NCBI RefSeq assembly: GCF_950100655.1
Contig: NZ_CATNLY010000001.1
Coordinates: 558,001 to 622,000 of the forward strand
Source: Pleomorphomonas sp. T1.2MG-36
GTDB taxonomy: Bacteria; Pseudomonadota; Alphaproteobacteria; Rhizobiales; Pleomorphomonadaceae
DNA length: 64,000 nt
Direction: 5' to 3'
In this document: positions 1 through 64,000 of the stretch, piece by piece
Numbering within the stretch: the stretch's first letter is position 1
Layout of the letters: each line of letters begins with the position of its first letter
Program-made: the position numbers and the translations under genes
Notes under the pieces: model-generated
Database searches by the model: none
What the model was told of the DNA's origin: nothing
Seen by the model: the letters and a program-made list of their open reading frames with translations, nothing else

Positions 1-169
1 CCTTGCTATGAACGAGCTGGACGGTGCCGCTTGGGTCGCGGAGCACGATGAAGCGCATCCGCTTCTGGTCGCGAATGGAGGCAACGAAGCCGCATAGCTT
101 CACGCGTTGCCCGATCAGCCGGGGCAACCCGGATACAAGGGAACGCGGCAGTTCTGCGTGGAATGACAT
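1..169 (-). CDS. N-terminal OB-fold of class IIb aminoacyl-tRNA synthetase (Asp/Asn type), truncated by window edge
   Basis: Only the first 56 codons are present; the gene runs off the left edge. The ATG at 169 is preceded by a purine-rich AGGGAGAGAG ribosome binding site. The segment contains GQRVKLCGFVASIRDQ followed by FIVLRDPSGTVQLVHSK, the pattern of the anticodon-binding OB-fold that opens archaeal-type, often non-discriminating, aspartyl-tRNA synthetases and asparaginyl-tRNA synthetases. It differs from the usual bacterial AspRS start. Such enzymes charge tRNA-Asp (and sometimes tRNA-Asn, feeding the GatCAB amidotransferase) in the cytoplasm. With the catalytic domain absent from view, Asp, Asn or even Lys specificity cannot be settled. 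Confidence 0.65.
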   Translation of the reverse strand, partial: MSFHAELPRSLVSGLPRLIGQRVKLCGFVASIRDQKRMRFIVLRDPSGTVQLVHSK

Positions 170-400
170 GACTCTCTCCCTGAAACGGAAACCGGATCGG
201 AGAAGCCAAAACACCCAGCCCGTCCGAAACCGGCGGGGCTGTGGTGATCCATGAGCTAGCTTTGTTAAGCGCGCGCGACACCAACGACCCCGGAGGGGCC
301 GTTATTGTTGGCCATATGCGCGATCAGCGAGCTCATCATCCAGCCATGTCGCAAGAAACGCGAAAAGTAAACCGACAATCGGTTCCGGAGGACTGTCACG

Positions 401-799
401 TCAGGGAAAAAGCTCCACATGTGTTTCGGCGGTACGGCCAAGATACACGACCCGCCGTCCCAGGAAGGACACGACATAGCCGGCGCAGCCCGCGGCCTTC
501 ACCCGCTCGCAGAAGGCTTTGTAGCTATAATCCGGGCCGTTCGCCTGCGCCCATCGTACCAGCGAGCCAACCGCGGACGCATCGAAGGCACTCGCAACGC
601 CCCCGGCCGATTGCGGCATGTCGAGCACCAGGCTATCGCCATCCGGCAGATAGTAGGTCTGGGTATTGCGCCGATAGTCGACCGAATAGGCTTCGAAACC
701 GGCAGCGATCAACTCGCCGACGATCTCGGGAAAACTCCGACCGCCGGCGTGGGCGGCGTCCAGGCAGCGCCGGGCAATGGCAATTCGTTCCGCGTCCAT
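401..799 (-). CDS. DUF1398 family protein (YbcV-like)
   Basis: This 132-residue protein has the DUF1398 layout: an N-terminal helix with the FPEIVGELIAAGFEAYSVD segment, then a strand pattern NTQTYYLPDGDSLVL, and a C-terminal part ending FLGRRVVYLGRTAETHVELFP. DUF1398 proteins are small cytosolic proteins of unknown activity, sometimes carried by phages. The gene lies 43 bp downstream of the marR-type gene on the same strand, so the two very likely form one transcript controlled by that regulator. No catalytic residues can be named; the link to a MarR repressor suggests induction by a small molecule or oxidant, which is inference. Confidence 0.75.
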   Translation of the reverse strand: MDAERIAIARRCLDAAHAGGRSFPEIVGELIAAGFEAYSVDYRRNTQTYYLPDGDSLVLDMPQSAGGVASAFDASAVGSLVRWAQANGPDYSYKAFCERVKAAGCAGYVVSFLGRRVVYLGRTAETHVELFP

Positions 800-842
800 G
801 CGCAGATCCTTTCAAGCTGGATGTGAGCTGGTGGCCGGTGGA

Positions 843-1295
843 TCAGTCCACCGGAACCGTCTTCAGCCCTCGCCGGTCGGCGAGGGTTCGCAGCAACCGA
901 CCGAGGGCAGCGCGCTCTTCGTCGCCGAGAACGCCAAAATACTCGGCGTCATTGCGATCGGCGAGCGCTGCCAGAGCCGGCACCTTGTCCCGGCCGGCGG
1001 CCGTCAGCGACAGGGTCTGCATCCGCCGGTCGTTGGCGTGACCGTCCCTTGAAATCAGCGTCTTGTCGACCAAGCGGTCGGCCAGCTTACTGATGGCTCC
1101 GCGCGACATGCCCATCCGGTCGGCCAAAGCGGAAGGCGTCATCGCCTCCGCATCGTAAAGCGCCCTCAGGAATGTCCACTCCGCGACCGTCACCCCCTCC
1201 GCCGCGACCTTGCGGGCGAACTCCTGGGATACGGCGTTGGAGACCATTCTAAGCCAGTAGCCGGTATGGGCGGTCAGATCGGAAACCTCGTTCAT
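843..1295 (-). CDS. MarR family winged-helix transcriptional regulator
   Basis: This 150-residue protein has the MarR fold: dimerisation helix at the N terminus, recognition helix around MTPSALADRMGMSRGAISKLADRLVDKTLI (residues about 51-80), and the wing DGHANDRRMQTLSLTAAG. The ATG at 1295 was chosen because AAAGAG lies 6 bases upstream and because a longer in-frame reading would translate through the operator palindrome at 1304-1351. MarR proteins are ligand-responsive repressors binding inverted repeats in their own promoters. Here the operator ends 9 bp before the start codon, so autorepression and control of the downstream DUF1398 gene are the natural reading. Confidence 0.85.
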   Translation of the reverse strand: MNEVSDLTAHTGYWLRMVSNAVSQEFARKVAAEGVTVAEWTFLRALYDAEAMTPSALADRMGMSRGAISKLADRLVDKTLISRDGHANDRRMQTLSLTAAGRDKVPALAALADRNDAEYFGVLGDEERAALGRLLRTLADRRGLKTVPVD

Positions 1296-1303
1296 GGCCA
1301 TCT

Positions 1304-1351
1304 CTTTGTTGACTAGGAAACTAACGCGAAGTGGTTTCCTAGTCAACAAAG
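1304..1351. promoter_or_regulatory. Perfect 18-bp inverted repeat, probable MarR operator
   Basis: The arms CTTTGTTGACTAGGAAAC (1304-1321) and its exact reverse complement (1334-1351) are separated by 12 bases. The repeat sits immediately upstream of the MarR start codon, where an autoregulatory operator is expected. Each arm is long enough for one dimer, so two MarR dimers could bind side by side; that is inference. Confidence 0.7.
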
Positions 1352-1563
1352 CAAACATAGGCCTGAAGCGGCAGCGGACTGCCATCCCTTGCGAAATGAC
1401 GTGGAGACCTAATTGGCGGCCGGATGAAGCAGGCGCTCGCCACGCGCGGCGCCAAAACGACCCTACGCATTTGCCCGGAAGGCCGTTTCGTTTCTAGTCG
1501 TTGACCCGGCCAACGCGACTACCTACCCTTTCCGACAGGATTATGCCGCGCGGAGAACACATC

Positions 1564-1737
1564 TTGTCCGACCAACCCACCGTTACCGTTGGTGTCATCG
1601 CCAAGGAAATCGGCATTTCCGATGCGAAGGTGAAGAAGGCGATCGAGGCGCTGAAGATCGAGCCGGTCGGCAAGCGCGGCGCATGCAAGCTCTACGCGGC
1701 CGACGTGGTCGATGCCGTCAGGAAGACCCTCGCCTGA
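1564..1737 (+). CDS. Small helix-turn-helix protein of unknown function
   Basis: The product is about 57 residues with TTG at 1564 as start. GGAG at 1552-1555 lies 8 bases upstream, a better ribosome binding site than that of the in-frame ATG at 1543 (64 residues). The core VTVGVIAKEIGISDAKVKKAIEALKIEP-type segment reads as a helix-turn-helix (AKEIGISDAKVKKAIEAL), followed by a short wing-like GKRGACKLY and a final helix. It resembles MerR/excisionase-sized DNA-binding domains but I do not recognise a named family. It lies between the MarR operon and the prophage remnant and could be a chromosomal gene or a mobile-element accessory. Confidence 0.5.
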   Translation: MSDQPTVTVGVIAKEIGISDAKVKKAIEALKIEPVGKRGACKLYAADVVDAVRKTLA

Positions 1738-1930
1738 CACCGGCGGAGTTCGCTACTTCGTCCGACCTCGACAGCCAGTATTCCAGACTTGTCCCAGCGC
1801 CGTCACCCTGGCGAACAGCGGCTTTTTGGATACCTAATAATTATCTGACGGAATAAGGAGCTATCTGGCGGCGAATTCCGGGATTTCGCGGGTTTAGCCG
1901 GGTTCTCGCGAGATGGGACGATTTGCCACG

Positions 1931-2269
1931 CTATGTCGGTTCTGCGCTACCCGTTCTTCGCAAGCGTTGCCAAAACCGATATGCGGCAGTCCTCGACGGC
2001 GTGCGAGAGGCACCGAAACGCGAGCTGCAATCCCGTAGCAGATCGATCATGTTGAGCTTTCCCAGGCGCTCGACAAAGAACGCCTTCACTTCGCTGTCAA
2101 TCTCGATTGGGGATCGCGGAGGAACCGGGAAGCGTTCAGCCTTGCCAAGTTTCGATAGCTTCGCGCTGTTCTCCAGCAAAGAGGCGTAATCGGCGAGAGG
2201 AATGGTAACCACTGGGACGCCCGCGATGATCGCGTGCAGCGGAAACTGGGCTGATACAGCTTCATTCAT
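1931..2269 (-). CDS. Phage-associated small DNA-binding-like protein, unknown function
   Basis: The 112-residue protein begins with a PLADYASLLENSAKL segment, seen in small phage and toxin-antitoxin-like proteins, and ends with FFVERLGKLNMIDLLRDC and RFGASRTPSRTAAYRFWQRLRR, a basic helical stretch that looks like a helix-turn-helix used with DNA. Proteins of this shape occur with Mu-like prophages of rhizobia. The gene lies at the far end of the prophage remnant, opposite the repressor, and is separated from the tape-measure fragment by a terminator. I cannot assign a function. Confidence 0.5.
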   Translation of the reverse strand: MNEAVSAQFPLHAIIAGVPVVTIPLADYASLLENSAKLSKLGKAERFPVPPRSPIEIDSEVKAFFVERLGKLNMIDLLRDCSSRFGASRTPSRTAAYRFWQRLRRTGSAEPT

Positions 2270-2448
2270 GTTCAGCTTGCTCCACAGATGGTGTGTTACG
2301 CAAGATCACCTGGCACCAACAACCTACCGCAGGAGGCGTTTCAAGCCAGTTCGAACTCACTTCAAACGGCAATTTATGCCGCCATAGGCGACTGCTCGGG
2401 GCTCTCGGCCCTCTGTTCTTGGGGCTCACGGCCCTCGCTGCCCTTCCC

Positions 2449-2482
2449 AAAAAACCCGCCTTTTAGCTCACTTGTAGGCGGG
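2449..2482 (-). terminator. Rho-independent terminator of the tape-measure remnant
   Basis: On the minus strand CCCGCC (2482-2477) pairs with GGCGGG (2460-2455), followed by six Ts (2454-2449). The stop codon of the tape-measure fragment (2468-2470) lies inside the loop. Confidence 0.75.
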
Positions 2483-3577
2483 CTTCAGAGAGGGGTTTGC
2501 ATTCATCTTCCGCGCGACCACTCTTGCGATGCTGTCGGCATCCATTACTGCCCCATGGAAGTGATTGTTGGTGATCGTGTCGCCCTGCCGAACGGGTATC
2601 GCGGACGCCTGCGACTGCCCGGTCAGTGCCGATCGTAGACCGTCGGCAAAGGTTGCCGGTACAATGGTTTCGCCCTTGTGGACTTTGGCGATCGTGTCCG
2701 TGGGCAAGTTCCAGGCACCGACGTCGAAGCTCAAGAGACTGCCGAAAGCGGCGGTACCGGCAAAGGCGACAGCAGCGGCAGCCGGAGCCAGGATGTAGCC
2801 AACAAGTGGGATTTGAGCCACCGAATCGAAGGTGGCTGCGGCAGCGCTGGCGGCGTGGTTGAAAATGCCGGTCTTCATCGTGGCGGCATTGGCAGCAGCC
2901 GACGCAACGCTCGCGCCGACTTCGATTGACGTCCTCGCCGACGCGCCAACGGCAGTGGCGCCTGTCTTGGCCGCTTCGCCCGCCAAATGGACCGACACCT
3001 CCGCAGTCTTGGCGCCACTCGCCATGATATTCTCGCCCGCTTCGAGGCCAGCACGTACCGTCGATCCAGTCGCCGTCGCCGCCGTCTTCTCGGCTTGGGA
3101 GAATATCGTCCAGAGGAGACCGCCTTGAGCGGCCTTCTCGTCTGTCTTCACTCCCAAGGCCGCATAAAGCGCGTGATGGGAAAAGGCCGCTACATCCTTC
3201 TCCATCTCGGCTAGCAGCATATCGCCGATAGCTCTGAGGGTGGCGTTCTTGAAGCTTTCCTGACCACTCGCCATCGAGCGCAAAGCGCCAGTAAACGAAC
3301 CCACCATGGGCGCCGTGGCGCTTTCCCAAGCGCTCGCCGATTGCTGGGCCGCCCGTTCGCTCGCCCGTGACATCTGATCGTCCAAGCGGGCCATGGCGGT
3401 TGCTTCTTGCTGCTTGAGCAGGAGCTTCTCCTGGCTCGCCTTTTCCCAGGCGCGCGACCCCTCGGAAAGGCGGTTCAGCTCGTTGTCGAGCTGCTTCTCG
3501 GCCTCCGCATAGGCGGCTTGTGTCAACTGGCGGAGCGTTTCGACCTTCTCAAGCTCTGTGATCCGGCCCGCCCGCAC
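2468..3577 (-). pseudogene. Phage tail tape-measure protein, C-terminal fragment
   Basis: The 369-codon reading has the make-up of the end of a tail length tape-measure protein: a coiled-coil start (QAAYAEAEKQLDNELNRLSEGS), a long Ala/Gly/Ser-rich helical middle, and the conserved phage ending with FDVGAWNLPTDTIAKVHKGE and ETIVPATFADGLR. Full tape-measure genes are two to three times longer. The 5' part is missing: the frame stays open only to about 3710 and runs into the 3' end of the CoiA-like gene in another frame, so a deletion has fused the two. The GTG at 3577 is only the first start-like codon, not a proven start. Confidence 0.7.
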
Positions 3578-4308
3578 TTCCTGATCGAGCTCATATTCGG
3601 TCTTCGAACCCGATAGGCCGCGAGCCGTCGCTTTGCTTCCGTCCGGTTGTCTTCCTCGATCTTTCGAAGCTGATTGTCCAGCTTCAGCTCCGCGTTCATA
3701 TCCTTCGGATTATTGAGCCAAATTCGCTTGGCTTCGTGGAGAATGATCGGGCCGATTTCGTCGAGTTTCCTGTCTCGGTAAGGCGCTAGATCGATCTCGA
3801 TAGCGGCAAGCTCTTGCTCCCGAATTCGGGCGATCTTTTCATCGCCGCAGGCGTGAGTGACTTTGAACTCTACCAAAAGGGGACGGTCGCCCTTGTGTAC
3901 CAAAACATCCGGCCTCATGCCGGGCAATTTGTACTCAATTTCCGCGCGATCGAAGTGATAATCGCCCTCTTTTACAACCAAAACCGACAATGAACCTTTG
4001 GTAAGCAAGCGTTCTGGCAGTGTTAATACAAGCGCATCAGCCAAGTGCTCCTTGGCAACTTTGTGTAGAACTGTCTCACCCGCCGAAGCACATGCAGGAT
4101 TCGCAGAGTTTGACTCGTGAGCGAATGAGTGAGCCAGCGAACCTTGCCGAGCAATCAACGGACGGCCGCATTCGGGACAATGACACCCACACGCCTTGCC
4201 ATTTGGGACATTATCGACGTGAACTGGTCGTTCATCCGCGTCGAGGGCGAATACGACGAGGCCATCCGAAGTACACCTAAAAAGATCGCCGAGCGTAACT
4301 GCAGGCAT
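3523..4308 (-). CDS. CoiA-like predicted nuclease (competence CoiA family)
   Basis: With ATG at 4308 the product is 261 residues. It starts with a strand segment (VVFALDADERPVHVDNV), a zinc-binding cluster CGCHCPECG, and HSFAHE, the signature of CoiA-like proteins found in competence and phage loci. A PD-(D/E)xK nuclease core follows: GMRPDVLVHKG then LLVEFKVTHACG. The last 20 or so residues (after AKRRLAAY) overlap the tape-measure fragment in another frame and probably do not belong to the original protein. It sits in the prophage between the GemA-like gene and the tail fragment, consistent with a phage cargo gene or a relic of a larger deletion. Confidence 0.6.
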   Translation of the reverse strand: MPAVTLGDLFRCTSDGLVVFALDADERPVHVDNVPNGKACGCHCPECGRPLIARQGSLAHSFAHESNSANPACASAGETVLHKVAKEHLADALVLTLPERLLTKGSLSVLVVKEGDYHFDRAEIEYKLPGMRPDVLVHKGDRPLLVEFKVTHACGDEKIARIREQELAAIEIDLAPYRDRKLDEIGPIILHEAKRIWLNNPKDMNAELKLDNQLRKIEEDNRTEAKRRLAAYRVRRPNMSSIRKCGRAGSQSLRRSKRSAS

Positions 4309-4512
4309 TGGACCATACCCCGCCCCGACAATTACGCCCTGCGCACCAAGTCGCAACCCCACCCAGACACTATTTCCAATGCCGAGATTCAACTGTCCGA
4401 CCAATTGCGGAGGATCAACTCCGCAAACTTGCGGAAACAAAAACCGACCATCCGAAACCGCAGATCGAGACCACAAACGTCGGCCTAGATAGATGGCATT
4501 CCAGGCTTAAAG

Positions 4513-4950
4513 TCAGCCACCCGACGACTTGCGGCAGATCATGGCTCGAAGACCGTTCACCGCCTTGTCGGCGCCGGCCTTGTCAAGGAAGCGAAGCGCC
4601 GAGACGTGGAAACTGTGATCGAGCCAACGACCGAGAGCAGCTTCGTCATCTGCTCCCGACCAGCCGCGCCAGAGCTTGCGGATGAGGTCGATCTGTTTCG
4701 AGGTCGCCATGCCCGGCCGGCGCCCGAAGGTGCGCTGCGTCCAGGTCGAACGGAAACCGAGCGCCGTGAAATAGGCCATGACGGCGTTGAAACCGCGCTG
4801 GTCCAAGCCCTTGGCGCTGGTGACGCCCGCAAAGCGGGCGAGCACGTCGCGATAGGTGGCGTCGTCGAGCTTCAGCTCTGCCACCGCCATGTGGATGACA
4901 GCGAGCTGCTTCCGACCGATGCGATGAACCGGGGCTTCAGGCTGCGGCAT
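4513..4950 (-). CDS. Mu gp16/GemA-like regulatory protein (DUF1018)
   Basis: The 145-residue product begins MPQPEAPVHRIGRKQLAVIH and contains LDDATYRDVLARFAG, KGLDQRGFNAVMAYFTALGF and the C-terminal block ATSKQIDLIRKLWRGW, which are the recurrent blocks of the Mu GemA/DUF1018 family. In Mu, gp16 (GemA) is an early protein that affects host gene expression and DNA topology. The ATG at 4950 overlaps the end of the preceding gene by 14 bp, a normal phage operon overlap. The protein looks full length, unlike its neighbours. Confidence 0.8.
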   Translation of the reverse strand: MPQPEAPVHRIGRKQLAVIHMAVAELKLDDATYRDVLARFAGVTSAKGLDQRGFNAVMAYFTALGFRSTWTQRTFGRRPGMATSKQIDLIRKLWRGWSGADDEAALGRWLDHSFHVSALRFLDKAGADKAVNGLRAMICRKSSGG

Positions 4951-5302
4951 TGCCGACTCCCGTCGCCACACGCTCCAAATGGCCGCTCCCTATGCCAACG
5001 GCAGACGATACGATGTGCTTCACCAGATCCCGCCGCACGCCATGCATGGCGGCAACCTCGTCAAGGTTTCGCAGCTCGAACTTCTCGGCACGGATGTTCG
5101 CAATCTCTTCGCCTAAAGCGTCACTCGTGTCCCGAAGAATGTTAGTCTGTCCGGAAATCAGCAATTCGACACCAGTGGAGATGAAATTCACGTCCTCACC
5201 ATCACGAATGGTCCGTTCCAGAAGAACGGCCATCGCCGATAGACAGCTTGTCGCCTTGTCGATCTCGTCCAGCAACTCGCCAACCTTCCTTCTATTGTCC
5301 AT
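4937..5302 (-). CDS. Phage early-region protein of unknown function
   Basis: This 121-residue protein is mostly helical, with a likely coiled coil in residues 8-75 and the segment EVAAMHGVRRDLVKHIVSSAVG near the end. A strong GAGAGGAG ribosome binding site precedes ATG 5302. It lies between the truncated B-type ATPase gene and the GemA-like gene and overlaps the latter, so it belongs to the Mu-like early operon. I do not recognise a named family. Confidence 0.55.
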   Translation of the reverse strand: MDNRRKVGELLDEIDKATSCLSAMAVLLERTIRDGEDVNFISTGVELLISGQTNILRDTSDALGEEIANIRAEKFELRNLDEVAAMHGVRRDLVKHIVSSAVGIGSGHLERVATGVGNAAA

Positions 5303-5322
5303 GGTATTTTCTCCTCTCTACT

Positions 5323-5732
5323 TCAACGATCTGAAAGCAGTCTCATCGTGTCGCCAGCGTCCGCGTTTCTAAACGTGGCTGCGTCCCTGAGATTTGGCAG
5401 ACGTATCGGGCCTATTTCGCCGGCAAGCTTGCGTGCGTCTTGGAGAAGGCGAACGGTTTGGCGGATAGATTTCTTGAGCCCAAAGGCAACCAGCGCCTCA
5501 TAAGCTGCGGCGCCATCAACGCCGTAGACTTGTGTGTTTGAAGAAGTTCAACGGACATCGCTTTTTCATTGGATTGGCAGTGATCGGCGATTGCTGCCGA
5601 TTTGCCGATGCCGGCGGGGCCGACAATAAGGATGGTGCCGACTGCCGGAAGAAGCTGCATAGCTTCATGGATCCGCCTGGAGATCGATGTTGGCGCGAAT
5701 TTCTCGGGGCGCTCCGGTCGCTTGAGGTTCAT
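5323..5732 (-). pseudogene. Mu B-like transposition ATPase, internally deleted and frameshifted
   Basis: The N-terminal part, from ATG 5732, reads MNLKRPERPEKFAPTS and then TILIVGPAGIGKSAAIADHC, a Walker A motif of a B-type AAA+ target-selection ATPase. The frame is lost near 5530. The end of the protein resumes in another frame from about 5518 (VDGAAAYEALVAFGLKKSI, RLLQDARKLAGE) to the stop at 5323-5325. Together they give roughly 130 codons where 240-310 are usual, and the Walker B region is missing. Hence an internal deletion with frameshift: no functional ATPase can be made. The start overlaps the stop of the upstream fragment (ATGA), as in intact A-B pairs. Confidence 0.7.
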
Positions 5733-6026
5733 ACTTTTTGCCCCATGGCTGCGATCATCCGCGTGTTTATGTCCTCGGCCTGCCGATGCTTCGTGCGCTG
5801 CTCCTCGATCTCTCGATCGAGCCGCCCTTGCGGCGTTTCCCGCAATTTCTCGGCAATCTCGGAAACTCGCTCTGAATAGGTGACGGTGCCCGCGATCGGT
5901 GCGGATGGAAGCTGGGGCTACCGCTCTCACGGTTCGTACGTTGTAGCCGCGCAAACGCGCCCACTCGGCAAGCGAGACGCCCTCTCGCTCCATCTGCGAC
6001 ATGACTAGGGCCGTGGCATTTGGCAT
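5729..6026 (-). pseudogene. Fused remnant: phage HTH gene start plus probable transposase A tail
   Basis: From ATG 6026 about 36 residues are read (MEREGVSLAEWARLRGYNVR), the start of a small Ner-like helix-turn-helix protein. The frame then changes: from 5917 to the stop at 5729-5731 another frame encodes GTVTYSERVSEIAEKLRE and EIEEQRTKHRQAEDINTRM, a helical tail that ends with an ATGA overlap to the B-like gene. In Mu-like phages the gene directly before B is transposase A, so this tail is probably the last 60 residues of A, with nearly all of A deleted. That assignment is inferred from position. Confidence 0.5.
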
Positions 6027-6085
6027 TTTCTATAATCCATGCTTCATTATCGAAACATGGAATCATAATGTCACGGTAATGTGTC
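6027..6085. promoter_or_regulatory. Divergent phage early/repressor promoter region
   Basis: This AT-rich 59-bp gap separates the divergent repressor and early genes, the place of the lytic/lysogenic switch. It contains the inverted pair CCATG (6036-6040) and CATGG (6055-6059) plus repeated ATAAT/ATTAT blocks, plausible repressor half-sites. Individual promoter hexamers are not clear. Confidence 0.4.
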
Positions 6086-6706
6086 ATGTCAAGTCAACCA
6101 AACCGCAAAATTTTCGATACTGAAACATTGCGCGCAATCGGAACCCGCATTCGCGAGGCGAGAGGCGAGACCACCCAGGAGGTCTTCGCAGCAATGATTG
6201 GCGTCACACGTTCGGCGCTGACCAACTATGAAGCGGGACGGCGATTGCCCAATGATATTGTTCTACGCAAGATCAGTGAGGTCTCAGGCAAATCAGCGCC
6301 GTACATTTTATTCGGAAACACAATAACTCCATTTGAAGAATACAAAAGAGACATAAATCAACTAATAATGGAGAAATCACAAAAACGACCAGGGTTCATT
6401 CCACGATTTCAAATATCAGATGACGAGATAGCCCTTATTTCTCTTTTCCGATTGGTATATATCTATGATAATGGTCTCGATATTGTCGAATACATCCTGA
6501 AAAAGGCAAAAGAAGCAATACAAACTGAGGTTGAATTCTCGGGAGCACCCGTTTTTTGGGGAATGGGATACGTAGAACAGCTTGAGGATGTTCTAAAGAG
6601 GCGATACTTCCAGGAAGGTTTTGATCCAGACTTTTCGTATTGGGTCACTTTTTGGGAAGAGAAGCGCGCTCGGGAAGAAGCCGCCACTGAAGGCGGTGAC
6701 AAATAG
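6086..6706 (+). CDS. XRE-family phage repressor
   Basis: The 206-residue protein has an N-terminal lambda-Cro-type helix-turn-helix (residues about 14-75: TRIREARGETTQEVFAAMIG, TRSALTNYEAGRRLP, ending at YILFG). The remainder lacks a LexA/CI protease fold and is helical with aromatic residues. The DNA from about 6300 is distinctly AT-rich compared with neighbouring genes, a sign of recent transfer. It is transcribed away from the leftward early genes and sits at the prophage edge, the position of the Mu-type c repressor. It is the only clearly intact regulatory gene of the prophage. Confidence 0.75.
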   Translation: MSSQPNRKIFDTETLRAIGTRIREARGETTQEVFAAMIGVTRSALTNYEAGRRLPNDIVLRKISEVSGKSAPYILFGNTITPFEEYKRDINQLIMEKSQKRPGFIPRFQISDDEIALISLFRLVYIYDNGLDIVEYILKKAKEAIQTEVEFSGAPVFWGMGYVEQLEDVLKRRYFQEGFDPDFSYWVTFWEEKRAREEAATEGGDK

Positions 6707-6791
6707 GGTTACAACACCGCTCAACCAAGGTTCCGTCGCTCACCGGTGGTTTACCAATAACAATTGCAAAAACAAACACTTAATAAATACG

Positions 6792-6905
6792 TGTCGGAGT
6801 TTGGTATAGGGTTTCGAATGGTTACCAATTGCGGACCCGAATTCATAAATAAAATCAATCGCTTATCTCCAAACTCCGACATTTAATTATCGGAGTCCAA
6901 CGACA
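6792..6905. repeat. Three TGTCGGAGTTTGG-type repeats, possible transposase end sites
   Basis: TGTCGGAGTTTGG occurs on the plus strand at 6792-6804 and on the minus strand at 6881-6869; a related copy TGTCGTTGGACTCCG starts at 6905 on the minus strand. Each is preceded by an A/T-rich AATAAAT-like stretch. The two minus-strand copies start 24 bp apart. Several transposase sites in mixed orientation beside a terminal TG are what a Mu-type left end looks like. Confidence 0.45.
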
Positions 6906-6972
6906 TTTATTTATTGCGCGTCCATTTTCCTTGCTTTTCCGGCCTCGCCGGAACCCCGACCGGCAATCCCCA

Positions 6973-7018
6973 TTGCGGAACACACACGGAACATGTTAAC
7001 TCTGTTCGTGATTTGTAC
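6973..7018 (+). promoter_or_regulatory. lexA promoter with LexA (SOS) boxes
   Basis: TTGCGG (6973-6978), a 17-base spacer and TTAACT (6996-7001) make a plausible sigma-70 promoter. GAACACACACGGAAC (6978-6992) is a perfect GAAC-N7-GAAC, the alphaproteobacterial LexA box, and fills the spacer. A second, imperfect copy GTTC-N7-GTAC lies at 7004-7018 over the expected transcription start. Confidence 0.65.
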
Positions 7019-7071
7019 CGAATCGCGTTTCGGCGCAACCGATGCGCCGGCCGACCAGCGGGGACCAGACG

Positions 7072-7785
7072 ATGCTCACGCGCAAACAGCTCGAACTCCT
7101 GATGTTCATTCATGAGCGTCTGAAAGAGTCGGGCGTGCCGCCATCCTTCGACGAGATGAAGGACGCGCTGGATCTCAAGTCGAAATCCGGCATCCACCGT
7201 CTCATCACGGCCCTCGAAGAGCGCGGCTTCATCCGCCGCCTGCCAAACCGAGCGCGGGCACTCGAAGTCATCAAGCTGCCCGAAACCATGCAGCCGGGGA
7301 TCGGCCGCGCCCGCAAGGGCTTTGCGCCGGCGGTGATCGAAGGCGACGGCGGCCGCAAGGCTCCGCCGGCCAGCGCCGCCTCGCCCGCGCTCGACAGTCG
7401 CGACACCGTGCCCGTGCCGGTCATGGGGCGCATCGCCGCCGGTGTGCCGATCGCCGCCATACAGAACCAGTCGCATATCCTGCATGTACCGATCGATCTT
7501 GTGACCGGCGGCGAGCACTACGCCCTTGAGGTTCGTGGCGACTCGATGATCGAGGCCGGCATCCTCGATGGCGATACCGTCGTCATCAAGAAGTCCGACA
7601 CAGCGGACTCCGGCGACATTATTGTGGCGCTGGTGGACGATGAAGAAGCCACGCTGAAGCGGCTGAGGCGCAAGGGCGCCTCCGTGGCCCTTGAAGCCGC
7701 CAATCCAGCCTATGAGACGCGCATTTTCGGACCCGATCGCGTGCGCATCCAGGGCCGTCTCGTGGCACTGATGCGTCGCTATTGA
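7072..7785 (+). CDS. lexA: LexA repressor / SOS autopeptidase
   Basis: The 237-residue LexA represses the SOS regulon and cleaves itself when stimulated by RecA filaments. The N-terminal winged helix (residues 1-65, [19 protein letters not shown]) is followed by an S24 peptidase domain with the Ala-Gly cleavage site in GRIAAGVP (about A123-G124), nucleophile Ser158 in RGDSMIEAG and Lys196 in ATLKRL. The ATG at 7072 fits family length; an upstream in-frame ATG would add ten residues. A linker of about 40 residues is slightly long, as in other rhizobial LexA proteins. The gene converges on queA and is autoregulated through the boxes at 6978-7018. Confidence 0.95.
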
Positions 7786-7831
7786 CCGTTCGCTGATGGT
7801 AGGGGACTGGCGCAGGCAACCGCGCCCGCCG

Positions 7832-7854
7832 TCGACGACTGAAGAGGTCGTCGA
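7832..7854. terminator. Hairpin between convergent lexA and queA
   Basis: TCGACGAC (7832-7839) pairs with GTCGTCGA (7847-7854). There is no T-run on either side, so termination here is only suggested by position. Confidence 0.35.
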
Positions 7855-7884
7855 ATCCCCCTGCTGAGTTGCGCGCCCATCTGC

Positions 7885-8973
7885 CTACTTGAGCAACCGG
7901 CTTTCCTGCGACGGGTGCAGCAGCGACGTGTCTCCGTAGGAATAGAACCGGTAACCGTCGGCAATGGCGTGGGCGTAGGCGGCGCGCATGGTCTCTAGAC
8001 CGGAGAACGCCGACACCAGCATGAACAGCGTCGATTTCGGCAGATGAAAGTTCGTCATCAGCAGATCGACAGCGCGAAAGCGATATCCCGGCGTGATGAA
8101 GATGTCGGTCGCTCCGGCAAACGGTTTGACCTGTCCATCTTCGCCGGCCGCGCTCTCCAGCAGGCGCAGCGAGGTCGTGCCGACGGCCACCACCCTGCCC
8201 CCGCGCTCGCGAACGGCATTGAGCGCGTCTGCGGTCTCCGCCGAGACGTGACCGATTTCGGCATGCATCTTGTGGTCCTCGGTATCGTCCACCTTCATGG
8301 GAAGGAAGGTGCCGGCGCCGACATGCAGCGTCACGAAATGCCGGTCGATGCCGCGTGCCGTGAGACGATCTAGAAGCTCCGGGGTGAAATGCAGCCCGGC
8401 CGTCGGCGCGGCGACCGCCCCGCTCTCACGCGCATAGACGGTCTGGTAGTCCGCCCGATCATGCTCATCCTCGGCCCGGCGCGCGGCGATATAGGGCGGT
8501 AATGGAATGTGGCCGACCGTTATCAGCGCCAAGTCGAGATCCGGTCCGGAGCGATCGAAGGCCAGGGTAACCTCTCCGTCCCCGCCCTTCTCCGCAACGA
8601 CCGCGCCTAGAGGAGATGCGTCCGGATGGGAGCCGGAGAACACCACGCGGTCGCCCGCACGCAGCTTGCGCGCACCTTTGACGAACGCCCGCCAGCGATC
8701 GGGAGCCTCACGCATGTGCAACGTGGCCGACAGACGAACGGGCTCGCCCCCCTCGCGATCGCGACGCCCCTCGAGCTGGGCTGGGATGACCTTGGTGTCG
8801 TTGAACACCAACGCGTCGCCCGGCCGCAGAAGATCGGCAAGATCGCGCGCATGCCGATCCTCGAGAGGTTCACCCGGCTTCACCACGAGAAGGCGCGATG
8901 CGTCGCGCGGAACGGCGGGGCGAAGGGCAATTCGCTCGGGTGGCAGATCGAAATCGAAGGCTGAAACTTGCAT
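7885..8973 (-). CDS. queA: S-adenosylmethionine:tRNA ribosyltransferase-isomerase
   Basis: QueA transfers and isomerises the ribosyl part of SAM onto 7-aminomethyl-7-deazaguanine in tRNA, giving epoxyqueuosine at position 34. The 362-residue product opens with [18 protein letters not shown] and RDASRLLVV, contains [32 protein letters not shown] and [17 protein letters not shown], and ends with [24 protein letters not shown] blocks, all conserved in QueA. ATG 8973 (MQVSAFDF) gives the usual length; 15 extra upstream codons do not look like the family. In many Rhizobiales queA lies directly next to the cyclophilin genes; here about 4 kb of other genes intervene. Confidence 0.95.
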
Positions 8974-9273
8974 GACCCTGCATAGGCACGGCCATCGCGA
9001 AAGGCAACGGTCAACCAACAGCGCGATCCGATCGATTACCCGGATCAGAGCCCCAGAGATGCGTCCGAGTGGTTGCCCGCCCGAAGGATGGTCCGTCGAA
9101 ACGTTTTGGATAGATCCACTTTATCTAGAATTTTACGACGCTTCGCACTCGTCCCCGTAGGCTTCTTAACGGCGCCCGGCCCGCATGTTAGAACCCGTCC
9201 AACATTCGTGACAGGCCTCGAACCGGTCCGCAACGCACCCCATTCTGATGCCTCACCTTGGAGCTCCCGGATC

Positions 9274-10440
9274 GTGGACAACACGCGATTTTCTCCGCCA
9301 GAGGCTGACAACGTTGTCACCTCTTCCATGGTAGCCTCGAATGGACGGCTGGGCGGCACACCCCGAAGCCTCCAGGAACGCCACCCCGTTTCCATCCACA
9401 TCGTCTCCGAGAGTCACGCACTCCATGCGACGACGGCAACGATGGTTTCGGAGCTGGGATTCGCACTCTCCGGGGGCGTTGACAGCGACGGGCAGGACGG
9501 TGGGGCGCTCACGCTGATCGCCGGTGAGGCTTTCGCGCCCGATTTTCTCAACCGGGTGCTGACCGGCCCATGGATGAGGCAACTGGAACGAACGATCCTG
9601 TTCGGCACCAGGATTGGCTTTCGCACGCTGACCGCGCTGGATGGCGCCGGATTTCCATTCATCGTCAAGTCGCTCCCCTCCCCGGAGCGTCTCGCCGACT
9701 TCATAGCCGAGGCACTGCCGATGTTTGCCGCTCGTCGGTGGCACTCGGCGCAAAGCACGGCCGCCGGCATGGCGATCGAGGATGGCTCGGGCAAGCTGTT
9801 CGAACATATCCGGACCGGCAATCTCGGCGCCGCCGTCGGCGAAGCAAGGCGCGCTTTCGGTCATTTCGAGGCCCTGCTGGACAGCACCGGCGCCGCCGGC
9901 TGGCTGTCGGTCATTCAACGGTACCACGACGGAACGGCCCAGCATTGCAGCCTGGTTTCGGCTGTCGCCATGCTGTTCGCACGGGGGCTTGGCTTCTCCG
10001 GGGGCGACCAGCGCCGCCTGTTCGAAGCCGCTCATTTTCACGACGTCGGAAAGGTACACATACCGCTCGCCATCCTCGACAAGCCGGGCGCGCTGGATCA
10101 AATGGAACGGGCGACCATGGAGAGCCATGCCAAAGCCGGCCACGAGATCCTTGCCGGCAGCGACGCAATCGCCGCCGAGATCGCGGAGGTCGCGCGAGAT
10201 CACCACGAGTATCTCGACGGAACGGGCTATCCCCGGGGCATCGGCCGCCGCGAGATCTCCGACCTCACGCGGATCATCACCATTTGCGACATCTTCGCCG
10301 CCCTGATCGAGCGACGAAGCTACAAGGAACCGAAGACGGCAAGACAGGCTTACGCAATCCTCCAGACGATGGACGGCAAGCTGGACCCGACGCTTCTAAG
10401 GGCTTTTTCGAATATTGTTGCCAATTGCTCGTCCGACTGA
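9274..10440 (+). CDS. HD-GYP domain protein, probable c-di-GMP phosphodiesterase
   Basis: With GTG 9274 (TTGGAG ribosome binding site just upstream) the protein has 388 residues. Residues about 35-165 form a divergent receiver-like alpha/beta domain without an obvious phospho-acceptor Asp. The C-terminal HD-GYP domain has QHCSLVSAVAMLFARGLG, the metal-binding HD in AAHFHDVGKVHIPLAIL, ESHAKAGHEIL, and HHEYLDGTGYPRGI with the GYP signature, followed by IITICDIFAALIERRSYK. Such enzymes hydrolyse c-di-GMP to GMP. In the last motif the usual second Asp (vaDxfDAL) is Ala, though the catalytic HD and GYP blocks are intact. ATG 9328 is an alternative start. Confidence 0.85.
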   Translation: MDNTRFSPPEADNVVTSSMVASNGRLGGTPRSLQERHPVSIHIVSESHALHATTATMVSELGFALSGGVDSDGQDGGALTLIAGEAFAPDFLNRVLTGPWMRQLERTILFGTRIGFRTLTALDGAGFPFIVKSLPSPERLADFIAEALPMFAARRWHSAQSTAAGMAIEDGSGKLFEHIRTGNLGAAVGEARRAFGHFEALLDSTGAAGWLSVIQRYHDGTAQHCSLVSAVAMLFARGLGFSGGDQRRLFEAAHFHDVGKVHIPLAILDKPGALDQMERATMESHAKAGHEILAGSDAIAAEIAEVARDHHEYLDGTGYPRGIGRREISDLTRIITICDIFAALIERRSYKEPKTARQAYAILQTMDGKLDPTLLRAFSNIVANCSSD

Positions 10441-10451
10441 GCTAAAGAATG

Positions 10452-10481
10452 CAGCCCTGCCCGTCCTCGCACGCAGGGCTG
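10452..10481 (+). terminator. Hairpin after the HD-GYP gene
   Basis: CAGCCCTGC (10452-10460) pairs perfectly with GCAGGGCTG (10473-10481), 11 bp past the stop codon. No T-run follows. Confidence 0.4.
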
Positions 10482-10587
10482 AAAGGATATCCGCCTAAAA
10501 AACGACCTTTTGGGGAACTGCGACTAGCGCCGGAAAGAGTCATCAGCTAAACCGCGTGCCGAAAAGTCCAGAAAACAAGGACCGACC

Positions 10588-11229
10588 ATGCTCGAGTGGT
10601 TCCGCAAGCTCCTCCCGCACGAAGAGCAATTCTTCGATCTGTTCGCCCAGCACTCCGAAACCGTCGTCAGCGCCGCCCACTCGCTCAACGCCCTTCTGTC
10701 CGGCGATGATCGCGATGCCCGCATCGCCGAGATCGTCGCCCTGGAAGACAAGGCCGACGGCATTACCCGTGAAGTGCTTCTGGCTGTCCGGCGGAGCTTC
10801 ATCACGCCGTTCGACCGCAACGACATCAAGGATCTCATACAGTCGATGGACGACACCATCGACACCATGCATCGCGTGGTAAAGACGATCCTGCTGTTCG
10901 AGCAGCACGCCTTCGATCCAGGCATGCGCGACATGGGCCTCGACATCGTGCAAGCGTCCAAGCTGGTCTCCGAGGCCATCCCGCTCCTGAAGAACGTCGG
11001 CTCCAATGCCCCGCGTCTGACGGCATTGTCGGAAGAGGTGACGAGGGTCGAAGGCCATTCCGACTTTCTGCATGACAACGGCCTCAAGGACCTCTACCGC
11101 CGCCACGGCACCGGTAACGCCATGGGCTACATCATCGGCAGCAAGATCTATGGCGAGCTCGAGAAGGTGCTCGACCGCTTCGAGGATGTTGCCAAGGAAA
11201 TCAGCGGCATCGTGATCGAGAACGTCTGA
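10588..11229 (+). CDS. DUF47/PhoU-like phosphate transport accessory protein
   Basis: The 213-residue all-helical protein belongs to DUF47 (Pfam PhoU_div): LPHEEQFFDLFAQHSE near the N terminus, the metal-binding-like motif EIVALEDKADGITREVL, FITPFDRNDIKDLIQSMDD in the middle, and GSKIYGELEKVLDRFEDVA at the end. DUF47 proteins are usually encoded just before Pit phosphate transporters and modulate their activity or expression. Here the stop overlaps the start of pit by the ATGA-like arrangement at 11229, so translation is probably coupled. Confidence 0.9.
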   Translation: MLEWFRKLLPHEEQFFDLFAQHSETVVSAAHSLNALLSGDDRDARIAEIVALEDKADGITREVLLAVRRSFITPFDRNDIKDLIQSMDDTIDTMHRVVKTILLFEQHAFDPGMRDMGLDIVQASKLVSEAIPLLKNVGSNAPRLTALSEEVTRVEGHSDFLHDNGLKDLYRRHGTGNAMGYIIGSKIYGELEKVLDRFEDVAKEISGIVIENV

Positions 11230-12230
11230 TGGAGACGCTGGCCCTTCCGCTGCTGGTCGGCCTGATCGGCATCGCGCTGCTGTTCGACTTCCTGAACGGC
11301 CTGCACGATGCCGCCAACTCGATCGCCACCATCGTGTCGACCCGCGTGCTCAGACCGCAGTACGCCGTGTTCTGGGCGGCGTTCTTCAACTTCATCGCCT
11401 TCCTGTTCTTCGGCCTGCATGTCGCAACGACGCTGGGCAAGGGCATCATCGACCCGTCGATCGTCACGCCGCACGTTGTGTTCGCAGCGCTGATGGGAGC
11501 GATCATCTGGAATGTCGTCACCTGGCTGGCCGGCATTCCTTCGTCGTCTTCGCACGCCCTCGTCGGCGGACTCGTCGGCGCCGGCCTTGCCAAGACCGGC
11601 TTCAGCGCGATCGTCTGGGGGGGGCTTCTCAAGACGGCGGGCGCCATTTTCCTGTCGCCGGCCTTCGGCTTCTTCCTTGCGTTGATGCTGGTGCTGGCCG
11701 TGTCCTGGACCTTCGTCAAACGGACGCCCTTTGCCGTCGACAAAACCTTCCGGCACCTGCAGTTCGTTTCCGCCTCGCTCTACTCCCTGGGCCACGGCGG
11801 TAACGACGCGCAGAAGACCATGGGCATCATCGCCGTGCTGCTCTACTCGCAGGGCTATCTCGGCGGCGAGTTCTACGTGCCGTTCTGGGTGGTGATCGCC
11901 TGCCAGTCGGCCATGGCGCTCGGAACGCTGATGGGCGGCTGGCGCATCGTACACACCATGGGCTCGAAGATCACCCGCCTGAACCCGATGCAGGGCTTCT
12001 GCGCCGAAACCGGCGGCGCCATCACGCTGTTCATCGCCACGCATTTCGGCATCCCCGTGTCGACGACCCACACGATCACCGGCGCCATCGTCGGCGTCGG
12101 CGCCGCCCGTCGCGTGTCGGCCGTCCGTTGGGGCATCGCCGGCAACATCGTCATCGCCTGGATCATCACGATGCCGGCCGGCGCCGCCATCGCTGCCTGC
12201 TCCTACTGGCTGGTCGACCTGTTCGTCTGA
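11229..12230 (+). CDS. pit: PiT family low-affinity inorganic phosphate transporter
   Basis: The 333-residue inner-membrane protein has about ten hydrophobic segments and both copies of the PiT signature: FDFLNGLHDAANSIATIVST at residues 15-40 and SLGHGGNDAQKTMGII in the second half, followed by TGGAITLFIATHFGIPVSTT. PiT carriers import metal-phosphate with protons. It forms an operon with the DUF47 gene. Its last 28 bp overlap the convergent DUF817 gene. Confidence 0.92.
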   Translation: METLALPLLVGLIGIALLFDFLNGLHDAANSIATIVSTRVLRPQYAVFWAAFFNFIAFLFFGLHVATTLGKGIIDPSIVTPHVVFAALMGAIIWNVVTWLAGIPSSSSHALVGGLVGAGLAKTGFSAIVWGGLLKTAGAIFLSPAFGFFLALMLVLAVSWTFVKRTPFAVDKTFRHLQFVSASLYSLGHGGNDAQKTMGIIAVLLYSQGYLGGEFYVPFWVVIACQSAMALGTLMGGWRIVHTMGSKITRLNPMQGFCAETGGAITLFIATHFGIPVSTTHTITGAIVGVGAARRVSAVRWGIAGNIVIAWIITMPAGAAIAACSYWLVDLFV

Positions 12231-13117
12231 TCGGCATCGGCCTCCTCCGTCCGCCGCGCGTCCGGCGGACGGGGTGGCAAAACAAGCGTGACCAGGGTGA
12301 AGCTGACGAACAGCAGCAGGTACCACGATCCCATCTTGCCGAGCGACACGAGGTGCCAGGCCCGCTGTCCGGGATAGAGCCAGGTGCCGGTGAAGGTTCC
12401 TACGTTCTCGGCCACCCACATGAAGAAGCTGGTCAGAACGGCGGCGACAACGAGCGGCATCCAGCGCGGTGTCCGATCGACCGTGTAGTAGATCCTCACC
12501 CGCCCGTAGAGAAGCAGCGTTGCCGCGAACAGAAACCAGCGGGTATCGAAAAAGAAGTGATGCCCAAAGAAGTTGGCATAGATTGCCAGCGCGAGGGCAA
12601 TGGTCAGGGAGAGCGGCGGGAAACGGGTGAAGCGCATGTCGAAAACCCGGATCGCACGCGCCATGTAGCTGCCGACCGAACCGTACATGAAGCCCGAAAA
12701 CAACGGAACGCCGGCCATGGCCACCTCGGCCGGCTCGGGATAGTTCCATGATCCCATATGGACCTTGAAGATCTCCATGGCGGTGCCGACGACATGGTAG
12801 ACGGTGATGACCTTCACCTCGGAAAGGCTCTCGAGGCGAAATGCCAGCATCAGAATCTGGACCGTCAGCGCAAAGGCAAAAAGGGCATCGTAGCGATGGA
12901 TCGGCCACTCCGCCGACCAGAGATATTTCGTGGCGATCAGCGCCGCCAGCATCACCCCGCCGAACAGGCAGGCCCAAGCCTGCTTCAGGCCGAACAGCAC
13001 AAACTCCGCGATCGGTAACGGCAGACGCGCCAGAAGGCGCCTCAAGGCCAGACGAAGCGGCTCCAGCAGTGGGCCGGTTGCGTGCTCCGACGCAGGAAGA
13101 ATGGCTGCCTCCGACAT
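12203..13117 (-). CDS. DUF817 family integral membrane protein
   Basis: The 304-residue protein (ATG 13117) has eight or so hydrophobic segments and the recognisable DUF817 blocks: FVLFGLKQAWACLFGGVMLA, FKVHMGSWNYPEPA, PLFSGFMYGSVGSYMARA and WVAENVGTFTGTWLYPGQ. The family is found in proteobacteria and actinobacteria and has no established function; repeated Trp, His and Asn residues in the loops hint at a ligand or lipid-modifying role, which is only a guess. The 3' end overlaps that of pit by 28 bp tail to tail. Confidence 0.85.
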   Translation of the reverse strand: MSEAAILPASEHATGPLLEPLRLALRRLLARLPLPIAEFVLFGLKQAWACLFGGVMLAALIATKYLWSAEWPIHRYDALFAFALTVQILMLAFRLESLSEVKVITVYHVVGTAMEIFKVHMGSWNYPEPAEVAMAGVPLFSGFMYGSVGSYMARAIRVFDMRFTRFPPLSLTIALALAIYANFFGHHFFFDTRWFLFAATLLLYGRVRIYYTVDRTPRWMPLVVAAVLTSFFMWVAENVGTFTGTWLYPGQRAWHLVSLGKMGSWYLLLFVSFTLVTLVLPPRPPDARRTEEADADQTNRSTSQ

Positions 13118-13171
13118 AAAAACGCCGACGAAGAGGTCTCTCCGTCGGCGCAAACTCGAAATGAGCAGGCG

Positions 13172-13648
13172 TCAGGCCGCGTCGGCCGCCACGACGACCG
13201 AAATGATCTTGTCGGGATCGCGCACGGGTTCGCCACGCTTGATCTTGTCGACGTTCTCCATGCCCTCGATGACCTTGCCCCACACCGTGTACTGCTTGTC
13301 CAGGAAGCGGGCGTCGTCGAAGCAGATGAAGAACTGCGAGTTGGCGGAGTTGGGGTTCATGGCGCGAGCCATGGACACCGTGCCGCGCACGTGCGGCTCG
13401 GCATTGAACTCCTGATTGAGGTCGGGATACTTCGAACCGCCGGTACCGGTGCCGTGCGGGCAACCGGTCTGAGCCATGAAGCCCTCGATCACCCGATGGA
13501 ACACGATGCCATCGTAGAACTTCTCGCGTACCAGCTTCTTGATATGGGCCACATGGTTGGGCGCAAGATCCGGCCGCATCTCGATGACGACGGTGCCCTT
13601 GCTGGTTTCCATGACGAGGGTGTTCTCGGGATCCTTGATATCGGCCAC
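13172..13648 (-). CDS. ppiB: Peptidyl-prolyl cis-trans isomerase, cytosolic cyclophilin
   Basis: The 158-residue protein lacks a signal peptide and carries the cyclophilin core: KKLVREKFYDGIVFHRVIEG with the catalytic Arg, FMAQTGCPHGTGTGG, SMARAMNPNSANSQFFI and FLDKQYTVWGKVIEGME. Cyclophilins catalyse proline isomerisation during folding. It lies 66 bp downstream of the second, exported cyclophilin and clearly arose from the same ancestor (conserved order of blocks, about two-thirds identical by eye in the core). Confidence 0.92.
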   Translation of the reverse strand: MADIKDPENTLVMETSKGTVVIEMRPDLAPNHVAHIKKLVREKFYDGIVFHRVIEGFMAQTGCPHGTGTGGSKYPDLNQEFNAEPHVRGTVSMARAMNPNSANSQFFICFDDARFLDKQYTVWGKVIEGMENVDKIKRGEPVRDPDKIISVVVAADAA

Positions 13649-13714
13649 GCGGGCCTCCTTTCGGTCTGTTTGCCGGCAGCGCTCTTAGCACGGACGGACG
13701 GGAAGTACGATCGA

Positions 13715-14263
13715 TCAGTTGGGATTGGAAGCGAGACGCGCCTTGACGATCTTGTCGGGATCGGCCGGGGGTTCACCGCGATTGATCTTGTCGACCACGT
13801 CCATGCCGTCGGTTACCTGCCCCCAGACGGTGTACTGGCCGTCGAGGAAGCCGCCGTCATCGAACATGATGAAGAACTGCGAGTTGGCGCTGTTGGGGTC
13901 TTGGGAACGCGCCATGCCGACGGCACCGCGCCCAAAGTGCGCCTTGGAGAACTCGGCCGGAATGTCGGGCAGGTCGGAACCGCCCATTCCGGTCCCCGTG
14001 GGATCACCGGTCTGGGCCATGAACCCCTCGATCACCCGGTGAAAGATGATGCCGTCGTAGAAGTGCTTGCCGACCAGCGTCTTGATCTGCGCGACGTGCT
14101 TGGGGGCGAGATCTGGCCGAAGTTCGATGGTCACCTTGCCCTTGCTGGTTTCCAGAATCAGCGTGTTATCCGGCGAGGCGGCCCAGGCACCGGTGGACAA
14201 AACTCCGCTTGCCAGCACGATGCCGGTGGCGGCGAGCGCCGCGAGAAAGGTCCTGCGGATCAC
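13715..14263 (-). CDS. ppiA: Peptidyl-prolyl cis-trans isomerase, exported cyclophilin
   Basis: The 182-residue protein starts with a Sec signal peptide (RRTFLAALAATGIVLASG, cleavage likely after GAWA). The mature cyclophilin domain has KHFYDGIIFHRVIEGFMAQ, GDPTGTGMGGSDLP, GMARSQDPNSANSQFFIMFD and YTVWGQVTDGMD. It therefore acts in the periplasm. The start is GTG 14263 with AGGGAG upstream; an overlapping ATG is immediately followed by a stop. The gene follows coaD by 30 bp, so coaD, ppiA and ppiB probably form one transcript. Confidence 0.92.
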   Translation of the reverse strand: MIRRTFLAALAATGIVLASGVLSTGAWAASPDNTLILETSKGKVTIELRPDLAPKHVAQIKTLVGKHFYDGIIFHRVIEGFMAQTGDPTGTGMGGSDLPDIPAEFSKAHFGRGAVGMARSQDPNSANSQFFIMFDDGGFLDGQYTVWGQVTDGMDVVDKINRGEPPADPDKIVKARLASNPN

Positions 14264-14293
14264 ATCGATCTCCCTGTATGCTGTTGTGGCCGT

Positions 14294-14791
14294 TCAGCCG
14301 GCCGGGTAGCGGGCGCGGAGTTTCTCCGCCACCTGCGGCGGAACAAAGGCGGTAACGTCGCCGCCCAACCGGGCAATCTGCTTGACGAGGCTCGATGCGA
14401 CGTGACGAACGCCCGAGGAAGCCCCGAAGTAAACCGTGTCGATCTCCGGCGCCATGGCCGCGTTCATCCCCGCCATGCCCACCTCGACGTCGAGATCCGA
14501 GCTGTTGCGAATGCCGCGAACGATCACGCGCGCCTGATGCCGCCGGGCAATGTCGACGACGAGACAGTCGAAGGTGACCACCTCGATCAGCCCACCGGTC
14601 CGATAGGCGATCGCGGCCACCAGTTCGCGCAGCATGGCCTCGCGTTCGGCGGCATCGAACTCGCCCTTCTTCTCATGGTGAATGCCGACAGCCACCACGA
14701 GCCTGTCGAACAGGCGCGAAGCGCGCTCGATCACGTCGAGGTGTCCGTAGGTGACCGGATCGAAGGACCCGGCATAAAGAGCGGTCGTCAT
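14294..14791 (-). CDS. coaD: Phosphopantetheine adenylyltransferase
   Basis: CoaD joins 4'-phosphopantetheine and ATP to dephospho-CoA in coenzyme A synthesis. The 165-residue protein has the nucleotidyltransferase motif YAGSFDPVTYGHLDVIERA at residues 6-24, VRGIRNSSDLDVE and the C-terminal ASSGVRHVASSLVKQIARLG. Length and motifs are those of a complete enzyme. It is first in the coaD-ppiA-ppiB group. Confidence 0.95.
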   Translation of the reverse strand: MTTALYAGSFDPVTYGHLDVIERASRLFDRLVVAVGIHHEKKGEFDAAEREAMLRELVAAIAYRTGGLIEVVTFDCLVVDIARRHQARVIVRGIRNSSDLDVEVGMAGMNAAMAPEIDTVYFGASSGVRHVASSLVKQIARLGGDVTAFVPPQVAEKLRARYPAG

Positions 14792-15013
14792 GGCCTTCTG
14801 AATAGCGGTTTCGGCGCCCGTTCACAACTGCGCCACCGTTGGCGAGATGCTCATCCGCTCGGTTCGCGAGGCCCTGGACAATTGGTCGCGTTTACCATTC
14901 ATTAAGCATTAGCCCCAATGCATCCAATCGTTCTGATCACATTAACTGACGCGTAACGATCCCGCCCGAAACTCTACCTCTAAAGTAGGTCTCGCATAGG
15001 AAGGCGGACTGAC

Positions 15014-15262
15014 ATGACGAAGCATCGTGTACCGCGTTTGAGGAAGATGGCCCTCGTCATGGCTGGGCTTTCGGCCGCCGTTCTTTCGATCGGCGCAACG
15101 GAGCCCATCTATCCGGAAGTCGGCCGGGGCGACCAGATCTCGAACATTGCCAATTGCGCCGTCGAGACAATCGATGGCCTGAAGGTTTGCGCCAGGGAGG
15201 CGCGGGCCAGCGTCGGCGTCACGGTCACCACCGTGGCCGCCGGCCTGACCATCGTCGATTGA
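15014..15262 (+). CDS. Small exported protein of unknown function
   Basis: The 82-residue product begins with MTKHRVPRLRKMALVMAGL, a basic start and hydrophobic segment typical of a Sec signal peptide, with cleavage possible around residue 30. The mature part contains two cysteines about 17 residues apart (ANCAVETIDGLKVCARE), possibly a disulfide. GGAAGGCGG precedes the ATG. A perfect rho-independent terminator follows 50 bp after the stop, so it is a self-contained transcription unit. No family recognised. Confidence 0.6.
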   Translation: MTKHRVPRLRKMALVMAGLSAAVLSIGATEPIYPEVGRGDQISNIANCAVETIDGLKVCAREARASVGVTVTTVAAGLTIVD

Positions 15263-15312
15263 TAGACAAGGAACCAAGCGAGACGCTTTCGCGCCTCGCT
15301 CAGAATGCGGCA

Positions 15313-15355
15313 AGGGCGCAAGACGTTGGCCACCGTCTTGCGCCCTGACTTTTTT
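15313..15355 (+). terminator. Rho-independent terminator
   Basis: AGGGCGCAAGACG (15313-15325) pairs perfectly with CGTCTTGCGCCCT (15334-15346), then GAC and six Ts. It ends the small exported-protein gene and lies tail to tail with gyrA. Confidence 0.9.
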
Positions 15356-15381
15356 CCGATGGTGCGGCAAGAGCGCCGAGG

Positions 15382-18126
<2,745 letters not shown>

Positions 18127-18135
18127 TGGCTTCAA

Positions 18136-18473
18136 CTTCCTGAACTACTCCGCCGTCCAGTCAAAAGACCTGAAGGAGGCAGGGATTGTCTTTACGGCTT
18201 TACCGCCCGGTCGGACAAGGCTTCGTCATTTGCGACCGGAACTGCCGGATATGCTTCGTTCTAGCCGATTCTGACGGCGGAATCCATGGCGACACGCCCC
18301 CGTCAACAGCCATCGGCACGGGTAAATTTACCCTTTCACATCAACACATTATTCGGGCTTTTTAGTGGCTGCGATCAACCGGTGGAAAACCTTGCCTAAA
18401 CTTCGCCACGGATACGGGGCGTCCATGCCTCCGAAAGGCACAAAGGACGCCCCGAACCGTTCCGAAACTCGCC
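18136..18473. other. Intergenic region upstream of gyrA
   Basis: This 338-bp gap holds the gyrA leader and, near its right end, the hairpin at 18416-18453. AT-rich stretches at 18315-18365 could hold the gyrA promoter, but no hexamer pair stands out. I see no gene. Confidence 0.5.
18416..18453 (-). terminator. Hairpin downstream of the nitroreductase gene
   Basis: GGGGCGTCC (18416-18424) pairs with GGACGCCCC (18445-18453), with a smaller nested stem inside, about 20 bp after the nitroreductase stop. No T-run follows on the minus strand, so it may be a rho-assisted end or an mRNA-stabilising hairpin. Confidence 0.45.
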
Positions 18474-19115
18474 TCAGTTGATCTCGGTGACGAACTTTTC
18501 CTTCGGCCAACGCACCTTCTTGAGGTTCACGAGCCAGTCCTTGTCGGCTTGGCGATATCCAAGCGGCAGGATCGTGACCGAGCGAAGACCGCGCGCTCCG
18601 AGGCCGAGCAACTCATCGAGCGCCTCGGCATCGAACCCTTCCATCGGCGTTGCATCCACTTCCAGCATCGCCGCTTCGGCGATGGCGAGGCCGAAGCCGA
18701 TATAGGCCTGGCGTGCCGCATGCTCGAAGTTGGTTCGGGCGTCGCGCGGCACATAGGCGGACAGCAGCCGCTGCCGGTAGGCGTTCCAGTTGGCGAGCCG
18801 CTCGCCATCGAGCTTGCGCTCCTCGACGACGAAGTCGAAGGCTTCGTTGATGCGATCGGCCGTGTAGGTATCCCAGGCGGCAAAGACCAGCAGGTGCGAA
18901 GCTTCGACGACCTGCGCCTGACCGCTGGCGATCGGCAGGATCTTCGCCTTGATGTCGGGATTGGTGATGACCAGCAGTTCGTAGGGTTGCAGTCCGCTCG
19001 ACGTCGGCGCGAGGCGGGCAGCCTCCACGATCCGGTCGACCTTGTCCTGCGGGACCGTGCGCGTCGGGTCGAACTTCTTGGTGGCGTAGCGCCAGTTGAG
19101 TTTGTCGAGAAGCAT
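18474..19115 (-). CDS. NAD(P)H-dependent nitroreductase family oxidoreductase (NfsB-like)
   Basis: The 213-residue protein is of the FMN-binding nitroreductase fold: LLDKLNWRYATKKFDP at the start, EAARLAPTSSGLQPYELLVI forming the FMN-binding loop, ARQAYIGFGLAIAEAAMLE, and the C-terminal GLRSVTILPLGYRQADKDW. These enzymes reduce nitroaromatics, quinones or flavins in the cytoplasm; the true substrate cannot be read from sequence. It is transcribed toward gyrA and separated from der by about 150 bp. Confidence 0.88.
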   Translation of the reverse strand: MLLDKLNWRYATKKFDPTRTVPQDKVDRIVEAARLAPTSSGLQPYELLVITNPDIKAKILPIASGQAQVVEASHLLVFAAWDTYTADRINEAFDFVVEERKLDGERLANWNAYRQRLLSAYVPRDARTNFEHAARQAYIGFGLAIAEAAMLEVDATPMEGFDAEALDELLGLGARGLRSVTILPLGYRQADKDWLVNLKKVRWPKEKFVTEIN

Positions 19116-19269
19116 GAAGGCAATTCCCAGGATAGAGAAGAACAGGCCGGGGGAGCACGTGCAATCGGCGCGACGCCCCCACCGGAAGGCTGGATGACAC
19201 TCGTCCCGCCACCCAGGAGGCGCAACGACCTCGCGCCGTTGTCACCGAGAAGTGAGCTTCCCTCCCCGA

Positions 19270-20676
19270 TCAGTCCTTCTTGTCGTAAGGATTGTCACCA
19301 CCGGAGCGCATCTGGACGCGGATCGGCGTCCCGGGCATGCTGAAGGTTTCCCTGAGCCCGTTGGCGAGATAGCGCATGTAGCTCTCGGGCATGGCCTCCG
19401 GCCGGGAGCCGAAGATGACGAACATCGGCGGCCGCGTCTTGGCCTGGGTGATATAGCGGATTTTCAGGCGGCGGCCGGCGACTGCCGGCGGCGGATGATG
19501 CTCGATGAGACTGGTCAGCCAGCGATTGAGGCGTCCGGTGGAAATGCGCGTGTTCCAGACGTCATAGGAGCGCACCACCGCCTGCATCAGCTTGTCGATG
19601 CCTTGGCCGTTGAGACCGGAGAGCGGCACCAGTTCCACGCCACGCACCTGCGGCAGAAGCCGCTCGCATTCCTCCCGCAACTCCTTGAGCTTGCTGGCGC
19701 GATCCTCGACCAGATCCCACTTGTTGAGACCGATCACCAAGGCCCGGCCCTCGCGAACGATCAGGTCGACGATGTGAAGGTCCTGCTTCTCGAAGGGAAT
19801 GGTGGCGTCGAGCAGAACGACCACCACCTCGGCGAACTTGATGGCCCGAAGCGCATCGGCCACCGACAGCTTCTCCAGCTTTTCCTGCACGCGCGCCTTG
19901 CGGCGCAGACCGGCAGTGTCGAACAGCTTCACCTCGCGGTCGCGCCACACCCAATCGACCGAAATGGAGTCGCGGGTGATACCGGCCTCCGGCCCGGTGA
20001 GCAGACGATCCTCGCCGATCATTCTGTTGATCAGCGTCGACTTGCCGGCGTTCGGTCGTCCGGTGACGGTGACGCGCAACGGCCGCTGTTCCTGCGGACG
20101 GACGAGATTGCCCTCCTCGTCGACGTCGAGGTTGACCACCGCCTCCTCGCTCTCCGGCTCGGCAAAGCCGAGACGGCCCTCGAACGCGTCGCGCAATACG
20201 TCGTAGAGATCTGCCATGCCCTCGCCATGCTCGGCCGAGATGGCGATTGCCTCGCCGAGACCAAGCTCATAGGCCTCCATCAATCCCGGCTGGACGCCGC
20301 GTCCTTCGGCCTTGTTGGCCACCAGGATCACTTCGCGGTCCATGCGGCGGATCACGTCGGAGAAATGCTTGTCGAGCGGCGTGATGCCGGCCCGCGCGTC
20401 ATAGAGGAACAGGATGGCGTCGGCTTCGCGGATCGCCGTCTCTGTCTGGGCGCGCATGCGCCCCGCGAGCGAATCCGGATCGGCTTCCTCTAGGCCGGCG
20501 GTATCGATCACCTGAAATGTCAGATCGCCAAGCCGGCCGCTACCGACGCGGCGGTCGCGCGTCACGCCCGGCGTGTCGTCGACCAGCGCCAGCTTCTTGC
20601 CGACGAGGCGATTGAACAAGGTTGATTTGCCGACATTCGGACGGCCGACGAGAGCGACGGTCGGTTGCGCGGGCAT
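19270..20676 (-). CDS. der: Ribosome biogenesis GTPase Der (EngA)
   Basis: Der is a double-GTPase needed for 50S ribosomal subunit maturation. The 468-residue protein has two G domains, with [16 protein letters not shown] near residue 11 and [16 protein letters not shown] near residue 210, matching switch regions (DTPGVTRDR and [10 protein letters not shown]), NKAEG and NKWDL, and the KH-like C-terminal domain ([16 protein letters not shown]). ATG 20676 with GGAAG upstream gives the family length. The bamB-like gene ends only 80 bp upstream, an association widespread in bacteria. Confidence 0.95.
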
Positions 20677-20760
20677 GGTCGAGACTTCCTTCAATAGACA
20701 TTGCGGCGCCGGACCAAACCGATCCGCCGCCGCCCGTCTTTTTGTCCTATGGCGCCGCGA

Positions 20761-22134
20761 TCAATTCACGGCGATGAGCGTACCGTCTCCGGCAAGAACC
20801 ATCATCTTGCCAGAGCTCAGGATCGGTGCAATCGCACCGCTGAATCCAATCTCGGTGGTGACGCCGAGCGCGCCGGTAACGGCATCCACCGAAGCGATGC
20901 GGCCATCGTTGGACGTGGCCCACAGCTTGCCAGCTGCCATCACCGGTCCGGCCCACGAGCCCTTGCGGCTCGAGGACGGCTTGAGCGGCAGCGTTTGCGC
21001 CCAGACCACCTTGCCGGTCTTGAGGTCGATGGCGATCATTCTGTTCTCGAGATCGATCAGGAACAGACTGCTGCCGGAAACGACCGGCGTCTCGGCGCTG
21101 CCAATCGGCTGCTGCCAGCGAACGTCGCCGGTCTTGAGATCGAGAGCGACCAGAGCGCCGCCGATGCCGGTGGCGTAGACGGCGTCGCCATGGATCACCG
21201 GGCTCGCCGAAGCATCCCGCAGTCCGGTGATCGCCGAAATCGAGCCGCTGCCGGTGATGGAGGCTTGCCACTTGACGTTGCCGGTGGCGAGGTCGAAAGC
21301 CTGGATCTGGCCGGTCGATCCGGCGACCACGACAGTGTCGGCGGAAATCGCGGCGCTGCCGGCACCGGCGAGCGCGGCGCCCGAAACCTCGGTCGAGGCG
21401 CGCCAACCGGATGCGCCGGTCGCCGCATCGAAGGCCTGGACCACACCCGACTGGGCGGTGACCACTACTTTGCCGCCACCCACCGCGGGCGCCGAACGAG
21501 CCGGCGCATCGAGCTTCACGCGCCACAGGATCGAGCTGGTCGCGGCATCGATCGAAAGAAGCTCGCCGTATCCGGTCGCCGCGTAGACGCGACCACCCGC
21601 AACGGCCAGACCGCCACCGCCGACCGGATCGCGCGCGCCGGACGGGTAAACGCCGACGTGCCAGGTCGCGCCACTGTTGGCCACCTTGAACCCCGAGACA
21701 ACGCCAGCGGAGTCATAAACATAGACGATGCCATCGGCGGCCACCGGACGCGCCGAGATGCCGCGTCCCTTGCTGGTGGAAAGCCCCATCATGCCGTTGC
21801 CGAAGCCGGACTTGCCACCCTTGATCGACCAATAGTGCACGCCTTGCAGGGCACCGACGACATTGCCGGGGTCGTTGGTCGCGGTACCGCCGGGCTGCGA
21901 CCATGCGGCGAGCGCCGTCGCCGCGCCAATGGTCGCTCGACCGTTGGTCACGCCCCGAGTCGGGTCGGACACGGCCAGAATCGAGGTGCGATTGCCCTCG
22001 GCGACCGGCTGGTCCTTCTTGAACGGGTTGAGCGAAGACAGCGAGTCCATCGCCGAATCCGAGCCGCACCCGCCGAGCGTCATGGTGACGACCAATGCGA
22101 AAGCCACCGAGGAAAGGCGCGGAGAAACCATCAT
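20761..22134 (-). CDS. bamB: BamB-like outer-membrane assembly lipoprotein (PQQ-type beta-propeller)
   Basis: The 457-residue protein has a lipoprotein signal peptide ending in the lipobox LGGC (cysteine near residue 23), followed by a disordered linker and about seven to eight propeller repeats of the type VYATGYGELLSIDAATSSIL and GQIQAFDLATGNVKWQ. BamB is the propeller lipoprotein of the BAM complex that inserts outer-membrane beta-barrels. Position between a YfgM-like gene and der is the classical yfgM-bamB-der order, which supports the call. Its start overlaps the stop of the yfgM-like gene by 4 bp. Confidence 0.9.
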   Translation of the reverse strand: MMVSPRLSSVAFALVVTMTLGGCGSDSAMDSLSSLNPFKKDQPVAEGNRTSILAVSDPTRGVTNGRATIGAATALAAWSQPGGTATNDPGNVVGALQGVHYWSIKGGKSGFGNGMMGLSTSKGRGISARPVAADGIVYVYDSAGVVSGFKVANSGATWHVGVYPSGARDPVGGGGLAVAGGRVYAATGYGELLSIDAATSSILWRVKLDAPARSAPAVGGGKVVVTAQSGVVQAFDAATGASGWRASTEVSGAALAGAGSAAISADTVVVAGSTGQIQAFDLATGNVKWQASITGSGSISAITGLRDASASPVIHGDAVYATGIGGALVALDLKTGDVRWQQPIGSAETPVVSGSSLFLIDLENRMIAIDLKTGKVVWAQTLPLKPSSSRKGSWAGPVMAAGKLWATSNDGRIASVDAVTGALGVTTEIGFSGAIAPILSSGKMMVLAGDGTLIAVN

Positions 22135-22808
22135 CCAGCCGCTCCGCTATCGCCGTTTCCGGCCTCCGAGGCTGCAAGATCGCTCAGCACGCGCGCCCGG
22201 TTACGGGTACCCGACGGTGTCGTCGGATCGTCGATGAGCTTCCGGGCTTCCTCGCCGGCCAACTTCCAATCCTCGGCGCGAACGGCCGCGAGGGCGACGA
22301 TCTCGCGCGCAGCATGGCGCCAGGGGGAGATATCGTTGTTGTAGCTGTCGACCCGCGCCTTGATCTGGTCGAGGCTTTCCCGATCGACGGCGATCAACGC
22401 AGCGCGGACGGCGGCGAGATCACGCAACGGCTGGTCGACGCCCGAAGTCTTTGACAGATCCTCGAAAGCGGCAAGCGCGTTGTCCATCTCACCCATCGCC
22501 GCGTGTTCCGAAGCGGCGCGGAAGCGTGCCAACACCTGATATTGCTTCGGCGCACCAGAGCCATAGACCGCGAGCGACTCGGCGAGCGCCTTGTGATCTC
22601 CGGCCTTTACCGAGGCCAGCACCTGCGAATAGGCGTCGCCGGCCGCGTTGGCACGGCTGGTCGCCCAGTAATCATAGCCACGCCAGGCAGCGGTACCCGC
22701 GACGATAAGTCCGGCCACCACGTAAAGAACCCAGCCGTAACGCTTCCACAGGCCCGTCAGCCGATCGCGGCGCAGGTCTTCGCCGACTTCGTCGAAAATA
22801 TCAGACAT
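22131..22808 (-). CDS. YfgM-like tetratricopeptide membrane protein
   Basis: This 225-residue protein has a short cytosolic start, one membrane helix (GWVLYVVAGLIVAGTAAW, residues 25-42) and a periplasmic helical-repeat region of TPR type (DHKALAESLAVYGSGAP, GEMDNALAAFEDLSKTS). YfgM-type proteins associate with SecYEG and periplasmic chaperones. It is co-transcribed with bamB and der (ATGA overlap). Confidence 0.85.
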   Translation of the reverse strand: MSDIFDEVGEDLRRDRLTGLWKRYGWVLYVVAGLIVAGTAAWRGYDYWATSRANAAGDAYSQVLASVKAGDHKALAESLAVYGSGAPKQYQVLARFRAASEHAAMGEMDNALAAFEDLSKTSGVDQPLRDLAAVRAALIAVDRESLDQIKARVDSYNNDISPWRHAAREIVALAAVRAEDWKLAGEEARKLIDDPTTPSGTRNRARVLSDLAASEAGNGDSGAAG

Positions 22809-22953
22809 CTTCTACCCAACTATCGGCTCGCGGCCCTCGCGGTCGCTACCCATACACGGCCTGCGCCAACCCCAGCCAGCGCAACTCATCGACGCCGTTT
22901 ACAGCCTTTTTCGCGGCAACGCCACCTCTTCATGCGGACAGGGCCGAGCCCCC

Positions 22954-23529
22954 TCACAGCAAAGGCATGCCGATCAGCCAGTCGTGCAGCACGAACAGCA
23001 GCGCCGCCCAAACGGCAAGGCCGATTGCCACCGCGATCCAGTCGTTCATCGGCTCGGGCGGCGCGGTCGACGACGCCGTCATCGGCCGCGCGATTAGGGA
23101 GAACCGAGCCGCCAGAGTCCATATGAAGAAGACCGCGCTGAGCAGCACTCCGGCAAGCGTTCCGATCGCCAGCGCATGAGCGACCGACCAGAGCGTCACC
23201 GACATCAGCATCGGGTGACGCACGAAGCGGCCGATGCGCGTCGCAACCGGAAAGAAGGAAGCCACGAGCAAAGGCAACGCCACCGCCATCACCACGAAAG
23301 CGAAATCGCGGGCCCACGGCGGCGGTTCGAACAACTGCACGGGATCCTGCCGGGCGAGGCCGTAGCCGTAGATCAAGAGAACGAGCCCGGCGAGAGAGAC
23401 CAGAGAGTAGATGCCGCGCCAGGGATTGTAGCCGATGCGGGCGATCGCCGCCTCTCGAACCCTGGGCGCAACGATGTAGACAGAATGGATTCCGACGAAA
23501 AGAACGAGGCCAACGAGGAAAATGGACAT
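22954..23529 (-). CDS. NnrU family membrane protein
   Basis: The 191-residue protein has five or six membrane helices and the NnrU pattern: HSVYIVAPRVREAAIARIG, PWRGIYSLVSLAGLVLLIYG, VRHPMLMSVTLWSVAHALA. NnrU proteins were described near nitrite and nitric oxide reductase genes of Rhodobacter, and relatives act in 15-cis-zeta-carotene isomerisation in phototrophs. No denitrification gene is nearby, so the role here is open. Confidence 0.85.
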   Translation of the reverse strand: MSIFLVGLVLFVGIHSVYIVAPRVREAAIARIGYNPWRGIYSLVSLAGLVLLIYGYGLARQDPVQLFEPPPWARDFAFVVMAVALPLLVASFFPVATRIGRFVRHPMLMSVTLWSVAHALAIGTLAGVLLSAVFFIWTLAARFSLIARPMTASSTAPPEPMNDWIAVAIGLAVWAALLFVLHDWLIGMPLL

Positions 23530-23700
23530 TCCCGGCTCCTTGAACGCCCGATGCGCATTTGCTCTTCAGCCCCGTGGCTCGGATCAGGCCGCGACCCCAC
23601 GGGAAATGGCTAAAAAGCAATGAATTCCGCATAGACCTTCCTGACCATAATCAATTAACGCTTGCGTGCAATAGTGGTCGGCATCTTTACGGGGGATGTC

Positions 23701-24279
23701 ATGTATCGCGCCTTCGCCCTGTTGGGATTGTCCGTATGTCTGACTGTAGCGGCGCCCGCATTGGCCGCGACGGACGATCATCCCGGCTTTGACAACGTTC
23801 CGATGCGACCGTCTCTGGCATCGAACGACCGTGCCGACCAGTTGGCAATGACGGTACTGCCCGCCGCGGACATCGCCGAGGCGCTCGGTTCCGGCCCGGC
23901 GACCCGGCAAGCCCTCGGTCCGAAGGTTTTGGTCCGCGTCGACATCTCCTCGCAGACCATGACCGTTCTGGTCCGAGGCAAGGTCGCCCACACCTGGAAG
24001 GTATCGACGGCAGGCCGCGGCTACGTCACGCCCACCGGGTTCTGGACGCCCTATCGCATGCACACCATGTGGCACTCCCGCAAATACGACAACGCGCCGA
24101 TGCCGCACTCCATATTCTTTCATGAAGGGTATGCGATCCACGCGACGCCATACGTCAAGCGCCTCGGCAAGCCGGCCTCGCATGGCTGCGTTCGCTTGCA
24201 TCCTGACAATGCCAAGGCACTGTTCGCCTTGGTGAGGCAGTACGGCCCATCGGCGGTGCGCATCTCCGTCGAGCAGTGA
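23701..24279 (+). CDS. L,D-transpeptidase (YkuD family)
   Basis: With ATG 23701 the protein has 192 residues: a signal peptide (RAFALLGLSVCLTVAAPALA), a linker of about 60 residues, then a YkuD catalytic domain starting VLVRVDISSQTMTVLVRGK and ending with the active-site motif KPASHGCVRLHPDNAKAL (Cys about residue 164, His two before). Such enzymes form 3-3 peptidoglycan cross-links or anchor outer-membrane proteins, in the periplasm. The domain is short and complete. No LysM or peptidoglycan-binding domain is attached. Confidence 0.9.
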   Translation: MYRAFALLGLSVCLTVAAPALAATDDHPGFDNVPMRPSLASNDRADQLAMTVLPAADIAEALGSGPATRQALGPKVLVRVDISSQTMTVLVRGKVAHTWKVSTAGRGYVTPTGFWTPYRMHTMWHSRKYDNAPMPHSIFFHEGYAIHATPYVKRLGKPASHGCVRLHPDNAKALFALVRQYGPSAVRISVEQ

Positions 24280-24892
24280 CCCCTCGCGCAATTCCGAACC
24301 CCGAGCCCGACAGTTGGCGAGCGAGCCTTCTTCAAGGGCATTCCTGACGTCCTCTGCAGAATCGTCCATGACAACGGTGTCATAGACAAGCAATCGTCCA
24401 TGCACGGACTGAGGGTCGAGCGAAAACGATTCAAGCTGGAATGGCAGGTTGGCTCGTTGCCAATAAAACCGATTCAGGTTCATCAGGGCATTTGCGTAGA
24501 GAGTTTTGAAACTCTCCAAAGCCCGCTTCCGCTTCCATAACCGTCACCGACATTCAAAAATTCTTTCGGTGGGTTTTAGGCAAGGTTTATGCTGCGGTGC
24601 AGCATAGACCGTTTTTTGAGCGCATTACCTCAAATTTCACCTCATACAAGCCAAAAGACGGCAAACATGCGGCCATGGCTCCGTCGAAAGTCGTATTTCG
24701 GCCGCATTCGAAGCTGTGGAGGACGATCTCCGTCACCCCTGAATGCTGCTGCGCGAAAACTGCATTCCTGACATGCAAGTCCCCCTCTAGCCCTGCATGC
24801 CTCGTTCGCCTAATTATCGGGGTGTCGAGAGCGAAGCGCAGCAGACGACAGACTGAAGAGCGCAGCGCCTCACAACCCGAATGGATGATGAA
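24280..24892. other. Long intergenic region before the DUF1127/small-RNA locus
   Basis: This 613-bp stretch contains a strong terminator at 24584-24617 and the leader of the DUF1127 gene. Codon-like composition on the minus strand at about 24290-24519 lacks a stop before it runs antisense into the L,D-transpeptidase gene, so it is not called as a gene. I find no convincing sigma-70, RpoH or EcfG promoter by eye. Confidence 0.5.
24584..24617 (+). terminator. Rho-independent terminator 300 bp beyond the L,D-transpeptidase gene
   Basis: GGTTTATGCTGC (24584-24595) pairs with GCAGCATAGACC (24599-24610), one mismatch, followed by G and six Ts (24612-24617). It points rightward and so ends either a long 3' untranslated region of the L,D-transpeptidase mRNA or an unseen small RNA. 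Confidence 0.75.
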
Positions 24893-25042
24893 ATGCTGGA
24901 CACCGTTGTCAACAAGCTCCGCTCCTACCGCAAGTACCAGGAGACCTACCGCGAGCTGTCTCGTCTGAGCACCCGCGAGCTTGCCGACCTTGGCATCTCC
25001 CGCGGTGAAATCTCGAACGTCGCCCGCAAGGCCACGCTCTGA
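24893..25042 (+). CDS. DUF1127 microprotein upstream of CCUCCUCCC RNA array
   Basis: The 49-residue, Arg-rich product reads MLDTVVNKLRSYRKYQETYR, then ELSRLSTRELADLGISRGEI, the classic DUF1127 pattern with LSxRELADLGIsRxeI. An in-frame ATG four codons earlier (24881) is possible. In Rhodobacter sphaeroides the DUF1127 protein CcaF1 (RSP_6037) is co-transcribed with the CcsR1-4 small RNAs and acts as an RNA-binding protein under stress. Here the same order is seen: the gene ends 13 bp before the first CCTCCTCCC stem-loop. It is too short to be picked up by usual length cut-offs. Confidence 0.88.
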   Translation: MLDTVVNKLRSYRKYQETYRELSRLSTRELADLGISRGEISNVARKATL

Positions 25043-25055
25043 TCCCACGAAATTA

Positions 25056-25422
25056 GGCTCGCCAGCCGAACTATCCTCCTCCCAGTTCCGCGGCGACCCT
25101 GATAGACACCCTGCCGGTTCCTCCTCCCTCCGGCCGGTGTCTTGGAAAGATGGTCCTCCTCCCCCATCTTTCTCTTAGGCGATGATGGTCCCCTCCTCCT
25201 CCCTGGACCATTTCGCCGGTTTTGTGAGTACCGACCTGCCCTTCCTCCTCCCTGGGCAACGTCGGTTTGGTCGTGGCAATCCTCCTCCCTTGCTACGACC
25301 GTCCTGCGATGCTCCTCCTCCCGCATCGCAGGTTAGCTGTAGCGGCATACCTCCTCCCATGCCGTCTACAGAAAATTGCAGCGCCCACCGGATCTCCTCC
25401 CCCGGTGGGCGTTTGCATTTTG
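25056..25422 (+). ncRNA. Array of nine stem-loops with CCUCCUCCC loops (cuckoo/CcsR-type small RNAs)
   Basis: Nine consecutive hairpins lie at 25056-25098, 25106-25140, 25145-25172, 25178-25217, 25231-25265, 25269-25300, 25303-25332, 25337-25371 and 25382-25411. The first eight display CCTCCTCCC in the loop (motif starts 25075, 25120, 25155, 25195, 25244, 25281, 25314, 25350); the ninth has CTCCTCCC and is the terminator. Stems differ completely in sequence (for example CCTGCGATGC/GCATCGCAGG in the seventh) while the loop is constant, so structure plus loop is under selection. The family is the cuckoo/CcsR RNAs of alphaproteobacteria, whose motif matches the anti-Shine-Dalgarno sequence. Processing into single-hairpin RNAs is expected from R. 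sphaeroides, where four copies exist. Confidence 0.88.
25382..25422 (+). terminator. Terminator hairpin closing the small-RNA array
   Basis: CGCCCACCGG (25382-25391) pairs perfectly with CCGGTGGGCG (25402-25411), followed by TTTGCATTTT. Its loop is a variant of the array motif. Confidence 0.75.
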
Positions 25423-25503
25423 AGGCATTCCGCAGATCCGAGTCGTGCCCCGAGCATCAGGAAAAGCGCTGCATATGCCCGGCGGACGTGCTAATCCCCC
25501 GCC

Positions 25504-26895
25504 ATGACCAATCAGCCCCATGCCCCCATTCATATCGTCGGCGCCGGCCTCGCCGGTTCGGAAGCCGCCTGGCAACTCGTTTCCCGCGGCATTCCAGTCG
25601 TCCTCCACGAGATGCGGCCGCATCGCGAGACCGAAGCGCACAAGACCGGTGGCTTTGCCGAACTGGTTTGCTCCAACTCCTTCCGCTCCGATGACCACGA
25701 GAACAACGCCGTCGGTCTGCTTCACGAGGAAATGCGCCGCGCCGGTTCGTTGATCATGGCCTCGGCCGACACCAACAAGGTTCCGGCGGGGGGCGCGCTG
25801 GCGGTCGACCGGGACGGATTCTCCGAAAAGATCACCGCTTCGCTGCGCACCCACCCACTCGTCACCGTCGCCGAGGGAGAGGTGGACGGACTGCCCCCCG
25901 AGAGCTGGGGCGATGTGATCGTGGCCACCGGGCCACTCACGTCACCGGCGCTGGCCGACGCCATTCGCGCCACCACCGGAGCCGCTTCGCTCGCCTTCTT
26001 CGACGCGATCGCCCCGATCGTCCATTTCGACAGCATCGACATGGACAAGGCCTGGTTCCAATCGCGTTACGACAAGCCGGGACCCGGCGGCACCGGCGCC
26101 GACTATATCAACTGCCCACTGGACCGCGAACAGTACGAAGCCTTCGTCGATGGGCTGCTCGCCGGCGACAAGACCGAGTTCAAGGATTTCGAGAAGACGC
26201 CCTATTTCGATGGCTGCCTGCCGATCGAGGTCATGGCCGAACGCGGCCGGGAGACGTTGCGTCACGGCCCGATGAAGCCGGTCGGCCTCACCAATCCGCG
26301 CAATCCCACGGTGAAGGCCTATGCCATCGTCCAGCTTCGCCAGGACAATGCGCTCGGCACGCTTTACAACATGGTCGGCTTCCAGACGAAGCTCAAGTAT
26401 GGCGTTCAGGCCGACGTCTTCAGGATGATCCCGGGGCTTGAGAAAGCCGAGTTCGCTCGGCTCGGCGGTCTCCACCGCAACACCTATCTCGACAGCCCGC
26501 GCCTGCTCGATCCGGTGCTTCGCCTCAAGGCCGCCCCGCGTCTCAGATTCGCGGGCCAGGTCACCGGATGCGAGGGCTATGTCGAATCGGCTTCGATCGG
26601 CCTTCTGGCCGGTCGCTTCGCAGCCGCCGAGCGGCTCGGCACGACGGCCGTCCCGCCGCCGCCGACCACCGCGCTCGGCGCGCTTCTCGGCCACATCACC
26701 GGTGGCCATATCTCCGCGGAGGCAGAGGGCGCACCGCGCTCCTTCCAGCCGATGAACATCAATTTCGGGCTCTTCCCACCCGTCGAGGTGCCCAAGGAGC
26801 CCGGCCAGCGGTTACGCGGCAACGAGAAGACCATAGCCAAACGACAGGCGATCTGCCGCCGCGCGTTGGTCGACCTGGCCGGCTGGCTCGGCTGA
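25504..26895 (+). CDS. trmFO: Methylenetetrahydrofolate--tRNA-(uracil-5-)-methyltransferase
   Basis: TrmFO makes 5-methyluridine 54 in tRNA using methylene-THF and FADH2, in place of SAM-dependent TrmA. The 463-residue flavoprotein opens with the dinucleotide-binding motif [20 protein letters not shown], then [19 protein letters not shown] with the conserved cysteine, [16 protein letters not shown], and ends with [12 protein letters not shown] and [11 protein letters not shown]. Length and blocks are complete. TrmFO occurs in Firmicutes and many alphaproteobacteria. Confidence 0.95.
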
Positions 26896-27010
26896 AGACG
26901 AAAAGTCCGGGCACTCTTGGAGATTCTTCAACCAGAAGAAGCATTTGCTGCGCTAGTAATAATTACAAAAGGAAAATCTGGCTTATACAGAACTAGCGTC
27001 TCCTTTTGGA

Positions 27011-29338
27011 ATGCAGACGATGGCTGCTGGCGGGTTGCTTCGGGTTTTGCGCCGCGTGAACGGATTGGTTCTCCGGCCCGCGAGCTTGCCAGCCCTGATC
27101 GCCCTCGTCGCCGTCGGACTGCTCGGACTGCTCGCCGACTACCAGAACCATCAGTTGTTCGAACAACACGCACGGGCGACCGTCGCCGATCGCCTGTCCG
27201 TCATTCGCGCGCGCCTTGAGGGCAACATCAGCCGAGACATCCAGATCGGCCGAGGGGTTGTTGCCGCCTTCGCCACTCGTCCCACTCTGGACAAGAACGA
27301 GTTCACCGTTCTCATCGAGCATCTCCTCGAAACCGGGTCCGATCTTCGCCTGATCGCCGCCGCCCCGGACATGGTTGTCGGCATGGTCCATCCACTCCTC
27401 GGCAACGAGAAGGTGATGGGCCTCGACTACATGAAAACGCCCGGCCAACGTGACAACGTCCTCCGGGCCAAGGCGACCGGCAACCTCGTGCTGGCCGGCC
27501 CGCTTGAGCTGGTTCAGGGAGGCGTGGGCATCGTCGGGCGTTTCCCCGTCCTGGTCGATCAGCCAAGCGGACCGCCGGCATTCTGGGGCATTGTCTCGGC
27601 GGTGATCGATGTCGACCATCTTTATGCCAACAGTGGAATAACCGCCGCCGATTTCGATCTCGATCTCACCATACGCGGCCGTGACGGAAAGGGCGCCGAC
27701 GGCGAGGTCTTCTTCGGCTCGGAAGACGTGCTGACGCGCAATCCGCTTGTCACGACGGTCAGCATTCCCGGCGGCACCTGGCAGCTTGCCGCAACACCGA
27801 AGGGAGGCTGGCCCGAGCCGCCAAACACGGCGGCCTTCCGACTGATGATCGCCTTGATCGGCGCGCTCGTCGTATTGCCCATCCTGATTACCGGCCATCT
27901 CTATGCCGAGCGTCGCCGTAACCTCGACGAACTCAGCGAAGCCAAGAGGCTTGCCGAGGCCCGCAACGCCCAGCTCGAAGAAGCCAACCGGCGTGTCCGG
28001 CACACTTCGCTGCACGACGAACTGACCGGACTGCCCAATCGCCGCTACCTCATGGACCACCTCGGCCGTCTCGATTCCGAAATTGGGGCAACGACGGATC
28101 GGATCGCCATCCTTCATATGGATCTCGACCGCTTCAAGCAGGTCAACGACGCCTATGGACATGCGGCCGGCGACCGCCTTCTCCAGCATGCCGCCGACCT
28201 CATGCGCGTCGTGTTCCGGCCCGACGATATCGTGGCCCGCATCGGCGGCGATGAATTCGTGGCCGTTTGCATCGCCGACGAACCGGAAGAGCTGGCCCGA
28301 GCGCTGGCCGACGAGCTGATTGCCGGCTTCCGCCATCCGATCGATCTCGGCGAGATTCGATGCCGCAGCGGGCTCTCGATCGGCATCGCCTGCTCCGCCC
28401 CTCGAAAGAGCCAGTCGCACAAACTCCTGATCGATGCCGACATCGCTCTTTATCGGGCGAAGAAGCTCGGTCGCAATCGCCTCGAGTTCTTCACCAGGGC
28501 ACTTGAAGCCGAAGTGGTCAGTGCCAAGCGTTTGGCCGACGAGGTTCTGACGGGCATCGAGGAAAGCCAGTTTACCGCCCACTACCAGCAACAGTTCGAC
28601 GCGTCGACGCGCGAGATCGTCGGTCTCGAAGCCCTGATCCGCTGGAATCATCCGACGGAAGGTTTGATCGCGCCTGCCCGCTTCCTCGAAGTGGCGGAAG
28701 ACATCGGCGCCCTGCCCGTTCTCGACCATCTCGTGTTGGAGACGGCCCTCGTCGACCGGCGACGCTGGGTGGCCGCCGGCCTGAGAGTGCCGAGAATCGC
28801 CGTCAACGTGTCGATGGGCCGACTTCGCAACGAACGCCTGATCGAGACGATCGAGGCGATGACGATCGAACCGGGAGCGCTGGCCTTCGAGCTGACCGAG
28901 GCGATCTATCTGGACGACAGCGACGAGGTCGTTTCGGGAAACATTCGCGGCCTCAAGGAACTCGGGATCGAGATAGAGATCGACGACTTCGGGACGGGCT
29001 ACGCCTCCATCGTCAGTCTGATGCGCCTGCAGCCGAAGCGTCTCAAGATCGCCCGCCAACTGACCGCCGCGGTGTCGTCTTCCGTCGCGCAACGCCAGCT
29101 CATTCAGTCGATCGTCGAGATCGGACGCACGCAGGGCATCGGCGTCGTCGCCGAGGGCGTCGAAACCATGGAACAGGCGGATATCCTACGGGATCTCGGC
29201 TGCCAGATCTTGCAGGGCTTCGCGCTTGGCCGACCGATGGACGCCGGCCGGCTGGCTTCCCTGATGCGCCTTCAAGGTCAGGTCTTTCGTCCGGAGGCGA
29301 ACGGCGGGTTGCTTGTTTCCGACGACGATCAGAGCTAA
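27011..29338 (+). CDS. Membrane CHASE-type sensor with GGDEF and EAL domains
   Basis: The 775-residue protein has a membrane helix (residues about 24-42), a periplasmic CHASE-like domain to about residue 270, a second helix (FRLMIALIGALVVLPILITG), a coiled coil, then GGDEF and EAL domains. The cyclase motif is intact (ARIGGDEFVAV), with an RxxD inhibitory site (RPDD) five residues before it. The EAL domain has GLEALIRWNHP, IEIDDFGTGYAS and GVVAEGVET, all expected of an active phosphodiesterase. It should therefore make and degrade c-di-GMP in response to an extracytoplasmic signal. ATG 27020 is an alternative start. Confidence 0.92.
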   Translation: MQTMAAGGLLRVLRRVNGLVLRPASLPALIALVAVGLLGLLADYQNHQLFEQHARATVADRLSVIRARLEGNISRDIQIGRGVVAAFATRPTLDKNEFTVLIEHLLETGSDLRLIAAAPDMVVGMVHPLLGNEKVMGLDYMKTPGQRDNVLRAKATGNLVLAGPLELVQGGVGIVGRFPVLVDQPSGPPAFWGIVSAVIDVDHLYANSGITAADFDLDLTIRGRDGKGADGEVFFGSEDVLTRNPLVTTVSIPGGTWQLAATPKGGWPEPPNTAAFRLMIALIGALVVLPILITGHLYAERRRNLDELSEAKRLAEARNAQLEEANRRVRHTSLHDELTGLPNRRYLMDHLGRLDSEIGATTDRIAILHMDLDRFKQVNDAYGHAAGDRLLQHAADLMRVVFRPDDIVARIGGDEFVAVCIADEPEELARALADELIAGFRHPIDLGEIRCRSGLSIGIACSAPRKSQSHKLLIDADIALYRAKKLGRNRLEFFTRALEAEVVSAKRLADEVLTGIEESQFTAHYQQQFDASTREIVGLEALIRWNHPTEGLIAPARFLEVAEDIGALPVLDHLVLETALVDRRRWVAAGLRVPRIAVNVSMGRLRNERLIETIEAMTIEPGALAFELTEAIYLDDSDEVVSGNIRGLKELGIEIEIDDFGTGYASIVSLMRLQPKRLKIARQLTAAVSSSVAQRQLIQSIVEIGRTQGIGVVAEGVETMEQADILRDLGCQILQGFALGRPMDAGRLASLMRLQGQVFRPEANGGLLVSDDDQS

Positions 29339-29497
29339 GGAAAGCCTCGGTCGGCAGTTCACCGAGGCGTCGCTGTCCCTCAAGGGAAGCTAAACCTGCC
29401 AGTTCCCATCGGAAGTCGACGGACACTCCTCTCGTGCCCCGCCGCAAGTCAGCGACCAGCGACAATCAGCGATGATCGGCACGTGCGAGGATAAGCC

Positions 29498-30043
29498 ATG
29501 CCCAGAGACATCCTACCGCTGACCATACCCGACATATCGGCCCTTGCCAAAGCGCTCGGTCGCGAACTGACCCTGATCGACGGCAAACCCGGCCATGTCC
29601 AGCTTCTCAACATGCTGGCCCGCGCGGTCGGCTATCGCAATTTCCAGCATTTCCGCGCCGTGACCGCGGCGGAGACGCGCCTTGGCGAGCCACTCTCGGC
29701 ACCGGAACCGGTGGATCACGCCCTGGTGGAGCGCGTGGCCGGGCACTTCGACGCCGAGGGGCAATTCCTGCGCTGGCCCTCGCGCTACAGCCATCAGAGC
29801 CTCGCGCTTTGGGTGCTCTGGTCGCGCCTCCAGGCGGGGGCCGTCTATAGCGAGTTCGACGTCAGTCTGGTCATCCGCAACAACCATCGTTTCGGCGACC
29901 ATGCCCTGATCCGCCGCGCCATGATCGACGTCGGGCTCATCACACGCACGCTGGACGGGCGGGAATACCGCCGCGTCGAGCGAAAACCGCCGGGCGAGGC
30001 GCTGGCGCTGATCCGTCGGATCGCCGCCCGCACCTCGGCCTGA
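29498..30043 (+). CDS. DUF2087 domain protein, probable transcriptional regulator
   Basis: The 181-residue protein starts with a helical segment (DISALAKALGRELTLIDGK, then LLNMLARAVGYRNFQHFRA) and ends with a DUF2087 block: HFDAEGQFLRWPSRYSHQSL, WVLWSRLQAGAVYSEFDVS, FGDHALIRRAMIDVGLITRT and DGREYRRVERKPP. DUF2087 is a winged-helix-like domain typical of small regulators. The gene stands alone, and its 3' end converges on the nucleoside hydrolase gene. Confidence 0.85.
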   Translation: MPRDILPLTIPDISALAKALGRELTLIDGKPGHVQLLNMLARAVGYRNFQHFRAVTAAETRLGEPLSAPEPVDHALVERVAGHFDAEGQFLRWPSRYSHQSLALWVLWSRLQAGAVYSEFDVSLVIRNNHRFGDHALIRRAMIDVGLITRTLDGREYRRVERKPPGEALALIRRIAARTSA

Positions 30044-30067
30044 CGGCGGTCGGTCGAAGACGCGTCT

Positions 30068-31015
30068 TCAGCCCTTGCGCGCGGCGTGCAGTCGCTCGAT
30101 CACCAGATCGAAATAGCCGTCGGCGTCGATCTCGGTCAGCACCAGCGCGTTCTTCGGCCGACTTGTTACCGAATGCCAATCGACGACGGTCATGCCACGC
30201 GTCAGCTCGTCGCAGGAGATTTCAACATTGACCAGACGCCCCCTGAACAGATCCGGCTTCAAGAGGTAGGCAGTGACCGTGGGGTCGTGCAGCGGCCCAC
30301 CGTCCATGCCCCAGGCTTTCTCGTCGAACCGCTTGTTCCACTCAAGAAGGTGATAGAAAGCCTCCATGTGCGGCCCGCCCATGGCGCGCAGCTTGTCGAG
30401 GCGCGGCTTCTTGGTGAGCGCCGTGTGCGTGCAGTCGAGCGGGATCATGACGATCGGCGCGCCGCATTCGAACACTTTCCTTGCCGCCTCGGGGTCGACG
30501 TAGATGTTGTACTCGGCTGCCGGGGTGACGTTGCCGCCTTCCGAGCGCGCGCCGCCCATCAGCACGATGCCTTCGAGACGAGCCGCCAGCCTCGGCTCCC
30601 GCGCCATGGCGAGCGCGATGTTGGTGAGAGGGGCGAGACAGCAGAGCGTCACCGTCTTTTCCGGCCGGGACATGACGAGGTCCACGATCTTGTCGGGTGC
30701 AAATCCGTCGGAAGCCGTCGCGACCGGCTCGGGCAGGTCATAACCCTCGAAACCGGTCTCGCCATGCACGTATTCGGCCGTCTCGAGTGTCCGCACCATC
30801 GGTCCGGCGGCACCGGCATAGACGGGCACATCGGCCTGCCGCCCCACCAGTTCCAGCGCTTTCAAGGCGTTGCGCGTCGTGTGGTAAAGCGGCACGTTGC
30901 CGCCAACGGTGGTGATGGCGAGAAGCTCAAGCTCGTCGGGCGAGCCGAGCGCCATAAGGAAGGCGACGGCATCGTCCGGCGACGGATCGGTATCGATGAT
31001 GATGGACTTGACCAT
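30068..31015 (-). CDS. Nucleoside hydrolase (IUNH family)
   Basis: The 315-residue protein starts IIIDTDPSPDDAVAFLMALG, the metal-binding signature of inosine-uridine nucleoside hydrolases. The usual DTDPGxDDA motif has Ser in place of Gly; the aspartates are all kept. Further blocks are ITTVGGNVPLYHTTRNALK, VTLCCLAPLTNIALAM, GGARSEGGNVTPAAEYNIYVDP and MDGGPLHDPTVTAYLL with the second Asp-His set. The enzyme splits the N-glycosidic bond of nucleosides for salvage, in the cytoplasm (no signal peptide). ATG 31015 with GGAG upstream was chosen over an upstream in-frame start. Confidence 0.9.
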   Translation of the reverse strand: MVKSIIIDTDPSPDDAVAFLMALGSPDELELLAITTVGGNVPLYHTTRNALKALELVGRQADVPVYAGAAGPMVRTLETAEYVHGETGFEGYDLPEPVATASDGFAPDKIVDLVMSRPEKTVTLCCLAPLTNIALAMAREPRLAARLEGIVLMGGARSEGGNVTPAAEYNIYVDPEAARKVFECGAPIVMIPLDCTHTALTKKPRLDKLRAMGGPHMEAFYHLLEWNKRFDEKAWGMDGGPLHDPTVTAYLLKPDLFRGRLVNVEISCDELTRGMTVVDWHSVTSRPKNALVLTEIDADGYFDLVIERLHAARKG

Positions 31016-31103
31016 GGAGGGCTCCGAGAAAGCCTGTCGGCTCTCGCAGCCATATCCGTTCAATTACCTATAAGCAACGACCAAATCTCGCCCATGTGGC
31101 CGC

Positions 31104-32111
31104 TCAGTCGGAAACGAACAGCTTGCCGTTGGCAAGGCCGAGCAGCGTCGCCAGCACCACCACGAGAACAAGGAGCGAGGCGATCGAAAGCTGCGCCCAC
31201 AATAGCCAGTCGGCGAAGGGGAAGGGATAGGCCCGCACCAGCGTGAACAGTGCCACCGTGAAAGCCGCAGCCGGAAAAGTGTAGCTCCACCACGACAGCG
31301 CAAGCGGCGCCCTCAGGAAGCGCGGCAGGATGGTGAGGAACACGACCGCCAGGAAGGCGGCGTAGCCGAACAGCGCCAGCGCCGGCCAGTCGACCTTTCC
31401 TTCGAGCGCCACGAGCGACAGGAAGCCTACGGACGGCGGCGCCAGGAAAATGACGAGCGTCGGCTTCAGCTTCTCCGGAAAGGCCGGCCCGGCAGCTATG
31501 CGCTGGAACAACAGCGGCTGCACGGTCAGCCAGAAGATCATGCCTATGCCGAACAGAAGCCACGACGGCATGATGAGACCAAGCCGCACGCCGAACACCG
31601 GAGCCAGCAGCATGCCGACCAGCGGGATCAGCGTTGGCGGCATCAGGGACATCGGGTCGTTGCGGGGCGTCAGCATCAGGCCCCGTACGGTCATCAGCGC
31701 CACGAGCAGATGCAGCGTCACGGCGACAACCCAAGCCCAGAAGGCGACGCCGGGCTGAATCGGGATCAGCATGGCGGAAATCATCATCAGGCCGATGGTG
31801 AAGGCACCGGCAAAGGCGGCGCGGGCCGGATGAGCGAGGTCGGCGAAGAGGGCGCGCGGATGGCGGATCTCGCGCCAGATGTGCAGAAGGGTAAGTAGCG
31901 TCCATACCAGGGCCGCCACCGCGAGCAGCGCCTCGCCCGGGAAGGCCGGCACCCCGAAATAGGCTGTCGCCTCGCGCCAAGCGAGACCGAGGCCGCCAAT
32001 TCCCATCGGCGCCGAGAACAGCGGAAAAGGCAGGTGCGCAATGCGGCTCGGCCGTGCCGGCACGGCCGTGGGCTCCGCTTCGTCGCGGTCGATTCTTGGA
32101 GCGGTCGCCAT
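31104..32111 (-). CDS. SLAC1/TehA-type anion channel or tellurite-resistance transporter
   Basis: The 335-residue protein has about ten membrane helices in the arrangement of the TehA/SLAC1 family: FPLFSAPMGIGGLGLAWREA at the start, FTIGLMMISAMLIPIQPG, TLIPLVGMLLAPVFGV, and FLAPPSVGFLSLVALEG, then WWSYTFPAAAFTVALFTLV. The last two blocks are typical of the pore helices. TehA proteins permit passive anion movement and confer tellurite resistance when over-expressed. There is no tehB nearby. Confidence 0.88.
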   Translation of the reverse strand: MATAPRIDRDEAEPTAVPARPSRIAHLPFPLFSAPMGIGGLGLAWREATAYFGVPAFPGEALLAVAALVWTLLTLLHIWREIRHPRALFADLAHPARAAFAGAFTIGLMMISAMLIPIQPGVAFWAWVVAVTLHLLVALMTVRGLMLTPRNDPMSLMPPTLIPLVGMLLAPVFGVRLGLIMPSWLLFGIGMIFWLTVQPLLFQRIAAGPAFPEKLKPTLVIFLAPPSVGFLSLVALEGKVDWPALALFGYAAFLAVVFLTILPRFLRAPLALSWWSYTFPAAAFTVALFTLVRAYPFPFADWLLWAQLSIASLLVLVVVLATLLGLANGKLFVSD

Positions 32112-32305
32112 GTCGTCCTCCTGTCGCAGGTGAGAACTTCCGCGACATGTTCCTATTTTCCCACACGGAGGCTAAGGCTCCGTAAAGCCTAACGAGCCGG
32201 GGTTGGCCTTAAGGAGCAGCCGGCCGCCCTTGCCAAGCCGCACGAACACCCCAGTATCAGGGAAGCGCCGGCAAGCGATCCGGTCGTTTCCTTCGAGGTG
32301 TTCCA

Positions 32306-33898
32306 ATGTCCACCCTGCCCGTCATCACATTCCATGGTGCCGCCGAGACCGTCACCGGATCCTGTCACATGATCGAATCCGGCGGGCATCGCGTGTTGAT
32401 CGATTGCGGCATGTTCCAGGGCTCCAAGACCGAAAAGGAACTCAACTATCGCGCCTTCCCGTTCGATCCCCGCACTATAGATGCGCTGATTCTGACTCAC
32501 GCCCATATCGACCATTCCGGCCTTGTCCCGAAGCTCGTGAAGGATGGCTTCACCGGCCCCATCTTCGCGTCGGCGCCGACAGTCGACCTTTGCAAGGTGA
32601 TGCTGCCCGATTCCGCACACATCCAGGAAATGGAAGTGGAGCAGCTCAACCGACGCAACAAGCGCCGGGGGCGACAGGAAGTGACGCCGATATACGCGCT
32701 GCTAGACGCCCTGGAGGCCGTGAAACAGATGCGGCCGACGCGGCTTGGCGACTGGTGCGAAACGGCGCCGGGCATCCGCTTTCGCCTGTGGAACGCCGGC
32801 CATCTGCTCGGTTCGGCGTCGGTCGAGCTGGAAACGACCGGCAACGGAAAACCGATGCGGATCCTGTTCTCGGGCGATCTCGGCCCGGACAACAAGCTGC
32901 TGCAACCAAGTCCGGAAGCGCCGACCGGTTGGGATCACGTGGTGATGGAATCGACCTATGGCGACACCGACCGGCAGGAGGTAACGGAGACCCGTCGCCG
33001 GGCGGCGCTCAAGGCCGAGGTCAAGGCGGCCATCAATCCCGATGGCGTCCTGCTGATCCCTTCCTTCGCCGTCGAACGCACTCAGGAGCTTCTGGCCGAC
33101 CTGGTGCATCTGTTCGAGACCGGCGAACTGCCGCCCTGCCCCGTCATCATCGACTCGCCGCTTGCCAACCGGGCGAGCCAGATCTTCCGCTCCTACGCCA
33201 GAAGCCTCGACAACGGCGGTCTCCTGCTGCGCGCATTCGCCTCGCCATACGTCCGCTTCACTGAAAGCGTCGAGCAGTCGATGGCGCTCGACCAGATGCA
33301 CGGTTTTCATATCGTCATATCGGCATCCGGCATGTGCGAAGCCGGCCGCATTCGCCATCGTCTGCGCAATTGGCTGTGGCGCCCGGAGGCGACGGTGTTG
33401 CTGGTCGGCTACCAGGCGGCCGGCACGTTGGGGCGCCTGCTCTCCGACGGCGCCCCGATAGTCCGCATGAGAGGCGAGCAGATCGAGGTCCGCGCCCGCA
33501 TCCGGAAGCTCGACCTCTACAGTGGCCACGCCGACGGGCCGGAACTCGCCGCCTGGCTCAAGAAGCGCCTGCCGATCGGTGGCACCGTGTTCATGGTGCA
33601 TGGCGAGGAGAAGGCGATCGAAGGCCTCAGGGCCCGGCTCGCCGACAGCCTGCCCAACGAGCGCCTCGTCGACCCGCGCCTTGACGCCTCCTATCGGCTC
33701 GATCACGCCGCCGCCGTCGAGATCGTGGATACCACGAGGAAGCCGCGCCTCGAGCCGAGACAGCTCGGACGTACCGATTGGCACAACGATTTCCAGGGAC
33801 TTCTTCTCGACATCCTGGCGGAAATCGGCAAGGCGGCCGACGAGAGGGCGCGCGCCAAGGTCATCCGTCGGCTCAGGGACGCGCTTGCCGCCGAATGA
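32306..33898 (+). CDS. Beta-CASP metallo-beta-lactamase RNA hydrolase (CPSF-like)
   Basis: The 530-residue protein begins with the MBL fold: HGAAETVTGSCHMIE, LIDCGMFQG and the zinc motif LILTHAHIDHSGLVPKL. It continues with LLGSASVELETTG, FSGDLGPDNKLLQP and ESTYGDTDRQ, then the beta-CASP part (IPSFAVERTQELLADL, IIDSPLANRASQIFR, ISASGMCEAGRIRHRL) and the closing SGHADGPELAAWLK and FMVHGEEKAIEGL. Such bacterial proteins are nucleases acting on RNA or unknown substrates. All metal ligands appear present. Confidence 0.92.
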   Translation: MSTLPVITFHGAAETVTGSCHMIESGGHRVLIDCGMFQGSKTEKELNYRAFPFDPRTIDALILTHAHIDHSGLVPKLVKDGFTGPIFASAPTVDLCKVMLPDSAHIQEMEVEQLNRRNKRRGRQEVTPIYALLDALEAVKQMRPTRLGDWCETAPGIRFRLWNAGHLLGSASVELETTGNGKPMRILFSGDLGPDNKLLQPSPEAPTGWDHVVMESTYGDTDRQEVTETRRRAALKAEVKAAINPDGVLLIPSFAVERTQELLADLVHLFETGELPPCPVIIDSPLANRASQIFRSYARSLDNGGLLLRAFASPYVRFTESVEQSMALDQMHGFHIVISASGMCEAGRIRHRLRNWLWRPEATVLLVGYQAAGTLGRLLSDGAPIVRMRGEQIEVRARIRKLDLYSGHADGPELAAWLKKRLPIGGTVFMVHGEEKAIEGLRARLADSLPNERLVDPRLDASYRLDHAAAVEIVDTTRKPRLEPRQLGRTDWHNDFQGLLLDILAEIGKAADERARAKVIRRLRDALAAE

Positions 33899-34000
33899 GG
33901 CGATTGATTGCCCCTCGCCGTCGCTCGGGGATAGAAGGAAGCGGATGACCGGCGCCTGTGCGCGGCCGGTCAAGCGCCCTGCACGAAGGAACGGTCCGCG

Positions 34001-34789
34001 ATGCCGATCAACGCCTCGATCACCCTCAAGCGCGACGGCTCGTCGGTCAGTGGCGATCGCATTCGCCTGCTGGAGGCCGTTGCTCGCGAGGGCAGCATTT
34101 CGGCCGGCGCGAAGGCGGTCGGCATCACCTACAAGGCCGCCTGGGACTGGCTCGATGCCCTCGCCAACCTGTTCGGCCAACCGATGCTGGAGACTCGAAC
34201 CGGCGGCAGGGCCGGCGGCGGCGCCACGCTCACGCCGGCCGGGGCCAAGGTGATCGAGGCCTATCGCCGCATGGAAGCCGAAATGGCGCGCGTGGTCCGC
34301 CTCATCGAACCCGACCTCGCCGGCACCGGCATTTCTCCTCTCAACCTCTTTTCGGGGTATTTCATGCGGACTTCGGCACGCAACGTTCTCCGGGGCACCA
34401 TCGTCTCCATCGACGCCGACACCCTCAACGCCGATATCGCGGTGGCCGTCTCGAGCAAGACGACCATCCATGCCACCGTCACCGCCGGCAGCCTCAGGGA
34501 CCTGGGGCTGGTTGTCGGTCGAGAGGCCATCGTGCTCATCAAGGCGCCCTTCGTGATGATCGCACCGGGAACCGAGCCACCGGCCGTCTCGGTCGCCAAC
34601 CGCATCGCCGGCCGCGTCGCTCGCATCGAGGTCGGCACGGTCAATGCCGAGGTCGTTCTCGACGTCGGAGGCGGCAAGTCCCTCGCGGCATCGATCACCG
34701 CCCGCTCCGCCGAGGCGCTGTCCCTCAAGGAGGGCAATCCCGCCTTTGCCCTGTTCGACGCCGGACACGTCGTCATCGCCATCGACTGA
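34001..34789 (+). CDS. modE: ModE molybdate-responsive transcriptional regulator
   Basis: The 262-residue protein has a LysR-like N-terminal HTH with RIRLLEAVAREGSISAGAKA and GITYKAAWDWLDALANLFGQ, the characteristic ModE tract GGRAGGGATLTPAG, and two tandem TOBE/Mop domains (SARNVLRGTIVSIDADTLNA and VANRIAGRVARIEVGTVNAE) that bind molybdate or tungstate. ModE represses modABC transport and activates molybdoenzyme genes. No mod or nif gene is in view, so it acts on distant targets. Confidence 0.93.
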   Translation: MPINASITLKRDGSSVSGDRIRLLEAVAREGSISAGAKAVGITYKAAWDWLDALANLFGQPMLETRTGGRAGGGATLTPAGAKVIEAYRRMEAEMARVVRLIEPDLAGTGISPLNLFSGYFMRTSARNVLRGTIVSIDADTLNADIAVAVSSKTTIHATVTAGSLRDLGLVVGREAIVLIKAPFVMIAPGTEPPAVSVANRIAGRVARIEVGTVNAEVVLDVGGGKSLAASITARSAEALSLKEGNPAFALFDAGHVVIAID

Positions 34790-34960
34790 TGGCCAGAACA
34801 GCCCTGTGACGGCACTTGCCGGCACATCCGGCCTTGACGATTGGTCGGTATCGCCCCTGAAACCGACCACCGCTCTTTGCCATCTGGCATAAGCCCGGAA
34901 TTGGCGCTAAATGTCCGTTTGAATCGATTCTAATTCCGTTCCTTTTCGCCCGGTGATGCG

Positions 34961-36136
34961 ATGACCCAAGTCCGCCTGATCATGTTGCTTTTCTTCCTGG
35001 AGCCGCTCGTCTTCGGGAACTGGCTGTCGCGCATTCCCGAGGTGCAGGCTGGCCTCGGCCTCAGCCCGGCGCAACTGGCGCTCGCCCTCCTGGGCATGCC
35101 GATCTCCAACTTGCTGATCCTGCCGTTCGCTGGCCGGATCTGCAACGCCGTCGGCGCCCGCAATCTCCTGATCTGCACCTTTTCCGGCATGCTGCTGATC
35201 CTCACCCTGCCGGGACTCGCCTTCAACATTCCGTCGCTGTTTCTGATCCTTGCCTCCTGCGGCGCCCTGCTCGCACTGGCGGAGCTGGCCATGAACGTCG
35301 AGGCGGCACGCATCGAGGAAGAGGCCGGTCGGCTGATCATGAGCACATGCCACGGCTGCTGGAGCGTCGGCATCGGCGTGGGCAGTTTCGTCGGCGCCAC
35401 GCTGGCGACCTTCGGGCTGACGGTTACCGAAGCGCTGGCGCTGTCCGTGGCGGTCGTGCTGCCGACCGCCGTCTGGGTCGGGCTTCAGTTGCCAGCGGAA
35501 CCGGCCAAGACCGCAACCGCCAGTGACGCACCCAAGCCTTCATTCTTCAACATTCCCCCGAAGGCCCTGCTCCTGGTCTGCATCTTCAGCATCGGGTTCG
35601 CGGTCACCGAGGGAGCGATGGGCGACTGGTCGGGCATCTTCCTGCGCGACGAGACGGGAACGCCCACCGCCATGCTCGGCTACGGCTACGCCGTGTTCGC
35701 GGCTCTGCTGTCAGCCGGACGGTTCATGGGCGACACTCTGCGCCAACGCCTCGGCATGGTCGCGTTGGGGCGCCTGTTCGTGTCCATCGCCCTCTGTGGC
35801 GCCTTGCTTCTGTTCATCGCCAGCAATTTCTGGATGGGCGCCATCGCCTTCGGCATGATCGGCCTTGGCATCTCCACCGCCTTCCCGATGGCGGTCACCG
35901 CCGTCACGTCGATACCGGGCACGGCGGCGGGCAATGTCGCCATTCTCTCGGCGATCTACGTGCTCGGCTTCCTGGCCGGCCCGTTGGTGATCGGCGGTCT
36001 GGCCGAGTTCCTCGGCATTCGTGTCGGCCTGATGTTCCTCATCCCGGTTCTGTTCATCAGCCTGCTGCTCACCGGTTCGCTCCGCCCGGGCGATCGCAAG
36101 ACCGCGCCGGGAGAGGCCGAACCGGCAAGCGCCTGA
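34961..36136 (+). CDS. MFS transporter (YbjJ-like)
   Basis: The 391-residue protein has twelve predicted membrane helices. Motifs fit the YbjJ-like branch of the major facilitator superfamily: FGNWLSRIPEVQAGLGLSPA at the start, ELAMNVEAARIEEEAGRL and MSTCHGCWSVGIGVGSFVGA in the first half, and SIGFAVTEGAMGDWSGIFLR in helix 7. A cytosolic linker separates the two halves around residue 190. The substrate is not known. It ends 5 bp from the convergent rsmB-like gene. Confidence 0.88.
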   Translation: MTQVRLIMLLFFLEPLVFGNWLSRIPEVQAGLGLSPAQLALALLGMPISNLLILPFAGRICNAVGARNLLICTFSGMLLILTLPGLAFNIPSLFLILASCGALLALAELAMNVEAARIEEEAGRLIMSTCHGCWSVGIGVGSFVGATLATFGLTVTEALALSVAVVLPTAVWVGLQLPAEPAKTATASDAPKPSFFNIPPKALLLVCIFSIGFAVTEGAMGDWSGIFLRDETGTPTAMLGYGYAVFAALLSAGRFMGDTLRQRLGMVALGRLFVSIALCGALLLFIASNFWMGAIAFGMIGLGISTAFPMAVTAVTSIPGTAAGNVAILSAIYVLGFLAGPLVIGGLAEFLGIRVGLMFLIPVLFISLLLTGSLRPGDRKTAPGEAEPASA

Positions 36137-36141
36137 GCCGA

Positions 36142-37458
36142 TCAGGCCGCCCGGTTCAGGATGGCCACGAAGAAGCCGTCGGTACCGGTCAGGGCCGGCG
36201 TGAGGCGAAGCATGGATCCCTCACCGTCTTCAAGACGGAGGCGCGTGAGATCCGGCGCGTCCCTGCCGGTCACCGTGGCGAAGGCCGCGGCCGCGTCGCC
36301 CAGCGAGAAGTCCGGCGTGCGCGCAAGGAAGGCTGCGATCTGCGCCTCGTTTTCCTCCGGCAGCACAGAGCAGGTGATGTAGACAATGCGTCCACCGGCT
36401 CTCACCAGCCGCACCGCGTTGTCGAGCACCGCCGCTTGTTCCTTGAGACGGATATCCAGCGCACCCGGCGCCAGGCGCCACTTGGCGTCCGGCCGCCGCC
36501 GCCACGTGCCGGAACCGGTGCAAGGCGCATCGACCAGCACGAGATCGCTCTTGCCGGCGAGATCGCCGAGCACGTCCTGATCGCGACGTGGCTCGCGGAT
36601 CTGGATATTGCGGCTGCCCGAGCGATCTATGCGGTCGAGGATGTCGCCGAAGCGTCGCTTGTCGCTGTCATAGGCATAGATCTGGCCATGGTTGCCGAGC
36701 GCCGCCGATAGCGCCAACGTCTTGCCGCCGGCGCCGGCACAGAGATCGACCACCTGCCGACCACCGCCCGCCGCGGCGATCAGCGCCGCCAGTTGGCTGC
36801 CCTCGTCCTGCACTTCGAACCAGCCCCTCTTGTAGGCGAGATCCGAAGAGACGTGGCCGGGCCGGAGATCGCCGTCCACCGCCGGGATCCTGATGCCGAC
36901 CGGCGACCAGCGGCAGGGCTCCGCCTTGAGATGGGTGAGCCCGGCAAGTACCTGCTCCCGCTCGCTCTTCAGCGTATTGACGCGAAGATCGACGTCGGCG
37001 CGTCCGGCGAGCGCCTCGCCCTCTTCCACCACCCGATCGCCAAAAGCGCGGGCCAGGGAAGCGGCCAGCCACTCCGGGTAATCACCCTTCACCCAATCGG
37101 GCGCATCGGCCGGAACGGTCCCGCTGGAAAGCGCACTGCGTTCATCCTCGGTAAGGGACGGCGGCGCAAACTTGTCTTCGGCAAAGAGCGTTTCGAGCGA
37201 CCCGACTCCGCGTCCCCACAGACGAACGGCAGCGGCAAGCGCCAGCGCGCGCGGGCTGTCGGACCCCATGATGGCGGCAAGCGATGCCCTACGGCGCAGC
37301 ACGTCGAACACCAGATTGCCAATGGCGCTGCGATCCTTTGACCCCGCGAAACGATGGGTGAGCCCCCAATCCTTCAGCGCGTCCTGCACCGGTCGCCGCG
37401 TGCGCTCGACATCGCCCAGCACTTCGATCGCCGCTGCGATCCTGCCGCCGTCTCTCAT
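36142..37458 (-). CDS. RsmB/NOP family RNA m5C methyltransferase
   Basis: With ATG 37458 (AAGGA 8 bases upstream) the protein has 438 residues. An N-terminal helical domain (GGRIAAAIEVLGDVERTRRP, WGLTHRFAGSKDRSAIGNLV) precedes a RsmB-type methyltransferase domain: VQDEGSQLAALIAA, VDLCAGAGGKTLALSAALG (SAM site), DLVLVDAPCTGSGTWRRRPD with the PC motif and VYITCSVLPEENEAQI with the TC motif. It makes m5C in 16S rRNA (position 967 in E. coli) or a related RNA. It lies about 115 bp downstream of guaB and may share its transcript despite a strong intervening hairpin. Confidence 0.9.
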   Translation of the reverse strand: MRDGGRIAAAIEVLGDVERTRRPVQDALKDWGLTHRFAGSKDRSAIGNLVFDVLRRRASLAAIMGSDSPRALALAAAVRLWGRGVGSLETLFAEDKFAPPSLTEDERSALSSGTVPADAPDWVKGDYPEWLAASLARAFGDRVVEEGEALAGRADVDLRVNTLKSEREQVLAGLTHLKAEPCRWSPVGIRIPAVDGDLRPGHVSSDLAYKRGWFEVQDEGSQLAALIAAAGGGRQVVDLCAGAGGKTLALSAALGNHGQIYAYDSDKRRFGDILDRIDRSGSRNIQIREPRRDQDVLGDLAGKSDLVLVDAPCTGSGTWRRRPDAKWRLAPGALDIRLKEQAAVLDNAVRLVRAGGRIVYITCSVLPEENEAQIAAFLARTPDFSLGDAAAAFATVTGRDAPDLTRLRLEDGEGSMLRLTPALTGTDGFFVAILNRAA

Positions 37459-37507
37459 CTCAATATCCTTCGGTTGCCCGTCTAGTCTCGTGGCGAGATA
37501 TGAATGA

Positions 37508-37539
37508 GACGACCGCCGGGAGCAAGCCCGGCGGTCGTC
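37508..37539 (-). terminator. 13-bp perfect hairpin between guaB and the RsmB-type gene
   Basis: GACGACCGCCGGG (37508-37520) pairs with CCCGGCGGTCGTC (37527-37539) around an AGCAAG loop. It follows the guaB stop by 35 bp. No T-run follows, so efficiency is uncertain. Confidence 0.55.
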
Positions 37540-37573
37540 AGATGATGTTGTCAGTCGACTATAAGACGATGTC

Positions 37574-39187
<1,614 letters not shown>

Positions 39188-39338
39188 CTACCACGCGTGC
39201 GGCGTTTGGCAAAGGCAAAAGCGCGACTTTGGTATACTTACGCGAAACCGCTGACGAAGGGTCGAGCCGCTTGAATCAATGCTCTGAGCCAAAAATCAAC
39301 AGCGGAAAGCTCCGGGCCGGACTTGCGACCGACCGGAT

Positions 39339-40067
39339 TCAGAACTTTCGATAAGTGATATCTTCATTAATCTTTTCAACGACATCCGCAACCTTTCGAA
39401 TGTGGTTCTCGATGAACAGGCGAGGATGGTCCACGGGTTCGTCGACCTGCTCATAAAGCCATGTCAGGTCATGCGGAATGTGGACCGCAAAGGCTCCCGC
39501 CTCAAGCGCCGGCAGAATGTCGGAACGCAAGGAATTGCCGACCATCAGGCCGCTGTCCGGTCCGTCGCCGCGCATCGCGAACACGCGGGCATAGGTGGAA
39601 GCCGACTTGTCGGAGACGATTTCAACCGCGTGAAACAACCCGGCGAGGCCGGAGGCGGCGAGTTTGCGCTCCTGGTCGAACAGATCGCCCTTGGTGATCA
39701 GGATCAGCGGATAACGGCCCGAAAGCGCCTCAAGCGTCTCGCGCACCTCCGGCAGCAGTTCCACCGGATGATTCAGCATCTCGCGCCCCATGGCCAGGAC
39801 ACCGGCGACGACCGACGGATCCAGCCGGCCGTCGCTGACTTCGATGGCGGTCTCCATCATCGACAGCACGAAGCCCTTGATGCCGAAGCCATAGATCGGG
39901 ATGTTGCGCTTCTCGATGGCAAACAACCGGCTCGCCAGCGTCGCCCGGTCACCGAAGTCGCCGAGCAGATCGAGAAAGCGTCCCTCGGTGTCGCGGAAGA
40001 AACGCTCGTTCTGCCAAAGCGTGTCGTCGGCATCGAAGCCGAGAGTGGTGACGATCCGGTCAGTCAT
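39339..40067 (-). CDS. HAD family hydrolase
   Basis: The 242-residue protein has HAD motif I with an altered Thr spacing (TLGFDADDTLWQNERFF), a helical cap domain, motif II (LILITKGDL), motif III Lys and motif IV (MVGNSLRSDILPALEAGAFA). It is a phosphatase of the DDDD subfamily of unknown substrate. ATG 40067 was chosen because the 16 upstream codons do not fit the family. A long 260-bp upstream gap separates it from guaB. Confidence 0.85.
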   Translation of the reverse strand: MTDRIVTTLGFDADDTLWQNERFFRDTEGRFLDLLGDFGDRATLASRLFAIEKRNIPIYGFGIKGFVLSMMETAIEVSDGRLDPSVVAGVLAMGREMLNHPVELLPEVRETLEALSGRYPLILITKGDLFDQERKLAASGLAGLFHAVEIVSDKSASTYARVFAMRGDGPDSGLMVGNSLRSDILPALEAGAFAVHIPHDLTWLYEQVDEPVDHPRLFIENHIRKVADVVEKINEDITYRKF

Positions 40068-40148
40068 GAAGCGCCCCTCCAGGAAGGCGACGACTTTCCG
40101 GACTAGCGAAACCATCGCACCGGCGCAAGTCGGCGCCGACTAGATCGC

Positions 40149-40253
40149 CTAAACAACGATGTCGAAACCGTTTCTCGCCGCCCACTCTTCCGACGCTTTC
40201 TTTTGCGCCTCCTCGGCAGCACGTTTGTCGGCGCGGGAAAGTTGGTCCGTCAC
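40149..40253 (-). CDS. Possible 34-residue protein
   Basis: From GTG 40253 to the TAG at 40149-40151 the minus strand reads MTDQLSRADKRAAEEAQKKA then SEEWAARNGFDIVV. The composition is that of a soluble amphipathic helix followed by a short hydrophobic tail, and codon choice matches neighbouring genes, but no clear ribosome binding site precedes it. It lies 80 bp upstream of the HAD gene on the same strand. Without homologue searches this remains a candidate. Confidence 0.35.
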   Translation of the reverse strand: MTDQLSRADKRAAEEAQKKASEEWAARNGFDIVV

Positions 40254-40512
40254 AAATCACATGTTCAACTTGAGAGATGCCCGTCAGCAAGGAGCCGCCG
40301 ACACAGGGGGAGCTGGACAACAAGGCCGCGCTCACGCGGATTGCGTCGCAAGACGAGCCCGTCCAAGCGGTTGGGGCGGAACAGCCGAAAAGGAGAACGA
40401 TCTGGATTGGAAGCCATGCGGCACTTGGAAGGGAAACTCGCACCAACCCGCCATTTCGATTTGCCTCGCCGAAGGCCGCCAGCCTATAGGAAGCCGACCA
40501 CGGGAGCATTCG

Positions 40513-41223
40513 ATGCCAATCCGCGCCGTGCTGTTCGACAAGGACGGCACCCTTCTCGACTACCACCGGACCTGGGGGCCCATCAATCTTGCCGCCGCCG
40601 GGATCGCGGCGGATGGCGACGACCTGTTGGCCGCTCGCCTGCTCGCCCTGGGCGGCATGGATCGGGCGAGCATGATCACCCGCCCCGGCAGCCTGCTCGC
40701 CGCCGCCCACACCATCGAGATCGCGGCCGCCTGGGTGGACGCGGGCAGCCCCCTCCCCCTCGCGGATCTGGCCGGGCGGCTCGACGCGCTGTTCACCGCC
40801 TCGGCAACCGGTTCGGTCCCGATCGGCGATCTCGACGCCTGCTTTTCCGCCCTAAGGACGGCGGGGCTGACGCTAGGCATCGCCTCGTCGGACAACGAGG
40901 CATCCATCCGCCTGATGCTGGACCATCTCGGCCTTGCCCATCACATCGCTTTCGTCACCGGCTACGACAGTGGACATGGCGTGAAGCCGGGGCCGGGCAT
41001 GGCCCTCGCCTTTGCCGAGGCGCTCGGCTTGGAACCGTCGGAGATCGCCGTTGTCGGCGACAACAGCCATGACATCGACATGGGACGCAGCGCCGGCGCC
41101 GGCCTTGTCATCGGCGTCCTGAGTGGAACCGGTGATGCGGCAACGCTCAAGCCGATTGCCGACGCCTGTCTTCCGGACATCGGCGAGCTTCCGGCTTTCC
41201 TTGCGTCACATATCAACAACTGA
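40513..41223 (+). CDS. HAD family phosphatase (Gph-like)
   Basis: The 236-residue protein has motif I AVLFDKDGTLLDYHRTWG, a helical cap, motif II LGIASSDNE, motif III Lys in GVKPGPGMALAFAEALG and motif IV AVVGDNSHDIDMGRSAGAG. It belongs to the phosphoglycolate phosphatase-like branch; the exact substrate is unknown. ATG 40513 follows GGGAGC. It is followed by mazG 94 bp later. Confidence 0.88.
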   Translation: MPIRAVLFDKDGTLLDYHRTWGPINLAAAGIAADGDDLLAARLLALGGMDRASMITRPGSLLAAAHTIEIAAAWVDAGSPLPLADLAGRLDALFTASATGSVPIGDLDACFSALRTAGLTLGIASSDNEASIRLMLDHLGLAHHIAFVTGYDSGHGVKPGPGMALAFAEALGLEPSEIAVVGDNSHDIDMGRSAGAGLVIGVLSGTGDAATLKPIADACLPDIGELPAFLASHINN

Positions 41224-41317
41224 CGTGGCGGCGGCGTCACGAGTTTGGCGTTGACTCGCATGTCCTGCCGCGCGAAGTCTCGCGCCGCCCTTCCCGCACA
41301 GCCAAGGAGTCCCTGCC

Positions 41318-42151
41318 ATGCAGCCCGGACGCGACATATCCGTCCTCATCGACATCATGGCTCGGCTGCGCGATCCGAAAGCCGGCTGCGCCTGGGATCT
41401 TGAGCAGACGTTCGAGACCATCGCGCCCTACACCATCGAAGAAGCCTATGAGGTGGCGGAGGCGATCGCCCGTGGAGACCGGCATGACATCTGCGACGAG
41501 CTGGGAGACCTGCTGTTGCAGGTGGTGTTCCACGCCCGTATCGCCGAGGAGGAAGGCGCCTTCGCCTTTCCCGACGTGGTGGAAGCGGTGACGAGCAAGA
41601 TGATCCGCCGCCATCCGCACGTGTTCGGACCTGAAGAGGCGCGTACGCCGCACCTGGTCAAGGGACTGTGGGAGAAGATCAAGGCCGAGGAAAAGGCTGA
41701 AAAGGCGGCCCGCCAAGGCGGTGAGGCGCCGCAAAGCCTGCTCGATGCCGTGTCGGTTGCTATGCCGCCGATGTTGAGGGCCGTCAAGCTGCAGCATAAG
41801 GCCGGAACGGTCGGCTTCGATTGGAACGATCCGCGCGCCGTGCTCGCGAAGATACGCGAGGAACTCGACGAGCTGGAGGCCGAAATGGATCGGGCCGACA
41901 GCGAGAAGCGGGAGGGAGCCGAAGCGCGGGCTTCGATCGAGGCTGAACTCGGCGACGTGCTGTTCGCCCTTGCCAACCTTGGCCGTCATCTCGACATCGA
42001 TCCGGAAGCGGCGGTGCGAGCGACCAACGAGAAGTTCAGGAAGCGCTTCTCCTATATCGAACGGAAGCTTGAAGAAGCCGGACGGCGGCCGGCAGAAGCG
42101 ACGCTCGATGAAATGGAAGCGCTGTGGCAGGAAGCCAAAAGCGAAGGCTGA
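41318..42151 (+). CDS. mazG: Nucleoside triphosphate pyrophosphohydrolase MazG
   Basis: MazG hydrolyses non-canonical or excess NTPs to NMPs and lowers ppGpp. The 277-residue protein has two MazG domains: LIDIMARLRDPKAGCAWDLE, ETIAPYTIEEAYEVAEAIA and ICDELGDLLLQVVFHARIAE in the first, and VGFDWNDPRAVLAKIREELD plus ASIEAELGDVLFALANLGRH in the second. The EExxE and ExxD metal ligands are present in both. A terminator-like hairpin follows at 42176-42199. Confidence 0.95.
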   Translation: MQPGRDISVLIDIMARLRDPKAGCAWDLEQTFETIAPYTIEEAYEVAEAIARGDRHDICDELGDLLLQVVFHARIAEEEGAFAFPDVVEAVTSKMIRRHPHVFGPEEARTPHLVKGLWEKIKAEEKAEKAARQGGEAPQSLLDAVSVAMPPMLRAVKLQHKAGTVGFDWNDPRAVLAKIREELDELEAEMDRADSEKREGAEARASIEAELGDVLFALANLGRHLDIDPEAAVRATNEKFRKRFSYIERKLEEAGRRPAEATLDEMEALWQEAKSEG

Positions 42152-42175
42152 CGGCAGCCATGCTCAGATAAAGAG

Positions 42176-42199
42176 AAACCCGGCGCGGTGGCCGGGTTT
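42176..42199. terminator. Hairpin between mazG and the first DUF3563 gene
   Basis: AAACCCGGC (42176-42184) pairs with GCCGGGTTT (42191-42199). With A and T runs at both ends of the stem it could end mazG from the left and the DUF3563 gene from the right. Confidence 0.6.
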
Positions 42200-42295
42200 C
42201 ACAAGCCTCTCGGGGCCGGACCGTCGTCGAGCCTGCGGCTCGTGGTCCGGGGTAGCTGGCGGGCGATCCCGATGACGGGGTCGATGTGGCGACGC

Positions 42296-42451
42296 TCAGA
42301 AGCCGGCATTGCGGAACATCCCACGGTCGACGGCGCGCTGGCGGTACTCGAGGTCGATGCGATCGGTGGCCTCGTTGAGGTAGGCGACCTCGCGTTCGGC
42401 GGCGGTAGCAGGGCGAAGGGCGCGGGCGGCCTTGCGAAGCTGGGTGAACAT
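42296..42451 (-). CDS. DUF3563 microprotein, copy 1
   Basis: The 51-residue protein reads MFTQLRKAARALRPATAAER, then EVAYLNEATDRIDLEYRQRA and VDRGMFRNAGF. The block EvaYLneAtDRIDLEyRqRavDRG is the DUF3563 signature found in short proteins of Rhizobiales. AAGGAAGATAAA precedes the ATG at 42451. It is the first of three neighbouring copies on the same strand. Molecular function is unknown. Confidence 0.8.
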   Translation of the reverse strand: MFTQLRKAARALRPATAAEREVAYLNEATDRIDLEYRQRAVDRGMFRNAGF

Positions 42452-42923
42452 TTTATCTTCCTTTCGATCCACGAACCGCCGGTTTATCTTCAGGACCCAG
42501 CGATCCGTTCCTCTGTCCTGACGCTCATGAAGATAGTGCATTCTATTATTTGGACCAGATCGAATGTTGCATGACGCGCATGCATCCTGCGAATTGGTAT
42601 CAACAGTTTTTCTTTCTCCGGGTTTCAGGGGATCTTCATTTCACTAGGCCCCTGCGAAAGAAAAATTAACAGCTTCTTAACCCGGAAGGCGCCTGTGCCG
42701 GCCGACCGCGGCGAGCGCCCCGAGCAAGCGTTTCGGCATGACGGGATGGCAGAGACAAAAAGAAAAAAGCGCCCAGGCAATCAAGCCATACGGGCGCTCG
42801 TCTTGGGGTCAGAAACTGCGTCCGGGAAGATTCAGGCCCTGGGGCTTGCCTGAGGATCTTCCCTCCACCTTCCGCCAACGCAGGCAAACGCCAGCGTTTG
42901 GCTTTTTCTTTCAGCAATTTACC
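42452..42923. other. Spacer between DUF3563 copies 1 and 2 with structured RNA elements
   Basis: The 472 bp hold the promoter side of copy 1 and the 3' side of copy 2. Downstream of copy 2 (reading leftward) are a palindrome near 42885-42900 (CAAACGCTGGCGTTTG), a long hairpin at 42834-42863 and the terminator at 42763-42798. No gene longer than a few codons is supported. Confidence 0.5.
42763..42798 (-). terminator. Rho-independent terminator after DUF3563 copy 2
   Basis: On the minus strand AGCGCCC (42798-42792) pairs with GGGCGCT (42774-42768), followed by six Ts (42768-42763). Confidence 0.8.
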
Positions 42924-43079
42924 TCAGATACCGAGGTTCCGATTCCGGCGAAACAGGCCACGGTCCACTTCGCGCTGGCGAAGCTCGAGATCGATGCGGT
43001 CACCGGCATCGTTGAGATACGCCACTTCGCGTTCGGACGCGCTGATGGAGCGGAGGGCTTTCTTCAGGTTGGCAAACAT
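42924..43079 (-). CDS. DUF3563 microprotein, copy 2
   Basis: The 51-residue product reads MFANLKKALRSISASEREVA, then YLNDAGDRIDLELRQREVDR and GLFRRNRNLGI. It shares the DUF3563 core with copies 1 and 3. AAAGGATG lies 7 bases before the ATG at 43079. It has its own terminator at 42763-42798, more than 100 bp beyond the stop, so the mRNA has an unusually long structured 3' region. Confidence 0.82.
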   Translation of the reverse strand: MFANLKKALRSISASEREVAYLNDAGDRIDLELRQREVDRGLFRRNRNLGI

Positions 43080-43381
43080 AGCTGCATCCTTTCTTGGGTG
43101 CCGCCGGGATCATCATTGTTCCGGCGTTCGTTTCTTGCTCTTACAAGTCACAACATAGCTATTTTTGCTGATCGTACCAGCGCGGATACCGCAACGCCGC
43201 CATGCACCTGATGAAACCCGGGTTGAAGAATAACTATAGGCTGGATTCAGATAAACTTTGAGCGCGTAAGCAACGGCTGATCATCATTCGGATACGGCAA
43301 AGCGCCCCGGTCTTTCCATTCCGGAGCGCTTGGCGTGTCGTGCTCACCCACTGCCGCCCGCTCAGGGGCGGCCGCATTCCA
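43080..43381. other. Spacer between DUF3563 copies 2 and 3
   Basis: The gap holds the leader of copy 2 and the 3' side of copy 3, including the hairpin at 43301-43330 and a short palindrome AACCCGGGTT near 43215-43224. No gene seen. Confidence 0.5.
43301..43330 (-). terminator. Hairpin after DUF3563 copy 3
   Basis: AGCGCCCCGG (43301-43310) pairs with CCGGAGCGCT (43321-43330) with one mismatch, followed on the minus strand by TTTG. Confidence 0.5.
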
Positions 43382-43543
43382 TCACAGACCGTAGGGGCCG
43401 CGCCGAAACAGACCGCGATCAATCTCGCGCTGGCGATACTCGAGCTCGATGCGGTCGCCAGCGGCGCTGAGGTAGTGCATCTCACGCTCCTCGGTGGAGG
43501 GAACACGCAAGGCACGGGCAACCTTCTTCAGCGGACCAAACAT
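43382..43543 (-). CDS. DUF3563 microprotein, copy 3
   Basis: The 53-residue product reads MFGPLKKVARALRVPSTEER, then EMHYLSAAGDRIELEYRQRE and IDRGLFRRGPYGL. It matches the other two copies in the core YLxxAxDRIxLEyRQRexDRG. GAGAAG precedes the ATG at 43543. Spacing between the three starts (about 628 and 464 bp) and separate terminators suggest three independent transcripts rather than an operon. Confidence 0.82.
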   Translation of the reverse strand: MFGPLKKVARALRVPSTEEREMHYLSAAGDRIELEYRQREIDRGLFRRGPYGL

Positions 43544-43788
43544 GGCTTTCACTTCTCTCAACGATACGGAACGGCGAAGGATTCATGTCACCAACGAGTG
43601 ACGCGTCATCATCGCCTCGTCCTTTCATATAGACTTTCGTCGTAGCGATGCCAGACGCAATCGCGCAAGCCAGCCATGCGAGAGACTGGAATCACGACAT
43701 ATTTTCTTCATGATTCGTAAAGGCAATCCAATGGCGCCACGAAAGCGTAGCGTCAGACGCAACTTTCCGTAACGTCGCAAAACTCGTC

Positions 43789-44616
43789 TCAGCCGGCAGC
43801 GTCGAGCACCGCATCATTCTCAATCACCATGCCGTCGAACGCCGGCACGACTCCAGCCGGCAGGTCGGCCACCAACGTCCGGTAATCCAGGTCGTGGTGC
43901 ATATGGGTGAGAACGATCAGCTTCGCACCGACGCGACGGCCGGCCTCGATCGCCTGATCCACCGAGAAATGGCTGACGTGAGGCCTGTAGCGGAGCGCAT
44001 CGACGATGAACACCTCGACACCCTCGATCAGCGCCCAGCTTTCCTCGGGAATGGCACTGACATCGGAAGAATAGGCGAGCGAACCGAACCGATAACCGAT
44101 GCTGACGATATCGCCATGCGTCTGTTCGTAGGGCACGACATCGATCGTCCCACCCTTGCCTTCAATGGAGAAGGCTACACCGGCGTCGACCCGGTGTTCG
44201 GCGACGATGGGCGGATAACCGGAGCCCAAGGGCGTTTCGAAGCAATAGCCGAAAGCTTCCTTCAGCCGCGCGGCCGTCGCTTCGTCGGCGTAGACCGGCA
44301 CACGGTGGCCGCTGTTGTGAAAGAACTGCCGAAGTTCGTCGATACCGTGGATATGATCGGCGTGGGAGTGAGTGTAGAGCACCGCGTCGGCCTCGCCCAC
44401 GCCCGCCCGCAGAACCTGCTCGCGGAAGTCCGGGCCGGTGTCGACGATGACGCGGGTAACACCGCCGCCCTCTCCGAACCGCTCGACCAACAGCGACGAC
44501 CGGAGGCGGCGATTGCGCGGCTCGTTGGGATCGCAAGCACCCCAATCATTGCCGATGCGCGGCACGCCGGGCGAGGCGCCGCAGCCGAGCATGGTGAAGC
44601 GCATGCGGGCGGTCAT
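43789..44616 (-). CDS. PhnP-like metallo-beta-lactamase fold hydrolase
   Basis: The 275-residue protein carries FTMLGCGASPGVPRIGNDWG, LRSSLLVER and VDTGPDFREQVLR at the start, the zinc motif LYTHSHADHIHGIDELRQF, and YSSDVSAIP and VLTHMHHDLDYRTL later. The GCGxSxGVPRIG beginning is typical of PhnP/RNase Z-like phosphodiesterases found next to tatD in alphaproteobacteria. It overlaps the tatD stop by 4 bp, so translation is coupled. Substrate: probably a cyclic phosphate, by family. Confidence 0.9.
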   Translation of the reverse strand: MTARMRFTMLGCGASPGVPRIGNDWGACDPNEPRNRRLRSSLLVERFGEGGGVTRVIVDTGPDFREQVLRAGVGEADAVLYTHSHADHIHGIDELRQFFHNSGHRVPVYADEATAARLKEAFGYCFETPLGSGYPPIVAEHRVDAGVAFSIEGKGGTIDVVPYEQTHGDIVSIGYRFGSLAYSSDVSAIPEESWALIEGVEVFIVDALRYRPHVSHFSVDQAIEAGRRVGAKLIVLTHMHHDLDYRTLVADLPAGVVPAFDGMVIENDAVLDAAG

Positions 44617-45404
44617 GATTCAAAGACCTCGCGCGGCACCTTGGCGAAAAGCCGGGCGAAATTTGCCGTCGTCGTGGCGGCCATCTCGGCGGGCGAGACG
44701 TCCTTGACCTCGGCCAGTACCTTCGCAGTGTGCGCCACGTAGGCGGGTTCGTTGCGCTTGCCACGCCACGGCAGCGGCGCCAGATAGGGCGCGTCGGTCT
44801 CAACCAGCAATCGATCGGCCGGCACGTCGCGGGCGATAGCCCTGAGTTCGTCGGACCGCTTGAACGTCAGGATGCCGGAGAACGATATGAAGGCGCCGAG
44901 CGCGACCGCCCGTTCCATCAGCTCGCGACCGGACGAAAAGCAATGCAGCAGGATCGGGAAGCCCCCCTTCCCGGTCTCCTCCTCCAGGATGGCGATCATG
45001 TCGGCGTCGGCATCCCGCGAGTGAATGCAGAGCGGCAGACCGGTGATCCGCGACGCCGCGATATGCCTGCGGAAGACCTCGGCCTGCACATCGCGCGGCG
45101 AGGAATCATAGAAGTAGTCGAGCCCCGCCTCGCCTATGCCGATGACCTTGGGATGGGATGCGAGCCCCACCAGTTCGTCGACCCCGACGCTGGCTTCCTT
45201 CTCCGCCTCATGCGGATGGGTGCCCACCGTGCAGTAGACTTCCGGGTGCGCTTCGGCGATCGCCCGCACCGTGGCGAAATCGCGGACACGCGTGCCGATC
45301 GTCACCATCATCCGCACGTCGGCTGCCGCCGCGCGGGCAATGAGTGCATCCGCCTCGTCGGCGAAATCGGGGAAATCAAGATGGCAGTGACTGTCGACAA
45401 TCAT
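44613..45404 (-). CDS. tatD: TatD family metal-dependent deoxyribonuclease
   Basis: The 263-residue TIM-barrel protein starts IVDSHCHLDFPDFADE (metal-binding HxH) and has CTVGTHPHEAEKEASV, VIGIGEAGLDYFYDSSP, LCIHSRDADADMI, LLHCFSSGRELME and LLVETDAPYLAPLPWRGKRN, the standard TatD series. TatD proteins are 3'-5' DNA/RNA exonucleases. ATG 45404 agrees with family start; a start 13 codons earlier is less likely. Confidence 0.95.
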   Translation of the reverse strand: MIVDSHCHLDFPDFADEADALIARAAAADVRMMVTIGTRVRDFATVRAIAEAHPEVYCTVGTHPHEAEKEASVGVDELVGLASHPKVIGIGEAGLDYFYDSSPRDVQAEVFRRHIAASRITGLPLCIHSRDADADMIAILEEETGKGGFPILLHCFSSGRELMERAVALGAFISFSGILTFKRSDELRAIARDVPADRLLVETDAPYLAPLPWRGKRNEPAYVAHTAKVLAEVKDVSPAEMAATTTANFARLFAKVPREVFES

Positions 45405-45546
45405 CGGATCTGAACGCAAAAAGACGAGGAATTGTTCCGACATAGCCGCTCGCGCCGTCGCTGTCGAGCAGCGGTGATCGTCGAGCAGATAAGCGTCCCG
45501 CGCCGATCGTCACAAAACCCTCATCTTGAGCAACTAGAAGAGCTCT

Positions 45547-45658
45547 GGTTGCGGCATGTATTCGGCCATGCAACCGTAAATATTGTCTACGGCATTTGAC
45601 GCGGCCGGCTTCTTGGGCCGGCCACATATCGGGCGCCCTCGGGCGTCCGCTTTTTTTT
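45547..45658 (+). ncRNA. Candidate structured small RNA ending in a rho-independent terminator
   Basis: Three hairpins follow each other: GGTTGC/GCAACC with an inner CATG pair (45547-45575), GGCCGGC/GCCGGCC (45603-45623), and an 8-bp terminator stem with CTCG tetraloop (45630-45649) followed by eight Ts (45651-45658). No gene on the plus strand lies upstream for 3 kb, so the terminator must end an RNA that starts in this gap. The 5' end and promoter are not identified and I do not recognise a family. Confidence 0.45.
45630..45658 (+). terminator. Strong rho-independent terminator with no upstream gene
   Basis: CGGGCGCC pairs with GGCGTCCG (one G-T) around CTCG, then eight Ts. Confidence 0.75.
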
Positions 45659-45684
45659 GTGGCCTGCCGGAAGAGCCCTCCGCG

Positions 45685-45838
45685 TCCGCCCATCCGAAAA
45701 GTCTGCAACTTTTCGGGCGGATGGAAGCACTCTTGTGGCATCCGCCCATCCGAAAAGTCTGCAACTTCTCGGGCGGATGGAAGCACTCTTGAGGCATCCG
45801 CCCGCCCGAAAAGTCTGCAATTTTTCGGGCGGATGCCC
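45685..45838. repeat. 56-bp tandem palindromic repeat, 2.7 copies, upstream of recG
   Basis: Units start at 45685, 45741 and 45797, period 56 bp. Each contains CCGAAAAGT, CTGCA, ACTTTTCGG nested in outer arms CATCCGCCC and GGGCGGATG, making a stem of about 18 bp. The third copy has compensated changes (CCGCCC in place of CCATCC, and CAATTTTTC). The array ends 12 bp before the recG start. Palindromes with a CCGAAAAG/CTTTTCGG core are common intergenic elements in Rhizobiales. Confidence 0.85.
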
Positions 45839-45850
45839 TAACATCCCTCC

Positions 45851-47962
45851 ATGCGTCCAGATCTCCTCAATCCGCTGTTCCAGCCGCTCACCTCACTGCC
45901 CGGCGTCGGGCCACGCACCGCGCCGAAACTCGAGAAGTTGGTCGGTCCCGCCGGCGAGACCGCCCGTGGCGCCGTGGTGCTCGACCTTCTCTTCCACATT
46001 CCGACTGGCCTCATCGATCGCAGCCACGAGGCACTGATCGAATCGGCGCCGGAAGGAACGATCGTCACACTGCGCGTGCATGTCGACCGTCATCGTCCCA
46101 CGCCGCCGCAGTCGCGCGCGCCCTACAGGATTGCGGTCCACGACGACAGCGGCGAGCTTTCGATCACCTATTTCCGTGCCGACAAGGGCTGGCTCGAAAA
46201 GCTCTACCCGCCGGGCGAAACCGTACTCGTCTCGGGGCGAGTCGAACGCTTCAACGGCGCGCTCCAGATGAGCCATCCGGACCACGTGGTACTGGAAGCC
46301 GAGGCCGACAAGCTGCCCCGCCTCGAACCGGTCTATCCCTTGACCGAAGGCATCGGTGGGCGACTGATAGCCCGCCTTGCCGAAGCGGCCCTCGCCCGCA
46401 TCCCGGCCCTGCCCGAATGGCTCGACGAAGCCCATCTCCGCCGCGAGGCTTGGCCGCCCTTTGCCGAGGCCCTGTGGCACCTCCACAGGCCCGAGGAGCC
46501 GGAGACCGCCGACCAACCGAGCCCCGCCTTGACGCGCCTTGCCTATGACGAACTGCTGGCCAATCAGTTGGCCCTCGCCCTGGTTCGTCGGCAGCTCAAG
46601 GGGGTCGCAAGCCGTCCGCGCCTGCCGACCGGCGACATCGCAAGCCGCCTCCGCGCCGCCCTGCCCTTTCGCCTGACGGCATCGCAGGACGCGGCCATTG
46701 CCGACGCAGTTGCCGACCTGTCGGCGCCCTCGCGCATGGTACGGCTCATCCAGGGCGATGTCGGCTCGGGAAAGACCATGGTGGCGCTGTTCGCGGCGGC
46801 CGCCGCCGTGGAAGCCGGCGGTCAAGTGGCGGTGATGGCGCCGACCGAGCTGCTCGCCCGCCAGCACGCGCACTCGATGTCGAGCCTCGCAGAGGCGGCC
46901 GGCCTGCGGCTCGCGCTGCTCACGGGCGCCGACAGGGCGAAAGGACGCCGGGAAACGCTGGAACGGGTTGCCGCCGGAGAGGTCGACATCGTCGTCGGCA
47001 CCCATGCCCTGTTCCAGACGGCGGTCGAGTTCCGCAACCTGACGCTTGCCGTCGTCGACGAGCAACACCGCTTCGGCGTCCACCAGCGGCTGGCGCTATC
47101 CGCCAAGGGACCGACCACCGACCTTCTCGTCATGACGGCGACGCCCATTCCGCGCACCCTGATGCTGGCCTATTTCGGCGACATGGACGTCTCCCGCCTC
47201 ACCGAGAAGCCGGCCGGGCGCAAGCCGATCGCCACCGTCACCGTGCCGCAGGACCGCATTGGCGAGATCGTCGAACGTATCGGCTCGGCCATTCGCCTGG
47301 AAGGCGCCAAGGTCTACTGGGTCTGTCCGCTGGTCGAGGAAAGCGAGAGCATCGACCTTGCCGCCGCCGAGGAACGCTACGCCGATCTCCGGCAGCATTT
47401 CGGAGACGATGTGGCCCTCGTTCACGGCCGCATGAAGGCGGCGGAGAAGGACGCCGCCATGCAACGCTTCAAGGATGGCGAAGCGCATATCCTGGTGGCC
47501 ACCACCGTCATCGAGGTCGGGGTCGACGTGCCGGATGCGACGATCATCGTCATCGAGCATGCCGAGCGCTTTGGCCTTGCGCAGCTACACCAGCTACGCG
47601 GCCGAGTCGGGCGCGGCGACAAATCCTCGGCTTGCGTGCTTCTATACAAGGGGCCGCTTGGCGAAACGGCCAAGGCGCGGCTGAAGGTGATGCGCGACAC
47701 CGAGGACGGCTTCCGCATCGCCGAGGAGGATCTGAAGTTGAGAGGCGGCGGCGAACTGCTGGGGACGCGCCAGAGCGGCATGCCCGGCTTCCGCTTCGTG
47801 CGCGCCGAGCATCATGGCGCATTGATGGAAACGGCGCGCGACGACGCCTCCCTGCTGCTGGCCCGCGACGCCGGCCTCGCCGGTCCGCGCGGGGAAGCGC
47901 TGCGGCTCCTGCTCTATCTGTTCGGCCGCGACGAAGCGGTGCGGCTCATCCGTGCCGGCTGA
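45851..47962 (+). CDS. recG: ATP-dependent DNA helicase RecG
   Basis: RecG remodels stalled replication forks and branch-migrates Holliday junctions. The 703-residue protein has the wedge domain (RIAVHDDSGELSITYFRAD), then motif I GDVGSGKTMVALFAAAAAV near residue 300, the RecG-specific DEQH box AVVDEQHRFGVHQR, MTATPIPRTL, and motifs V-VI ATTVIEVGVDVPDATIIVIE and QLRGRVGRGDKSSACVLLY. Complete. The palindromic array sits in its leader. It converges on the LysR gene with 8 bp between stops. Confidence 0.96.
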   Translation: MRPDLLNPLFQPLTSLPGVGPRTAPKLEKLVGPAGETARGAVVLDLLFHIPTGLIDRSHEALIESAPEGTIVTLRVHVDRHRPTPPQSRAPYRIAVHDDSGELSITYFRADKGWLEKLYPPGETVLVSGRVERFNGALQMSHPDHVVLEAEADKLPRLEPVYPLTEGIGGRLIARLAEAALARIPALPEWLDEAHLRREAWPPFAEALWHLHRPEEPETADQPSPALTRLAYDELLANQLALALVRRQLKGVASRPRLPTGDIASRLRAALPFRLTASQDAAIADAVADLSAPSRMVRLIQGDVGSGKTMVALFAAAAAVEAGGQVAVMAPTELLARQHAHSMSSLAEAAGLRLALLTGADRAKGRRETLERVAAGEVDIVVGTHALFQTAVEFRNLTLAVVDEQHRFGVHQRLALSAKGPTTDLLVMTATPIPRTLMLAYFGDMDVSRLTEKPAGRKPIATVTVPQDRIGEIVERIGSAIRLEGAKVYWVCPLVEESESIDLAAAEERYADLRQHFGDDVALVHGRMKAAEKDAAMQRFKDGEAHILVATTVIEVGVDVPDATIIVIEHAERFGLAQLHQLRGRVGRGDKSSACVLLYKGPLGETAKARLKVMRDTEDGFRIAEEDLKLRGGGELLGTRQSGMPGFRFVRAEHHGALMETARDDASLLLARDAGLAGPRGEALRLLLYLFGRDEAVRLIRAG

Positions 47963-47970
47963 CGAAACGC

Positions 47971-48900
47971 TCAGCGCTCGCCTTCCGCCCTCACCTCGGC
48001 GGCCACCTCTCGAAGGGCCGCCATCATCAGCTCGGCGCCCAGCGACAGCGACACGCCCGACCTGACGATGAGACCGAGCGGTCCGAAGGTGTCGGAGGTA
48101 TCGACCGGCAGTTCGCGCAGCGTGCCGGCGGCGAGGTCGCCGGCCACCTCGCCGTAATGGGCGATCCAGATGGCGTCCGTGGTGGTGGCGAAGGCTCGGC
48201 CGAACACGGTCGAGACCGTGTCGATGCGCCGCAGTTGCGGGCCGACGGCAAGCCGGATCAACAGCTCCACGGCGTGGTCATGAATGATCGATCCCGGCGG
48301 CGGCACCAGCGCAACATAGTCGGACAGGCGACCGAGCCCTCCGCCTTGCGCGAACAGCGGATGCTCCGGGCGCGCCACCACCGCCACGCGCTCGGTATAG
48401 AGGTGCTCGAAGGCAAGCCCGACCATGTTCGCGGGCGATCCCATGCGCCCCAGGGCGAAATCAAGTTCGCCAGCCTTCAGCTGGTTGAGGATGGAGACAT
48501 TATCGGCGGTTATGATTTGCGGCGTCGTTCCGACACTGGTTCCGAGAAACCGCGTCACCGCTTCCGGCAGGACTCGCGAGGACGCCGAGGCGAGCGCACC
48601 GACCCGGACGATGGACGCACCCTGCTTCAGCGCCAGTTCGACCGACTCCACGCCCTGGCGCAGTGCTGCGATGGAAGCGCCGGCAAAGCGAAGGAACACC
48701 TCGCCGTAATAGGACAGGACGACGGACCGGTGGCTACGGTCGAACAGCTCGACACCCAGGATCTCTTCCAGCTCGCGGATGGTTTTCGACACCGCCGGCT
48801 GGCTGATCGACAGCGATACCGCCGCCTTGCCGATGCTTTTCAGGCGGGCGACTTCCACAAACGAACTCAGATGCCTATGTTTGATACGGTTCTCGATCAC
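47971..48900 (-). CDS. LysR family regulator, PcaQ/GbpR-like
   Basis: The 309-residue protein starts at GTG 48900 with ENRIKHRHLSSFVEVARLKS and the HTH IGKAAVSLSISQPAVSKTIR, the opening shared by PcaQ (pca operon regulator) and GbpR proteins. The C-terminal ligand domain has VRVGALASASSRVLPEAVTR and LDFALGRMGSP. LysR regulators usually act on a divergent gene; here that is the DsbA-family gene 150 bp away, although aromatic or sugar catabolic genes are not in view. Confidence 0.88.
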   Translation of the reverse strand: MIENRIKHRHLSSFVEVARLKSIGKAAVSLSISQPAVSKTIRELEEILGVELFDRSHRSVVLSYYGEVFLRFAGASIAALRQGVESVELALKQGASIVRVGALASASSRVLPEAVTRFLGTSVGTTPQIITADNVSILNQLKAGELDFALGRMGSPANMVGLAFEHLYTERVAVVARPEHPLFAQGGGLGRLSDYVALVPPPGSIIHDHAVELLIRLAVGPQLRRIDTVSTVFGRAFATTTDAIWIAHYGEVAGDLAAGTLRELPVDTSDTFGPLGLIVRSGVSLSLGAELMMAALREVAAEVRAEGER

Positions 48901-49047
48901 GTCGGGTCCTCTATAACCTGCCGTTATGTAAAGGGGCAAAGCATCCCTCTGCCATGGAACAATGGTCGAGTCCGTGTCCGCCCTCGTCCGTAATCGATGG
49001 TAGAGTGGCTGAAAAGCTGCCCATGAAGGCAATCACCGGGAGTACTC

Positions 49048-49707
49048 ATGCAGAAAGCCAAGCTCCATCTCGACGTCATCGTCGATGTCGTCTGTCCCTG
49101 GTGCTTCCTCGGCAAACGGCGACTCGACGCAGCCATCGCCGAGCTCGACGACCTCGACATCGAGGTCCGCTACCGGCCGTTCCAGCTCGACCCGACCATT
49201 CCCCAGGAGGGCATCGAGCGCGAGGAATACGTCATCGGCAAGTTCGGCAGCGCCGATGCACTGGACGAAGCGCACGCCCGCCTCTTCAGCCTGGGGGCCG
49301 ATGTCGGCATCACCTATGCCTTTGACCTCATCGAGAAGAGCCCCAATACGCTCGACGCTCATCGCCTCGTTCGCTGGGCGGCGGCGGAAGGCCTCGGCGA
49401 TCCCATGCTCGAACGGCTGTTTTCCCTTTTCTTCGAGGAAGGCGCCGATCTCACCAAAGCGGAAACGCTCATTGCCGCCGCCGAAGAGGTCGGTCTTGAC
49501 GAGGACGAGATCACGATGAAGCTGGAGGACGGCGTCGACCTCGATGCGGTGAAGGCCGACATCGCACACGCCGGCCGCATCGGCATCACCGGCGTGCCCA
49601 CCGTCATCGTCGAGAACAAGTTCGCCATCTCCGGTGCCCAGACATCGGAGGTTCTGGTCGACGCTTTGCGCCGGATCGCCTCCGAACTGGACGCGACGAA
49701 GGCCTGA
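49048..49707 (+). CDS. DsbA family oxidoreductase (FrnE-like)
   Basis: The 219-residue cytosolic protein (no signal peptide) has a thioredoxin-like CPWC motif in VVCPWCFLGKRRLDAAIAE, YRPFQLDPTIPQEGIER, NTLDAHRLVRWAAAEG and the cis-Pro loop GITGVPTVIVENKFAISGAQ. FrnE-type proteins are disulfide isomerases linked to oxidative stress tolerance. GGGAGT precedes ATG 49048. It is divergent from the LysR regulator. Confidence 0.92.
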   Translation: MQKAKLHLDVIVDVVCPWCFLGKRRLDAAIAELDDLDIEVRYRPFQLDPTIPQEGIEREEYVIGKFGSADALDEAHARLFSLGADVGITYAFDLIEKSPNTLDAHRLVRWAAAEGLGDPMLERLFSLFFEEGADLTKAETLIAAAEEVGLDEDEITMKLEDGVDLDAVKADIAHAGRIGITGVPTVIVENKFAISGAQTSEVLVDALRRIASELDATKA

Positions 49708-49711
49708 CAAG

Positions 49712-49741
49712 AAAAGGGGCGTCCATCCGGGCGCCCCTTTC
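49712..49741. terminator. Bidirectional hairpin between frnE-like gene and glpX
   Basis: AAAGGGGCG (49713-49721) pairs with CGCCCCTTT (49732-49740). A-run and T-run flank the stem, so it can serve both convergent genes. Confidence 0.7.
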
Positions 49742-49758
49742 GACAATGACTCGATCCG

Positions 49759-50745
49759 TCAGATGGCGTCGATCCTGTCGCGATCGATATGCTCGGCCTT
49801 GATCCGACGAACGGTACCCGTCCACGAGCGCATCACCACGGTGTCGGTGATGATCTTGCCGCCCTTGAAACGCACGCCGTCGAGCAGGTTACCCTTGGTG
49901 ACGCCGGTAGCGGCGAACAGAACGTCGCCCTGGGCCATGTCTTCCATGGTGTATTTCTTGGTGACGTCCTCGATCCCCATGCGCCGGGCGCGCTCGATCT
50001 GGTCCGGGCGATTGATCATCAACCGGCCTTGCATCTGCCCGCCGAGGCAGCGCAGCGCAGCCGCCGCCAGCACGCCTTCCGGCGCCCCACCGACGCCGAG
50101 ATAGACATCGATGCCGGTCTCCTCCGGGTCGGTCGTCTGAATGATGCCGGCAATGTCGCCGTCGCCGATCAGGCGGATGGAAGCTCCGAGACCCCGCACC
50201 TCGTCGATCAGCCTGGCATGACGCGGCCGGTCGAGGATGCAGGCGGTGATCGCCGACACCGGCACACCCTTTGCCTTGGCCAGCGCGCGGATATTGTCGG
50301 TCGGCGTCGCGTCTAGATCGACAATGCCGGGTGCGAATCCGGGACCGATGGCGATCTTGTCCATGTAGACGTCGGGGGCGTTCAGAAGCCCGCCCTGCTC
50401 GGCGATCGCGATGCAGGCTAGCGAGTTGGTCTGGTTCTTGGCACACATCGTCGTGCCTTCGAGCGGGTCGACGGCGATGTCGACGCGCGGCCCTTTGCCG
50501 CTGCCGACTTCCTCGCCGATGTAGAGCATCGGCGCTTCGTCGCGCTCGCCCTCGCCGATCATGATCGTGCCATGAACCGGCAACTGGTTAAGCTCGGCAC
50601 GCATGGCATCCACGGCCGCCTGATCGGCGGCACGCTCGTCGCCGTGGCCACGCTGGCGGGCAGCGGCCATGGCCGTGCGTTCGGTAACCCGAACAACTTC
50701 GAGGGTTAGAATACGGTCGAGAGAATTGGAGAATTTTTGCGACAT
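49759..50745 (-). CDS. glpX: Class II fructose-1,6-bisphosphatase
   Basis: GlpX removes the 1-phosphate of fructose-1,6-bisphosphate in gluconeogenesis or the pentose cycles. The 328-residue protein has the family blocks VVRVTERTAMAAARQRGHGD, GTIMIGEGERDEAPMLYIGE, VDIAVDPLEGTTMCAKNQTN, GDGDIAGIIQTTDP, YLGVGGAPEGVLAAAALRCL and DVLFAATGVTKGNLLDGVRF. It follows hom in the same direction, the usual alphaproteobacterial aminotransferase-hom-glpX order; the often linked recJ is absent. Confidence 0.95.
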   Translation of the reverse strand: MSQKFSNSLDRILTLEVVRVTERTAMAAARQRGHGDERAADQAAVDAMRAELNQLPVHGTIMIGEGERDEAPMLYIGEEVGSGKGPRVDIAVDPLEGTTMCAKNQTNSLACIAIAEQGGLLNAPDVYMDKIAIGPGFAPGIVDLDATPTDNIRALAKAKGVPVSAITACILDRPRHARLIDEVRGLGASIRLIGDGDIAGIIQTTDPEETGIDVYLGVGGAPEGVLAAAALRCLGGQMQGRLMINRPDQIERARRMGIEDVTKKYTMEDMAQGDVLFAATGVTKGNLLDGVRFKGGKIITDTVVMRSWTGTVRRIKAEHIDRDRIDAI

Positions 50746-51069
50746 GAAACAACCCGCGGTTCGGACAGTCGGCCAAGTTCGTCGCTGCGGCTCAGGGAGG
50801 TCTTGCGGCCACGCGCGAACGGGGAGGAAACCCAGTCGATACCTTAGCGAGGTAGGAAGAACGGGCGATGGAGGTCAATGCGCCATAGGACGCAATACGG
50901 ATGTTCCGCGGATGAATTAACCATGCCGCGAGGTCGCGCCACCTCGGATACTTGGCGAAATACCGCCATTTACCAGCACTTCTCGCCCGTTCGACCACTA
51001 GACATGCAAAAAGTCGATAGCAGCATTCCCTAACTCGGGCCTGGAAATGAACACAGGCCCGACAGGGTC
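50746..51069. other. Intergenic region between glpX and hom
   Basis: This 324-bp gap contains the hairpin downstream of hom (51036-51061) and the glpX leader. No gene or tRNA seen. Confidence 0.5.
51036..51061 (-). terminator. Hairpin downstream of hom
   Basis: CGGGCCTG (51036-51043) pairs with CAGGCCCG (51054-51061), 8 bp after the hom stop. No T-run. Confidence 0.45.
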
Positions 51070-52386
51070 TTACAAGCTCTCGATACGGATCAGCGTCGGC
51101 TTCTCGGCAATGTGGCCGGCCGCCTCGATCGCTGCGAGCGCTGCCCGGATCTCCGTCTCGCGTGTAGCGTAGGTGATCAGGACCACGGGCTGCGGCGCGC
51201 CGGTATGGCCGGGCGCCGCGTCGTCGTTCGAGCGGCGGTGCTGAACGATGGATTCGAGCGATATGTCGCGATCGGCCATGCTTTTGGCAATGCCGGCGAA
51301 GGCGCCCGGCCGATCGTATACGGAAAGACGCACGTAATAGCCGCCCTTGTGGGCCTGGATCTCGGCCTTCTGGTAGAGCGCGAGCTCGTTCACCGGCAGG
51401 CCGAACACCGGCGTACGGTGACCGCGTGCGGCGTCGACGATGTCGGCGATGACCGACGAGGCCGTGGCGCTGCCACCGGCGCCGGGGCCGACCAGGACCA
51501 CCTCGCCCAGCGCGTCACCATCGAAGGAGACCGCGTTGAGCACGCCGGAGGTCTGCGCCACCACCGACTTCTTCGGCACCATGGCCGGATTGACCCGCGC
51601 CTCAATACCCGTATCGGTGCGCCGGGCGACGCCAAGAAGCTTGATGCGATAGCCAAGTTCGTCGGCAGCCTTGATGTCCTCGAGCGAGATCGAGGTGATG
51701 CCTTCCACATAGATCGCGTCGGCGTCGATCTCCGTGCCGAAGGCAAGGCTGGTCAGGATGGCGAGCTTGTGCGCCGTGTCGAAGCCGCCGACGTCGAAGG
51801 TCGGATCCGCCTCGGCGTAGCCGAGCCGCTGTGCTTCGGAGAGGCAGGTTTCGAAAGAGAGCTGCTCCTTCTCCATCCGCGTCAGGATGTAGTTGCAGGT
51901 GCCATTCAGAATGCCGACGATACCGGTGACCGTGTTGCCGGCAAGGCTTTCCTTCAAGGTCTTGATCACCGGAATGCCGCCGGCGACTGCGGCCTCGAAG
52001 CCGATCGACAGACCGGCCTCTTCGGCGAGGCGGGCGAGTTCGACGCCATGGAGGGCGAGCAACGCCTTGTTGGCGGTGATCACCGGCTTGCCGGCGGCGA
52101 TCGCAGCGCGCACCACGCTCTCGGCGGCGCCGGACGCGCCACCGATCAGTTCGATCACGACATCGACGTTCGGGTCGGCGACCATGGCAACGGGATCGTC
52201 GTACCAAGCAAAGCCGCTCACGTTGATGCCCCGGTCGCGGTTGCGGTTGCGCGCCGAGACGGCCGTGATCGTCACCGGCCGCCCCGCTCTCAGCGTCAGC
52301 GAGCTGAGGTTGGACTGGACGATGCGAACGACGGACGCGCCGACGGTCCCGAGACCGGCGATGCCGAGGCGAAGCGGTTTACCCAT
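51070..52386 (-). CDS. hom: Homoserine dehydrogenase
   Basis: Hom reduces aspartate semialdehyde to homoserine for threonine and methionine synthesis. The 438-residue protein starts with KPLRLGIAGLGTVGASVVRI (NAD(P) site), has VITANKALLALHGVELA, GGIPVIKTLKESLAGNTVTG, GILNGTCNYILTRM and LSEAQRLGYAEADPTFDVGG, and closes with a C-terminal ACT domain (GGYYVRLSVYDRPGAFAGIA) for feedback control. ATG 52386 was taken because upstream codons do not resemble the family. Confidence 0.95.
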   Translation of the reverse strand: MGKPLRLGIAGLGTVGASVVRIVQSNLSSLTLRAGRPVTITAVSARNRNRDRGINVSGFAWYDDPVAMVADPNVDVVIELIGGASGAAESVVRAAIAAGKPVITANKALLALHGVELARLAEEAGLSIGFEAAVAGGIPVIKTLKESLAGNTVTGIVGILNGTCNYILTRMEKEQLSFETCLSEAQRLGYAEADPTFDVGGFDTAHKLAILTSLAFGTEIDADAIYVEGITSISLEDIKAADELGYRIKLLGVARRTDTGIEARVNPAMVPKKSVVAQTSGVLNAVSFDGDALGEVVLVGPGAGGSATASSVIADIVDAARGHRTPVFGLPVNELALYQKAEIQAHKGGYYVRLSVYDRPGAFAGIAKSMADRDISLESIVQHRRSNDDAAPGHTGAPQPVVLITYATRETEIRAALAAIEAAGHIAEKPTLIRIESL

Positions 52387-52528
52387 GGTGCTCTTCCGAA
52401 ACTCTCTGTCTGCCTGGGCGTTTCCGACGAACGGGCCGCCGGAAATGCCTTGATTGTTTGGTCTCACGCAGCCCGGCGGAAAGTCGCTGGGCGCTTTCGC
52501 AGGACTGCGTGGGGAGCGGAAACGCCGA

Positions 52529-53758
52529 TCAGCGGCTCCGCTCGGCCGGAGCGTAGTTATGCATGGTTTCGTCGGCCGTGTCGAAGAATCGACGAAGGCC
52601 GCGCGCCGCCTGCCGAATACGCTGCTCGTTCTCCACCAGAGCGATGCGGACGTAATCGTCCCCCTGCTCGCCGAAGCCGACGCCTGGAGCGACGGCAACC
52701 TCGGCCTTCTCGATCAACAGCTTGGAAAACTCAAGGCTGCCGAGCGTCTTGAAGCGCTCCGGCAACGGTGCCCAGGCGAACATGGAGGCGCGCGGAACCG
52801 GAATCTCCCAGCCGGCCCGGCCGAAGCTCTCGACCATGACGTCACGGCGGCGCTTGTAGGTCTGGCGGACCTCCTCGATGTGGACATCCGCCTCGGGGTC
52901 GTTGAGCGCAGCCGTCGCGGCCACCTGGATGGGGGTGAACGCACCGTAGTCGAGGTAGGATTTGACGCGCGACAGCGCGGCGATCAGTCGCTCGTTGCCC
53001 ACCGCGAACCCCATGCGCCAGCCGGCCATGGAGAACGTCTTGGACATCGAGGTGAACTCGACGCAAACGTCCATCGCGCCCGGCACCTGCAGCACGGAGG
53101 GCGGCGGAACGCCGTCGAAATAGATCTCCGAGTAGGCGAGATCGGACAGCACGAACACCTCGTGCTTGCGGGCAAAGGCCACCACGTCCTTGTAGAAATC
53201 GAGTTCGACCACCTCGGCGGTCGGGTTCGACGGATAGCAAAGGATGAGGGCGAGCGGCTTCGGAATGGAATGGGTGACAGCGCGCTCAAGAGCGTGGAAG
53301 AACTCCGGCCCCGGCGTGACCGGAACTGAACGGATGACGCCGCCGACCATCAGGAAGCCGAAGGCGTGGATCGGGTAGGACGGATTTGGGCAGAGGATCA
53401 CGTCGCCCGGCGCGGTGATGGCCTGCGCCATGTTGGCGAAGCCTTCCTTGGAACCGAGCGTCGCCACGATCTGCGTGTCGGGATTGAGCTTCACGCCGAA
53501 TCGGCGGGCGTAATAGGCGGCCTGCGCCTTGCGAAGGCCGTTGATGCCACGCGAGGCCGAATAGCCGTGCGTATCGGGCCGCTGTACCGTCTCGATCAGC
53601 TTGTCGACCACATAGCGCGCCGTTGGCAGGTCGGGATTGCCCATGCCAAGATCGACAATATCTGCGCCCGAAGCTCGCGCTGCAGCCTTGAGCCGGTTGA
53701 CCTGCTCGAAGACGTACGGCGGGAGGCGCTTGATCTTGTGGAACTCGTTGTTGCTCAT
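52529..53758 (-). CDS. Class I/II aminotransferase, AlaC or LL-diaminopimelate aminotransferase type
   Basis: The 409-residue PLP enzyme has RLPPYVFEQVNRLKAAARAS, DIVDLGMGNPDLPTARYVV, LGSKEGFANMAQAI, LCPNPSYPIHAFGF, LCYPSNPTAEVVELDFYKDV and the PLP lysine in SMSKTFSMAGWRMGF (about Lys240). The opening and the FYKDVVAFARKH block are those of AlaC-like alanine transaminases, often annotated LL-DAP aminotransferase in alphaproteobacteria. It sits upstream of hom in the same direction. Confidence 0.9.
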   Translation of the reverse strand: MSNNEFHKIKRLPPYVFEQVNRLKAAARASGADIVDLGMGNPDLPTARYVVDKLIETVQRPDTHGYSASRGINGLRKAQAAYYARRFGVKLNPDTQIVATLGSKEGFANMAQAITAPGDVILCPNPSYPIHAFGFLMVGGVIRSVPVTPGPEFFHALERAVTHSIPKPLALILCYPSNPTAEVVELDFYKDVVAFARKHEVFVLSDLAYSEIYFDGVPPPSVLQVPGAMDVCVEFTSMSKTFSMAGWRMGFAVGNERLIAALSRVKSYLDYGAFTPIQVAATAALNDPEADVHIEEVRQTYKRRRDVMVESFGRAGWEIPVPRASMFAWAPLPERFKTLGSLEFSKLLIEKAEVAVAPGVGFGEQGDDYVRIALVENEQRIRQAARGLRRFFDTADETMHNYAPAERSR

Positions 53759-53930
53759 GGACTTGACCTCAGTGTGGTCTTGGAAGCCGGCGGTTTTCGC
53801 CCCGCGCCGGCAGGCGGGTCTGTGCTTCTAGATCAATTCCGGGCGGAGGGGGAAGTGGCTTTTGGCCGGTCGTCGACCGAACTCTCCAAAAAGCCGCCGT
53901 TGTGGCCGCCCTACCCGGCCCACCACGGAA

Positions 53931-54671
53931 TCAGCCGATTGTGGAGAGGGCCGGAAAGTTTTCCAGAAGCCAGAACGACGCGCGCTGCATGCCGCCTGAC
54001 AGGAACAGCGCGCCGGTAAGAACCAGCACGCCGCCCATAGCTCGCTCGACAAGCGGAAAATGCCGTCGAAAACGGCGCATGAACAGCACGAAACGGGCCG
54101 CGAACAGCGCGGCGATCAGAAATGGGACGCCTAGGCCGAGGGAGTAGACGGCGAGCAGCAGTGCTCCGTCTCCGACGGTATCGCGACTTCCGGCCACCGA
54201 CAGGATGGTGGCGAGCACCGGACCGATGCAGGGCGTCCAGCCGAAAGCAAAGGCGAGGCCGAGCAGAAACGCTCCGCCAAGGCCAGCCTTGACCCGTAGC
54301 TGGTTGAATCGGGCCTCGCGATAGAAGAGCGCCACCCGGAACAGGCCGAGGAAATGCAGGCCCATGACGATGATGAACACACCGGCCAGAATGCCAAGAA
54401 CCTCGGACCACTGGCGAAGAAGCTGGCCGAAGACCGACGCGGTGGCACCGAGCGTCACGAAGACGCAGGTAAACCCGAGGATGAAGCAAAGCGAAACCTG
54501 GGCCGCCCGCCGCTTCGCGGCCATTCGGCTCATTTCCTCGCCGGTCAGTTCCTCGATCGACGCGCCGGTCAGGAAGCCGAGATACGGCGGAACGAGCGGC
54601 AGCACGCAGGGGCTCACGAAGGAGAGCAATCCGGCGCCAAAAGCTGCAATCAGTGTTACGTTCGCGTCCAT
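53931..54671 (-). CDS. ccdA: Cytochrome c biogenesis protein CcdA
   Basis: The 246-residue membrane protein has six helices and the two redox cysteines in LLSFVSPCVLPLVPPYLGFL (first) and AFGWTPCIGPVLATIL (second), the CcdA/DsbD core that passes electrons from thioredoxin to periplasmic thiol pathways. ATG 54671 (MDANVTLIAAFG) gives the normal N-out start. No other cytochrome c maturation genes are nearby. Confidence 0.93.
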   Translation of the reverse strand: MDANVTLIAAFGAGLLSFVSPCVLPLVPPYLGFLTGASIEELTGEEMSRMAAKRRAAQVSLCFILGFTCVFVTLGATASVFGQLLRQWSEVLGILAGVFIIVMGLHFLGLFRVALFYREARFNQLRVKAGLGGAFLLGLAFAFGWTPCIGPVLATILSVAGSRDTVGDGALLLAVYSLGLGVPFLIAALFAARFVLFMRRFRRHFPLVERAMGGVLVLTGALFLSGGMQRASFWLLENFPALSTIG

Positions 54672-55103
54672 ATGGCCTCTGCAAGGCGGGCAACCGACTG
54701 ATACTCGATTTCCACGACGCATGCGAGGCAGGTTTTCCTCCGATCCATCACATTGCCGGGACGGGTCCCACCGCTCAAGCTTAGGTACCGATCCGCACAG
54801 ACCTCGTGACGAGAATTAGCCCCTGAACAGACAAGTCTGGCATACGGAAATAGTTCAACATCCAGAAATCGTCGCCGCCACCTGGACTCGCAGACCTTGA
54901 AACTAGCTGTGCGCATCTCGACGAGAAGCACGATACCCTGTGGGGAGGAAGATGAAGGGAGTTGCTTTTCGGGGCAAAGCAGCGTCTCCTCGTGTCATTC
55001 GGAACAGGCCACGCCCCACGCTCCGCGGATTAACTTTTATCTAGCGTTGTTTGCATATATTGATCTGTAAGGTTGCGGGTGGTTGTGCGCTTCGGGGGGA
55101 CGG
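54672..55103. other. Intergenic region upstream of the TRAP-type binding-protein gene
   Basis: The 432-bp gap separates divergent ccdA and the solute-binding-protein gene. The last 80 bp are AT-rich (around 55030-55065) and probably hold the promoter of the signalling pair. I see no gene. Confidence 0.5.
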
Positions 55104-56141
55104 ATGAACAGGCTGTCGGCGATCGCCGGACTGGCATTCATTGCCAGCCTTGCGGCGTCTGCATTGGCAGGCGACGCAAAGGTGATTCATGTCGCCAGCA
55201 CTTTCCCTTTGTCGTTGCCGCTGTTTTCGGAAGCCACGGGCCGCTTGAGCGAACAGGTCGACAGCCTGACCGGCGGCGAGGTTCAGCTCGTGTTTCACGT
55301 GCCGGGCAACCTGGCGCCGGCCTCCAGCACGGTTAGCAGGGTCACCACCGGCGAAATCGCCGCCGCTTGGTCTACCGCGGGCCAGTTCGCCGGCCATGAC
55401 AGCGCATTCGAACTTTTGAGCTCCATTCCCTTCGGACCAAATACCATCGAATACATGGCCTGGTTCCTTGAAGGAGGCGGCCTGACGCTGTCGCGCGACC
55501 TGTTTGCCAAGCATAATGTCCACAATGTGCCTTGCATGGTCCTTCCGCCTGAAGGCGCGGGCTGGTTTTCCAAGGAAATTCGAAGCGTCGACGACCTGAA
55601 GGGCCTGCGCATACGGTTCTTTGGTCTTGGTGGCCGGGTGCTCGCGCGGCTGGGCGCCGATATCATAGAGAAGCCTCCGGGCGAGATCGTCGACGCCATG
55701 AAGAGAGGCGAGATCGACGCGGCCGAGTACTCTCTGCCGTCCATGGATCTGACCCTTGGCCTTCAGAACGTCGCAAAGTATTACTATTTTCCAGGCTGGC
55801 ATCAGCCCTCGACGCTTTATGAGCTTTACTTCAACGAAGCGACATGGCGCGGGCTGACGGAAAAGCAGCAGGAAACGATCGAAACCGTCTGCGCAGCGGT
55901 CATGCGGGACAGCATCGGTCGGGCGGAGATCATGCAGTCCGAAGCCCTGGAAAAGATCAAGAGAAGCGGCATCAAGCTCCGCCGTTGGTCGCCAGATCTT
56001 CTCCTCACTTTCGAAGCGACTTGGGAAAAGGTCGCCGAGGAGGAAATGGCTGCAAATCCGAGATTCAGGCAGATTTACGAATCTTACGTCCGGTTTCGGA
56101 ACCAATATGGGTTCTGGAAGCGTTTCAGTTATCTTCACTGA
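55104..56141 (+). CDS. Orphan TRAP-type (DctP family) periplasmic solute-binding protein
   Basis: The 345-residue protein has a signal peptide (NRLSAIAGLAFIASLAASA) and the DctP-family layout: KVIHVASTFPLSLPLFSEAT, LVFHVPGNLAPAS, EIAAAWSTAGQFA, LKGLRIRFFGLGGRVLARLG with the ligand-binding Arg, and AEYSLPSMDLTLGLQNVAKY. DctP proteins bind carboxylates for TRAP transporters, but no dctQ or dctM membrane gene is present. Instead a membrane GGDEF-EAL receptor gene begins 36 bp downstream, so the protein probably works as the ligand-presenting partner of that receptor. Confidence 0.88.
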   Translation: MNRLSAIAGLAFIASLAASALAGDAKVIHVASTFPLSLPLFSEATGRLSEQVDSLTGGEVQLVFHVPGNLAPASSTVSRVTTGEIAAAWSTAGQFAGHDSAFELLSSIPFGPNTIEYMAWFLEGGGLTLSRDLFAKHNVHNVPCMVLPPEGAGWFSKEIRSVDDLKGLRIRFFGLGGRVLARLGADIIEKPPGEIVDAMKRGEIDAAEYSLPSMDLTLGLQNVAKYYYFPGWHQPSTLYELYFNEATWRGLTEKQQETIETVCAAVMRDSIGRAEIMQSEALEKIKRSGIKLRRWSPDLLLTFEATWEKVAEEEMAANPRFRQIYESYVRFRNQYGFWKRFSYLH

Positions 56142-56177
56142 GTTCGTCGAGGCACTCAAAAGGAGAAGCCGAGACCT

Positions 56178-58691
56178 ATGAGCTGGCATGACGAGTCGAT
56201 CGGCAGCGTGGGGAACGCAAGCATCCGGGCCAAGTTGTCCGGAGCGGTCATCTTTGTCCTTTTGCTGATCGCAGCCGTCAGCGCGCTGGGCGTCGTGCAG
56301 GTGATCTCGGTCAACAAGGTCACCACGGAAATCCGCGAGGTCAGGCTTCCGCAGGTGGAACTCCTCGAGAAGCTCCGCCGCCTCGCCCTGCAGCACAATC
56401 TGGTCGTCATGCGCCGCCTGCAGGTGATCGACTATCGCAACCTCGCCGAGATCGACGCCAACCTCACCGAAACGCGGCACGAGCTCAACCAGGCCGCGGC
56501 CGACTTCAAGGCAACCATCAGTTCGCCCGAGGAAGAGCGGCTGTTCGCCATCTTCTCCGAAGCCTGGGGAATCTATCTCGCGTCGCTCGATCAGGTGAAC
56601 GACGCCATTGAAAGCGGTGAACTGGAACAGGCGACGGAGTACGCCAACGGAACGACGCGCCTCCAATACCAGGCGGCGGTCAGCGAGCTTGAGAACCTCA
56701 TCGCCTACGCCAAGACCTTGTCGCAGGACGCGGCCGCGCGAGCCTCGACGGCGGTATCGCGGGCCGTCACCCAGTCGCTGATTGCCCTGGTGATCGCCAG
56801 CCTGGCGGCGCTGGGGGCGATCTTGTGGGTTCAGCGCAACGTGTCGGGTCCGCTCCGCAGCATCGCCCACGCCATGCGCCGATTGACCATCGGCGATCAC
56901 ACCACCCCCATTCCGGAACAGACCCCGAGGCGCGATGAGATCGGCGTGCTTGTCCGCGCGCTTGCCGGCTATCGCGAAGCGCTGATCCACAGCAGGGATT
57001 TCGCCCGCAATGCCGAGCGGGAATGGGAGCGGCTCAGGGCCGCGGTGGCCAACATGCCCGTCGGCCTGTCGATGTTCGACGCTTCGGACCGGCTCATCAT
57101 CTGCAATCGAATCTACTGCGACATGTACGGCTTGGCGCCCGAAGACACGCTGCGCGGCCGGACCTACCACGAGATTTTCGCCGACGCCCTGCGGGATGGC
57201 GGCACCTACGCCCCCCTTTCCGAGGTCCTCTCGGAGGCACGGTCCAATCTCAGCGGAACGACCCATTTCGTTTACGAGACCAGCGACGACCGCATTCTCG
57301 CACTGGGTATCCAGAGCATCGGCGGTGGCGGCTGGGTCGCCATCCACGAGGACATCACCGCCCGGCGCCGCGTCGAGGAAAAGATCCGCCACATGGCGCG
57401 CCACGACGCGTTGACCGACCTTGGCAATCGACTCCTGTTCCGCGACAGCCTCGAAGACGCGCTGTCGGAACTGGTCGGCAAGGAAAGCGTCGCCGTTCTC
57501 TGCATCGATCTCGACCGTTTCAAGAACGTCAACGACACGCTCGGCCATCCGGTCGGCGATGCGCTTCTGCAGGCGGTTGCCGACCGCTTGAGATCGTGCA
57601 TCAGCCAGAACGACATTGCCGCGCGCTTTGGCGGTGACGAGTTCGCCATCATCCAGCTTGGCCCGGTACAGCAGCCCGAGGCTGCCTCCGATCTCGCCCG
57701 GCGCATCGTCCGAATCGTCGGCGAGCCCTACGAAATCGATGGCCAGCAGATCATCATCGGGGCCAGCGTCGGCATAGCCGTCGCTCCGCTGGACGGAACC
57801 AACGCCGACACCTTGCTCAAGAATGCCGACATGGCGCTCTACACGGCGAAGGCCGACGGCCGAGGCGTCTATCGTTTCTTCCGCGACGAGATGAGCCTGC
57901 GCTCCCAGACGCGACGCCTGCTGGAACTGGAGCTTCGGCGCGCCCTGGTCTCCGAAGAGCTCTGCCTCCATTACCAGCCGATGTTCAGCATGAACAACCG
58001 GGAGATCATCGGTTTCGAGGCGCTGCTGCGCTGGAACCACCCGACGCGCGGCATCGTTCCGCCCAACGAGTTCATCTGGCTGGCCGAAGAAGTCGGCCTG
58101 ATCGTCCCGATGGGCCAGTGGGTGTTGGAGCAGGCCTGCCGCGACGCGATAACCTGGCCCAACCACATCAGCATCGCCGTCAACGTATCGCCGGTGCAGT
58201 TCCGCGACCGAAGCTTCGCGGAACAGGTGGTGGCGGCCCTCGCCGCCTCTGGCCTGGAAGCGCATCGGCTGGAAATCGAGATCACCGAACACGTTTTGAT
58301 CGCCGATACGTCGATGACGCTCGCCATCCTGCAACGCCTCCATGAGATCGGCGTCCGCATCGCCATGGACGACTTCGGCACCGGCTATTCGAGCCTCGGC
58401 TATCTGCGCCAGTTCCACTTCGATCGGATCAAGATAGACCGCTCCTTCGTCGCCGATCTCGGCGAAGGCGATCAGGAATCCCTGGCCATCGTCCGGGCCG
58501 TCGCCAGCCTGTCGTCCAACCTCAACATCGCAACCACCGCCGAGGGCGTGGAGAGCGAGCAGCAGTTCGAACGCCTGCACGCCGAGGGTTGCGATACCGT
58601 ACAGGGGTTCCTGCTTGGCAGGCCGGTTCCCGCCGAGGATGTCACCCGCATGTTCGAGGAAAGCGGCGGCTCGGCCATCTCGGCGGCGTGA
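56178..58691 (+). CDS. Membrane receptor with HAMP, PAS, GGDEF and EAL domains
   Basis: The 837-residue protein has a membrane helix (residues 20-45), a periplasmic four-helix-bundle sensor to about residue 190, a second helix (SLIALVIASLAALGAILWV), HAMP, a PAS domain (AVANMPVGLSMFDASDRLII), then GGDEF (ARFGGDEFAII) and EAL (GFEALLRWNHP, AMDDFGTGYSSLG, TAEGVESEQQF). The RxxD inhibitory site is absent (SQND at that place), so the cyclase is not product-inhibited. AAAAGGAG precedes ATG 56178. With the upstream binding protein it forms a two-gene signalling unit. Confidence 0.92.
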   Translation: MSWHDESIGSVGNASIRAKLSGAVIFVLLLIAAVSALGVVQVISVNKVTTEIREVRLPQVELLEKLRRLALQHNLVVMRRLQVIDYRNLAEIDANLTETRHELNQAAADFKATISSPEEERLFAIFSEAWGIYLASLDQVNDAIESGELEQATEYANGTTRLQYQAAVSELENLIAYAKTLSQDAAARASTAVSRAVTQSLIALVIASLAALGAILWVQRNVSGPLRSIAHAMRRLTIGDHTTPIPEQTPRRDEIGVLVRALAGYREALIHSRDFARNAEREWERLRAAVANMPVGLSMFDASDRLIICNRIYCDMYGLAPEDTLRGRTYHEIFADALRDGGTYAPLSEVLSEARSNLSGTTHFVYETSDDRILALGIQSIGGGGWVAIHEDITARRRVEEKIRHMARHDALTDLGNRLLFRDSLEDALSELVGKESVAVLCIDLDRFKNVNDTLGHPVGDALLQAVADRLRSCISQNDIAARFGGDEFAIIQLGPVQQPEAASDLARRIVRIVGEPYEIDGQQIIIGASVGIAVAPLDGTNADTLLKNADMALYTAKADGRGVYRFFRDEMSLRSQTRRLLELELRRALVSEELCLHYQPMFSMNNREIIGFEALLRWNHPTRGIVPPNEFIWLAEEVGLIVPMGQWVLEQACRDAITWPNHISIAVNVSPVQFRDRSFAEQVVAALAASGLEAHRLEIEITEHVLIADTSMTLAILQRLHEIGVRIAMDDFGTGYSSLGYLRQFHFDRIKIDRSFVADLGEGDQESLAIVRAVASLSSNLNIATTAEGVESEQQFERLHAEGCDTVQGFLLGRPVPAEDVTRMFEESGGSAISAA

Positions 58692-58784
58692 CAAGGTCAG
58701 GGCGAAGCCACGACGACCCGCTCCACCTCCCTGCTTCCACGCAACTTCGGACGCCAAATCGGTGCCCGCTTCGGCTGAAGCTGC

Positions 58785-59261
58785 CTAGGCCTGAACCTCC
58801 ATGTCGCGACGGAACTCAACTCCATCGCCATCTTGGCGAGTTCTTGAAAACCCGCATTTCTCATAGAAGCGATGGTTGCGAATGGACCAAACCGGCGTGT
58901 CCAGAACCCAGTGGCGGGCCTGAGGATACGTTCTCCTCAGAAACTCCCAGGCACCGGTCCCGATACCTCGGTCTTGAACATCGACGTCAACGAACAAGGT
59001 ACCCAGTCGGAATTCCCGTTCCGGCAAGACCCAAACGATCATCCCTCCGACAACAATTCCGTCGAGTTCGATGACATGACCTTCGGTCGGAACGTCGCTG
59101 AACAGCCAGCGGCGAAAGAAGTCGCCGTTGTCGTACCCGGGCGGTCCGCCCCGATCGCGCCCCAGATAGCGACGCGCATCATCGTCAAAGGCTCGCGTCA
59201 TGACCTCCGTAAGAGAGGGCAGATCGGCGGGAGTGGCGATGCGATAAGCAACGGATGGCAT
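58785..59261 (-). CDS. GNAT family N-acetyltransferase
   Basis: The 158-residue protein has the GNAT fold: RIATPADLPSLTEVMTRAFD at the start, VGGMIVWVLPEREFRLGTLF, the acetyl-CoA loop VDVDVQDRGIGTGAWEFLRR and a closing NHRFYEKCGFSRT. Its substrate cannot be inferred. It stands alone between the GGDEF-EAL gene and tRNA-Val. Confidence 0.88.
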   Translation of the reverse strand: MPSVAYRIATPADLPSLTEVMTRAFDDDARRYLGRDRGGPPGYDNGDFFRRWLFSDVPTEGHVIELDGIVVGGMIVWVLPEREFRLGTLFVDVDVQDRGIGTGAWEFLRRTYPQARHWVLDTPVWSIRNHRFYEKCGFSRTRQDGDGVEFRRDMEVQA

Positions 59262-59542
59262 GAATCCCCCTGTGTGAACGAAGGATGTCGAGTCGGGCTC
59301 GGCCAGATCCGGATCTTAGAACAGATGACGAACGGATATCCATCAGGGATCCGAAAGATGCACGGCCTTAGGGCATCCCCAAGCGCCGTCGCCATCGGGC
59401 CAGGAGCGCCTGAGGAAATCCCAAGCGTCGACGTGACAGCTTGCCGCACGCTTGTCGGCCAGCGCTCGCCCAGAATGCGAGCCCATCGACAGCCCGATCG
59501 GACCCGCGGAGCCCAAACCGCGAATATGCTGATCATTGGAAA

Positions 59543-59618
59543 TGGTGGGCGGTGACGGTCTCGAACCGCCGACATCCAGTGTGTAAAACTGGCGCTCTAC
59601 CAACTGAGCTAACCGCCC
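59543..59618 (-). tRNA. tRNA-Val (anticodon TAC)
   Basis: The minus strand from 59618 reads GGGCGGTTAGCTCAGTTGGT, with a 7-bp acceptor stem GGGCGGT/ACCGCCC, D loop with GTTGG, anticodon stem CCAGT/ACTGG with loop TTTACAC (anticodon TAC), T arm GGCGGTTCGAGACCGTC and encoded CCA (59545-59543). It lies between hupB and the GNAT gene; the clpX-lon-hupB-tRNA-Val order is usual in Rhizobiales. Confidence 0.96.
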
Positions 59619-59716
59619 CGCGTCCGCCTGCGAAGGCGGACGGCCCCTGCTCTACCCACTCGGGCAGCCGAATGCAAGATCATCGGCCGGATCGCGATGG
59701 AGATGATGAGCAGAGC

Positions 59717-59748
59717 AAAAAAAGGGCGCGACCGTCACCGGCCGCGCC
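59717..59748 (-). terminator. Rho-independent terminator of hupB
   Basis: On the minus strand GGCGCG (59748-59743) pairs with CGCGCC (59730-59725), followed by C and a run of seven Ts (59723-59717). Confidence 0.75.
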
Positions 59749-59800
59749 GTTCAAAGTCACGTCGGCCCAACCCGGTTGCGGACCGGGCCGATTCGGGACG

Positions 59801-60076
59801 TCAGCCGTTGACGGCGTCCTTGAGGCCCTTGCCCACGCGGAACTTCGGCTGCTTGGAGGCAGCGATCTTGAGCGGCTCGCCCGTCTGCGGGTTGCGGCCC
59901 TCGGAGGCGGCGCGCTCGGTCACAACGAAGTTGCCGAAGCCGACGATGCGAACTTCATCGCCCGCCTTGAGCGCTTCGGTGATCGTCGCGAAGACCGCGT
60001 CGACAGCCGCACCGGCCTGCGCCTTGTTGAGCGACGCCTTCTCGGCGACCTGCGTGACCAGATCGTTCTTGTTCAT
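59801..60076 (-). CDS. hupB: HU family DNA-binding protein
   Basis: The 91-residue HU protein reads MNKNDLVTQVAEKASLNKAQ, FATITEALKAGDEVRIVGFG, the arm FVVTERAASEGRNPQTGEPL and ends with SKQPKFRVGKGLKDAV. HU bends and compacts the nucleoid. It follows lon, as in most proteobacteria. Terminators flank it on both sides, so it is transcribed separately from lon. Confidence 0.96.
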   Translation of the reverse strand: MNKNDLVTQVAEKASLNKAQAGAAVDAVFATITEALKAGDEVRIVGFGNFVVTERAASEGRNPQTGEPLKIAASKQPKFRVGKGLKDAVNG

Positions 60077-60203
60077 GTCGTGTCCCTTTGTCTGACTCTG
60101 TCGGTAGCGGAACTTGTCCGTCACCCCGGCGGCACGTTTCCCGGATTTCCGGGGAAAATCAAGTGCGGAAAGACCGCTTATGCGCGATTTTTTGACCGAA
60201 GAC

Positions 60204-60233
60204 AAAAAAGACCCGGGCTTTGAAGGCCCGGGC
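60204..60233 (-). terminator. Rho-independent terminator of lon
   Basis: On the minus strand GGCCCGGGC pairs with GCCCGGGTC (60233-60225 with 60218-60210), followed by six Ts (60209-60204). Confidence 0.9.
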
Positions 60234-60266
60234 CGGTAATTTGCTGGACAAGTGTCCCGCGTTGGT

Positions 60267-62699
60267 TCAGTGCGCGGTGAAGGAACCCAAATCGCCGGCT
60301 TCACCCTCGGCGACCGGTGCAGGAGTGCTTTCCTTCGATTCGTCCCAGGCGATCGGCTCGAGCGGTCGCACCAGCGCCACCTTGAGCACGTCGTCCATGT
60401 GAGCGACGGGAATGACTTCCATGCCGTTCCGGACGTTCTCGGGAATATCCGCAAGATCCTTGGCGTTCTCGTCGGGGATCAGCACCGTCTTGATGCCGCC
60501 GCGGTGAGCGGCGAGCAGCTTCTCCTTGAGTCCACCGATCGGCAGCACGCGGCCACGCAACGTGATTTCGCCGGTCATGGCGACGTCATGGCGCACCGGC
60601 ACACCGGTCATCACCGAGACGATCGAAGTGACCATGGCGATACCGGCCGACGGGCCATCCTTCGGGGTCGCGCCTTCCGGCACGTGGACGTGGATGTCGC
60701 GCTTGTCGAACAGCGGTGGCTCGATGCCGAAATCGATGGCGCGCGAACGGACGTAGGACGCCGCGGCCGAGATCGATTCCTTCATCACGTCCTTCAGGTT
60801 GCCGGTCACCGTCATGCGGCCCTTGCCGGGCAGACGCACGCTTTCGATGGTGAGCAGCTCGCCGCCGACTTCGGTCCAGGCGAGACCGGTGACTACGCCG
60901 ACCTGATCGGTGCCTTCCGCTTCGCCATGCCGGAAACGCGGCACGCCGAGATACTGCTCGACCTTCTCCGGCGTTACCGTGATCGACTTCAAGGAGCCCT
61001 TCGACTTCTGAAGTTCAGTCACCGCCTTGCGGGCAAGCGACATCATCTCGCGATCGAGGTTACGCACGCCGGCTTCCCGCGTGTACTGGCGGATCACCGA
61101 GCGAATGGCGTCGTCGGTGATCACGTACTCGCCGGCACGAAGGCCATGGTCGGCGATCGACTTGGGCAGCAGGTGCCTCTTGGCGATTTCGACCTTCTCA
61201 TCCTCGGTGTAACCGGCGATGCGAATGATCTCCATGCGGTCCATCAGCGGGCCGGGAATGTTCAGCGTGTTGGCCGTCGTCACGAACATCACATCCGAGA
61301 GGTCGTACTCCACCTCCAGATAGTGATCCATGAAGGTGTGGTTCTGCTCGGGGTCGAGGACCTCCAGCAGCGCTGACGACGGATCCCCGCGGAAATCCAT
61401 GCCCATCTTGTCGATCTCGTCGAGCAGGAACAGCGGGTTGGACTTCTTGGCCTTCTTCATCGACTGGATGACCTTGCCGGGCATCGAGCCAATGTAGGTG
61501 CGGCGGTGGCCACGGATCTCGGCCTCGTCGCGCACGCCGCCAAGCGACATGCGCACGTACTCACGGCCGGTCGCCTTGGCGATCGACTTGGCGAGCGACG
61601 TCTTGCCGACGCCCGGCGGACCGACGAGACAGATGATAGGTCCCTTCAGCTTGTTGGCCCGGCTCTGCACGGCCAGATACTCGACGATGCGTTCCTTGAC
61701 CTTGTCGAGGCCGAAATGGTCCTCGTTCAACACTGCCTCGGCATAGGCGAGGTCGTCGCGGGTCTTGGAGCGGCTCTTCCAGGGAATACCCAGGATCCAG
61801 TCGAGGTAGTTGCGGACAACCGTGGCTTCGGCCGACATCGGCGACATCTGCCGGAGCTTCTTCAGCTCGGCCGTCGCCTTCTCCCGAGCTTCCTTGGAGA
61901 GCTTGGTGCGCTTGATGCGGTCTTCGAGTTCGGCAAGCTCGTCCTTGCCCTCCTCGCCGTCACCGAGCTCCTTCTGGATCGCCTTCATCTGCTCGTTGAG
62001 GTAGTACTCGCGCTGCGTCTTCTCCATCTGCCGCTTGACGCGGCTGCGGATGCGCTTTTCCACCTGCAGAACGGAAATCTCGCTTTCCATCAGCCCGAGC
62101 ACGCGCTCAAGCCGCTCAACCACCGACTTCAGCGACAGAACGTCCTGCTTTTCGGAGATCTTGACGGCGAGATGGCTGGCGATGGTGTCGGCCAGCTTGG
62201 CATAGTCGTCGATCTCCTTGATGGTGCCAAGCACCTCGGGAGAGACCTTCTTGTTCAGCTTGACGTAGTTGTCGAACTCGACCAGCACGGAGCGGGCGAG
62301 CGCTTCGACCTCGACGGGGTCGCTCTCAACCTCTTCGAGCGGGCGAACCTCGGCCTCGAAATAGTCGGTGCGGTCGATGAAATTGATCACCTCGGCCCGG
62401 CGCGCGCCTTCCACCAGCACCTTCACCGTGCCATCGGGCAACTTGAGAAGCTGAAGCACCGTCGCCAGCGTACCGACCGTGTAGATGTCACCGGCGGCCG
62501 GATCGTCGTCGGAGGCATTGCGCTGGGTGGCGAGCAGAATCTGCTTGTCGGCCGTCATCACTTCTTCAAGAGCGCGGATGGACTTCTCGCGACCCACAAA
62601 GAGCGGCACGATCATGTGCGGGAAAACGACGATGTCACGAAGCGGCAGGACAGGAAAGACGTCCCGTTCGGCGCCGGTCGCGGGAGTGGATGCGGCCAT
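60267..62699 (-). CDS. lon: ATP-dependent Lon protease
   Basis: Lon degrades misfolded and short-lived regulatory proteins (in alphaproteobacteria also DnaA and CcrM-type substrates). The 810-residue protein has the N-terminal LON domain ([20 protein letters not shown]), a coiled-coil helical region, the AAA+ module with [20 protein letters not shown] near residue 360 and [10 protein letters not shown], and the C-terminal protease with the catalytic serine in [14 protein letters not shown] and Lys in [14 protein letters not shown]. Full length. Confidence 0.97.
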
Positions 62700-63051
62700 G
62701 GAGTGGTTTCCTTTCTGGTGGCCCGCCGGCTAGGCCTGTCGGCACCGGCGTCCGTCGCACGCGGTTTTCGGCAAGGACAGCCGACCCGAAGATCGGAGGT
62801 CCGAGTTCGGCAACGGGTGAGAGGATCGGATTGTATGATCCGCTACGTGGCCGCCTGGTCCGCCCCTTGATGGGCGCAAGGCCGGACGCCGTTCCCGTTT
62901 CCGTTGCCGCCGCGTAAGCGGATACATGGATCGCGGCGACTGTGCTTTCAAGGCCTTGACACGAAAGCGTCATTGACCCGACGCACGACGCTCCCGGCCC
63001 AGGGGCCGGGAAGAAGGCGGCGAACGATCCGTCGCCGCCCGTAGAAACTTG
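62700..63051. other. Intergenic region between lon and clpX
   Basis: The 352-bp gap holds the lon promoter side and hairpins at 62974-62991 (CCCGGCCC/GGGCCGGG) and 63016-63039. I did not find a clear RpoH promoter. No gene seen. Confidence 0.5.
63011..63039 (-). terminator. Hairpin terminating clpX
   Basis: On the minus strand GGCGGCGA (63039-63032) pairs with TCGCCGCC (63023-63016), followed by TTCTT. It follows the clpX stop by 12 bp. Confidence 0.6.

Positions 63052-64000
<949 letters not shown>

Follow-up and report, generated by a model that had tools for sequence, protein, structure and literature searches.

Behind a gene for a small DUF1127 protein, the genome of the soil bacterium Pleomorphomonas sp. 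T1.2MG-36 carries a tight run of stem-loops that nearly all display the same loop, and the locus raises the question of what this array is, how it may be controlled and whether its length sets it apart. The analysis covered a 64-kb stretch of the genome (64,000 nt, referred to below as the window, to which all coordinates refer) and related loci in other genomes. Published work is cited throughout from excerpts of the papers.

A DUF1127 gene followed by nine hairpins

The DUF1127 gene was located at 24881–25042 on the + strand (53 aa from the first ATG; Pfam PF06568, E = 2.1e-14). Relatives align from the ATG at 24893, giving a 49-aa protein in agreement with the 49-codon gene proposed in an initial annotation of this DNA. 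A YkuD-domain gene (23662–24279) lies upstream, and a GidA-family gene at 25504, which we read as trmFO, lies downstream of the array. Elsewhere in the window, an Rfam COG3860 RNA motif (RF02940, 76.9 bits) was identified at 29348–29401, just 3′ of a long ORF (27011–29338) that, judged from its translation, looks like a GGDEF/EAL gene.

The stop codon of the DUF1127 gene ends at 25042, and nine hairpins occupy 25052–25421 on the same strand. All nine loops contain CTCCTCCC (the ninth copy begins at 25394) and eight contain the full motif CCTCCTCCC, whose eight occurrences in the window are all on the + strand, at 25075–25358; shuffled windows held a mean of 0.71 copies (maximum 4), and none reached eight. 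Every motif folds into a hairpin loop of 10–13 nt, with 10–19 pairs per hairpin and bulges interrupting some of the stems. The hairpin detector returned nine, compared with a mean of 2.4 and a maximum of 6 in 100 shuffles with the motifs held in place, and the minimum free energy of the array was −177.6 versus −110.6 (sd 5.9) in flank shuffles (z = −11.3). Motif count, folds and shuffles thus confirmed the initial annotation of nine hairpins with eight identical loops, and ruled out an origin by chance or low complexity. The motif-pair pattern was absent from the rest of the Pleomorphomonas sp. T1.2MG-36 genome.

Hairpin 1 (25052–25103, loop motif at 25075–25083) has the outer stem ATTAGG/CCTGAT and is followed by hairpins 2 (25104–25142, motif at 25120–25128), 3 (25144–25173, motif at 25155–25163) and 4 (25179–25216, motif at 25195–25203). 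The longest single-stranded linker between hairpins (25217–25229, + strand), which contains a UUUU run and is a candidate RNase E site, separates these from hairpins 5 (25230–25266, motif at 25244–25252), 6 (25269–25300, motif at 25281–25289), 7 (25303–25332, motif at 25314–25322) and 8 (25337–25371, motif at 25350–25358). Hairpin 9 (25373–25421, 18 pairs) has the variant loop ATCTCCTCCC, as annotated, which retains CTCCTCCC, and is probably the 3′ end hairpin of the transcript. Its designation as a terminator was not confirmed: it is missing from the results of the terminator scan, which does not allow loops as long as this one, and the tail following it, GTTTGCATTTTG, is only weakly U-rich. 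The stems had been described as unrelated, and indeed no pair of hairpins exceeded the shuffled maximum of similarity; recent hairpin duplication within this array was rejected on the same result.

Conservation and covariation in relatives

The Pleomorphomonas group was sampled with 14 genomes (the source genome and 13 others). A full run of eight exact motifs was present in 9/14, fewer exact motif pairs were found in four (G006, G007, G010 and G012), and G011, which is 86% complete, gave no motif match. In the wider family, motif pairs occurred in G014, G017, G018 and G019, and none was found in G015 (86% complete) or G016 (99% complete). In G010 (L017, L036), a metagenome-assembled genome (MAG), hairpin 5 is fused to the DUF1127 frame by a deletion, and the last hairpin is cut; the genome being a MAG, this may be an assembly error rather than a natural variant. 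Because of the fusion, G010 (L017) was left out of the alignment, as was G011 for want of a match, leaving 12 arrays (alignment A1).

The stem covariation anticipated for relatives was found in this alignment: 31 of 114 stem pairs showed compensatory change on both sides, compared with 6.8 in shuffles, none of which (0/500) reached as high a number. Displacing the partner by 1–3 columns left only 2–11 pairs with two-sided change. RNAalifold, working from the alignment alone, returned the same nine hairpins together with a short closing helix, and 32/116 of its pairs changed on both sides. Of the 41 cells with two-sided change, 28 belong to G006 and G007, the two most divergent rows, without which eight pairs remain. 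On the reference structure 95.5% of alignment cells were paired, a figure that is favoured by the structure having been taken from the source array's own fold, itself one of the aligned sequences.

Variation was distributed very unevenly, affecting 7/72 columns of the loop motif (mostly in hairpin 2), 120/228 of the stems and 48/56 of the linkers. The stems are therefore conserved in structure and not in sequence, as described for cuckoo RNAs. An exception is the outer stem of hairpin 1, ATTAGG/CCTGAT, which is invariant in 12/12 arrays and whose CCTGAT half is also found 3′ of the first motif in family f43 genomes; this stem may serve a separate function.

That the hairpins are real and their loops under selection is, in our judgement, nearly certain. 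The motif does resemble a CCT-like repeat, as a low-complexity or assembly artefact might, but separate assemblies of the group show the same array after the same gene, with covarying stems, and this explanation is refuted. A purely structural 3′ UTR, in which the hairpins would chiefly shield the DUF1127 mRNA from 3′ exonucleases and the loop sequence would be secondary, is in keeping with the very stable fold (z = −11.3). However, protection does not explain a near-invariant loop motif beside changing stems, and the same loops occur without a DUF1127 gene nearby (see below), so that we consider this reading highly improbable.

Relationship to known RNA families

The initial description of a cuckoo/CcsR-like array with an anti-Shine-Dalgarno (aSD) motif behind a DUF1127 gene was borne out. 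As in the cuckoo/α-r14 family (Rfam RF02344; SmelA075, SmelA099, NfeR1), adjacent hairpins expose CCUCCUCCC in their loops on variable stems; at least two such hairpins define the family, and here eight carry the full motif and the ninth CTCCTCCC. The covariance search that had been proposed succeeded for one part of the array: the Rfam ar14 model (RF02344) matched 25297–25417, starting at hairpin 7, spanning hairpin 8 and covering most of hairpin 9 (81.1 bits, gathering cut-off 58.8), whereas hairpins 1–6 lay outside the match. Members of the family are described with 2–4 hairpins per RNA (PMC4504443), and the number of modules is said to vary, with three- and four-hairpin cases given (PMC3927594). 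Since the single run of nine hairpins that follows a protein gene here exceeds this range, we classed the array as a long variant of the cuckoo family and not as a standard member. The LsrB-type box found upstream (see below) is like that reported for NfeR1, an α-r14 RNA that is activated by LsrB and uses three redundant aSD loops to silence ntrB (PMC10746234).

In gene order the locus resembles the CIN1-type CcaF1-CcsR1-4 operon of Rhodobacter sphaeroides, with CcsR-like hairpins directly downstream of a DUF1127 gene and in the same orientation (PMC10253847). The DUF1127 protein of that operon, CcaF1, binds RNA and contributes, together with RNase E, to CcsR processing (PMC10253847). It is longer, at 71 aa versus 49–53 aa here. 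The R. sphaeroides homologue RS0680a is presumably one of the CcsRs. Two aSD stem-loops are attributed to RS0680a (PMC3927594), and since the four CcsRs are RNAs and not hairpins, the R. sphaeroides transcript likely carries about eight hairpins. A hairpin count more than double that of this model system, as originally claimed, is consequently doubtful, the more so as the DUF1127 loci sampled here have runs of between 2 and 14 hairpins.

Promoter region and a VtlR/LsrB-type box

Alignment of 13 upstream regions revealed a conserved promoter block at 24743–24777 (+ strand). It includes GCATTCCTGACAT (24762–24774, +), an exact match to the VtlR/LsrB-type LysR box GCAT-N3-TG-N3-T, which has been proposed for Brucella and Agrobacterium and is present in the Sinorhizobium abcR1 promoter (PMC7486931, PMC8844928); the box sits inside a palindrome, TGCAT-N7-ATGCA (24761–24777). 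A putative sigma70-type core promoter follows at 24787–24815 (+), composed of a weak −35 element (CTAGCC, 24787–24792), 17 nt and a −10 element (CTAATT, 24810–24815); a generic sigma70 scan did not list it. Transcription would, at a guess, start near 24822, which would place the box at about −60 to −48; the position reported at abcR1 is −61 to −49.

Control by the heat-shock sigma factor RpoH was considered on the model of the stress array of R. sphaeroides, which the initial annotation had cited, and the shared gene order speaks for it, the ccaF1-CcsR genes having an RpoHI/RpoHII promoter (PMC10253847). In contrast to that operon, no RpoH-like core was seen at the Pleomorphomonas locus: on a consensus reading only, CTTG is absent from 24741–24880, which argues against an RpoH promoter, and the conserved block instead fits a LysR box, about 60 nt upstream of the putative start, together with a CTANNT −10 element. 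The RpoH promoter was accordingly rejected as a candidate, and a CcsR-like array under RpoH is, in our view, quite unlikely. With a box that lies upstream of the putative core promoter and is conserved in the group, as in the LsrB/VtlR regulon, we consider it reasonably likely that the locus is under LsrB control.

The strict box has seven fixed bases and occurs in the window five times on the + strand and four times on the − strand. It was present in 20 of 41 regions upstream of array-linked DUF1127 frames (recognised by a sequence expression, in some cases several per locus), compared with a mean of 0.36 and a maximum of 4 for 200 permuted boxes; as 11 of the 20 carriers belong to the Pleomorphomonas group and three to Stappia, the number of independent carriers is far below 20. 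Near the source array, a near-copy of the box, GCATTCCTGACGT, was also seen at 24338–24350 (+), about 420 bases upstream and just past the YkuD-domain gene.

A weight matrix for which Pleomorphomonadaceae and Stappia supplied six box variants (p values from 200 single-base shuffles) matched 34/41 array-linked upstream regions at p ≤ 0.05, including 16/20 at loci that had not contributed to the matrix (L043 and later), and all array-linked matches fell 173–265 nt before the conserved DUF1127 motif within the scanned stretch of 60–330 nt. A looser box-like form precedes most of the Rhodobacterales arrays tested; it reads TGCATRGCNGCATTG and is similar to the Brucella motif CAATGCAGCCATGCA (PMC12595884) when the latter is reverse-complemented. 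Matches were also obtained in 8/15 DUF1127 upstream regions without a detected array (two of them contigs of the G010 MAG), and the box may therefore belong to DUF1127 promoters in general and not to the array. VtlR is reported to activate DUF1127 genes (PMC12595884), and the AbcR sRNAs and VtlR/LsrB-activated DUF1127 genes of Brucella, Agrobacterium and Sinorhizobium share the box with the array; in the excerpts, small-protein genes and sRNAs of those systems are treated as separate, whereas here one locus joins a DUF1127 gene to an aSD array.

LsrB in the source genome and LsrB-like proteins elsewhere

In the source genome a LysR gene directly follows trxB (L184:887–1780, − strand), and the best PDB match of its product is 9HH1, the LsrB of A. 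tumefaciens (448 bits, with the next match at 120). The genome thus clearly appears to encode an LsrB orthologue. A LysR gene was also sought near the AbcR-like RNA (RF00519, C51); the adjoining gene is suhB-like, as named from its translation, and no LysR gene was recognised there.

The LsrB query was then compared with eight genomes chosen for holding arrays. Identity was 89% in Chthonobacter and 72% in Stappia, and the six Rhodobacterales genomes, chosen for their long arrays, each held an LsrB-like protein (L193–L198) of 45–48% identity (264–291 bits); the second-best protein in each scored at most 130 bits. In the six Rhodobacterales proteins the DNA-binding stretch was identical at 49–52 of 65 positions (75–80%). 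No trxB-like frame was found within about 3 kb of these six genes. LsrB has been called unique to Rhizobiales on the basis of a small tree (PMC11975290), which conflicts with carrying it over to Rhodobacterales; the Rhodobacterales proteins would be either divergent orthologues or a sister group.

Array length across DUF1127 loci

Genome contigs were scanned with the DUF1127 protein, producing 54 loci with a bias towards close relatives of the query, and hairpins were counted mechanically (minimum stem 5 pairs, maximum loop 17). Two or more cuckoo hairpins in a run were present in 38/54 loci, the runs comprising 2 to 14 hairpins; among the 16/54 loci with no run were a contig-end piece, some Rhodobacterales (Rubricella, Amylibacter) and gammaproteobacteria. 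Ten full-length loci of the Pleomorphomonas group (L026–L035) had nine hairpins by the detector, except for P. koreensis with eight, and runs of eight and four were seen in Chthonobacter and Rhizobium vallis, respectively. In Stappia (L040, L041, L042), three successive DUF1127 genes are each followed by their own set of two or three hairpins, the strict VtlR/LsrB box being found at the first of the three genes only. Rhodobacterales loci with a run had 4 to 14 hairpins, for instance 14 in Pseudoprimorskyibacter insulae, 13 in Aquimixticola, 12 in Pararhodobacter, 11 in a Rhodobacter and 10 in Gemmobacter. With natural runs spanning 2 to 14, nine hairpins are not exceptional, and the longer runs rule them out as a record.

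Stem similarity was assessed at 11 loci, nine of which contained at least one pair of hairpins above the shuffled maximum, the source array and L039 having none. Similar hairpins in Rhodobacterales are often four or two positions apart, a spacing suggestive of block duplication. In this the Pleomorphomonas array, which bears no trace of repeated blocks, differs from the long arrays tested in Rhodobacterales. Near-identical hairpins were seen in the long arrays L058, L063, L071, L073 and L078, and in L078 they are adjacent.

An order-wide scan gave matches in 51/249, and in a class-wide scan for three exact motifs the source genome was the sole match among 289. Outside this order, runs of three exact motifs are thus rare; the class-wide scan is, however, no measure of distribution, since many Rhodobacterales loops deviate from the exact CCTCCTCCC (e.g. 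CTCTCCTCCTC) and few genomes were drawn per family.

Cuckoo triplets on viral contigs

IMG/VR viral contigs were scanned for three exact motifs, yielding 65 loci (L080–L144), 51 of which had at least three hairpins by the detector. No DUF1127 frame was recognised by sequence expression within 600 bases upstream of any of these 51 triplets. The strict box was found in 31/51, its position relative to the first loop being −73 in every case, and a one-base variant was seen by eye in another nine; the box hence accompanies cuckoo triplets without a protein gene as well, as is the case for NfeR1. Many of the triplets are near-identical, and some of the 51 (e.g. L086, L114, L136 and L139) resemble coding or low-complexity repeats and not cuckoo RNAs. 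The triplets on viral contigs are either phage-borne or bacterial flank.

Proposed mode of action

Gene, hairpins, covariation, loop conservation, box and the presence of LsrB are observed, and from these we propose the following model. The LysR-type regulator LsrB/VtlR would activate one sigma70-type promoter upstream of the DUF1127 gene, producing a single transcript that encodes the small protein and whose 3′ part forms the nine hairpins, the loops of which would present the aSD sequence. RNase E, assisted by the DUF1127 protein, may release processed pieces, as reported for CcaF1/CcsR. The hairpins, or pieces of them, would pair with many mRNAs at start regions containing GGAGG(AGG) and prevent their translation, the redundant loops setting the dose and the stems merely holding the loop open, which would allow them to drift by compensatory change. 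What we infer is that the locus is transcribed, activated by LsrB and processed, and how it binds and to which targets; as a whole the model has, at best, slightly better than an even chance of being right.

The initial annotation had left the choice between a sponge and a translation regulator, and the published NfeR1 data favour start-site occlusion (PMC10746234), which by analogy is probably the mechanism here too. The pattern GGAGGAG-N2-13-ATG had 171 matches in the genome versus 69 for a reversed control, a site with two ATGs being counted twice; the difference suggests that the preferred targets could include some hundred extended sites. Pairing between the loop and the start region of the DUF1127 gene itself is weak (−3.9 kcal/mol, rank 27/37 among 36 mechanically chosen long ORFs plus DUF1127), and there is thus no sign of self-regulation. 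Self-immunity through a missing Shine-Dalgarno sequence was also considered and is not convincing, in view of this rank and of the moderate Shine-Dalgarno sequences seen by eye in other families.

Alternatively, the loops could act as a decoy that titrates a CCUCC-binding protein (DUF1127 or another), the array buffering that protein and not silencing mRNAs. Many identical loops would fit such a role, as would the hairpin run at 38/54 DUF1127 loci and the RNA binding of CcaF1, which influences the maturation of the CcsRs (PMC10253847, PMC12501420). On the other hand, NfeR1 loops pair with mRNA in reporter tests (PMC10746234), and the viral-contig triplets stand without a DUF1127 frame in the 600 bases upstream. 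Some DUF1127 proteins, moreover, act by protein contact, as on PhoR, and for YjiS no RNA binding was found (PMC12501420). We therefore regard a protein decoy as unlikely, and start-site occlusion as the preferred reading.

Implications

The locus type (DUF1127 plus cuckoo, 'CIN1') and the RNA family are already known. In the open-licence literature we did not find the range of array lengths (2–14), an LsrB-type box before DUF1127-cuckoo arrays or LsrB-like proteins in array-carrying Rhodobacterales, any of which may be in print in the primary cuckoo/CcaF1 papers outside that scope.

The observations also leave room for a bolder, tentative proposal, to which we give clearly less than an even chance: an LsrB-type redox regulator and DUF1127-aSD arrays may belong to a single ancient regulon shared by Rhizobiales and Rhodobacterales. 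Loop number (2 to 14) would then be an evolvable setting of the dose with which translation is braked globally, and LsrB would not be restricted to Rhizobiales. The locus joins two literatures that, in the excerpts cited, are treated apart, namely that on Rhodobacter CcaF1-CcsR arrays and that on rhizobial LsrB/NfeR1/AbcR regulation. If the model of LsrB control is true, a redox LysR regulator would set, from one promoter, the output of both a DUF1127 protein and many identical ribosome-site blockers, and the arrays found in nature, with their 2 to 14 loops, would provide a ready dose series for distinguishing action on specific mRNAs from a general brake on translation.
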